Source: a virus
Virus record (IMG/VR): IMGVR_UViG_3300030328_000741
Location: 1 to 28,287 of that record
Direction: 5' to 3' (one strand)
Length of the DNA: 28,287 bases
Numbering within the stretch: position 1 is the first letter of the stretch; every line of letters starts with the position of its first letter. This document shows, piece by piece, positions 1-28,287 of the stretch. The position numbers and the translations under genes were made by a program. The notes beneath the pieces are model-generated. The model saw nothing but the letters and a program-made list of their open reading frames with translations. It did not search any database and was not told where the DNA came from.

Positions 1-186
1 AAGAGGTGTTACGTATTCATAAATTGTCGTACTATTCCAATCTATTGCGTCAATTTCTAAAGGGTGTGTTGCGTCATAAGTATAAGAAACATTTGAATCA
101 TAAACAGAGAAAAATATTTTTCTCACACCCCCTGAAATTCTATTACAGTCGAGTCCTCGTCCTTTTGTTAAAGCTGTACATGCCAT
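1..186 (-). CDS. Virion structural protein, C-terminal part cut by window edge
   Basis: The minus strand reads open from an ATG at 186 to the window edge for 62 codons, beginning MACTALTKGRGLDCNRISGG. The next residues alternate hydrophobic and polar (RKIFFSVYD, VSYTYDA), which suggests a beta-rich protein. Small proteins starting 'MAC.LT.G..LDC' and lying just after the major capsid gene are, in my recollection, common in Bacteroidota phages and are taken as tail-tube or head-tail components, but I cannot assign the exact role. The gene follows the capsid gene with about 60 bases between, which contain a hairpin. The open frame on the opposite strand over the same bases is very basic, lacks any recognisable family and is treated as its shadow. 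Identity as a coding gene is fairly sure; function is inferred from position. Confidence 0.7.
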   Translation of the reverse strand, partial: MACTALTKGRGLDCNRISGGVRKIFFSVYDSNVSYTYDATHPLEIDAIDWNSTTIYEYVTPL

Positions 187-205
187 TGTATTTTATTTTT
201 AAGGG

Positions 206-234
206 TTAAAAGTTGGAGGGCTTTTACACCCTCC
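206..234 (-). terminator. Hairpin after the capsid gene, weak terminator or processing site
   Basis: GGAGGG at 215-220 pairs with CCCTCC at 229-234 around an 8-base loop. In the minus-strand transcript the stem is followed by AACTTTTAA, a broken U tract. It lies between the capsid stop (248) and the next start (186), so it may partly terminate or stabilise the abundant capsid mRNA. The U tract is poor, so full termination is doubtful. Confidence 0.45.
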
Positions 235-247
235 GTCTTTATATTAT

Positions 248-1162
248 TTATGATTGTCTTACGATATCAGCTCCTACTCCTGTTTGAACACCTCCTGAGT
301 AACGAGCAACTAATCTCATATTGTCACTTCCATCAAGAGCAGCCATGTCCATCAAAGTAATTCTTGTAGCATCTGAAAGCAAATCAGTACCATAGAATAA
401 ATTAGATTTTTCTGCTGCTACTAATTGATTGTCAGCCATACCCGGACAAACTGCAATTTTGTATCCTTCGAATACAGGCTCATAGTCACCATTCATATTA
501 TAAGCATTAACATACCCTAAAGTAGATACTGCTGATACATATAAAGCGTAAGTTTTTGGACTCATATAAATATGCAAGTCTTCTTTTCTTAATACAGCAG
601 AAATGTTAGAAGCCATATCAGAAGTTAAAGTTTGTAAGTTTGCAATAATGTTACCTGCTACATATGCAGCTGAAGCTGATGATTGGATAACTGTTGCATC
701 AACTCCCGGTAATAAAAGACCTGTTGCTGCTCCTAAGAAACCATTGAATTTCCCTGCTACAGCAGTTCCTTCCCAAATTGATTCTTCAGTAGCTTGTGCT
801 ATAATTTCTCCCATATAAGAGATAACATAGTCATCAAAAGATGCAGGTGGTGGTGCTCCTGCTCCTGCTCTCATTTGTAATGCTTCCCAAGAATCTAGTA
901 ATGTAGATTTGCAAAGATCTAAGTTGATTTGTAAATTTTTAGGTTCTAATACTTTTTCAGTAAGTGCTAAAGTACCTGCGTCAGTAAAGTCACAAGTAGC
1001 ATCAGCAACTACTCCTGAACCTGCCATTCTTTGTATGTTAGACTTATACTTGATATTTTCAATCATAGTTAAGAAGTCTAATGATTTTGCTTCTTTTAAA
1101 GCAGCTGAGATGTAGAATCCTGCTGCCTTACCTGCAAAGTTTGATGTTGTAGTAAACGCCAT
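248..1162 (-). CDS. Major capsid protein
   Basis: A 304-residue protein starting at an ATG (1162). It has the look of the Bacteroidota-phage major capsid family: a short N-terminal arm (MAFTTTSNFAGKAAGFYISA), then a long mixed alpha/beta body with Ala- and Gly-rich stretches such as the segment around residues 99-107 (AGAGAPPPA) and the loop near 140-155. No signal peptide or membrane helix is seen. It directly follows a scaffold-like gene and an XkdF-type protease gene, the standard head-assembly order protease, scaffold, capsid. It would form the icosahedral shell, probably with the HK97 fold, although the fold is inferred from family and context rather than visible in the sequence. High confidence for the role, because size, composition and neighbours agree. 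Confidence 0.85.
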   Translation of the reverse strand: MAFTTTSNFAGKAAGFYISAALKEAKSLDFLTMIENIKYKSNIQRMAGSGVVADATCDFTDAGTLALTEKVLEPKNLQINLDLCKSTLLDSWEALQMRAGAGAPPPASFDDYVISYMGEIIAQATEESIWEGTAVAGKFNGFLGAATGLLLPGVDATVIQSSASAAYVAGNIIANLQTLTSDMASNISAVLRKEDLHIYMSPKTYALYVSAVSTLGYVNAYNMNGDYEPVFEGYKIAVCPGMADNQLVAAEKSNLFYGTDLLSDATRITLMDMAALDGSDNMRLVARYSGGVQTGVGADIVRQS

Positions 1163-1182
1163 TTTTTTTAATTATTTAATTA

Positions 1183-1884
1183 TTATTTATTTAAATTATA
1201 GATAAATCTTTCTTGTTTAGAAAGTCTATTGTATTCTTTTCTACTTAATGCAGGTCTGTCTGCACTAAATTTATTTGTGTTAATTGGAGCATCAGCAGGA
1301 CTTTCTGCTAGTTCCGTTTTCAGTTTTTCATTCTCAGCTTTTATTGCTTCAACTTCTTCTGCTGAAAATTCAACTACTTCTGTAGTCTTTATTGATTTTG
1401 GATTTGTAGAAGGCTCTTCAGTTTCTTCTGACATTTCTTCAACATTACCTGTTTCACCAATTTCTTTTTTAAGATCTGATACTGCATCTTCCAAGTTTTT
1501 GATTCTTTTTTCCATACCCTCCCAATCATCAACTGATGCTTCATCATCATCTTCACCTCTGTCTTCACCAAGTTCTTCTGACATTTCTTCTTTTACTTCT
1601 TCTGATGCTTCTTCTTTTTCTTCAGTTTCTGACTCAATAACTTCACCGACGATACCTTCTTCTTCAACTCTGAAAGAAACGCCTGTGTCAGTCTTGTATG
1701 TGCCTACAGGAAGTAGTATTGTCGTTCCATCTTCCGTTAATACTGAGATGTCCACCCCTGCTTCTAGCTCTTCAGCAGTAGATACAAAGATTGTACCATC
1801 TTCGCTTTTTGCTTGCCAAGCCAATTTAACTTCTTCGTCTTTATTCAGACCAAGAGCTACTAATATTTGTTCTTTTAAATCCAT
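1183..1884 (-). CDS. Scaffold-like head assembly protein
   Basis: A 233-residue protein with three visible parts. Residues 1-80 look like a small beta domain (KLAWQAKSEDG, VSVLTEDGTTILLPVGTYK-like pattern). Residues about 82-165 are extremely acidic, with runs of Glu, Asp and Ser, and include a heptad-like helix near 121-143. Residues 170-195 form another Glu/Lys helix, and the C-terminus (210-233) is basic (SRKEYNRLSKQERFIYNLNK). A charged, coiled-coil protein with a basic C-terminal helix just before the capsid gene fits a scaffold, whose C-terminus usually contacts capsid protein. It sits between protease and capsid with short gaps. The acidic repeats create long serine-rich frames on the other strand, which are not real genes. 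The role is inferred from composition and position. Confidence 0.65.
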   Translation of the reverse strand: MDLKEQILVALGLNKDEEVKLAWQAKSEDGTIFVSTAEELEAGVDISVLTEDGTTILLPVGTYKTDTGVSFRVEEEGIVGEVIESETEEKEEASEEVKEEMSEELGEDRGEDDDEASVDDWEGMEKRIKNLEDAVSDLKKEIGETGNVEEMSEETEEPSTNPKSIKTTEVVEFSAEEVEAIKAENEKLKTELAESPADAPINTNKFSADRPALSRKEYNRLSKQERFIYNLNK

Positions 1885-1916
1885 AGTGTTCTTTTTTTAT
1901 ATAATAGAAAATTTAG

Positions 1917-2636
1917 TTAATTATTTGATTTTGTAATTATTTCATTAAGAGCTTTTAGGATCTCTTCGTTAGTTGGTGCTTTTTCAGACATCTTTTCCAT
2001 CTTGTCTGTAAAGTAACCTTCAATGCTTAATCCTTTTAATGATCCATCTTTTATCTTTGACCATAAGTCGTCATTCTCAATTTTCATTTTAACAAACCAA
2101 GTTCCGTTTGGTAAATCAAAACCATACAATTTAGACTTATCCATATCACCTTCTTTTATCCAAGACTCAACAGTTAAAACACCTGATACTCTGTCTTGGT
2201 GTTCATAGGTAGCTTTGTGATGATTATTATGTTTCAAGTAAAGTTCTGAAGCCTTTCTAACAGTATCTTTTGAAAAGTACACATAATATTCTGAGTCAGT
2301 ATTTGCATCATATCTAAATATCTGCTTATTGGGAATAAGAGCAGGACTGACTACAACTCTTTTGTCCTCATCTACTTTAGCAAAAGTCAAGTTATTCTTA
2401 GACTTATTAAAATAAACAAAGTCTTGCTCAATAGCAGGTGCTGATACTAAAGAGATAGCGTCAATAGCAAGTTCTTGTGAATCGTTATCAATTACAAGTT
2501 CAACTATTGAAGTAGTTTTCATTTCTTCGTAATGGTGGTCAGGGTTTGCTTTTTGACAATCTTCTAAAGAGTCGTACTCACATTCTCCTGTTTCACCCCA
2601 TTTGTATTTTCCTTCTTTGCATTTTGTACAAGGCAT
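1917..2636 (-). CDS. XkdF-type (peptidase S78_2) prohead protease with N-terminal Cys module
   Basis: A 239-residue protein. Residues about 45-210 match what I recall of the XkdF/Peptidase_S78_2 family: ISLVSAPAIEQDF near 61-73, SGVLTVESWI at 151-160, YGFDLPNGTW at 171-180 and the Ser-containing KGLSIEGYF at 201-209. His146 and Ser204 are the likely catalytic pair by analogy with S78 prohead proteases; this is inference. The first 38 residues form a separate Cys-rich piece (C3, C6, C19, C27) that could bind a metal. A second ATG at residue 39 would give a protein without it. The enzyme would trim scaffold and capsid during maturation. Its position before scaffold and capsid genes agrees. Confidence 0.8.
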   Translation of the reverse strand: MPCTKCKEGKYKWGETGECEYDSLEDCQKANPDHHYEEMKTTSIVELVIDNDSQELAIDAISLVSAPAIEQDFVYFNKSKNNLTFAKVDEDKRVVVSPALIPNKQIFRYDANTDSEYYVYFSKDTVRKASELYLKHNNHHKATYEHQDRVSGVLTVESWIKEGDMDKSKLYGFDLPNGTWFVKMKIENDDLWSKIKDGSLKGLSIEGYFTDKMEKMSEKAPTNEEILKALNEIITKSNN

Positions 2637-2672
2637 AGTATATAATAGATTTTGTTATTAATTATTTGATTT

Positions 2673-4391
2673 TTAAATTGTAGCCCTACGTCTTATGTTA
2701 GCTAATTGGTTTTGGCTATTAGTCATTTCATCTGTTACAACGTAAGCACGAGTAGGTTCAGGCACTACTCCACCTGTTAAGTCAAAAGATCCTGACATCA
2801 TTTGAGGTGCAGGGGTTTGTGCTGTTGGGTTTTGTGTTGATGGTGGAGTTACTCCGCCACCTCCTGCGCCTAATATTTGTTTTGCTTGTGATGCTGCACC
2901 TAATACTGCCGCTACTTGTGTAGCATAGAACAATGGAAAAGCTAGTGCTGCTGCCGGACCTGCTGCTGCCGCTGACTTTTGAGCTATGTCCAACCCCTGA
3001 ACTAAGCCTACACCTGTATTTATTGCTATCTCTGTTAATGCTGCTGCTTTTGCTGCTGACGAACCTTCCTCTAACAAGCCGCTTAAAGCTCCAACTGCCC
3101 CACCTATTGCGTGTGTAACCCTTAATTTGTTTTGTAATACTGCGTCATCACTTTTTTTGATTGAGTCATTATGAGCTAAATAACTATCTAAATACTTGTT
3201 ATTTGCTAGTTCTAGTGTATCATTAATTTCTGTAGTAAGAGCAGGCATTTTTTCAAGTACAGTCATTTCTGATTCTCTTTCTGCATTGATTTGGTTTTGC
3301 ATTTCATTAATTTCGGTCATTACTCTTTTCCGAAGTCTTAATGAAGCAATCTCTTTAGTTGTTATGGCAGTAGTAAGTTCTGCAAGTTTTTGCTCATCTA
3401 CAGCTTTATGCTTATTCAATTCCATTTCTTCTTTGAATATTCGCATTCGTTCTCTTGCTAACTCTAACTCTTTATCTGTAGTCTTTTGTTCTAGATCTAA
3501 AGCTATTGACAATGATTCTAATCTTTCTTGAGCTGACTTAGACTCATCTTCAGATAACAATCTAGCTTTTTCAATTTCTTTTCTTGTAAGAGCTTTTTGT
3601 ATCATAAACTCATTATCAGCATCTCTTAAAGCCTGAGTGTCTAAGGCTAATTGCCTTGCAGCAGCTGCTTCTCGTTCCATTTCACTACCAATACCTGACA
3701 AGTTTCCTTCTAATACTTTTGCTGCTTCTGCAAAACCTTTAAAACCTTTTGTGACTAATATTGAAACAGCTTCACCAAAAGTTGAAAATCTGTCTTTAAG
3801 AACATTGAATTTCGCACTTAAACTTGCAAGAGTTACATTTAACTTATCCATTCCTGCTTTTGTAGAAGTTACATAAGTTACTAAAGAACCAAAAGCAACC
3901 ACAAAAGCACCTAAGCCTGTTGATAATAATCCTGCTGTAAAGGATTTAAACATTAATTTTATTAATGGAATGATATTTCCAATAGATTTTTTAATGCCAT
4001 TTAAAGAAACCCCCATAACTTGAAAGTTACCAATAGTATCATTAGCAGTAACGTTTTGTTCTTTCTGAGCCTTTGTTAATTTTTTTACTTCTGAACGAGC
4101 TTCTTTTTGTTCATTGTTTAGTTCTTTTAATGCTAGTTTTTCTAATTTTAATTCTGAAGATGTTTCTTTTATTTTTTTGTTTAAGTCTCCCATACCTGCA
4201 AAGAAAGCGCCTTTTGGAATAGCATCTTGTTGGGCTTTGAGTTTTATTAAGTCTTTTTCTAAATCTGTAATGACTTTGTTTTGTATTATAATTGACTCAT
4301 TTACATTATCTAAGCTCTTGTTCCAATCTTTAGTTTCTTGTGTAACACCTTTTATGTTACTTTTTACGTTCATTACTAGTTCTTCTGCCAT
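2673..4391 (-). CDS. Tail tape-measure protein
   Basis: A 572-residue protein. An ATG at 4391 two bases past the upstream stop is preferred over the start 18 codons earlier, which would overlap the fibre gene by about 50 bases. Residues 1-115 are a charged coiled coil. Residues about 139-176 form a strongly hydrophobic segment (LLSTGLGAFVVAFG and neighbours). A long helical stretch rich in Glu, Lys and Arg runs from about 225 to 395. The C-terminal part (around 430-510) is Ala/Gly-rich and hydrophobic, followed by a Pro/Thr/Gln linker. This helix-membrane-helix pattern is that of a phage tape-measure protein, which sets tail length and helps DNA cross the membrane. At 572 residues the tail would be rather short. 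It comes after the fibre gene, which is not the usual order. Confidence 0.75.
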   Translation of the reverse strand: MAEELVMNVKSNIKGVTQETKDWNKSLDNVNESIIIQNKVITDLEKDLIKLKAQQDAIPKGAFFAGMGDLNKKIKETSSELKLEKLALKELNNEQKEARSEVKKLTKAQKEQNVTANDTIGNFQVMGVSLNGIKKSIGNIIPLIKLMFKSFTAGLLSTGLGAFVVAFGSLVTYVTSTKAGMDKLNVTLASLSAKFNVLKDRFSTFGEAVSILVTKGFKGFAEAAKVLEGNLSGIGSEMEREAAAARQLALDTQALRDADNEFMIQKALTRKEIEKARLLSEDESKSAQERLESLSIALDLEQKTTDKELELARERMRIFKEEMELNKHKAVDEQKLAELTTAITTKEIASLRLRKRVMTEINEMQNQINAERESEMTVLEKMPALTTEINDTLELANNKYLDSYLAHNDSIKKSDDAVLQNKLRVTHAIGGAVGALSGLLEEGSSAAKAAALTEIAINTGVGLVQGLDIAQKSAAAAGPAAALAFPLFYATQVAAVLGAASQAKQILGAGGGGVTPPSTQNPTAQTPAPQMMSGSFDLTGGVVPEPTRAYVVTDEMTNSQNQLANIRRRATI

Positions 4392-4393
4392 AA

Positions 4394-5299
4394 TTAAAAT
4401 GTTGTTGTGGATACTACTTCGTGTAAAGTAACTGAAGCACTCCAAAGATTATGTATGTTATTTCTGTCTTGTACATTAACTGATATTGATGGTACACCAC
4501 CTGTTGTGCTGTCTGCCATAATAGTCGTTCCGTTCTGTCCTATCTTAGCTATGTTTCTACTGAACCCTACCACAAAACTCATAGTTAGACTATTGTCTAT
4601 TTTTACTGCACCCCTGATATTTCTATAAGAGTAATTGCCTACAACTCCTGAGCTACCACCTAGCTCTAGTCTAGTAATGTAAATATCATATCCAATAATA
4701 CTATTCTTTTCTACATTAATAAAACTACCATCACCTTGAACTGTTAAATTAGTTGCTGTATTATCAATTGTAACTCCTGTTAATTCTATTACTGATGTTT
4801 TTCTTCTGCTTATAAAAGTAGCTGCGTCTGTACTATCTGAAACAGAACCAATACCACCTCCTATTGCAAATTCAGCTTGAGAAGTTGCTTTAGCATTAAC
4901 ACCTAAAACTGCTGAGTTGCTTATGCCATTAGATATTTCATTTTGATTTCCTACTATAATATTATTCCTAGAAAACCCTGCAACAGTATTGTTTTCACCC
5001 ATAATATAGGTGTTAGTAGTTCCTGTTCGTGTAACATTCCCTTCGCCACTTATATTGTTATCTAAGTTATCAAAAACGCTATTCAGCCCTGTATTATATC
5101 GAAATGTTCTACAAGTTCCTGTAGCCTTATCATAAGTGTACCCATATGCTTCACATTGTAATTGGTTTGGAGTTATTTCATTTAATGCTCCACCTGAAGC
5201 TCTATTATTATCTGTAAAGGTTACAACACCAAGAGGTGAAACTGATAAAGGCTGTACTGAAAACCCTTTTATGTCTAGTAGTGGTCTTAACTTTCCCAT
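4394..5299 (-). CDS. Tail fibre or receptor-binding protein with YadA-like repeats
   Basis: A 301-residue protein. Residues about 85-150 contain short repeats of the left-handed beta-roll type seen in trimeric autotransporter heads (NNTVAGFSRNNIIVGNQNE, ISNSAVLGVNAKATSQAEFA), where a hydrophobic pair recurs about every 14-16 residues. The rest is Asn, Thr, Ser and Gly-rich beta sequence, typical of trimeric fibres. An N-terminal segment (MGKLRPLLDIKGFSVQPLSV) may dock to the tail tip. The gene starts in the stop codon of the 892-residue tail-tip gene (TAATG) and is followed two bases later by the tape-measure gene. Host recognition is the likely job, inferred from fold resemblance and from the neighbour. 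Confidence 0.6.
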   Translation of the reverse strand: MGKLRPLLDIKGFSVQPLSVSPLGVVTFTDNNRASGGALNEITPNQLQCEAYGYTYDKATGTCRTFRYNTGLNSVFDNLDNNISGEGNVTRTGTTNTYIMGENNTVAGFSRNNIIVGNQNEISNGISNSAVLGVNAKATSQAEFAIGGGIGSVSDSTDAATFISRRKTSVIELTGVTIDNTATNLTVQGDGSFINVEKNSIIGYDIYITRLELGGSSGVVGNYSYRNIRGAVKIDNSLTMSFVVGFSRNIAKIGQNGTTIMADSTTGGVPSISVNVQDRNNIHNLWSASVTLHEVVSTTTF

Positions 5300-7977
5300 T
5301 ATCCTATTAATATAAATTCAACGGTTGCTAAGTCGTTTGGTTTGTAATCAATTTTATTGACTCTAAACTCTCTGTTCTTAATCATAACTTTGTCATTAAA
5401 TTTAAAAGTCGCTATGTCCCCTGCATTTAATGCTACTTTTATTGTCATAGTTCTAGTGTTTGAATTGTAAAGCTCTGAGTAATATGGTAGCCAAAAAATG
5501 TTAAAGAGATTACTTGTTGGTGAATTCCCAAGACCTTGTGCTAATTGACATTCTCCGAAATTATAATCTGCAGTTTCAGGGGTTGTAGGTACTTCATCTA
5601 AATGACTAAAGCGTAAGTATTGGTCTTCAGCCGCATCACCTAAAACTCCATTCTGTTTAGGAACAGTATATACACAACTTACTAGGTCGTGCCTTAAATT
5701 GTTGTACATAATTCTAGGGCTGTTATCAAAACCTTCACTTCCTTCATCATTTTTTGCATACATTTTTGGTATTATAAAATCTGAATATTGTGGCATTAAA
5801 GGTGCGCATACTGTAGCAGCAAAAGGTTCTGCTACTATTTCATCTTCACCTGTTAAGACTGTTTTCTGTCCGTTAAAGTTTGTTGAAGCATCCCATTTTT
5901 TACTACCGTATAAATGACCGCCAACTTGCTCTTTATATCTTGTAAAACAAAAGTCATCATCATCTTCTACAAATTTAAAAATAGTCTTTTTGTTTAAATC
6001 TGTTAAAGGTTCTAATTTCATTTGAGATACATCTATCTTATCTGTCCAATCATAGGTAATACCTCTTTCAGCTAATGTAGTTCCTGTTGAGTATAAATTA
6101 CCCATAAAGACATCTACATATGGTTCTATAAGCAAGTTATTAGGGTTGTCAGGATCTACTAATGTCACTAAGTTAAACATAGTCATTATTCCTTTTAGGA
6201 AGTCCCATTGCCCAAGTTCACCTCTTAATGTTTGTAATAAAGTTTCTGTTGTTGATAATACATACCCTATTGAAACTACAAGATTTGATATATATTGCTG
6301 TGAGTTACCTGCTGTACTTTTGTATTGAAATTCTAATGTATCACCTTGATTTAAAGTTAAACGCAAAGTTTTCTGCCAAGGTACTATCATTGGCCCTGTA
6401 TTTATCCAAGGTGTATGATAAGCACTGTTTATCGTATTCCCTGATGAATCTTTATGTGACCAATAGTATTGCAAAGCAGCAGAACCGTTTAAGTTAGTTA
6501 CATAAAATTCAGTTTCTATTGTATAGGTTTGATTGTCATAAGCTGCTGTAAATTTGTGTGTTGTGGTGTCATACCCTGCATCACTAGGAAAATCATTATC
6601 AAATATAAATAACGACTGAAAACTACCTGTAGATGTATTTATAGGATCACCTGATGCATAAGAACCTTCACCTGTTTCAGGAGTCCTATCAGAACCCCAA
6701 TTAAAGTCCATGTATAAATCTTCAAACTCATTACCACTTAAAAAATTAGACGTGTAAGTAAAAGGAGTATCAGGAGCATTAAATATTCTATCTATTAAAT
6801 ACTTCATGTTTATCCAAGGTCTGAATGCGCATTCTAAATTAGGCAATACAGGGTTTCCTGAAGAGCTAACTGTGTACTGATGATTCCAATCTACAAAAGG
6901 ATATTTTACAGTTGAACCATCTCTAAAACCTGATGTTGATGGATTTGTAAATATATCTACTGACACCCAAGTATTTCTAATGTTAGTGTAATTATATGCG
7001 TGTTCTAGTTCAGTAAAGTCTAAGTCACTAAAGGTTCTATCTTTTAAAACGTCTGCCAATGCTGTCACTTCAGAATAAAGGTTTACATTGTAACTTATTT
7101 CACCATCCTTATCACTTACATCTATCATTCTCATATAGCCTTCAAATAATAAGAACCCATCTTGTTTCAAAACACATTTAGTCTTAACGTAAGGGTTGAA
7201 GATAATACCATCATCAGACCTTGTTATTTCATACATTTGGTCAAAAATTCTATTGTTTCTTTTTGTTGCAGGTAAGTTAAAAGCCTTAGAGTATGATTGT
7301 ACCTGTTCTGCTACATTTTTAAAATCATCTACACTAAGAGTTAAAGGAATATCTTCATCTTCATAAAGGTCACATATCACTTGACCATTATCTAAAAGTT
7401 GTATTGCTCCTGATGATGTAACTGCTGATGGTGTTACTGATATGCTACTTATTGTAACGTTATTAGATATGGTATTGAAGTAGTTAATCATTATGGTATT
7501 ATCAGCAGCTGTTGCTGTAAAAGTATAAGAAACCTGTGATGGAGCTGTATTTGATTGAGAAGCTACCAAAGATGTTCCATCAAAAATATTAACAGAAATA
7601 ATACCACTAGCAGGGTTTGAAATATCATTAAGAATAACAGTATATTGCTGACCAACTATTAAATTAGAAAGCCTTTGATAGACTCCTGATAATGTTAATG
7701 TTGTGTTTGAATTTAAAACTAAATTCCCTGAAGTTACAGTCGGTAAGCTAGGTGTTCCTGATGATGTTGTTCTGAACCGATACCAAGTATTAATAACAGA
7801 TGGTGGTTGATTTGTAAGAACATCTAATGGAACATTACTTGCAGAACTATCATAAGAGCTAGTAGAACCTAAGTCTGAGAAACTTATTCCATTTACAACA
7901 AAATCATTTGCTATGCCTGAAAGAGGGTTTGAAGTTCCATCAAAACTTTGGGGGTATAATATTAGTTGTACTGACAT
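5299..7977 (-). CDS. Large tail-tip or baseplate protein
   Basis: An 892-residue protein, the largest in the window. Residues 1-185 are Ser/Thr-rich beta sequence, resembling a carbohydrate-binding-like domain (YRFRTTSSGTP, YTVILNDIS). Residues about 194-250 (QLLDNGQVICDLYEDEDIPL, KAFNLPATKRNNRIFDQMYE) form a block I associate with tail proteins of Bacteroidota phages. The C-terminal part (VMIKNREFRVNKIDYKPNDL) resembles the end of phage tail-hub proteins, in which a small beta-barrel closes the domain. It is joined to both neighbours by TAATG overlaps, showing one tail operon. A central hub or baseplate role is inferred from size, position and similarity of this block; the precise analogue is not identified. 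Confidence 0.6.
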   Translation of the reverse strand: MSVQLILYPQSFDGTSNPLSGIANDFVVNGISFSDLGSTSSYDSSASNVPLDVLTNQPPSVINTWYRFRTTSSGTPSLPTVTSGNLVLNSNTTLTLSGVYQRLSNLIVGQQYTVILNDISNPASGIISVNIFDGTSLVASQSNTAPSQVSYTFTATAADNTIMINYFNTISNNVTISSISVTPSAVTSSGAIQLLDNGQVICDLYEDEDIPLTLSVDDFKNVAEQVQSYSKAFNLPATKRNNRIFDQMYEITRSDDGIIFNPYVKTKCVLKQDGFLLFEGYMRMIDVSDKDGEISYNVNLYSEVTALADVLKDRTFSDLDFTELEHAYNYTNIRNTWVSVDIFTNPSTSGFRDGSTVKYPFVDWNHQYTVSSSGNPVLPNLECAFRPWINMKYLIDRIFNAPDTPFTYTSNFLSGNEFEDLYMDFNWGSDRTPETGEGSYASGDPINTSTGSFQSLFIFDNDFPSDAGYDTTTHKFTAAYDNQTYTIETEFYVTNLNGSAALQYYWSHKDSSGNTINSAYHTPWINTGPMIVPWQKTLRLTLNQGDTLEFQYKSTAGNSQQYISNLVVSIGYVLSTTETLLQTLRGELGQWDFLKGIMTMFNLVTLVDPDNPNNLLIEPYVDVFMGNLYSTGTTLAERGITYDWTDKIDVSQMKLEPLTDLNKKTIFKFVEDDDDFCFTRYKEQVGGHLYGSKKWDASTNFNGQKTVLTGEDEIVAEPFAATVCAPLMPQYSDFIIPKMYAKNDEGSEGFDNSPRIMYNNLRHDLVSCVYTVPKQNGVLGDAAEDQYLRFSHLDEVPTTPETADYNFGECQLAQGLGNSPTSNLFNIFWLPYYSELYNSNTRTMTIKVALNAGDIATFKFNDKVMIKNREFRVNKIDYKPNDLATVEFILIG

Positions 7978-9479
7978 TAGACGGATTGTGTTCTTAGTGT
8001 TTTACTTTTTTCTACTTCAAATGTGTATTGCATTAGCTTATCATTTGCAATAGTCTTTCTTGTATAACTAGAAGTTGTAAGCCTAACAGGAGTTATATAT
8101 TGGTTCAATGCTGAGTCAGTTACATCACTTTGAGACCCTTCTATTATATTAACTTCAGGGCTGTTTATAAGCTCCTCAAACCACTCAGATTCTGACTCAT
8201 TAACAAAGTCTGTATTCATAGTTATCTTTTCAGTAGCATTAACTCTAAAGGCTTTTTTACCACCTCTGAAGCTGTCTAGTCTATAAGCTGATTCATTCCA
8301 AGTTCCTTCTAATTGTTGATATGTACTTCCCTTAGTAGATATCATTCTAGTTGACTTCATAGTAAATGTGTAGTAATCCCAAGTGCCCCATTGATTTAAC
8401 CAACAAAGTCTTATCGACTCATAACCTTTAACGTTTGGGCAATTTACATTTATTGTATATAACTGTGATACAGCGCTTTCATCTTTTTTCCTAGCTTGAA
8501 CTGTATAATAACCTCCATAAATTGTTTCAGCTAATTCTAAGGCTTGGAATTTTGTACTCCAACCTAGTAAATTAGAAGGATATATACCTGCATATAAAAC
8601 TTGATTAAATGCTTCTAGTCTTTCAGAATAATTAAAAGCACCTCTACTTTTATTTGCTGTACTTCCTTCTTCGTCTAAAGGGTCTCCATTAGAATTATAA
8701 TACTTAAAATAAAGCTCATAAAAACCATCAGGGTTTTGGATTTGGTCATATATTTGCATTGACATCAAAATACCTACTGTTCCGTAGTCTTGTATATTTG
8801 CATATTGTGTAGTAGGTGCATTTGTTAGAAAATACTTACTTGTAGTACCAAGTCTGAACTTTGATAAATCATAACCAAATTGAACAGGGGTTGGAGTAGC
8901 ACTATACGTAGAGTTTCCTAATATTAATTCATCTGTACTTTTTAAATACCCATTAAAGATTACATTCCAATCAGTAAGTCTTTGTTGAACTTGTATTAAT
9001 GTATTGAAATTAGGGTTTGGAGTAACTCCATCTGCTAAGAAGTTGTTTCTATCTAAATGCTCAGTCTTAAATTTAATTGTTACACGTCTTACAAGATTTT
9101 CATTACCTGAATAAGTATCTATCAAATGAAGTATTCTTGGTGATGTTTCTAGGTTTTTATTGAGTTTATAAGAACTGCCTGTAACTCCACCATCTTGAGA
9201 TGGTCTTGCTAGGTTGTCACTTTTTACATAGCTTTCAAGAATAGGTCTGAAGTCAAAAATACCAACACCTTTATTGTTTGGGGTTGTTTTAAAAGTTCCA
9301 ATAAGTTGGGTTGATGAAGAGCTAACAGATGGTGGTAATCCTGAGCTTACATAAACATAAGCAACAAATTTAACATTATATTCTGTTGCTACTATTAAGT
9401 CATTTGATATTGCATAGATTATCGGTTGACCTACAGGGTATTTGTCATATCTAGGTTTCTGTTCTATGATTGTTGCCAT
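7977..9479 (-). CDS. Tail structural protein, possibly distal tail component
   Basis: A 500-residue protein beginning MATIIEQKPRYDKYPVGQPI. It has no signal peptide, membrane segment or catalytic motif that I can see. Alternating aromatic and polar residues throughout (YNVKFVAYVYVSS, YELYFKYYNSNG, GYYTVQARKK) indicate a beta-rich protein. It lies between the HK97-gp10-like gene, to which it is directly abutted (TAA then ATG), and the large tail-tip gene, to which it is joined by TAATG. The position suggests a distal tail protein linking tube and tip. I do not recognise a named family, so the function rests on context only. Confidence 0.5.
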   Translation of the reverse strand: MATIIEQKPRYDKYPVGQPIIYAISNDLIVATEYNVKFVAYVYVSSGLPPSVSSSSTQLIGTFKTTPNNKGVGIFDFRPILESYVKSDNLARPSQDGGVTGSSYKLNKNLETSPRILHLIDTYSGNENLVRRVTIKFKTEHLDRNNFLADGVTPNPNFNTLIQVQQRLTDWNVIFNGYLKSTDELILGNSTYSATPTPVQFGYDLSKFRLGTTSKYFLTNAPTTQYANIQDYGTVGILMSMQIYDQIQNPDGFYELYFKYYNSNGDPLDEEGSTANKSRGAFNYSERLEAFNQVLYAGIYPSNLLGWSTKFQALELAETIYGGYYTVQARKKDESAVSQLYTINVNCPNVKGYESIRLCWLNQWGTWDYYTFTMKSTRMISTKGSTYQQLEGTWNESAYRLDSFRGGKKAFRVNATEKITMNTDFVNESESEWFEELINSPEVNIIEGSQSDVTDSALNQYITPVRLTTSSYTRKTIANDKLMQYTFEVEKSKTLRTQSV

Positions 9480-10025
9480 TTATTTTTGTTTTGTAAATGT
9501 TGTTATGTAATTTTGTATGTCTAACTTGAGTATATCTAGTATGTCTTTTTTAAGTTTTGTGTATTCTATTCCTAAAGGTTTTTGGAAAAAGCTAAGGCTT
9601 TTGATTCCATCTCTTTTTATTTTCCTGCTAATTAAATAAGCAAATCCTGATATGTATTGACCTGTATTCTTAGATCTACCTCGCCCAAGTCCTTTAGGTT
9701 TAATGCCTTTTCTTTTAATCCACTTAGATAGTATATCAATAGGTGGTCCCTTAGTAGTATAACTGTATGAGCTTTTTCTAGTCTTTCCTTTTGTGTCTGT
9801 AAATGATCTTTTGACTTTAGTTCCTGAAACTCCTTCATCTAAATAAGTTCCATAATCATCCATATAGAATTTAGTTTCAAAGCCTTGTGCTGTTGGTTCT
9901 ACTTTAAATCTAATTGTCTTTTCTAAAGCAGTATTGCCCTTTTGATTACGAAGACTTTTTTTAGCTTCACCTACAACTTTTGCTCCAAAGTTGTTTAGAT
10001 ACCTTTCAAGACTAGATGCTTTCAT
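9480..10025 (-). CDS. HK97 gp10-like head-tail or minor tail protein
   Basis: A 181-residue, strongly basic protein. The N-terminus is an amphipathic helix (SLERYLNNFGAKVVGEAKKS), followed by beta strands and a YLDEGVSGTKV element around 60-70, then a Lys/Arg-rich middle and a C-terminal helix rich in Ile, Leu and Lys. The pattern 'helix, K-x-x-T, strand, YxDxG-G' resembles the HK97 gp10 family of head-tail joining or tail-completion proteins. It overlaps the upstream gene by one base (TAATG) and abuts the downstream tail gene, so it belongs to the tail operon. Confidence is moderate because the family is divergent. Confidence 0.6.
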   Translation of the reverse strand: MKASSLERYLNNFGAKVVGEAKKSLRNQKGNTALEKTIRFKVEPTAQGFETKFYMDDYGTYLDEGVSGTKVKRSFTDTKGKTRKSSYSYTTKGPPIDILSKWIKRKGIKPKGLGRGRSKNTGQYISGFAYLISRKIKRDGIKSLSFFQKPLGIEYTKLKKDILDILKLDIQNYITTFTKQK

Positions 10026-10474
10026 TATACAAGTCCTGCAAAGACTTCTACTTGAACATCAGTTGTTGCTGATGGTCTTACTTCTACAGTAACTAAATCT
10101 TCTAATGTAGGAAAATTAGGTGTAGTGTCTGCTTCAGCAATCATTACTTCTTCAGCTTGAAATAATACATGAGAACCACCTGCTCTTACAGTTACTTGAT
10201 AGTTTGTAGCTGCTGTTACAAAAGCAACTTTCATATCTTGGTCTGTACTTAAATTGGTAATTCTAAAGTATTTACAATTTTCAACATCTAAAGCTCCATC
10301 TGCTCCGTATGGTGTTGAATTAAATACTGCTACTGTTGTAGTTTGGGAATGTGTGCAAGTTAATATTCTTTCAAATACATCTACTATATTTGAAGTTGTG
10401 ATTGAATTACTTGAACCTCGTAAGGAGTTATTCAATGTAACGCTCTCTGTAATTGTTGTTACTAAGTCTGCCAT
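10025..10474 (-). CDS. Small beta-rich virion protein
   Basis: A 149-residue protein with Thr, Val and Ala-rich beta sequence (SQTTTVAVFNSTPYG, YQVTVRAGGSHVLFQAEEV, VTVEVRPSATTDVQVEVF). It has no membrane segment or catalytic motif. It sits between the putative tail-completion gene (10542-11105) and the gp10-like gene, with a TAATG overlap into the latter. A head-tail connector, tail-tube or decoration role would all fit the composition. I do not recognise the family, and the call rests on beta-rich composition and the structural neighbourhood. Confidence 0.5.
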   Translation of the reverse strand: MADLVTTITESVTLNNSLRGSSNSITTSNIVDVFERILTCTHSQTTTVAVFNSTPYGADGALDVENCKYFRITNLSTDQDMKVAFVTAATNYQVTVRAGGSHVLFQAEEVMIAEADTTPNFPTLEDLVTVEVRPSATTDVQVEVFAGLV

Positions 10475-10541
10475 TATTATAATTTTATTGTTATTTTAAA
10501 AAATCCTATTTCTATTCTATATTTACCTATTTTAAACTTCA

Positions 10542-11105
10542 TTAGTACCCTGCACCCCTATCTCTTAAAGGAATGTTACAAGTTTGGAAGTCATTCTGTA
10601 CTAATATTCCTATTTGAAAAACGTGACCACAACAAAGATTGTCAAACCTTTCTTGGAATGGTTCTATTGTAAATTGGTCTTGTGTAAAATAAAAAGGCTC
10701 ATTAATATCATTTACGCCACCTAAAGATTGTAATGTTGAATGTCTAAATATGCCAATAATATCTGTTGCAATTTGTAGTGTTTCATTAAATACGTCTTGT
10801 TCATTGCTTAAAGTTTTTACTAGCTTTGTGAAGTTATCATTGTTGGTCATTAATTTTCCTCTGTTGTCTGTCCAATCAGACTTTTCAGCAACCATATCCA
10901 TAACAAAGATTTGAAAGTTGTATGTGAGTTGACTATCACCTGTAACTACATTAACAGGATTGATGTGCATTAAAGGGAATTTGGTGTTCTTTTCCAAGTC
11001 TACATCCCAAATGTCACCTACAGATGTAGTATTTATTTGGTTGTGAAATTCACCAACCCTTAAAAGAGTATTGATTACATTATTATAAGTTTTGTTACCT
11101 ACCAT
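10542..11105 (-). CDS. Tail terminator or completion-like protein
   Basis: A 187-residue protein, starting at an ATG overlapped by the end of the frameshifted chaperone reading frame. The N-terminus (NNVINTLLRVGEFHNQINTT) is a helix, followed by FPLMHINPVNVV and LTYNFQIFVMDMVAEKSDW, an alpha/beta pattern similar to tail terminator proteins that cap the tail tube. The C-terminus is DRGAGY. In my recollection this combination is common in Bacteroidota phages near the tail genes. The position, just after the tail-assembly chaperone and before gp10-like, is consistent with a tail-completion role. The assignment is inferred, and no catalytic residues are expected. Confidence 0.5.
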   Translation of the reverse strand: MVGNKTYNNVINTLLRVGEFHNQINTTSVGDIWDVDLEKNTKFPLMHINPVNVVTGDSQLTYNFQIFVMDMVAEKSDWTDNRGKLMTNNDNFTKLVKTLSNEQDVFNETLQIATDIIGIFRHSTLQSLGGVNDINEPFYFTQDQFTIEPFQERFDNLCCGHVFQIGILVQNDFQTCNIPLRDRGAGY

Positions 11106-11873
11106 TTAATTTTGTTTTTTGACTTTCATTTAAGTCTGTTTCATAACTAAGCCAAGTCAAGCACTCTAAAAGCCCTAGATTTGTTATGCTTTCTAATTTA
11201 CTTATGTCTTCATTACAGAGTCTGTGCATTACTCCAAACCAACCCCATTTCTCACTTACACTTTCACTGACGATTGAGTCTTCGTTTCCTTCAGCTTCTG
11301 AATCAAATATGATTGAGAAGTCTCCGACAATTCGTTCACGAAACGATAAAAAAAAACCAATGCACTTTGCACTTGCTCTGCTGACATCTTTTTCATCTTT
11401 TCAGCTCGGATAGTTAAATCACCCCCATAGGCTTTGATAGAATAGACTTCATTTTCTTTTTCTACAATTGGCCTATAAAGTATTGCCATAACTTCAGGCA
11501 AGTGATTTTCAATTCCTATTTTTATAAACGTTTCCAAATCTGCATATTCACCTAAAGTGATATCATCTAAATTAGGATGAAACCCATACTCAACCCCATC
11601 TATTTCAATTATCTTTGTTAAAGAACTGTCTTGCTTCTGTTGTAGCTCTGATACTTTTTCCATAATAACAGCTACATCTTTTAAACTAAGCTGACTGATT
11701 AATTGCTTAGGTATGTCTGACATAGCAGCTATTGTTTCTTCTGCTTCCTTCGCTTTACTTCCTGTCTGAAATTCAATTAATTTTAACCACTTATCAAGAG
11801 TTACATCTGACCAACTATTTATAAGCTTGAACTCCTTTGTCTTTCCTTCCTGCTGAATTTTGACTTTCATCAT
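11095..11873 (-). CDS. Tail assembly chaperone, -1 frameshift product
   Basis: Reading in the zero frame from 11873 to the slippery tract and then one base back gives a 259-residue protein. The zero-frame codons at the site are GTT TTT TTT TAT; after slippage on T-TTT-TTT the frame becomes TTA TCG TTT CGT, and I traced it codon by codon without a stop for 84 codons to TAA at 11097-11095. The added part is acidic, then contains WGWFGVMHRLCNEDISKLES and LGLLECLTWLSYET, a sequence style I associate with the second half of gpG-T-like chaperones. The long frame ends 8 bases inside the next gene, which otherwise would follow a 150-base non-coding gap. This fills the gap and makes the frameshift convincing. 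Confidence 0.8.
11256..11873 (-). CDS. Tail assembly chaperone, short (in-frame) product
   Basis: A 205-residue, mostly helical protein (SWSDVTLDKWLKLIEFQTGS near the N-terminus), ending 30 residues after a run of nine T residues on the coding strand. It is the in-frame product of a gene that also appears to make a longer frameshifted form. Lambda gpG and its many analogues have this design: the short form binds the tape-measure protein and the long form recruits tail-tube protein. The last residues read in this frame (ELSETSQSYLIQKLKETKTQ) are not conserved-looking, as expected if much of the function lies upstream. Neighbours are the terminase genes on one side and tail genes on the other. 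Confidence 0.75.
   Translation of the reverse strand: MMKVKIQQEGKTKEFKLINSWSDVTLDKWLKLIEFQTGSKAKEAEETIAAMSDIPKQLISQLSLKDVAVIMEKVSELQQKQDSSLTKIIEIDGVEYGFHPNLDDITLGEYADLETFIKIGIENHLPEVMAILYRPIVEKENEVYSIKAYGGDLTIRAEKMKKMSAEQVQSALVFFYRFVNELSETSQSYLIQKLKETKTQSSVKV
11348..11356 (-). promoter_or_regulatory. Slippery heptanucleotide tract for -1 frameshifting
   Basis: Nine consecutive T residues on the coding strand contain the slippery heptamer T-TTT-TTT in correct phase (codons 174 and 175 of the chaperone gene). Both tRNAs could keep perfect pairing after slipping back one base. I did not identify a convincing downstream stem-loop or pseudoknot by eye; homopolymer slips often need none. Confidence 0.75.
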
Positions 11874-11889
11874 AATATAATAGAAAAAG

Positions 11890-11919
11890 TTTGTTTTTAG
11901 TTTAAAGTTTGTATATTTG
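11890..11919 (+). promoter_or_regulatory. Candidate plus-strand Bacteroidota-type promoter
   Basis: TTTG at 11890-11893, an 18-base spacer and TATATTTG at 11912-11919 match the known Bacteroidota promoter form TTTG...TAnnTTTG on the plus strand, opposite to every gene here. Transcription would begin near 11926 and run into the hairpin at 11951-11981. A/T-rich DNA can produce such matches by chance, so confidence is limited. Confidence 0.4.
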
Positions 11920-11950
11920 CCAAGTTTTCTTTCGTTTCATATCTGTTGTT

Positions 11951-11981
11951 AAGGGGGTTGTCTTTAAGGCACCCCCTTTTT
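11951..11981 (+). terminator. Strong hairpin with T5 tail on the plus strand
   Basis: AAGGGGGT (11951-11958) pairs perfectly with ACCCCCTT (11971-11978), with three further inner pairs and a short loop, and is followed on the plus strand by TTTTT (11977-11981). It sits in the 106-base gap between the large terminase stop and the tail chaperone start. In the minus-strand transcript the stem has an A5 run before it and only two U residues after it, so it would be a poor terminator in the direction of the genes, though it could protect or process the late mRNA. The T tail overlaps the terminase stop codon. Confidence 0.6.
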
Positions 11982-13290
11982 ATTGAACAAAATACTTTCC
12001 AAAGTTTCCATCAATTTCATAATACATTCTCATTGCTAAAGCATCTGAATAGTCAGGAGATCTACCTATTATGTCTTTGATAGTTTCTTTAGGAACTATT
12101 TGTAGTTTATTATCTTTGTCTGCGTCTTTCATTCTTACTTGCTCACACTCTTCAATAATATTATTTTTTACATTTATATCAGGACAACTTATTCCTATCT
12201 GAGCTTTGTTAATTAATTCAGCCAACTTATAATAACACTGAGTCTTTAGGTTCTGATAGTTTTCTTTTTTTAATGGTCTTGCATTATTAGTAAATCCTTG
12301 ACACCTGAGAAAATCTTTAGCCCCACCCCCAACTCCATCTTCATCTATAATAATATTGCGTAATGGTACACCGTTAGTCTGTTGTAATTGCCTTACTTCG
12401 TCTACAACGTCATTTACAGCCGATTTAAGCAACGTTCGTATCTTTTTAATATGTAACCCTTCCCAATACATAATAACTGTCTTATCAGCCCCAAAACGTG
12501 CTACATCACAACTTATGTATTTTTGTCCTTCTATTCCTTTTTGAGTAAACATATTGATTATAGCATCATATTCAATTAAATTATCTTTACTTGCATCATA
12601 TTCCCAATTCCCAAATAGTAACCTTTGTTTACTTAGTTCATCTAATGTTTCTAACTGAGTCTTGTAATACTTAGAAATAAATTCATTATCATCTACAAGG
12701 CTCTGAATAAACTTTCTATATGGTTTTTGTTTCCCTTCTTTTGATGGTCTGTAGTATTGAGTGTACACCCAATTCTTAGCAGGATTACAGGTCATTAGCA
12801 TCTTTGGAATTAATCCATAGTCATCTAACTTGTATCTCATTCTTGAAGCTACAATATTTTTTGCTTTCTCTGTTATCTGATTTGCTTCATCTATAAAAGC
12901 CCCTGTTATTTCCAATGAACCTAAGTTGTCAAAGTTCCTGTCACTTGGGTACAAGAATAAATCCTTTAACATTATTTCTGATTTATTATAAAACTTTATG
13001 ATGTTAGATCCTCCATTGAAATTATAATGTTTGTTAGCTTTCAAACCCCACGCTTCACATACTTCTAAGAAAGTATTGAGAGTTGTTTTTTTAAGACTAT
13101 CCAATTTTGACCTGCCCATTAAATACCTAGTCTTTGGATATTTTAATGACATAAGAATTAACCAACTACAACCCACCCAAGACTTTCCACCACCTGCTGC
13201 TCCACCAAATAATACTTCCGTAGTAGTTTTATCAAATAGATATTCTATTGCTTCTGCTTGAGTACTTGTAAATTCTGTATCAATATTCAA
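11980..13290 (-). CDS. terL: Terminase large subunit
   Basis: A 436-residue ATPase-nuclease that drives DNA packaging into the prohead. The N-terminal ATPase has a Walker A loop GGAAGGGKS (29-37), a Walker B AFIDEA (131-136) with catalytic Glu135 and a coupling motif MTCNPAKNW (166-174). The C-terminal RNase H-like nuclease has its acidic residues at D262 (SCDVARFGADKT), D316 (NIIIDEDGVGGG) and D416 (SPDYSDALAM). All key residues are present, and the length is usual for the family. It overlaps the small terminase gene by 11 bases. The gene downstream is the tail chaperone instead of the more usual portal. Identification is secure. Confidence 0.95.
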   Translation of the reverse strand: MNIDTEFTSTQAEAIEYLFDKTTTEVLFGGAAGGGKSWVGCSWLILMSLKYPKTRYLMGRSKLDSLKKTTLNTFLEVCEAWGLKANKHYNFNGGSNIIKFYNKSEIMLKDLFLYPSDRNFDNLGSLEITGAFIDEANQITEKAKNIVASRMRYKLDDYGLIPKMLMTCNPAKNWVYTQYYRPSKEGKQKPYRKFIQSLVDDNEFISKYYKTQLETLDELSKQRLLFGNWEYDASKDNLIEYDAIINMFTQKGIEGQKYISCDVARFGADKTVIMYWEGLHIKKIRTLLKSAVNDVVDEVRQLQQTNGVPLRNIIIDEDGVGGGAKDFLRCQGFTNNARPLKKENYQNLKTQCYYKLAELINKAQIGISCPDINVKNNIIEECEQVRMKDADKDNKLQIVPKETIKDIIGRSPDYSDALAMRMYYEIDGNFGKYFVQ

Positions 13291-13633
13291 CTCCCTTGAT
13301 ATTTACATTAATTTTTATAGGTTCATCACCTGAGCTAAGGTCAAGTTCTGATCTTTCTACATACCCTCGTCTTTTTCCTTTAGTCTTTAAAAAGAATATT
13401 GTAGCTGAAGTATTTCCATCTCCAATCTGTTTATGTAACTGACTTTCACCAAAGTCTAGTGCTATATTTTCTATGTCTTTTACAGCCTTAGCAAAGTCCT
13501 CGTCTTCTTTTAGCCATTTATAATATGTTGAACGTGGAACATCTGCTGCTTTACAGGCTACCGTTACCACCCCTAAACTATTCTCTAATGCTTTTAAAAT
13601 GCTTTCCTTTTTTATATGTCTACTTTTGTCCAT
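13280..13633 (-). CDS. terS: Terminase small subunit (HTH)
   Basis: A 117-residue protein with an N-terminal helix-turn-helix (ESILKALENSLGVVTVACKA, ADVPRSTYYKWLKEDEDFAK, residues about 9-45), then a helical oligomerisation segment (ENIALDFGESQLHKQIGDGN) and a short C-terminal tail that ends in the terminase large subunit gene. Such proteins recognise the packaging start on phage DNA and hand it to the large subunit. The TSATIFFLKTKGKRRGYVER part is typical of phage small terminases. It overlaps terL by 11 bases and the upstream glycosyltransferase gene by 14 bases, so the three are probably cotranslated. Confidence 0.85.
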   Translation of the reverse strand: MDKSRHIKKESILKALENSLGVVTVACKAADVPRSTYYKWLKEDEDFAKAVKDIENIALDFGESQLHKQIGDGNTSATIFFLKTKGKRRGYVERSELDLSSGDEPIKINVNIKGVEY

Positions 13634-14495
13634 TATTATATTTTAGTGTCATACCATAATTATTTACTTTATTTTTAACTTGATATGATTGTTTTTTAAT
13701 TAATTTCGTTTTTTTAAATGGTGTATAATCAACGTGGTGATGTATTCTACCAAATCTAAATGTAAGTCTTGATACGTCAGGGTGTATATCTACTTGCATT
13801 TGGCTCTTTGGCAAAGTCCCTTCTTTATCATAAAACTCTGCTGAGTTTCCACCTCTTAATACTTGTGTAGTGGTTTTTAGTTGCATAAAAGCATTAAATT
13901 GAATTGTACAATATCCTGCTTTTAACATATCTAAACTCAATATAGTATCTTCATTATAGCGTCCCCTCCATTTAAAAGGTACATCATTCTTAATTAAATT
14001 GCAGCTATATATTCTAGTATTTTTAACAAATGGTGGTACAGCTTGTTTACGTGGCACGAACATATAATAGTTTGGTCCTGCCATTGCTACATTCTCATAC
14101 CTTTCTACAAAATCTTCCATAGCTTTAAATCCTGCACCATTTCCCAAAGGTATTTGTAGATTGTTATTCATTCTCAAAAACCTATCTATGTTGTCATCCA
14201 TTACCCAATGATATTCAAATCCATTTTCCTTAGAATGCTCCCAAACAAAGTTTCTTGCTGCACCCGGTCCTGTACTTTTAGATCTTCCAAGTTTATCTAA
14301 AACTTCATATTCATCTAAATATTTTTCAGGCAATATTAATATCTTTTTTTTATCAATTACAGCTGAATAATCTTTGTAGTCACTTTTTTCTATGACAATA
14401 TTATAAGGCACATTCATCTTTTCTAATGCTTTACTTGTCAGCCTACTATCTGCTCTGCCTTTTGAAACTATATATAATGGATATTTGGGATTCAT
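13620..14495 (-). CDS. TAGT-like glycosyltransferase, candidate DNA base glycosyltransferase
   Basis: A 291-residue GT-A-type protein. The N-terminal YPLYIVSKGRADSRLTSKAL (5-24) and MNVPYNIVIEKSDY (27-40), the TGPGAARNFVWEHS segment (75-88), the metal-site-like DDN at 100-102 in HWVMDDNIDRF, the YNED at 180-183 and a His-rich IHHHVDY (251-257) match what I recall of the TET-associated glycosyltransferase (TAGT) class, found in phages and linked by Aravind and colleagues to modification of hydroxylated bases in DNA. It would transfer a sugar from a nucleotide-sugar to its acceptor in the cytoplasm. No TET/JBP-like dioxygenase gene is visible in this window, so the acceptor is open: a modified base made by an enzyme outside the window, or a protein. 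It overlaps terS by 14 bases. Confidence 0.75.
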   Translation of the reverse strand: MNPKYPLYIVSKGRADSRLTSKALEKMNVPYNIVIEKSDYKDYSAVIDKKKILILPEKYLDEYEVLDKLGRSKSTGPGAARNFVWEHSKENGFEYHWVMDDNIDRFLRMNNNLQIPLGNGAGFKAMEDFVERYENVAMAGPNYYMFVPRKQAVPPFVKNTRIYSCNLIKNDVPFKWRGRYNEDTILSLDMLKAGYCTIQFNAFMQLKTTTQVLRGGNSAEFYDKEGTLPKSQMQVDIHPDVSRLTFRFGRIHHHVDYTPFKKTKLIKKQSYQVKNKVNNYGMTLKYNNGQK

Positions 14496-14504
14496 CTAAT
14501 TTTT

Positions 14505-15455
14505 TTAATAGCTTTTATCATATAAAATTGATCTCCAATCTTTTCCAAATATATGCTCTGCTTCTTTAGCTAACAAACAATCATCTTTTAATGTTTCCCA
14601 AAAGTCACTATCTACACCTGAAGATTTATTAAAAGCACTTTCAAAAAAATGATGTACTATAAAAGATTTTTTAAAAATCTCATTAATATCAGGAAGAGTA
14701 TGACCAAACAATTCTGTTTTACCATCTAGCCTTGTAGGTGATTCTAATGAGTAACATTTGCCCTTTCCAAGCCAAGCAGGTAATGGGTGAAAATACAAAG
14801 GCTCATAAACTTTTGCATTTTTGTCGTGTATTATTAATTTTTTTACTGTCCAAATGACATAGTTCCAAGCCTTACTGTCTGTTTTAGGATCTTCCATTAA
14901 TGTTTTCATTATTTTATGTGATAATGAAGCAATATACTTTGATATATTTTTACTAACTTTTAATGGAAAATTAAACAATGCTTTTCCATCCCAACTTTTA
15001 TCATTAATATATAATGGTGGGTGAGCTTTTCCCCATTTAGGAGCAAAGCCGCCTGTTAGTTTTGAAGGCATAGAAGCAAACCAACCATCATCTTCAGGGG
15101 GCTTTCTAAGTATTACAGCATCCATATCTAAAACAACACCTAAGATCTCTGAAGCAACTTTAAGTCTTACTGCATCTGATATATGAGCTATGCTATGACC
15201 ATTAACTAAAGAGCTAAACGCTTGTTTCGATGGAAATATTTCATTTGCATTTTTTACTTTTATACCTTTAGGAATCTGACCTTTGTTAAATTCTTGATAA
15301 GAGTAAAGTGTAGTATCATTATTTAATTTAATATGAGATGCTAAACTTAAATGGTGGAATGGTGAGATATTTATTTTTCTACTTGACCATTTATTGTGAT
15401 CATTATCAATTCTCTTATCATAACTACTCCAAAATAAAATATATTTATTATTCAT
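14505..15455 (-). CDS. Second glycosyltransferase, GT32-like with DXD motif
   Basis: A 316-residue protein. The ATG at 15455 is chosen; a TTG four codons earlier is possible. It carries the GT32-type signature: SIAHISDAVRLKVASEILG (88-106) followed by VVLDMDAVILRKP (107-119), where D94 and the DMD triad (110-112) are the expected nucleotide-sugar and metal binding residues. The C-terminal half has YFHPLPAWLGKG and HHFFESAF segments, similar in style to the acceptor half of GT32/capsule-type transferases. No membrane helix is visible, so it should be cytoplasmic. It overlaps the ParB-like gene by 8 bases and precedes the TAGT-like gene by 9 bases. Two unrelated transferases in a row suggest a two-step sugar addition to one acceptor. 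The family call is sound; the substrate is unknown. Confidence 0.75.
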   Translation of the reverse strand: MNNKYILFWSSYDKRIDNDHNKWSSRKINISPFHHLSLASHIKLNNDTTLYSYQEFNKGQIPKGIKVKNANEIFPSKQAFSSLVNGHSIAHISDAVRLKVASEILGVVLDMDAVILRKPPEDDGWFASMPSKLTGGFAPKWGKAHPPLYINDKSWDGKALFNFPLKVSKNISKYIASLSHKIMKTLMEDPKTDSKAWNYVIWTVKKLIIHDKNAKVYEPLYFHPLPAWLGKGKCYSLESPTRLDGKTELFGHTLPDINEIFKKSFIVHHFFESAFNKSSGVDSDFWETLKDDCLLAKEAEHIFGKDWRSILYDKSY

Positions 15456-16035
15456 ATGTCTTATCAAATTGCTTTACATCTTTTACTTCAGGAAACCATA
15501 ATGATTTTGTTTTATCTGTTATTTGCTGATTTAATAATTTTGAAAAACTCTTAACATCATCTTCATTTTTAAAAGATACAATAAGTTGTCTTGTCGGCAT
15601 CTTATTCTCTTGATTAAATTCAGGCATATCAGTCCACTCTAATTCAGCATCTAGCTCATTTTTATCATCTTGATTTTCCCACACATCTAACCCCCATTCA
15701 GTTATCTTAATAGTATTCCATTCATTACCTAACATTGCCCAATCCCATTCTCCAAAACCTACATTATCTTTAACAATAAATTCTTTTTTTTGTTCCTCCG
15801 TAAGTCCTTCAGCTACTTCAATCCATATATCTTTAATTCCTGCTTGTTTGCTAGCTTTTAATCTCATATTACCACCTAGCACTACCATATCCTCATCTAC
15901 TACAATAGGTCTGAGTTTTAGCATTTCAGGAAACTCTTGTATTGATTTTACTAACTTTAAAAACTTATCGTTCTTAATAATTCGCGGATTACTTGGGTTG
16001 CTTTTTACTTTGTTTATTTTAACTTGTTTTTTCAT
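15448..16035 (-). CDS. ParB/sulfiredoxin-fold protein with C-terminal KSLWFP module
   Basis: A 195-residue protein. Residues 1-95 are a ParB-like N-terminal domain: VKSNPSNPRII (10-20), PIVVDEDMVVLGGNMRLKAS (43-62) with the GGNMRLKA box, then a helical segment (LTEEQKKEFIVKDNVGFGEW). This domain is used in phages as nuclease, NTP-binding or DNA-contact module. The C-terminal part (147-182, LIVSFKNEDDVKSFSKLLNQ, TKSLWFP) is a small alpha/beta domain that, as I recall, is often fused to such ParB domains in Bacteroidota phages. The gene begins the block of two glycosyltransferases. ParB-type proteins have been reported alongside phage DNA-modification genes, but a direct role here is inference. 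Confidence 0.75.
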   Translation of the reverse strand: MKKQVKINKVKSNPSNPRIIKNDKFLKLVKSIQEFPEMLKLRPIVVDEDMVVLGGNMRLKASKQAGIKDIWIEVAEGLTEEQKKEFIVKDNVGFGEWDWAMLGNEWNTIKITEWGLDVWENQDDKNELDAELEWTDMPEFNQENKMPTRQLIVSFKNEDDVKSFSKLLNQQITDKTKSLWFPEVKDVKQFDKTYE

Positions 16036-16062
16036 AATATAATATAATTTATTGTTATTTGT

Positions 16063-16311
16063 TTAATAGTCTTCATTTATTCCACGCTCACCACAAAGTT
16101 TTTCTTTTGCTCCATCCCATAGCATATCACGCCTTTTGCTAAGGCTAGGCTCTGTACGTTTAAGGTTAGGCATTCCATCTTCAGGCTCAGAGTCCATATA
16201 CTTACCACACCCACATTTAACATCAGTTACCCATTTACCATTAACAAAGATAATCTTAGCTTTTGATACTTCTTTTTCTTCTTTTCCACATTCGCAAGAA
16301 TATAAAGTCAT
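16063..16311 (-). CDS. Small zinc-ribbon-like protein
   Basis: An 82-residue protein with paired cysteines, CEC at residues 5-7 and CGCG near 33-36, the latter followed by KYMDSEPEDG. The arrangement resembles a short zinc ribbon of the FmdB type found in phage and bacterial small proteins. The C-terminal half is charged, with a helix (RRDMLWDGAKEKLCGERG). It overlaps the DUF3310 gene by the ATGA junction at 16308-16311, implying coupled translation. No function is known to me; a nucleic-acid or protein-binding role is possible. Confidence 0.6.
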   Translation of the reverse strand: MTLYSCECGKEEKEVSKAKIIFVNGKWVTDVKCGCGKYMDSEPEDGMPNLKRTEPSLSKRRDMLWDGAKEKLCGERGINEDY

Positions 16312-16568
16312 TGTGCTAAACTTCCTGTTTTAGTGTCGCTTTTCTTATATAGCTTGTCTAGCTCAAAGTGCAAATGGTTTATGGCTTTCTGTATATCTTG
16401 TTCAGCAGGGTTTCCTTCTTTTTTTCCTGCTCTCAATAGGTAGCTTACAGCCGTTCCTACATTGTAAGATAAGTTGAAGTCTTCAACTACTTTACGTGCT
16501 GAATATCCATACTTTTTTCCTGTATAGTAACTTGGTTCTGTTGTTTCTTTATAATTTATCGGCATCAT
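16308..16568 (-). CDS. DUF3310 family protein
   Basis: An 86-residue protein with two possible starts three bases apart (MM). The region 22-70 (YSARKVVEDFNLSYNVGTAV, SYLLRAGKK, DIQKAINHLHFEL) matches the DUF3310 family, short helical phage proteins with the conserved 'Y-LLRAGKK' centre. The family is frequently found in lytic phage early regions and has been labelled a nucleotide kinase-like or SaV protein, but its biochemistry is not established. It shares ATGA with the zinc-ribbon gene downstream and overlaps by 20 bases the end of a small membrane-peptide gene. Confidence 0.8.
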   Translation of the reverse strand: MMPINYKETTEPSYYTGKKYGYSARKVVEDFNLSYNVGTAVSYLLRAGKKEGNPAEQDIQKAINHLHFELDKLYKKSDTKTGSLAQ

Positions 16569-16689
16569 CTAATTTTTTTATGTTATTATATATTTCGGCA
16601 TTATTTTTTTTAGTTATTCTGTAGTTTAAATACAAAAGCAATACCCCACTTATTGAAAACACTAAAGCTAGTAACAGTAATATTTTCAT
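16549..16689 (-). CDS. 46-residue single-helix membrane protein
   Basis: An ORF from ATG 16689 to TAA 16549, found by reading the sequence directly. The protein has a clear hydrophobic helix at about residues 2-22 (MKILLLLALVFSISGVLLLY) followed by a polar, partly charged tail (RITKKNNAEIYNNIKKLDDA). It could be an inner-membrane protein with an N-in or N-out helix, or a weak signal-anchor. Its start codon forms an ATGA junction with the upstream gene (16686-16689) and its end overlaps the DUF3310 start, so it fills an otherwise empty 117-base gap. The function is unknown. Small membrane proteins in early regions often act on the host envelope, which is only a guess here. Confidence 0.65.
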   Translation of the reverse strand: MKILLLLALVFSISGVLLLYLNYRITKKNNAEIYNNIKKLDDADKL

Positions 16690-16874
16690 TTTTCTAAAAG
16701 TTTTAAAAGTTGTTGACTTGTGTATATTCTATCATCACCACTGTAGTTTTCATAGATACAAGTGAAGTTTTCATCTTCACCTCTATCCCAAGTCCAAAGG
16801 CTTTTTACATTCTTTTTGATATGAAACCTCAGAACAGACTTTATTGATTTGTAGTTTTTTTTTAGTTCGGCCAT
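16686..16874 (-). CDS. Hypothetical protein, 62 residues
   Basis: A basic 62-residue protein (MAELKKNYKSIKSVLRFHIK, then TWDRGEDENFTCIYENYSGD). It has no motif or membrane segment that I recognise. It is likely a real gene because it is one link in a tight chain: it follows the Cys-rich gene by 12 bases, and its stop is used by the start of the 46-residue membrane protein (ATGA). Confidence 0.55.
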   Translation of the reverse strand: MAELKKNYKSIKSVLRFHIKKNVKSLWTWDRGEDENFTCIYENYSGDDRIYTSQQLLKLLEK

Positions 16875-16886
16875 ATTATAATTAAT

Positions 16887-17288
16887 TTATTCATTGTATT
16901 TTTTGTACAGTTTTTTTATTCCATCAAAACAAGTTGAAAGACAAGAACCGCAATTCGTCCCTGTACCATAGTTAGTCATATATATTGTATTGTAAAGTTC
17001 AATCATTCTTTTTTTAGTAGCAACATTTTTAGCCCTTCCTGTTTTTAAGTCTTTCCAAATATCAAGGACTTCATCTATTAAGTGTTGTGGTAAATCATCA
17101 GGAGCTGTAACTTCTGTAGTTTTATCCCAATACTTCTGAGGACAAGCCATAGGAGCAAGACGTGCCTTCAATTTCATAAAACACAAACACCTTTTGCAGT
17201 TTCCTGTAGGTTTAAAATAATAAACACACTCCCTGCATATTGCAAGGCGTTCTTCATATATTTCATCAGGTACAAAAAACTTATTCAT
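16887..17288 (-). CDS. Cys-rich, zinc-binding-like protein
   Basis: A 133-residue protein with many cysteines in the first 50 residues (RLAICRECVYYFKPTGNCKR, CLCFMKLKARLAPMACPQKYW) arranged as CxxC...CxxCxC, a likely zinc ribbon, and a second Cys pair near the C-terminus (NCGSCLSTCFDG). The middle (about 60-100) is helical and charged. Small proteins with this 'ICRECxYF..TGxCKxCxCFM..K' form are, as I recall, common in Bacteroidota phages next to a sigma-like gene. It overlaps the sigma-like gene by 8 bases. The role may be DNA binding or transcription, by context only. Confidence 0.65.
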   Translation of the reverse strand: MNKFFVPDEIYEERLAICRECVYYFKPTGNCKRCLCFMKLKARLAPMACPQKYWDKTTEVTAPDDLPQHLIDEVLDIWKDLKTGRAKNVATKKRMIELYNTIYMTNYGTGTNCGSCLSTCFDGIKKLYKKYNE

Positions 17289-17826
17289 TTAGCTTCTTTT
17301 TTAATATATTGCGCACCTTATCTATTGTAGTAAAAAGACTGTTACGACTTATGTTAGTCTTTTCTGCTAGTGAGTCAAGTGTATTACCTTCATAATAATA
17401 CAGCTCAAAAACTTGTTTATCATACCAAGTGACTGACTCTAAGGCTTCATCAATTTCTTGTAACTTAGTCCATTGCCACTTATCTACTTTAACTTCAGGA
17501 ATATTGTAAATGCTTTTATGGTCACCCATAGTTGTATTGGTTTCATAATAGTCTTGTACAGTATTGTAATATTTGTCATACTTATAATAAAATGAGCTTC
17601 TTGTACTCGTTAGAGAACGTCTAAGAGCTACAGCTCCATACTTTGTTATTCCTTCTATTCCGTCATTATCATAAATTGATTTTAAAGTCTTAGGATTCAT
17701 TTGTAAAAAATACAACATTAGTTCCTGAACAGCATTATCAATTTGGTTCTTATCTGTTGTTAAACCAAAAGCCATAGTCCTAAACTTTTCTGAGAGCTTA
17801 GATATTTCTAAATATATATCATTCAT
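17281..17826 (-). CDS. Sigma-70-like transcription factor
   Basis: A 181-residue protein. Residues 134-178 (WYDKQVFELYYYEGNTLDSL, AEKTNISRNSLFTTIDKVRN) form a sigma region 4-type helix-turn-helix: the 'EG-T--SLAEKTNISR-SL--TI-KVR' pattern is that of extracytoplasmic-function sigma factors. Residues about 10-45 could serve as a degenerate region 2 (core binding), with a Lys/Tyr-rich linker between. It probably redirects host RNA polymerase to phage promoters, or it is a terminase-like HTH protein; I prefer the sigma reading. It overlaps both neighbours by 8 bases. The absence of a clear region 2 signature keeps the function uncertain. Confidence 0.65.
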   Translation of the reverse strand: MNDIYLEISKLSEKFRTMAFGLTTDKNQIDNAVQELMLYFLQMNPKTLKSIYDNDGIEGITKYGAVALRRSLTSTRSSFYYKYDKYYNTVQDYYETNTTMGDHKSIYNIPEVKVDKWQWTKLQEIDEALESVTWYDKQVFELYYYEGNTLDSLAEKTNISRNSLFTTIDKVRNILKKKLNE

Positions 17827-18175
17827 CTTCAGGTTCTATTGAGTCGATCTTGTCTATTGTTTCTTGTAGTAATTCATCTAAGACTGCTTTGTATGCTCGG
17901 ATAATTGCCCTGTTTTTTTTAGTTTCTAAAGCTGCAAAATATCCATTAGTTGCAACTGAAACATTAATTGGAATTATCATTAACCAATCAAAGAAGTTGT
18001 GTTCTTTTGTTCCTGCTCCATATGAATTATGATATTCTAAAATCAGGTCAATTACTTCTAAAAAGTTTTGGTGTCTTGCTTTTGTACTTGTTTCTTTTAC
18101 AAACTCTTTACACATTAACAAATAAGTTTCTATTGCTTGTTGATGTTTCTGATTTGCGTAAATCGTTTTTTGCAT
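17819..18175 (-). CDS. Hypothetical helical protein, 118 residues
   Basis: The ATG at 18175 is used; a TTG two codons earlier is possible. The protein is helical throughout, with HQQAIETYLLMCKEFVKETS, then FDWLMIIPINVSVATNGYFA and a C-terminal acidic helix (LDELLQETIDKIDSIEPEDE). A short hydrophobic stretch near residues 62-74 is too brief for a sure membrane helix. It is coupled to the sigma-like gene by an 8-base overlap. I do not recognise the family. Confidence 0.55.
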   Translation of the reverse strand: MQKTIYANQKHQQAIETYLLMCKEFVKETSTKARHQNFLEVIDLILEYHNSYGAGTKEHNFFDWLMIIPINVSVATNGYFAALETKKNRAIIRAYKAVLDELLQETIDKIDSIEPEDE

Positions 18176-18196
18176 ACACAAACTTAACAGAAAAGT

Positions 18197-18604
18197 TCAC
18201 TCAATATCTTTCTCTTTTTTTAACTTTTCAACAAGGTTTTTGTAATAACTGATTTTTTCTTCATAATCTACTCTAGTAAATTTTACTGTTGACTTAGCTA
18301 AGAATTGTAGTTCTTCTGCTTTTCCATCACCATACTTAGCATCTAAATTCAAAGCAAATTTATATTGTTCGCCCTGCTTAAACATATTGCAGCCTACACA
18401 TTGAGGTTGACAATTCTCTTCATCAAACCTTGTAGCTAGAAAACTTCTTGATTGGAAATGACCGCATTGCATTCCTTTTTTATAATACTTAACAATTCCA
18501 CAAGTAAAGCATTGTACAAGCCCTTCATCTGTAGCATCTCTAAGTCTTATGTAAAGACTGAACCATTTGTCTAGATCCTTTTTTAATTTAGATATTGTCT
18601 TCAA
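18197..18604 (-). CDS. ninG: NinG/Rap-like recombination protein
   Basis: A 135-residue protein similar to the lambda NinG (Rap) family: KLKKDLDKWFSLYIRLRDA (7-25), CFTCG (32-36), MQCGHFQSRSFLATRFDEEN (45-64) and CQPQCVGCNMFKQGEQY (65-81). The cysteines C32, C35, C47, C65, C69 and C72 with H49 form an HNH-like zinc fold. NinG-type nucleases help resolve branched recombination intermediates. The only start that keeps the family N-terminus is TTG at 18604, since a stop lies three codons upstream and the next ATG is residue 45. It overlaps the PD-(D/E)XK nuclease gene by 17 bases. Confidence 0.85.
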   Translation of the reverse strand: MKTISKLKKDLDKWFSLYIRLRDATDEGLVQCFTCGIVKYYKKGMQCGHFQSRSFLATRFDEENCQPQCVGCNMFKQGEQYKFALNLDAKYGDGKAEELQFLAKSTVKFTRVDYEEKISYYKNLVEKLKKEKDIE

Positions 18605-19013
18605 TTTTAATCAGGTTTCTTTTGTCAATTTTTACCATTAGTTCAATATCGTGTGTGCTTCCTTTTCTTTTTTTGCGACCTCCAAAATAAAATTCACCAT
18701 TCAGATTTTCAATTCTTTGATAAGCTATACAATCATTAAATGCCCATATTATAGCTACAGGTTTTTTGTGTTTTATTTGTTCTGATTGACAGTCTACTAA
18801 CTTTCTCATTGATACAACTACAAAGTCTTTGTCATCATAATTACTATGAACACCCTTGACTTCAGCTAGTCCAATAAATTTAGTGTTTTTTCTAAGGAAT
18901 GAATCAACAGGAGCAAAGTCACTATTCTCTGTAAAAGTCATATTAAAATGATTACAAAATACTTTTAAAGCATCTGTTTGTCTTAATCTATTTTCTGACT
19001 TTTCAAACTTCAC
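18588..19013 (-). CDS. PD-(D/E)XK-like nuclease
   Basis: A 141-residue protein. The centre has PVDSFLRKN (36-44) followed by FIGLAEVKGVH (47-57): D37 then E51-x-K53, the spacing and hydrophobic frame of a PD-(D/E)XK catalytic core, with a later strand AIIWAFNDCIAY (88-99). The basic patch GRKKRKGS is near the C-terminus. It would cut DNA, perhaps branched recombination intermediates, since NinG follows. The start is GTG at 19013, the only start codon after an in-frame stop four codons upstream, with an AAAGG-like sequence before it. The GTGA junction joins it to a 42-residue ORF upstream. Confidence 0.65.
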   Translation of the reverse strand: MKFEKSENRLRQTDALKVFCNHFNMTFTENSDFAPVDSFLRKNTKFIGLAEVKGVHSNYDDKDFVVVSMRKLVDCQSEQIKHKKPVAIIWAFNDCIAYQRIENLNGEFYFGGRKKRKGSTHDIELMVKIDKRNLIKIEDNI

Positions 19014-19138
19014 CTTTGCTTTCTCCTATTATTTGGTATGTATCTTAATGGATATTCAAATCCAAACTGCATTTTAAAAGAGCTACACTTATTAGGATTG
19101 TAGATCTTTTCTTTTTCTTTTTCCTTTTTCTTTTTCAT
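19010..19138 (-). CDS. 42-residue basic protein
   Basis: An ORF from ATG 19138 to TGA 19010, too short for routine detection. The first 11 residues are almost all Lys and Glu; they come from a GAAAAA-type repeat shared in another frame with the preceding gene, which it overlaps by 47 bases. The rest (IYNPNKCSSFKMQFGFEYPL, then RYIPNNRRKQR) is not low-complexity and looks like a real protein. The stop overlaps the GTG start of the nuclease gene (GTGA), and without this ORF 78 bases would be empty in a region where genes are packed. The function is unknown. Confidence 0.55.
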   Translation of the reverse strand: MKKKKEKEKEKIYNPNKCSSFKMQFGFEYPLRYIPNNRRKQR

Positions 19139-19274
19139 TCTCTAATTTTTTTATTTTATTTTCTAAAAATTCTATGTACTCTACATTTGATTTATTAATA
19201 TGTAAAGCAATGTCTAATTGTGGTATATGCTTTCTCAATATTTCTATATACTCATTATTAATTTCTTCTGTCAT
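19092..19274 (-). CDS. Short coiled-coil protein, 60 residues
   Basis: A 60-residue protein (MTEEINNEYIEILRKHIPQL, then YIEFLENKIKKLENEKEKGK). The second half has a heptad pattern of Leu/Ile with Lys and Glu that suggests a short coiled coil. The C-terminus is a Lys/Arg tail. It begins within the stop of the upstream gene (ATGA at 19271-19274). I do not recognise a family. Confidence 0.5.
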   Translation of the reverse strand: MTEEINNEYIEILRKHIPQLDIALHINKSNVEYIEFLENKIKKLENEKEKGKRKRKDLQS

Positions 19275-19633
19275 TTTAATAGCTTAATTGGTTCTTGATA
19301 ATAAGGTACATTCTTTTGTTTTAATGTATGTACTTGATAATATGCATCATCTATCACTTTCTTATGAGCATACACCCATTTGTAAAATGTCCTTATATTT
19401 AAGAATGGCTCATCCTTTCCAAACCTTACACCTAATCTAAAGGCATCTTGTATTTGGTTAAATGTCATCTTGCCAAACCTTTTCTCTTGTATTAAGTCTG
19501 TGGCAAAGATCTTACTCAGACTAGCTAGAGTCTTTGCATCTGTTCTGTGTCCTATCTCAACTGAAGTTAAAGCTACTAAGTCTAACACTTTTTCAGTAAG
19601 GTCTTGAAGGTTTTCTTGTTTTAATGGTTTCAT
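19271..19633 (-). CDS. Hypothetical replication-region protein, 120 residues
   Basis: A 120-residue helical protein. RFGKMTFNQIQDAFRLGVRF and PFLNIRTFYKWVYAHKKVID form the most ordered part. Proteins of this type lie next to phage initiator genes, and a helicase-loader or initiator partner role is a possibility. It is coupled on both sides by ATGA overlaps (19271-19274 and 19630-19633), directly after the winged-helix initiator gene. This call rests on context; I do not recognise a catalytic or binding motif. Confidence 0.55.
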   Translation of the reverse strand: MKPLKQENLQDLTEKVLDLVALTSVEIGHRTDAKTLASLSKIFATDLIQEKRFGKMTFNQIQDAFRLGVRFGKDEPFLNIRTFYKWVYAHKKVIDDAYYQVHTLKQKNVPYYQEPIKLLK

Positions 19634-20253
19634 AATAATTTTTTAGCTTGTTCATACTGACTTATCTGTGCGTCTAATTTAGACATTGTTTTTGGTTTCT
19701 TTTTATCACCTCGTTCCCAATTTCTAACTGCTGACCTCCAACATTTCATTTTAGACTTTCCTACAAACCAACCTTTACTTTCATAAAAATCATAAAAAGC
19801 GAAAGCATCTACTTTGTTTTGCCTTTCTGAACAATAAATATCAATATCTTGAACTGTTGGCTTTTTAAAATATTTATTATTTATTTTTATTTCTTTATTC
19901 TTATTAATAGTTGTGTAATTTTTACAGGACAAGTTGTTTAAAATTTGAACAACTAGTTCTTCATTTATTTTAAAGTATTGTTTTGCAGGTATTCCCATAC
20001 GCTTAACTTCTATCAGTTGGTGCTTTTTAAGCTCTTTAATACACTTTCTCTGATGATAAGGATTAAGAGTAGTGTCAGCTTGTATATTAGCTTCTGTATT
20101 AAAAAACCATCCGTCTGTTATTCCACCATTATCTATGAAATATTGTTCTTTTGAAATTAGATCCGCAAGTAATATTGCGGCTTTTAATCCTATTTGCCTT
20201 GCCAATTCCTTGTTTAATACTATAAATGCTGTACTACTTAGAAGGTGTTTCAT
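19630..20253 (-). CDS. Winged-helix replication initiator-like protein
   Basis: A 207-residue protein. Residues 1-90 look like a winged helix of the phage replication-initiator kind (LARQIGLKAAILLADLISKE, GGITDGWFFNTEANIQADTT, YHQRKCIKELKKHQLIEVKR, with the 'wing' GIPAKQYFKI). The C-terminal part (FYDFYESKGWFVGKSKMKCW, RSAVRNWERGDK) matches the region that in phage O-like proteins meets the helicase or loader. It probably binds the phage origin and starts DNA replication. It is coupled by ATGA to a DnaA-domain-IV-like gene upstream. Confidence 0.75.
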   Translation of the reverse strand: MKHLLSSTAFIVLNKELARQIGLKAAILLADLISKEQYFIDNGGITDGWFFNTEANIQADTTLNPYHQRKCIKELKKHQLIEVKRMGIPAKQYFKINEELVVQILNNLSCKNYTTINKNKEIKINNKYFKKPTVQDIDIYCSERQNKVDAFAFYDFYESKGWFVGKSKMKCWRSAVRNWERGDKKKPKTMSKLDAQISQYEQAKKLL

Positions 20254-20759
20254 ATAATCTTAAGTTCATATTGATAATTTTTGAGTGCTAATTTAATATT
20301 TTCCAATTGATTTGAGAAGTCAAAGTAAGAAGTTGTTATGATACACATAGCTTTTCCACTTTTTACTTCTATAAAAACTTGGCTTTTTGCGTTTTCCTTT
20401 ACTCCATTTTTTAATAGATGAGCTTTTAAAAAATCATCATCTATAAAAGATTTTTTTGAGGTTTCTAGGTTTTTGTAGGCTACATAAACTTTATTAAAAG
20501 CATTTCTGTATTGCCCCCAAGTAGCATAATTATGTTTATGCTTTTTTTCGTAATGATAAATCAAAGTCCTATGCCTATCTAATACTTCGGCAATTATATC
20601 ACGCTTTGTATGATCTTCCATTCTACTTATAACACTAGCAATAGATCTAGCTATGTTCAGATTCTGCTTCCTGCTTTTTAAAGCAAGAGAATCTTTAGGC
20701 AACCCCAAAACTCTCGTAGTGAGGTCGCATAAATTTATAAAGGTTTCTTGTTCTATCAT
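20250..20759 (-). CDS. DnaA domain IV-like origin-binding protein
   Basis: A 169-residue protein. Residues 12-75 resemble the C-terminal DNA-binding domain of DnaA: SLALKSRKQNLNIARSIASV, ISRMEDHTKRDIIAEVLDRH and RTLIYHYEKKHKH. The element DRHRTLIYHY occupies the place of the DnaA signature GGRDHTTVLHA. No AAA+ domain is present, so it is a free DNA-binding module, probably acting with the winged-helix initiator encoded next to it. The C-terminal half is alpha/beta and unknown. The stop/start junctions to both neighbours are ATGA and TAATG. Confidence 0.7.
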   Translation of the reverse strand: MIEQETFINLCDLTTRVLGLPKDSLALKSRKQNLNIARSIASVISRMEDHTKRDIIAEVLDRHRTLIYHYEKKHKHNYATWGQYRNAFNKVYVAYKNLETSKKSFIDDDFLKAHLLKNGVKENAKSQVFIEVKSGKAMCIITTSYFDFSNQLENIKLALKNYQYELKII

Positions 20760-21076
20760 TAGAATGGTAAATCTGATTCATCTTTACTACCTACTGTTTC
20801 TTCGCCCATCTTTGCTATGAACCAACCATCTATATTATGATAATACTTTCCATTGTATTCTCTTGATGATAAGTTGATTGAAACACTAACTTCTGAGCCT
20901 TCCTGAATATCTCTTATCTGCGCTACCTTATCACCAAAGAAACTGACTACAACTTCTTTATTGTATTCCGTTCCTGATTGTTCTATCAAGATTGATTGTT
21001 TCTCCCAAGCCTTTCCTGACTTAGCTGTTCCTGTTTCTCTATCTAATTTTTTTACTAATTTACCTGTAATTTTCAT
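20759..21076 (-). CDS. DUF3127 single-strand DNA-binding-like protein
   Basis: A 105-residue OB-fold-like protein. MKITGKLVKKLDRETGTAKS, WEKQSILIEQSGTEYNKEVV, and SINLSSREYNGKYYHNIDGW follow the DUF3127 pattern of Bacteroidota. The acidic C-terminal tip ESDLPF resembles the tail that SSB proteins use to recruit partners, although this is inference. It would protect single-stranded DNA during replication and recombination. It sits next to the initiator genes, joined by a TAATG overlap. Confidence 0.8.
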   Translation of the reverse strand: MKITGKLVKKLDRETGTAKSGKAWEKQSILIEQSGTEYNKEVVVSFFGDKVAQIRDIQEGSEVSVSINLSSREYNGKYYHNIDGWFIAKMGEETVGSKDESDLPF

Positions 21077-21092
21077 TTTTTTTATTTATTGA

Positions 21093-21494
21093 TTAATATT
21101 TCTTTTTAAAATCTTCTGCTTCATCTTCACCAAAAACTCCTAGTTCGTAGAATCCTGTTAGCTTCAGAACTGCTCTTGACATAGCTCTTTTCTCTGCCAT
21201 TTCCATTACATACCAAGTGTTAGTGTTTCCATCTTGATATCCTTTTCCTTTTAAAGCTGAACCAAAAGTTTGTATTGTAACTTCATTAGATCCTCTTAAT
21301 ATTGATGCATTTGCTTTTACAACACAAAAATCTTTTTCACAATTAATGACTTCATAGTCAATAGTTATTCCTTCTATGGCTTGAATTTTATCAATACCAC
21401 TTCGTGTGATAATGATATAATGTTGATGTTTAAATACATCATCTTTTGTAAGGTTGTATCGTTTATACTTTTCCTTTAATACTTCTGTTTTCAT
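21093..21494 (-). CDS. Recombination-associated protein with AEKRA motif, possible annealase-type
   Basis: A 133-residue protein. A central beta region (DKIQAIEGITIDYEVINCEK) is followed by a helix with MAEKRAMSRAVLKLTG (99-114) and a C-terminus GVFGEDEAEDFKKKY. The sequence 'AEKRA--RA-LKL-G' and the 'EDEAEDF' end recall helices in phage single-strand annealing and Rad52/Erf-like proteins, but the protein is shorter than these families and I cannot be sure. It lies just upstream of the DUF3127 gene, in a recombination/replication cluster. The alternative is an uncharacterised phage-specific DNA-binding family. Confidence 0.5.
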   Translation of the reverse strand: MKTEVLKEKYKRYNLTKDDVFKHQHYIIITRSGIDKIQAIEGITIDYEVINCEKDFCVVKANASILRGSNEVTIQTFGSALKGKGYQDGNTNTWYVMEMAEKRAMSRAVLKLTGFYELGVFGEDEAEDFKKKY

Positions 21495-21537
21495 ATCTGT
21501 ATAATTTAGTTAATAATTCTGTGTAAAGATAATATTT

Positions 21538-21741
21538 TTATTTAGATCTTATATGTTTTATGACTTGTTTTTTAATATATTTTAGCTGCTCTGTATCAAT
21601 CCAATTTAGAAAGTCATAAGCATCAAATACTACTTGAAAGTCTTTTCCATATTCGTCTGTTCCTCTAAGGTATAATTCACCATCACAACATTGAAAGGTG
21701 TTAAGGTTATTCATAGCCTTGTGTATCAATTCGTTTTCCAT
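21538..21741 (-). CDS. Hypothetical protein, 67 residues
   Basis: A 67-residue protein (MENELIHKAMNNLNTFQCCD, then ELYLRGTDEYGKDFQVVFDA). It appears alpha/beta with a Cys-Cys pair and a Lys-rich C-terminus. The start overlaps the upstream stop by one base (TAATG at 21739-21743), so translation is probably coupled. No family is recognised. Confidence 0.5.
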   Translation of the reverse strand: MENELIHKAMNNLNTFQCCDGELYLRGTDEYGKDFQVVFDAYDFLNWIDTEQLKYIKKQVIKHIRSK

Positions 21742-22076
21742 TAGTTTATGTTTAATATTAAAGCTCCATTTTTTTGGTTATACATATCTTCATATTGCTT
21801 GAGCTTTTTAGCAATAATGATATTTCGTTCTTTATTATAAAAAAATGTGCCCTCCTTTTCTACTTCGTAAGTGTAGCACTCATCAAGATTTAATTCTGTT
21901 TTTTTAATGTATTCATTTAAGGCTCTATTGATTTCTGTTGGAGTTCCAAAGATCCTAATTGCTCTACCTATCTCTTGGACATCGTGGTCAAAAGATAGTA
22001 GCTGACTTTTCCATTTTGATACTGTAGTGTATCTGCCATTTGGATAAAAGTAGAAGTCTTCGCATTTTAATTCCAT
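21741..22076 (-). CDS. Hypothetical protein, 111 residues
   Basis: A 111-residue protein beginning MELKCEDFYFYPNGRYTTVS with a beta-like N-terminus and helices at 33-60 and 83-100. No signal peptide, membrane segment or motif is recognised. It is in an operon with small unknown genes: three bases separate it from the upstream gene, and TAATG links it to the downstream gene. It looks like one of the early phage proteins that modify host functions, but nothing specific can be said. Confidence 0.5.
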   Translation of the reverse strand: MELKCEDFYFYPNGRYTTVSKWKSQLLSFDHDVQEIGRAIRIFGTPTEINRALNEYIKKTELNLDECYTYEVEKEGTFFYNKERNIIIAKKLKQYEDMYNQKNGALILNIN

Positions 22077-22079
22077 AAT

Positions 22080-22322
22080 TTAATAGTTTAATTGTATGTG
22101 TAGCAGTACTGAAGCTACTGTTAATATTATAAGAGAAGTGTATAAAAGCCAAGATGGTATTCTATCTATGAGCTTTTTCTCTGTGTCTTCTATCTTGTAT
22201 TTTTTGTAATCGTTCTTGAATACAAAGGTTGCTAGTTCTTGTGCGTTCATTATATGAACTGCTTTTGTTAGCTTATTAGTTACTTTGTATTGTGATCCTG
22301 TTGTAATGTTTAAGTTTTCCAT
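22080..22322 (-). CDS. C-terminal tail-anchored membrane protein, 80 residues
   Basis: An 80-residue protein with a soluble N-terminal part (1-53) and one strong hydrophobic helix near the C-terminus (WLLYTSLIILTVASVLLHIQ, about 58-77). This arrangement indicates a tail-anchored inner-membrane protein with the N-terminus in the cytoplasm. It lies in the early gene block. The function is unknown; a host-envelope or membrane-localised replication role are both possible. Confidence 0.55.
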   Translation of the reverse strand: MENLNITTGSQYKVTNKLTKAVHIMNAQELATFVFKNDYKKYKIEDTEKKLIDRIPSWLLYTSLIILTVASVLLHIQLNY

Positions 22323-22354
22323 ATCTGTTTTTGATGTTAAAGTTAATAATTTTT

Positions 22355-22663
22355 TTAAAAGTTCTGAATTATGAAGCTATCTTTTCCTACAGGTATTGTA
22401 TGCGTGTAGTCTTGTAGCCCATCTAAATCTACTATGTCTTGGTATTTTTTACAGGTGTAGTTAGATTTAAACTCATTTAGATCTTCGTACTCTGTGTATT
22501 CGCAACATAAAGCTATTGGATCAAATTCTAGCTCGTGTCCTGTGTCCTCTTCATATTGCTCTAAGTCTTCAAAGAGTGCTTGTAATCCTACTCTGCTAAA
22601 GTTATTTGGTCTGTTAATTTCAAACCATCTTTTAAATTCGTACTCGTTAACATTTGTTTTCAT
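22355..22663 (-). CDS. Hypothetical acidic protein, 102 residues
   Basis: A 102-residue, Glu/Asp-rich protein (FKRWFEINRPNNFSRVGLQA, LFEDLEQYEEDTGHELEFDP, IALCCEYTEYEDLNEFK). I recall the segment 'EFDPIALCCEYTEYEDL' from small proteins in many phages, but no function is established. It is the first gene after the terminator at 22703-22727. Its 5' leader is very similar to that of the preceding one-gene unit. Translation starts at ATG 22663 in an AAAGAAAGAAG context. Confidence 0.6.
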   Translation of the reverse strand: MKTNVNEYEFKRWFEINRPNNFSRVGLQALFEDLEQYEEDTGHELEFDPIALCCEYTEYEDLNEFKSNYTCKKYQDIVDLDGLQDYTHTIPVGKDSFIIQNF

Positions 22664-22697
22664 CTTCTTTCTTTTTTAAGTTAATATTATTTTTTTA
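22664..22697 (-). repeat. Shared A-rich leader sequence, copy before the 102-residue gene
   Basis: The bases just upstream of ATG 22663 read, in the gene direction, AATAATATTAACTTAAAAAA then GAAAGAAG. They closely match the leader of the gene at 22733-22924 (copy at 22925-22957). The shared core is TTAAAAAAGAAAGAA immediately before the ATG, which may act as an A-rich ribosome entry signal. Confidence 0.5.
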
Positions 22698-22702
22698 AAT
22701 AC

Positions 22703-22727
22703 AAAAAAAGCCCTAAAATTTAGGGCT
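22703..22727 (-). terminator. Rho-independent terminator after the 63-residue gene
   Basis: On the minus strand the near-perfect palindrome AGCCCTAAATTTTAGGGCT (22709-22727) is followed by seven T residues (22709-22703) and then GTATTT. It begins five bases after the stop of the gene at 22733-22924. It is the clearest terminator in the window and is oriented with the genes, so it would end the upstream transcript or attenuate readthrough into the early operon. Confidence 0.85.
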
Positions 22728-22732
22728 ATACT

Positions 22733-22924
22733 TTATCTAACTATTTCTGAAACTATTGGGATATTTATTTCTAAACCTCTTCTTTTTAGAGCCAACACGC
22801 TTTTAGAATTTACTACCTCCTTAGTATCATCCCATCTAAAATATGAGCTGTATCCATAAGAATTTCCTGTTGGGTATTGAGAAATAGTTCTACCTAGATT
22901 TAAACCTTCCTGTATCTTTTTCAT
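22733..22924 (-). CDS. 63-residue protein in its own transcription unit
   Basis: A 63-residue basic protein (MKKIQEGLNLGRTISQYPTG, then GYSSYFRWDDTKEVVNSKSV and LALKRRGLEINIPIVSEIVR). No membrane segment or known motif is visible; the pattern of short strands suggests a small compact domain. The gene is flanked by its own promoter (22965-22996) and a strong terminator (22703-22727), so it is expressed apart from the surrounding operons. Such isolated, strongly expressed small genes are often early phage genes directed at the host, which is an inference from layout only. Confidence 0.6.
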   Translation of the reverse strand: MKKIQEGLNLGRTISQYPTGNSYGYSSYFRWDDTKEVVNSKSVLALKRRGLEINIPIVSEIVR

Positions 22925-22957
22925 TTTCTTTCTTTTTTAATTATTATTATTTCTTTT
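22925..22957 (-). repeat. Shared A-rich leader sequence, copy before the 63-residue gene
   Basis: In the gene direction this leader reads AATAATAATAATTAAAAAA then GAAAGAAA before ATG 22924. It matches the leader copy at 22664-22697 across almost its full length, including the TTAAAAAAGAAAGAA core. Confidence 0.5.
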
Positions 22958-22964
22958 GATAGTA

Positions 22965-22996
22965 CAAAGATATAACAAATAAAGTTGTTAACCTAA
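22965..22996 (-). promoter_or_regulatory. Bacteroidota-type promoter for the 63-residue gene
   Basis: On the minus strand TTAG (22996-22993), a 20-base spacer and TATCTTTG (22972-22965) fit the Bacteroidota promoter form; the second element matches TAnnTTTG exactly and the first is a one-base variant of TTTG. A GTTAAC palindrome lies in the spacer next to the first element and could bind a regulator. Transcription would start about 30 bases before ATG 22924. Confidence 0.6.
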
Positions 22997-23110
22997 TTTT
23001 TAACTAAGTATTTAACAAATAATGTAAAGTGCTAGATACAGCAGTTTTAAATGTTGTCTAGTATGTTACTATTAAAAAGGTCAGAAAGTGCCTAAAAAGG
23101 CTAAAGGGTA
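22997..23110. other. Non-coding stretch with no further gene found
   Basis: This is the largest part of the window without a convincing ORF on either strand. It holds a short inverted repeat, GCCTAAAAAGGC near 23091-23102, too weak to call a terminator. It may carry regulatory sequence for the promoter at 22965-22996, or an origin-like region, but I see no iterated repeats that would support an origin. Confidence 0.4.
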
Positions 23111-23188
23111 CTACAAATTAAGCAGTATAATGACTAATATTAAAAGCATATACATTAAATAAAGTTTTATGCTTGGATTTTCATCCAT
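23111..23188 (-). CDS. 25-residue membrane peptide
   Basis: A short ORF from ATG 23188 to TAG 23111. The peptide has a polar start (MDENPSIK) and then an almost unbroken hydrophobic helix (LYLMYMLLILVIILL), ending in NL. Its ATG overlaps the TAA of the phosphoesterase gene by one base (TAATG), the same junction used by many real gene pairs here. That coupling and the clean single helix argue for a real gene, although its size leaves doubt. It comes at the end of the lysis-like block and could modulate lysis or the membrane. Confidence 0.45.
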   Translation of the reverse strand: MDENPSIKLYLMYMLLILVIILLNL

Positions 23189-23916
23189 TATAAAGGCATT
23201 AAAAGATTTAAAGGTGTTTCGCCATTATTTAAGACTACAGCGCATCCAACAGCAGGTCTTTTGCCATATTTAGCATAAGCCATAGCGTAAGACTTATGAT
23301 TGATTCCACAACCGACCTGAGTTCCAAACACTCTGAACTTCTTGCCGACATAATGTTCTGTATAGCATTGCGTATGTAAATGACCTTGTACTGTATTCAT
23401 CATATCAGCACGACATTTAGTTCTAGCCGTTCCACCTTCACCGTGAATGTACTGAACATCATCTTGCTCATAGCGTTCTATAAAATCCCAATTAGGAGTT
23501 CCTAAGACTTCTTTGTATGACTTGATCCATTTGCTTGGAATAGCTGAGGTCTGTGCTTTTCTCATTATAATTCGGTCGTGATTTCCAATGATTACTTTAG
23601 TGCCTTTTTCGTCAAAGGCGTTGTACCATTTAGAAAGTTTTTTTATAGCTAGATCTAACTCATCTGATCCACCCATACCATCAGCTGAGGTTTCGTGATA
23701 TGAGCTATAATGATTGTCTATAACATCACCTATGAAGATTGTTTGAGTACAATTATAAGACTCATACTGTTCTAAACAAAAGTCAAGATAGCCATCAAGA
23801 CAGAATGGCTCATGAAGGTCACCGACAACTAGAACATTTCTAGCTTCGGCTCCCCTCATTTTTTCCAATGCCACTATCTCGTGTGGCTTTAATCTGTATC
23901 TGTTATTTTTTAGCAA
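23188..23916 (-). CDS. Calcineurin-like metallophosphoesterase
   Basis: A 242-residue protein with the full motif set of the calcineurin-type phosphoesterases: GDLHEPF (32-38, D33 and H35), GDVIDNH (63-69, D64), GNHDR (111-115, N112 and H113), HGEGG (158-162) and GHLHT (178-182). These bind two metal ions and hydrolyse phosphoesters. Phage versions may act on nucleic acids or nucleotides. The start is uncertain: TTG at 23916 gives the N-terminal RYRLKPHEIVALEKMRG, typical of the family, whereas the first ATG is at residue 20. It overlaps the holin-like gene by 14 bases. Its place among lysis genes is unusual but the function is likely independent of lysis. Confidence 0.85.
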   Translation of the reverse strand: MLKNNRYRLKPHEIVALEKMRGAEARNVLVVGDLHEPFCLDGYLDFCLEQYESYNCTQTIFIGDVIDNHYSSYHETSADGMGGSDELDLAIKKLSKWYNAFDEKGTKVIIGNHDRIIMRKAQTSAIPSKWIKSYKEVLGTPNWDFIERYEQDDVQYIHGEGGTARTKCRADMMNTVQGHLHTQCYTEHYVGKKFRVFGTQVGCGINHKSYAMAYAKYGKRPAVGCAVVLNNGETPLNLLMPL

Positions 23917-24094
23917 CGTCTGCTATTCCTTGTCCTACTACTAATGTCAATAGTGCATAGTAAAGGTTGGTAGCTGTAGCTTCATCTACACCTAAGAATG
24001 TTACAATTACAGGCACAACTACTGAACTAACAGCATACCAAAACTTTTTTGACTTAAACATCTGTCCAATTAAAAATTTTTCTAAAAATTTCAT
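23903..24094 (-). CDS. Two-helix holin-like protein
   Basis: A 63-residue protein with a basic amphipathic start (MKFLEKFLIGQMFKSKKFWY) and two hydrophobic helices (about 18-34, WYAVSSVVVPVIVTFLG, and 43-57, NLYYALLTLVVGQGI), ending in a charged tail (ADVAKK). The size and two-helix form fit a class II holin, which forms membrane holes to release endolysin. It follows the DUF5675 gene by one base and precedes the phosphoesterase gene. A second candidate holin is encoded at 24639-24797. Confidence 0.65.
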   Translation of the reverse strand: MKFLEKFLIGQMFKSKKFWYAVSSVVVPVIVTFLGVDEATATNLYYALLTLVVGQGIADVAKK

Positions 24095-24095
24095 C

Positions 24096-24578
24096 TTATT
24101 TATTTTTGATTATTAAATTAATATTTGTTCCGCCCAAATTAATGATTTCTTTCATAAGTAAATCCATTGCAAAAGTTGAGTTCTTAACATAGTCCTGTTT
24201 ACTTACAAAGCCAACTAGGATACATCCGCTTGTGTCTTTTGCTGAATTCCCTCTATGAAATAGTATCCAATCTCGGTTGGGTACATCTTGAACTAAAAGA
24301 TGCAAGTAGTCTCTTGTAGCTGATTCTCTTGCTAGTCTTATTCTTACCTTATACTCACCTTCAGGGATACAAGATATGTTTCTTTGGTTACCCTTCCAAG
24401 GGTTTTCTAATGTATCACACATACGTTCACCATTTAAGAAAAGTTCACCGACTGTGCTTTCTTCTGTAAATGTATCTCTTATGATAAGAAGATTGATTGT
24501 TGCCAAATTACTTGGTGTAGGTTGCGTACATTTTAACGCCCTTAATTTCTTTAATAAATTTTCTAACCACTTTATCAT
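24096..24578 (-). CDS. DUF5675 protein, candidate lysis enzyme with L,D-transpeptidase-like motif
   Basis: A 160-residue protein. The first 20 residues are an amphipathic, basic helix. Residues 28-155 resemble the DUF5675 family: LLIIRDTFTEESTVGELFLN, MCDTLENPWKG, SCIPEGEYKVRIR and then WILFHRGNSAKDTSGCILVG. The combination H108-x-G110...S117-G118-C119 recalls the catalytic H...S(H)GC motif of YkuD-type L,D-transpeptidases, enzymes of peptidoglycan. The family's activity is not known to me. With holin-like genes on both sides, a cell-wall function at lysis is a reasonable inference. The ATG at 24578 lies inside a 43-residue ORF in another frame. Confidence 0.65.
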   Translation of the reverse strand: MIKWLENLLKKLRALKCTQPTPSNLATINLLIIRDTFTEESTVGELFLNGERMCDTLENPWKGNQRNISCIPEGEYKVRIRLARESATRDYLHLLVQDVPNRDWILFHRGNSAKDTSGCILVGFVSKQDYVKNSTFAMDLLMKEIINLGGTNINLIIKNK

Positions 24579-24639
24579 CTTTTATGATTTCAGGTTGATA
24601 CTTAGGATTCAAACTATTCAATTTACGCTTCTTAGGCAT
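24508..24639 (-). CDS. 43-residue basic protein overlapping the DUF5675 gene
   Basis: An ORF from ATG 24639 to TAA 24508. The protein is very basic (MPKKRKLNSLNPKYQPEIIK, then DDKVVRKFIKEIKGVKMYAT). Its start codon overlaps the stop of the one-helix holin-like gene by one base (TAATG). It overlaps the DUF5675 gene by 71 bases in another frame, so one of the two may begin later than annotated. It could be a small DNA-binding or lysis-regulating protein, but nothing definite is seen. Confidence 0.4.
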   Translation of the reverse strand: MPKKRKLNSLNPKYQPEIIKDDKVVRKFIKEIKGVKMYATYTK

Positions 24640-24797
24640 TATTTCTTAGTGTTAAATTTCACAAATTTATATACTGTAAAAGCTATTGCCAACACTAAAG
24701 AAACAAGTGTTAAAACTTCATTGCATTCAGTTATGCTAAATGCTATGGCTGAACCATTAGCGAGTCCTACTTGTATTGTGTCTTGTACCTCTTTCAT
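24639..24797 (-). CDS. One-helix holin-like protein, 52 residues
   Basis: An ORF from ATG 24797 to TAA 24639. The N-terminal part (MKEVQDTIQVGLANGSAIAF, SITECNEVLT) is amphipathic or weakly hydrophobic, and residues about 29-47 (LTLVSLVLAIAFTVYKFVKF) form a clear membrane helix followed by a Lys-rich tail. Small proteins with this layout precede the lysis enzyme in many phages and act as holins or holin partners. It is coupled by TAATG to the next ORF. The weaker N-terminal segment could also insert, giving two helices. Confidence 0.6.
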   Translation of the reverse strand: MKEVQDTIQVGLANGSAIAFSITECNEVLTLVSLVLAIAFTVYKFVKFNTKK

Positions 24798-24879
24798 TTG
24801 TTTTATTTTTGGGCTTACTTTCCAAGTAGGATTTCAGTTTTGTTATGTTCTTTGGTTTTGTTTTGTAATGTTTCTTCAT
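24757..24879 (-). CDS. 40-residue very basic peptide
   Basis: An ORF from ATG 24879 to TAA 24757, starting in the stop of the DUF6712 gene (TAATG). The protein is rich in Lys, Arg and Thr (MKKHYKTKPKNITKLKSYLE, SKPKNKTNERGTRHNTSRTR), without a membrane helix. It overlaps the next gene's start by 41 bases. The coupling junction supports it; the low complexity and overlap weaken it. It may bind nucleic acid or be a minor regulator; the function is unknown. Confidence 0.4.
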   Translation of the reverse strand: MKKHYKTKPKNITKLKSYLESKPKNKTNERGTRHNTSRTR

Positions 24880-25442
24880 TATGTTAAATCAGAAGTTAAA
24901 AAGTTCCGTAATGTTAGTTTTGTTCCTTGTTGACTTGGTCTTTCTAAGTTCATTCCATTGTAATAGGCGTTTCTGTCAGGATTTACATCAGACCCTGAGT
25001 TGGTTGAGTATTTTGGAAAACTAGCTAGATTGTTTGTTACATAGTCAATCATTCGCTCAGTATAATATTCTGCTGTATTTCTCACCTCTTCACGCAGGTG
25101 CTGTGCTTCTTCTGTTGATAGACTTGTACCTGTTTCTGAAGTCTTAGAATAAATATTGCCATTTTCTATCTTGAAACGAAGAAATGGAATAGCGTGATAA
25201 AATGCCCAATTAGGAAGCATATCACCAATATAATCATCTACAAGAGTCTTATCATCTCCTGTTAAAGATCCTGCTACAATATGGTCTTTAAGATGTTTTG
25301 TTAAATCTGTACCAAGTTTAGTTTCTACATAGAGTTTTTGTGCCTGTCTTACATACGGAAGTAGTAAGTCGACATCTACATTTAAATTGATTGCGGTGCT
25401 ATCTTTGAGCTTCGCTTCTGATATGAAGAGTACGTATGCCAT
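24879..25442 (-). CDS. DUF6712 head-completion or connector protein
   Basis: A 187-residue protein. MAYVLFISEAKLKDSTAINL, LLPYVRQAQKLYVETKLGTD and the helical middle match the DUF6712 family of Bacteroidota phages, thought to be adaptor proteins between portal and tail (gp6/gp15-like). It follows the portal gene with a two-base gap, the usual place for such a connector. The helices around 21-45 and 108-135 would form the ring. The C-terminus is polar and probably flexible. The role is inferred from family resemblance and position. Confidence 0.7.
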   Translation of the reverse strand: MAYVLFISEAKLKDSTAINLNVDVDLLLPYVRQAQKLYVETKLGTDLTKHLKDHIVAGSLTGDDKTLVDDYIGDMLPNWAFYHAIPFLRFKIENGNIYSKTSETGTSLSTEEAQHLREEVRNTAEYYTERMIDYVTNNLASFPKYSTNSGSDVNPDRNAYYNGMNLERPSQQGTKLTLRNFLTSDLT

Positions 25443-25444
25443 AA

Positions 25445-27484
25445 TTAATTGTAATATCCGTTATTTTCCATTCGTTGTGGTGCTATTGCCACTAGCTTAT
25501 CGTTTCGTTTTGCTGTAAATCCTTCAGAAACAGCCTTAGTGTAGCCTATTAGCTCAGCATCTTTAATAGGTTGCTTTGCATTTCTTAGTGAAGTCTTGTA
25601 GATTTTACGCAAGAAAAAATGTCTGCATTGAGGTCCACCTTTGTATAAAAATATGTTATATGGTTCACCTTCAGGATATTCTGAAGTTGGGTGTCCAAAT
25701 CCAAAATTAACTTTATTACTATCTACATTTACCAAGTCCTCTTTACGATATACTTTTTTAGCTGCTACCATTAATTCACAAAACTCTCTGCTTGTTCCTG
25801 ATTTATTTACTAAGAAATTATCTGTAGCATAAACATATCTTACTTTGTAATAATCACTATAAGATTTATTGACACCGTCCTGACTACTTCTTGCATTTGG
25901 TCTTGCTGTTACAGTTTCTGCTAGTTCAATTCTTTTATTAGCTTCTTTGTTTAGTTCCTTTTCAAAGTCAAAATCATTATGCTCACCATCTACAACTTCT
26001 TCTTCTATTAGTTCCCAATCATCAGACATATCTTCACCAACTTCACTTATCCATTTTTCAAGTTCTGTTTTATTGCAACATACTTTTTTAGATAGTTCTG
26101 TAGCTTCTGAATGGTCCTTACAAGCCATATAAGCCGTTTTGCCTTCATATTCGTGTTCGTGATACCCTTTACACCCTAAAGTCTTTGCGTGAGCTTCAGC
26201 GTCTTCTATTGTGCTAAAAACAGGCTGACCATCTATCATTCCCACTTTGCTAAGTTTTACATCTTGTTCAACAGTATCTTCATTATCTAAAGGTTCAAGC
26301 CCAAGTTCTTCTCTGATTTCGTCTGTAGTCATTACTTCTCTGATAGTCTTAGAATCAAATTGTACTGTAATAGGTTTAAGCTGTACAAAGTTTACAGGTA
26401 AATCCATATTGTTTACTTGAAATATCTTCCGAAGGCTTTTAACTAATTGATCTTGGAATGGTTTAATAACAGTATTTAAGTAGAAATTTGCCGCATTTAT
26501 GATCTCGTCTGTATTTGAAGAAAATCCGTTAGCAGAATCTATGCCCATAAGCGTCTTAGAGGTTACTCTGTGCCCACTTAAGATGTTTGAGGTTAGTAGC
26601 TCTTGGAGTGCTAAATATTGTTTATCTAAGTCGCTAGAATTGATTGGTGTAATTTCAGGAGTCCTTGTCTTATCGTCACTAAAAGTTAATACAAACTTGC
26701 CTGAATTATTTTCTGAGCAGAATTTTTCTGTTAAACTTTGTTCTATTTGGAATCGTTCTTCTTGAGTAGGAACGCCATTTGCAAAGCTAATCATAAAAGA
26801 TCCTGCAAATCCATTTGAGATATTATTTAAATGGAACTCAGATACACGACCATCAATAAGTGCCCAATTATTACAACTCACGTAATCAGGTGTAAAGTAT
26901 GAGTTCATATTAGGGCTATAAAGACCTGAATACATTATTTGATTTGCAGAAGTTCTATCATTAACATTAAAAGCAGGAACATAATAAGGTTTGTTCTGTC
27001 TAGTGTTTGACCAATCTGCTGAGATATAATACCCTTTAGTCTTGCCAAATTCATCAGGTCTTGCACATCTTAGCTTAGAAACATCAATGTGGTAGATTTC
27101 AGCGATTTGAGTTCTGTCCTTTGACCATACTATGTTAAGTGCAAATGCTCCTTGTAATTTAAAGTCAAAAGAAAGTTTCTTAATAACTTCGTGTAGGCTT
27201 TCATTTCCATTAGCCCTATTCATAAAGTTTTGTAGCTTAATACTTGCTTCTGTAACCTCTTCGTCTTCTATAATAAGAGCTTCACCTGCTATCATTTCAG
27301 ATGTAGAATTAATAATGGCAGCAGATATGCTACTTGAATAATAAAGATCTATCAAAAACTGTGGATACAGGTTTTTCCATTCACCATTAGCATCTCCGTA
27401 CTCAATCCAATCTTTTCCACGCACCTCTGTAATTACAGGAGCTGTACTCGTTTCTAAATTTATATTAATGATATTGTCTTTCAT
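25445..27484 (-). CDS. Portal protein with C-terminal extension
   Basis: A 679-residue protein. Residues 1-400 form the portal body: WIEYGDANGEWKNLYPQFLI (26-45), FKLQGAFALNIVWSKDRTQI (108-127) and LLTSNILSGHRVTSKTLMGI (297-316) lead into an acidic helical crown (DEIREELGLEPLD, 388-400). It forms the 12-subunit ring through which DNA enters. Beyond residue 410 is an unusual extension: a Cys/His-rich piece (about 425-470, with C438, H442, H444, C455, H458, C469 and C470), an acidic linker, and a C-terminal domain (545-630, REFCELMVAAKKVYRKEDLV, GGPQCRHFFLRKIY) like the end of Mu gpF-type minor head proteins. This suggests a fusion of portal and minor head functions. Confidence 0.8.
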   Translation of the reverse strand: MKDNIININLETSTAPVITEVRGKDWIEYGDANGEWKNLYPQFLIDLYYSSSISAAIINSTSEMIAGEALIIEDEEVTEASIKLQNFMNRANGNESLHEVIKKLSFDFKLQGAFALNIVWSKDRTQIAEIYHIDVSKLRCARPDEFGKTKGYYISADWSNTRQNKPYYVPAFNVNDRTSANQIMYSGLYSPNMNSYFTPDYVSCNNWALIDGRVSEFHLNNISNGFAGSFMISFANGVPTQEERFQIEQSLTEKFCSENNSGKFVLTFSDDKTRTPEITPINSSDLDKQYLALQELLTSNILSGHRVTSKTLMGIDSANGFSSNTDEIINAANFYLNTVIKPFQDQLVKSLRKIFQVNNMDLPVNFVQLKPITVQFDSKTIREVMTTDEIREELGLEPLDNEDTVEQDVKLSKVGMIDGQPVFSTIEDAEAHAKTLGCKGYHEHEYEGKTAYMACKDHSEATELSKKVCCNKTELEKWISEVGEDMSDDWELIEEEVVDGEHNDFDFEKELNKEANKRIELAETVTARPNARSSQDGVNKSYSDYYKVRYVYATDNFLVNKSGTSREFCELMVAAKKVYRKEDLVNVDSNKVNFGFGHPTSEYPEGEPYNIFLYKGGPQCRHFFLRKIYKTSLRNAKQPIKDAELIGYTKAVSEGFTAKRNDKLVAIAPQRMENNGYYN

Positions 27485-27494
27485 ATTTTATTTT

Positions 27495-28169
27495 TTATAA
27501 AGCTTGAAGTCTTGCGTTTACATTATCTAACATTGTGGCTGAAGGTGCATCATTATATATTTGTATCTCTGTTATTGTACCATCATAAGGGTTTAAATCC
27601 ACCCTTCTTACACCAATAGTGTCAATATCAGCAGTTCCTGCTAATGTTCCACTTGATGACTGTGATACCCCATTAGCAAACCATTGTATTAAATTTGGGT
27701 CTTTTCTATAAATTAATATTGAACCATCAGTCCAAGTTCCACTATCTAACGTCAAGTCTAAATTTGTTGCATCTATCTTAATTCTTATTGTATTATTAGA
27801 AGTAAGCTTGAAAAATTCTCCTGTTGAAGTATTATCACCTAATATTACACCTGTAAAAGCTGAAGGATTAAACCTTATGCCAATAGCAAAATTACCTGTT
27901 AAACTTATTTGTCCTGAGGTTTGTAAGTTTTGAGTATTAGTAGGGTCAAAAGTAACTATCCCATTTGCATAGGCAGGTTGTTCTGAAGCTGTAGCTTGTA
28001 CCATGTCAAGACCATTAGAACTTGAGTCACCCCACGAACTAACATCAGAACCATTTAATGTTATCTCAGAGCCTTTACGATACCACGCAACTAGACTTGA
28101 TTCATCAGTAGGCAACCAATAAGGATTCCTTGAAGAACTAAGGCTTTTTCCTAATTTAAGAGCTAACAT
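27495..28169 (-). CDS. Lectin-like (concanavalin-type) virion protein
   Basis: A 224-residue protein rich in Ser, Thr, Asn and Asp. LVAWYRKGSEITLNGSDVSS, WGDSSSNGLDMVQAT and GIVTFDPTNTQNLQ at the start, followed by repeated strands such as SILIYRKDPNLIQWFANGVS and ITEIQIYNDAP, fit a concanavalin/LamG-like beta sandwich. This fold is common in phage head-decoration or tail-fibre proteins that bind sugars. No signal peptide is seen. It is followed, 10 bases on, by the portal gene. The structural role is likely; whether head or tail is unclear. Confidence 0.6.
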   Translation of the reverse strand: MLALKLGKSLSSSRNPYWLPTDESSLVAWYRKGSEITLNGSDVSSWGDSSSNGLDMVQATASEQPAYANGIVTFDPTNTQNLQTSGQISLTGNFAIGIRFNPSAFTGVILGDNTSTGEFFKLTSNNTIRIKIDATNLDLTLDSGTWTDGSILIYRKDPNLIQWFANGVSQSSSGTLAGTADIDTIGVRRVDLNPYDGTITEIQIYNDAPSATMLDNVNARLQAL

Positions 28170-28172
28170 ATT

Positions 28173-28287
28173 TTAAGTAGTTACACCTTCGTGATAACCA
28201 ATCCCAACTCCTGAAGTCAGAGTTATTGCTGTCACGTTCATAAAAAGAGATGTGCCCGCCACCATAGTCGTGTGTAAAGCAGCTTCA
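28173..28287 (-). CDS. C-terminal end of a virion protein, cut by window edge
   Basis: The minus strand is open from the window edge to TAA at 28175-28173. The 37 visible residues (EAALHTTMVAGTSLFMNVTA, then ITLTSGVGIGYHEGVTT) are Thr, Gly and Val-rich, as in beta-rich virion proteins. The stop is a few bases before the lectin-like gene. The frame continues beyond the window, so the start and function cannot be judged. Confidence 0.55.
   Translation of the reverse strand, partial: EAALHTTMVAGTSLFMNVTAITLTSGVGIGYHEGVTT

Follow-up and report, generated by a model that had tools for sequence, protein, structure and literature searches.

The window analysed here, the whole 28,287-base stretch of IMG/VR record IMGVR_UViG_3300030328_000741 (positions 1 to 28,287), carries a gene of the gpG/gpGT kind in which a 205-residue zero-frame protein and a longer -1 fusion appear to be made from the same start, with the frame change located at a run of nine T residues (T9). 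The -1 fusion itself is almost certainly real, as judged from comparison of the sequence with its relatives, and we consider it somewhat more probable than an even chance that the frame change occurs at least partly by slippage of RNA polymerase on the T9 run. The features of the locus are collected in Table 1.

Table 1. Features of the putative tail-chaperone locus, in window coordinates
Feature	Positions	Strand	Description
TerL	11980-13290	-	terminase large subunit; directly upstream of the zero-frame ORF
Zero-frame ORF	11256-11873	-	205 aa, gpG-like product, putative tail assembly chaperone; stop 11258-11256
T9 slip run	11348-11356	-	zero frame GTT TTT TTT TAT, T_TTT_TTT in phase
-1 extension	11095-11349	-	84 codons (11349-11098) plus TAA (11097-11095); gpT-like domain
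Next gene	10542-11105	-	187 aa; start overlaps the end of the extension; conserved adjoining the extension
149-aa neighbour	10025-10474	-	predicted beta protein, pLDDT 94

The original prediction had described nine T's in phase followed by an 84-codon -1 extension that fills the space before the next gene, and the sequence bears this out: the position of the run and its reading were verified, and the extension is open throughout. Exactly 150 bases (11255-11106) separate the zero-frame stop from the next ATG (11105), and the TAA of the extension is preceded by 8 bases of the next gene. The AlphaFold model of the zero-frame product has a pLDDT of 83, and an alignment of relatives places a KWGWFG...ECLTWLSYETD motif within the extension.

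A protein search with the zero-frame product returned 80 viral loci and 2 loci from genome bins; all of those that span the site carry T9 or T10, and their complete extensions are 80-86 codons long. A second search took its motifs from both the extension and the upstream core, so that loci were not picked by their slip site. Both motifs were found in 226 of 240 sequences, with the extension in the -1 frame in all 226 loci, and among the 170 distinct two-motif sequences the run is T9 in 158 and T10 in 12, never shorter. The divergent branch around the Nonlabens phages P12024S and P12024L, whose members are mostly ~25-33% identical to P12024S, has an FFLSFRER...KWGWY extension in common with the window family; here too the extension lies in the -1 frame (62/62 loci), and the run is T9 in 61 cases and T10 in one, never 7 or 8. 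Taking both branches together, the run is nine or ten T's long in 204 of 204 distinct sequences, and the heptamer T_TTT_TTT is in phase in every sequence examined. In the P12024 branch (L243-L301), the zero frame often continues to 212-245 codons, such that nearly the whole extension is read in two frames. Because a coding-strand T9 or longer is so rare in other ORFs of related contigs (once in 860 ORFs, 577 kb, two further copies of the same gene excepted), the run is not a product of chance. The lone other coding-strand T9 lies on the + strand of L139, in an ORF starting at position 73 that is outside this gene family.

Conservation of the extension in relatives had been set as a test of the original prediction, and the -1 frame proved open in every relative, published isolates included, as expected for programmed recoding that joins the extension to the upstream protein. 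Beyond the zero-frame stop, pairwise differences affect position 3 of the -1 codons in 41% of cases, position 1 in 21%, and position 2 in 16%, and silent single changes in the extension stand to replacements as 2:1. By these measures, purifying selection maintains the extension in its -1 frame. Chance does not explain the open frame either: in 3,300 trials, base shuffling never left the extension free of stops. Homopolymers are error-prone, and a frame break of this kind could in principle be an indel in the run, introduced by sequencing or by decay of the gene, as with the one-base break that sets Flavobacterium phage 6H apart from its sisters; however, the same break recurs across hundreds of independent contigs as well as isolate genomes, and selection acts on the -1 frame, which leaves this explanation a negligible probability.

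How the extension is entered is constrained by its start codons. In 156 of 167 window-family sequences there is no ATG, GTG, or TTG in the -1 frame before the conserved KW motif, so reading can reach the extension only by way of the zero frame; in the +1 frame, 154 of the 167 meet a stop within 8 codons. A short gene in its own right, translated by re-initiation or from its own start as annotated in P12024S_39, is thus a highly improbable reading of the extension. The ORF annotated in P12024S and P12024L does begin at an ATG overlapping the upstream stop, but it leaves out the conserved LSFRER part, and -1-frame conservation reaches into the stretch ahead of any start. In both records, the second half of the -1 extension appears as a separate hypothetical gene (P12024S_39 and P12024L_41; L083:6507-6674 and L084:6507-6674), and PHROGs splits the two halves of the protein into two families, phrog_32199 and phrog_38404.

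Further evidence on the fusion comes from relatives in which no frame change is needed. When the folded zero-frame product was compared with viral models, it matched the P12024S protein and one from Flavobacterium phage 6H. An uninterrupted ORF of 260-302 codons is found in the sister phages of 6H, laban6-1, Cellulophaga phage Ingeline, Bacteroides phage BT-TP2, Polaribacter phage Leef, and Microcystis phages, with at most T6 at the junction. In profile comparisons, the zero-frame product, as far as the FF at the slip site, corresponds to the first two thirds of the single ORF (E = 1.9e-10), and a later stretch corresponds to the extension (E = 6e-5, probability 65%), the two matches being collinear. 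The Duneviridae homologs (Flavobacterium FPSV-F7, laban6-1, Cellulophaga Ingeline; phrog_25418) have the same N- and C-terminal parts in the same order as the gene studied here but differ in encoding them as one ORF of 293-301 residues with just T6 at the junction. Because Duneviridae and others encode both parts as a single ORF, the fusion that would arise from the -1 shift very probably corresponds to an ordinary protein of these relatives and is thus a real product. Phage 6H itself (KC959568; L305:10352-10927) carries a one-base frame break relative to sisters such as FPSV-F7, likely a sequencing error or a mutation; it was considered as an alternative slip site and dropped, its sisters having a continuous ORF.

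A tail-chaperone role for the gene is likely, and the two-product arrangement argues for it, as does the listing of the P12024 phages as siphoviruses (PMC4771703). Of the gpG/gpGT tail-chaperone arrangement proposed originally, the recoding and the conserved extension stand; the function is a matter of probability, in that neither families nor folds give a strong match and the gene, which comes right after TerL, has no demonstrable place between those for tail tube and tape measure. Specifically, the zero-frame product matches PF10109 below the cut-off (E = 0.13) and the phrog_166 tail protein weakly (E = 0.01), and Foldseek returned weak matches to two annotated chaperones (E = 0.005 and 0.06); sequence and fold searches of the PDB gave no relative. 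A weak match to the terminase small subunit family phrog_24579 (E = 7e-4) counts against a simple chaperone assignment; a better terminase small-subunit candidate lies just upstream of TerL (13280-13633). The gene directly follows TerL both here and in the P12024 phages. In the window, the tape-measure candidate (2673-4445), itself matched at just E = 0.98, is several genes away; in Cellulophaga phage Ingeline, the homolog lies three genes before the annotated tape measure. The 149-residue neighbour was folded in search of a tail-tube protein; its beta fold was predicted with confidence but does not clearly match a tail tube. This neighbour occurs in the window lineage and was not found in the P12024 branch loci. 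Elsewhere in the window, the portal protein (25445-27484, - strand) has an unusual C-terminal addition, with a match to DUF3721 around residues 423-459.

Two-product tail chaperones are a textbook case of ribosomal frameshifting, and the original prediction considered the ribosome alone. A ribosomal slip on T_TTT_TTT is possible, but RNA polymerase on the T9 run may act instead or as well. The locus shows what is expected of either machine: an X_XXY_YYZ heptamer in zero-frame phase, as for ribosomal frameshifting, and an A/T run of about nine or more that is conserved in length (204/204 distinct sequences), as for transcriptional slippage. Because every T9, in any phase, contains T_TTT_TTT, neither the phase nor the length of the run by itself excludes the ribosome. 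In many bacterial genomes, selection against A/T runs sets in at a length of nine, and where homologs keep a run of nine unchanged in length, this is held to indicate programmed transcriptional slippage (PMC1088944).

The codon usage at the slip site is more informative. If the second Phe codon mutates from TTT to TTC, neither reading changes: the zero frame still encodes Phe, and the -1 frame still encodes Leu (TTA/TTG becoming CTA/CTG). The ribosome is then left with U_UUU_UUC, one of the motifs that work efficiently in E. coli and one that IS elements use (PMC4066793). This TTT to TTC change is absent wherever the run is otherwise unchanged: the Phe174 codon is TTT in 167/167 sequences, and Phe175 is TTC in 12/167, in all of which the run has been lengthened upstream to T10 (CTT TTT TTT TTC). 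At the control residue Phe98, by comparison, there are 95 TTT and 67 TTC codons, and the same tree requires at least 27 switches between them. A second variant has its run displaced by one base (AGG, CGG, or ATG, then TTT TTT TTT G); this run is again exactly nine T's long, and the hydrophobic residue before it is no longer required. Since U_UUU_UUC is also efficient for the ribosome in E. coli, yet is avoided, the excess constraint suggests a requirement for a homopolymer, and the pattern as a whole suggests selection on run length, a hallmark of RNA-polymerase slippage.

A purely ribosomal -1 frameshift on T_TTT_TTT, as in lambda gpG/gpGT, nevertheless has a substantial chance of being the full explanation, albeit one short of even. 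According to this explanation, T9 is kept because U_UUU_UUU gives the required ratio and the neighbouring residues add T's; the flanking T's are indeed partly fixed by the protein, which has V, L, I, or F before the run and Y or W after it. The heptamer is in phase throughout, U_UUU_UUY motifs are among the better ones in E. coli (PMC4066793), and the gene resembles the gpG/gpGT chaperones, in which, as in the tail-chaperone frameshifts known, it is the ribosome that shifts, in some cases without a stimulator (PMC5009743). Weighing against an exclusively ribosomal shift are the doubly silent TTT to TTC change, which occurs only in runs lengthened to T10, the fact that the run is never down to 7 or 8, and the outcome of the searches for stimulators. 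A conserved downstream stimulatory structure was tested for across relatives and not found (mean folding z of -0.34 downstream vs. -0.12 for the control), an upstream Shine-Dalgarno-like motif is present in just 8 of 170 sequences, with none conserved, and upstream structure shows no excess over synonymous shuffles among relatives. The window also has a hairpin (TGCA-AAG-TGCA) directly before the run; as a stimulator of slippage it was rejected, because it shows no such excess across relatives. On balance, the sequence data slightly favour transcriptional slippage, alone or together with ribosomal slippage, over ribosomal slippage alone.

No sequence relation to lambda gpG/gpGT was detected; the lambda gene lies between the tail-tube and tape-measure genes, whereas the present one follows TerL, and the lambda slip heptamer is G_GGA_AAG, as opposed to T9. 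What the two appear to have in common is a pair of products from one start, with a -1 C-terminal domain, and a low-level shift apparently without need of a stimulator (PMC5009743). Published counterparts are P12024S genes 38+39 and P12024L genes 40+41, in which a homologous gene adjoining TerL has the identical T9 in the same phase and a homologous -1 extension; they differ in being only 27% identical and in being annotated as two unrelated hypothetical proteins, the recoding passing unremarked in the records. Programmed transcriptional slippage in Thermus dnaX, Shigella mxiE, and IS elements likewise involves about nine A's or T's conserved in length, and slippage on a U run can yield a longer fusion product (PMC1088944, PMC5009743). 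Unlike the present gene, these are not phage tail genes, and slippage has been shown experimentally in several of them, whereas here we infer it.

In the mechanism we propose, most transcripts and ribosomes would yield the 205-residue protein, and a fraction would shift to the -1 frame at T9 to give a 259-residue fusion, the 84-residue C-terminal part of which is a separate conserved domain. RNA polymerase would slip on the nine T's, at a level that we likewise infer; one extra U would put ribosomes in the -1 frame, and one U lost would put them in the +1 frame, where they would meet a stop within a few codons. Ribosomal -1 slippage on U_UUU_UUU could add to that of the polymerase. By analogy, the short form would coat the tape measure and the long form would recruit tail-tube subunits.

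Two-product chaperones are well known; the variant here lies in the lineage-wide T9, the single-ORF relatives, and the signs of selection on run length. Searches of a literature collection that leaves out most subscription journals yielded no account of transcriptional slippage for a tail chaperone. One Pseudooceanicola metagenome-assembled genome includes two different phage contigs that carry the gene (L081, L082); because this binning is probably wrong, we keep Bacteroidota as the presumed host of the lineage. The public records (P12024S/L, phrog_32199, phrog_38404) divide what would be one protein into two unrelated hypotheticals. The chances are about even that, in a large phage lineage probably infecting Bacteroidota, slippage of RNA polymerase on T9 determines the ratio of the two tail-chaperone products, in place of a lambda-like ribosomal frameshift, while the Duneviridae relatives of this lineage carry the fused, one-ORF form. 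A lineage with an invariant run of nine T's beside relatives without the frame break would offer a clean natural test of whether transcription can set the same product ratio.

Follow-up and report, generated by a model that had tools for sequence, protein, structure and literature searches.

The window, that is, the whole stretch of 28,287 nucleotides analysed here (IMG/VR record IMGVR_UViG_3300030328_000741, a linear fragment of 28.3 kb for which no completeness is given and which may lack genes), encodes on its minus strand, in this order, a ParB-like protein, a GT32-like glycosyltransferase, a TAGT-family glycosyltransferase and the small and large terminase subunits, TerS and TerL (Table 1). 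The ParB and GT32 genes overlap by 20 bp, 9 bp separate GT32 from TAGT, and the TAGT and TerS genes overlap by 14 bp; the open reading frames of the three-gene cassette that the original prediction placed before the terminase are thus present. Comparison with close relatives indicated purifying selection, with NG86 dN/dS ratios of 0.05–0.10 for TAGT (5/5 loci), 0.17–0.18 for GT32 (3/3 loci) and 0.03–0.14 for ParB (5/5 loci), the ratios against L009 and L011, and that for the ParB of L008, being rough because dS was above 1.

Table 1. Features of the cassette and of its borders, in window coordinates.
Feature	Position	Strand	Basis or remark
82-aa and DUF3310-like genes, kept upstream slot border	16063..16568	-	neighbourhood in sisters
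ParB/Srx-fold protein, 195 aa, with enzyme-specific C-terminal tail	15448..16035	-	Pfam, PHROG, profile against solved structures, tail swaps
ParB N-domain, ~aa 1–118	15682..16035	-	kept across sisters with differing slot contents
MPEF domain, ~aa 133–195 of the ParB-like protein, ~60 residues	15451..15639	-	pairing with this TAGT group
GT32-like glycosyltransferase, 320 aa	14505..15467	-	TTG start; in-frame ATG alternative at 15455
DMD (DXD) motif of the GT32-like protein	15120..15128	-	D114, M115, D116 invariant 12/12
TAGT-family glycosyltransferase, 291 aa	13620..14495	-	PF20691 8.4e-45; phrog_842 2.3e-50
DDN, acidic pair of TAGT, presumed metal/nucleotide-sugar site	14190..14198	-	D100, D101 invariant 18/18 including phage T6
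ED pair of TAGT, presumed catalytic base region	13947..13952	-	E182, D183 invariant 18/18 including phage T6
TerS (terminase small subunit), downstream slot border	13280..13633	-	Sf6_terminase 3.4e-4 (below cut-off); phrog_309 1.5e-9
TerL (terminase large subunit), query for sister phages	11980..13290	-	phrog_2 7.6e-35

The family assignments made from the sequence alone held up to different degrees. The 291-residue protein is a TAGT, as had been proposed: in a Pfam profile search it matched PF20691 far above the cut-off (153.7 bits against 27.5). Its matches in phage records were 48–56% identical over 90–97% of the length in 22 of 25 records, from phages of Aeromonas, Vibrio, Shewanella, Pectobacterium and Tenacibaculum. 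The GT32 and ParB_N assignments are sub-threshold when the window proteins are taken alone and are backed by homologues and profiles. Thus, the GT32-like protein scored 17.7 bits against PF04488 (E=0.006; cut-off 23 bits), and one of five scanned homologues passed that cut-off (L100, 60% identical, 26.9 bits). The S-D-x-V-R and DMD motifs are invariant in all 12 aligned GT32-like sequences, one of which reads SDLVR. The predicted model of this protein (pLDDT 70.7) yielded a best Foldseek E of 0.02, with nothing below 0.001, and its best-scoring structural match was YeGT (Z 10.0, 187 residues at 3.8 Å). The protein had no match among the phage records, its profile matched no PDB sequence at E≤1, and no entry named GT32 or Och1 was among the 50 matches listed by VIA. 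The ParB-like protein scored 22.5 bits against ParB_N (cut-off 26.3) and matched PHROG nuclease/ParB families at 5.7e-26 and 1.3e-22, while the profile of its relatives hit ParB proteins of solved structure (9.6e-14) and sulfiredoxin (3e-4). With the partition-ParB model TIGR00180 it reached 17.1 bits against a cut-off of 58.45, its C-terminus consisting instead of the domain designated MPEF.

An exchangeable slot upstream of TerS

The segment upstream of TerS is an exchangeable DNA-modification slot in this lineage, which probably consists of flavobacterial marine phages. In a scan seeded with TerL, 80 of 191 relatives (TerL 82–97% identical) were used. Slot genes were visible in 71 of these 80 sisters, and all 71 visible slots contained nucleic-acid-modification or sugar-transfer classes, namely TAGT with TET, TET, 7-deazaguanine synthesis, Mom, DNA methylases and others. 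The TAGT and TET pair filled 19 of the 71 slots, six held an S4 protein whose glycosyltransferase match lies below the Pfam cut-off, and one held an epimerase at a contig end. Pfam searches with one representative per slot class returned matches to Tet_JBP (4.3e-10), Mom (1.1e-34), DAM-like (1.5e-34), FolE (8.8e-65), PTPS/QueD (3.9e-28), QueC (1.2e-12), PAPS_reduct (1.5e-23) and Epimerase (5.6e-34). Near-twins in TerL differ in the slot: L109 (TerL 97%) carries TET and L110 (TerL 96%, TerS 94%) another TAGT. The flanks are conserved: the gene after TerL is kept in 75 of 76 sisters, and 40 of the 42 sisters that could be scored have the 82-aa gene, the DUF3310-like gene or both no more than three genes before ParB. 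Because all visible sister slots hold DNA-modification or sugar-transfer classes, DNA is the likeliest target, and the predicted role of the cassette in decorating phage DNA gains support from these slot contents.

The order ParB-X-TerS-TerL recurs in unrelated phages, X being Mom in Psychrobacter phage Y8A, TAGT in Lactobacillus phage jlb1 and ABC-GNAT in Pasteurella phage Pmp13, where a small reverse ORF precedes TerS. Modification of the phage Mu Mom type, although different in family and chemistry from the window cassette, has a counterpart in the same position, in Y8A as well as in sisters L116 (checked against Pfam) and L130 (assigned by clustering). No ParB is annotated beside the terminase in Flavobacterium phage 11b, Cellulophaga phage phi10:1, Bacteroides phage Versailles and Polaribacter phage P12002L; these four are among the nearest cultured TerL relatives.

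The ParB N-domain is 42–98% identical in 64 loci with 14 slot classes (some loci sharing a contig), and the tail behind it co-varies with the slot enzyme (17/17 versus 0/47 in the 64 loci, with class labels partly derived from the tails). A tree built from the TAGT enzymes only is an independent check on this co-variation: in it, all 12 TAGTs labelled YAHS fall into a single clade (100/100), with no mixing of MPEF- and YAHS-labelled sequences. Four sequences labelled 'other' lie inside the MPEF group; they come from loci at contig ends and from L013. The long branches of the tree are those of T6, L176, L115 and L177. Some slots, those with 7-deazaguanine, PAPS reductase, DAM-GNAT or ABC-GNAT genes, are without this ParB or have a different ParB-like gene. 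In the sister L133, ParB is fused to a DNA methylase (N6_N4_Mtase, 4e-22), which resembles the ParB-fold domains described as fused to or beside phage DNA methylases and CmoX (PMC12704722, PMC12783734). ParB of the window differs in accompanying glycosyltransferases, a term with no hits in those two texts. The co-variation of tail and enzyme allows an adaptor model to be put to the test for ParB domains that accompany DNA-modifying enzymes in phages.

The MPEF domain and its pairing with TAGT

MPEF is a previously undescribed domain and a near-obligate partner of this TAGT group. It had no family match above cut-off in Pfam or NCBIfam and one weak partial match in PHROG, and it occurs in three arrangements: as the ParB C-terminus, as a stand-alone gene and as an N-terminal fusion to TAGT. 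The TAGT scan took in 80 of 123 relatives (8 loci at contig ends, 1 without a scorable hit), and MPEF accompanied TAGT in every viral locus that could be tested (71/71; 67 recognised by ORF and 4 by six-frame reading). It was likewise present in 22 of the 23 genomic loci that could be tested, plus one weak case (of all 27, three gave no scorable TAGT hit and one lay at a contig end), and in 7 of 8 named phages. IMG/VR contains at least 586 confirmed MPEF-encoding stretches; reciprocally, TAGT followed MPEF in 79 of 79 testable genes, a test that leans to closer relatives because only the best 80 of the at least 586 were taken, some of them lying on contigs that the TAGT scan had also covered. 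In one of these loci, 1,096 bp separate MPEF from TAGT, and L246, which ends after MPEF, falls outside the 79. The profile was built from 39 stand-alone ORFs of one cluster and the window tail, so that matches to these are built in; most ParB tails, like the fusions, had no part in it. A model of MPEF-TAGT matched glycosyltransferase folds (best E 2.6e-5) with a low TM (0.33), and the TAGT profile had two weak matches among PDB sequences.

ParB as a whole was rejected as the TAGT partner, since in BLAST searches it was the C-terminus of ParB, and not its N-domain, that resembled the small ORFs and the stretches by which long TAGTs are extended at their N-terminus. The association of TAGT with ParB-type proteins put forward in the original prediction accordingly narrows to the small C-terminal domain, the N-domain being common to many slot contents.

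GT32 is a less constant companion, present in 7 of the 80 TAGT-scan loci (flanks of up to 10 kb) and missing between ParB and TAGT in L009–L011, whose TAGTs are 85–89% identical to that of the window. Conversely, TAGT lies in the same cassette in 15 of 16 distinct GT32 contigs, and the sixteenth, L103, stops right after GT32; the suggested two-step addition of sugars is therefore possible. In L013, ParB is fused to GT32.

TET, other base-modifying enzymes and the acceptor of the sugar

We consider it likely that the cassette is a TET-independent DNA-glycosylation occupant of the exchangeable slot, in which TAGT acts first and an optional GT32 extends its product. TAGT and its MPEF partner subunit would transfer sugar to phage DNA from a nucleotide-sugar donor, the ParB N-domain may be a common NTP- or DNA-binding adaptor linking the slot enzyme to DNA, GT32 would be an add-on lengthening the first sugar, and the product might protect the DNA from host nucleases. 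Counted against this explanation were the lack of a recognisable maker of oxidised or hydroxylated bases in the record, the distant T6 TAGT, the locus L201, the S4 slots, the slots that are without this ParB or have a different one, and the possible loss of genes from the record.

Neither TET nor a hydroxymethylation enzyme had been noticed in the window, and searches of the 28.3-kb fragment concur. Tet_JBP had no match (built-in control silent, the same model being positive in 6/6 positive sisters), and neither did the thymidylate-synthase and C5-methylase models (controls positive) or T4 alpha-glucosyltransferase (control silent). The idea that TET, as the usual partner, is merely missing or lies elsewhere is not supported: TET (PF12851) was found in none of the 80 viral contigs of the TAGT scan (80 of 123 relatives), and TAGTs that lack TET have been described from T-even phages, in which a PF20691 enzyme reportedly adds a second glucose (PMC13216743, PMC13390438). 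The absence of TET is the rule for this TAGT group, with 0/49 further MPEF contigs (no control matched within that search), 0/24 TET-less TAGT sisters (6/6 positive controls matched) and 1/27 genomic loci having TET in the contig or genome. The first run on the 80 contigs had no matching positive sisters, whereas the repeat on the viral and genomic sets did. The counts given here rest on PF12851; a TET profile built from the sisters misses the TET of the single exception, L201, so that locus counts and a negative search obtained with that profile are weak. In this Winogradskyella MAG, a fused MPEF-TAGT gene is convergent with genes on the other strand for a Tet_JBP protein (8.9e-24) and a second PF20691 protein (5.3e-14) that is close to TET-paired TAGTs (2.2e-30). 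Because these adjoin it, the MPEF-TAGT of L201 could act after TET; the TET-independent reading is kept because TET there has its own TAGT and the other counts stand.

L201 and the TAGT and TET pairs in sister slots favour another reading, in which TAGT adds sugar to a modified base, or to a sugar on it, the base being made by some enzyme of phage or host that escaped recognition and the product being ordinary glycosylated hmC or hmU. We regard this as a serious possibility with somewhat less than an even chance. The record is a fragment, which suits it, but the TET counts do not, nor does the TAGT tree, in which the MPEF- and YAHS-type enzymes form one clade (99/97) separate from the TET-paired ones, albeit with long branches. 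A thymidylate-synthase fold was found in none of 42 IMG/VR contigs and in 5 of 8 named phages, the main gene of all five having the Asn that we take to mark thymidylate synthase, Asp presumably marking gp42. In phiAS5, henriette, Kuja and POP12 this is the sole gene of that fold. Such genes of large named phages were thus rejected as makers of hmC; PTm1 alone, in line with a hidden modified base, has a gp42-like gene in addition to its thymidylate synthase.

Known DNA glycosylation acts through a hydroxyl. It is conceivable, though rather doubtful, that MPEF-TAGT dispenses with prior oxidation, the sugar being joined directly to the base in its unmodified form or to a handle that the MPEF domain itself makes; if true, this would be a class of DNA glycosylation apart from those based on hmC, hmU or hydroxy-C, and the ParB-MPEF protein would be an exchangeable targeting subunit.

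We think it unlikely that the target of both glycosyltransferases is a protein (of the capsid or tail, the terminase, or one that serves in host defence) and not DNA. Such a target would agree with the lack of a recognised base hydroxylase in the fragment, with the proximity of the cassette to packaging genes, and with the similarity of the GT32-like model to glycogenin, SetA and YeGT (Z 9–10), some of which modify proteins. Yet sister slots hold DNA-base chemistry, the conservation of TAGT across phages of several host genera is easier to reconcile with a universal acceptor than with a virion protein, and the TAGT of T6 is reported to work on DNA, adding a second glucose to alpha-glucosylated cytosine (PMC13216743).

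That T6 reaction is also the model for the reverse order, first sugar by GT32 and second by TAGT, which we hold to be quite improbable: since GT32 was seen in 7 of the 80 TAGT-scan loci (flanks of up to 10 kb) and is missing between ParB and TAGT in close relatives, TAGT probably works first or alone. The T2/T6 beta-glucosyl-HMC-alpha-glucosyltransferase belongs to PF20691 (T6 enzyme 3.7e-9) and shares the DD and ED pairs of the window TAGT; the two are only distantly related, without meaningful pairwise BLAST similarity. In T6, TAGT adjoins a 246-aa gene annotated as thymidylate synthase, which we read as dCMP hydroxymethylase gp42, and an alpha-glucosyltransferase gene is also part of that genome; in the window, where searches of the fragment matched neither (alpha-glucosyltransferase control silent), MPEF is present instead. 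The TET-TAGT modules of phages, reportedly described by Iyer et al. in 2013, likewise place TAGT within a DNA-modification locus; the window differs by its lack of TET, its TAGT clade and the MPEF tail replacing the TET-associated one.

Solitary TAGT homologues, without alpha- or beta-glucosyltransferase, occur in 288 of 753 phage genomes and potentially encode novel transferases, according to PMC13216743. MPEF provides a sequence signature for at least part of them. MPEF and TAGT would constitute a minimal two-part enzyme, with close sisters as natural swap experiments.

Gene orders vary, but a chance neighbourhood of unrelated late genes has a negligible probability in view of the 71/71 and 79/79 testable pairings (the latter from the best 80 of at least 586), the fusions and the three arrangements. 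In 1.076.O the module is flanked by portal and head-morphogenesis genes, in 1.124.O it adjoins helicase-like genes, and in henriette it adjoins clamp-loader genes. Proximity to the terminase is uninformative on timing because of these placements, and modification at the time of packaging, as the original prediction had it, was discarded. In L101 and L104, a gene for an NAD-dependent epimerase adjoins TAGT and GT32.

Exchangeable gene content upstream of the terminase genes

The ParB-like, GT32-like and TET-associated glycosyltransferase (TAGT, PF20691) genes of the original prediction proved to be real, overlapping or nearly abutting, and subject to purifying selection. The window is a whole linear record (28,287 bp); the genes recognised in it are all encoded by the minus strand, in the transcription order NinG, sigma-region-4-like protein, small DUF6171 and DUF3310-like proteins, ParB-like, GT32-like, TAGT, TerS, TerL and head-tail genes. 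The closest cultured relatives of its TerL belong to Flavobacterium phage 11b (54.6%) and Cellulophaga phi10:1 (50.2%), which makes a flavobacterial host likely.

The best 80 of 191 TerL relatives (82–97% identical) were compared. The gene following TerL is kept in 75 of 76 of these sister loci and the small genes upstream of ParB in 40 of the 42 that could be scored, and it is the content between these two conserved borders that is swapped. This slot was visible in 71 loci (see table); the other nine either lacked TerS or showed no gene in front of it. One sister (L109) encodes a TerL 97% identical to that of the window, yet carries a Tet_JBP dioxygenase (TET, PF12851) in the slot, and another (L110; TerL 96%, TerS 94%) nevertheless has a different TAGT. 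The order ParB-X-TerS-TerL is also found in unrelated phages, X being a TAGT in Lactobacillus jlb1, Mom in Psychrobacter Y8A and ABC-GNAT in Pasteurella Pmp13, where a small reverse ORF precedes TerS.

Several slot contents deserve separate mention. The FolE/QueC/QueD/QueE-like set, which replaces the ParB/TAGT cassette, is that of 7-deazaguanine synthesis. The PAPS-reductase-like gene and the ParB-like gene following it form a pair that we take to resemble IbrA/IbrB. The P-loop protein (154–160 aa) precedes TET without any glycosyltransferase and is a candidate kinase for an oxidised base. Two further glycosyltransferase-like families (S4 and S17) each stand alone in the slot with a ParB tail of their own, and TET was not found in the two searched records of these types.

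Slot contents of the 71 loci and coordinates of features. Families were assigned by Pfam on one representative per class, the remaining members being placed by BLAST clustering.
Feature	Location	Loci of 71
TAGT with TET		19
TAGT without TET (7 with GT32, 2 with epimerase, 15 with neither; 4 of these lie at contig ends or carry a tail of no assigned class, counted over all 24)		24
S4 protein, sub-threshold glycosyltransferase match	L135:2474-3409	6
TET alone or at contig end		5
P-loop protein, TET	L132, L159, L164	3
PAPS reductase, ParB-like (Pfam on L124)	L124:425-2279, L131, L181	3
QueC, QueD, radical-SAM (QueE-like), FolE (Pfam on L136)	L136:3759-5671, L139, L143	3
GT4-like S17	L169:4282-5625	2
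Mom		2
ABC-ATPase-GNAT		1
DAM-like-GNAT, ParB-like gene		1
ParB fused to N6/N4 methylase		1
Epimerase at contig end		1
Mom-family gene between ParB and TerS, annotated hypothetical	Psychrobacter phage Y8A, L093:4051-4704	
Further MOM gene listed by the Y8A authors (PMC10434257)	Y8A, 39,393-40,157	
Fused MPEF-TAGT, convergent with TET and a second TAGT	L201:533-3409	
Tandem TAGT genes	Vibrio phage Kuja, L088:7557-10269	
DUF6171 and sigma-region-4-like proteins, upstream of slot	window, 16887-17826	
Protease-like and probable capsid genes at one record end, portal at the other	window, 248-2636 / 25445-28169	

The DUF6171 protein was found again in many sisters. Since the protease-like and probable capsid genes sit at one end of the record and the portal at the other, the record may cover nearly all of a circularly permuted genome. 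In a simple scan for direct repeats, no stretch of 15 or more bases beginning at any of the first 400 start positions recurred in the last third of the window.

A partner domain of the glycosyltransferase

Among the best 80 of 123 TAGT loci, TAGT is usually preceded by a ParB gene or by an ORF of 71–109 aa; otherwise the TAGT itself is 364–495 aa long. In BLAST searches the similarity of these small ORFs and TAGT extensions to the window ParB is confined to its final ~60 residues, a domain we call MPEF after its pattern (W..MPEF...F....D...F..L..Q..T.KTKS.W.P). No Pfam or NCBIfam family covers it above cut-off, and only one of six MPEF proteins had a PHROGs match below E 0.001, weak and partial (4.8e-4, 22 residues).

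A profile placed MPEF before or within TAGT in 67 of the 71 testable viral loci by ORF (10 fused) and in the other four by six-frame reading (best 80 of 123). The corresponding figures for genomic loci were 20 of 23 and three, one of them weak (8e-5), and seven of eight named phages have the pair, the exception, jlb1, belonging to a sister clade. In the reverse test, TAGT followed MPEF on the same strand in 79/79 testable cases, 78 of them within 68 bp (the 80 best of no fewer than 586 stretches encoding MPEF).

Across the 14 slot classes that keep this ParB (64 loci, some on the same contig) its N-domain is 42–98% identical to that of the window, and the tail changes with the slot content: the TAGT group of the window goes with MPEF, the jlb1-type TAGT with a tail that bears a Y-x-H motif ('YAHS'), and TET, Mom, S4 or S17 with further distinct tails. 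The swap is clearest in L100, whose N-domain is 82% identical to the window's but is followed by the YAHS tail and a jlb1-type TAGT. In an enzyme-only tree (60 rows, long branches) MPEF- and YAHS-type TAGTs fall into a single clade of 44 rows (99/97) that is separate from the TET-paired ones. A role of the ParB domain as an adaptor would fit the NTP binding and phage DNA methylase fusions reported in a survey of the ParB fold (PMC12704722).

MPEF-TAGT modules were also observed in bacterial assemblies of several phyla (L183–L209; titles include Erwinia, Pantoea, Chryseobacterium, Xenophilus, Rhodovulum and Acidobacteriaceae), where they probably sit in prophages. ParB domains are known beside methylases (PMC12704722) and CmoX (PMC12783734). 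In the open-licence literature searched, we found no description of the swap slot, of MPEF or of the pairing between MPEF and TAGT, and no paper combining ParB, glycosyltransferase, phage and DNA hypermodification.

Probable target of the cassette and the absence of TET

Mainly because the slot contents of relatives are largely DNA chemistry, we infer from these neighbours that DNA is the likeliest target of the cassette; DNA glycosylation is its best reading and a reasonably probable one. The interesting part is how the acceptor for the sugar arises. Pfam Tet_JBP had no match in any of the 80 contigs gathered by the viral TAGT scan (0/42 and 0/38; best 80 of 123), in the eight named phages or in 49 contigs from the MPEF scan (the 80 best of 586 or more). 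Among 38 sister records it matched all six with TET in the slot (five above cut-off), none of 24 with TAGT and no TET, and none of eight with other contents. A thymidylate synthase (TS) fold was absent from 42 IMG/VR contigs and present in five of eight named phages, the main gene having Asn, presumably indicative of thymidylate synthase; only an extra gene of PTm1 has the Asp that we take to be gp42-like. As many contigs are fragments, single absences are weak, and the absence of TET and TS is strong only in sum. TET-less TAGTs are already known from T-even phages (PMC13216743, PMC13390438), and solitary TAGTs are described as an open class (288/753 phage genomes; PMC13216743).

Tet_JBP matched one of 27 genomes with genomic TAGT loci, a Winogradskyella MAG (L201). 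There, a fused MPEF-TAGT converges on a TET gene and a further TAGT, of the TET type, both encoded by the opposite strand. The TET has a TAGT of its own, yet a T6-like two-step action is possible. Both module types stand side by side here, with a masked ParB-like ORF behind them.

The TAGT and GT32-like genes and their probable order of action

The window TAGT matches PF20691 strongly. The predicted structure of a naturally fused MPEF-TAGT protein (L055; pLDDT 86.5, pTM 0.84) matched glycosyltransferases, first 9u7i (E 2.6e-5), then heparosan synthase 2 (5.9e-5) and GnT-I (1.7e-4 to 3.5e-4), albeit with low TM-scores of 0.33–0.37 on the model. The T6 TAGT has been modelled as GT-A (PMC13216743), and the DD and ED pairs are common to it and the other aligned TAGTs (18/18, T6 included). 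The GT32-like protein lies under the Pfam cut-off; one of five scanned homologues supports the family, as do invariant S-D-x-V-R and DMD motifs. Its model was weaker (pLDDT 70.7), with YeGT as the top structural match (Z 10.0), ahead of SetA and glycogenin.

A direct scan found GT32 in 11 viral loci, with TAGT visible in 10. Including sisters, 15 of 16 distinct contigs (L002–L005, L007, L008, L013, L099–L104, L111, L134, L148) carry TAGT; L103, with ParB before GT32, ends right after it. The orders ParB-GT32-TAGT, ParB-TAGT-GT32 and GT32-ParB-TAGT all occur, the accompanying TAGTs are down to 24–38% identical to the window's, and an epimerase follows TAGT besides GT32 in L101 and L104 (Pfam on L101) and accompanies TAGT without GT32 in L123 and L182. 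Judged from this variation, GT32 is an optional accessory. It was seen in only 7/80 loci of the TAGT scan (best 80 of 123), suggesting that TAGT probably acts first; T6 works the other way round, the second sugar being the one transferred by TAGT (PMC13216743, PMC13390438).

Tandem TAGT genes occur in Vibrio phage Kuja and at a Verrucomicrobiaceae MAG locus (L189). A dUTPase gene follows MPEF-TAGT within three genes on the downstream side in two other Vibrio phages (L084, L085), one of which has an N6-adenine methylase in between.
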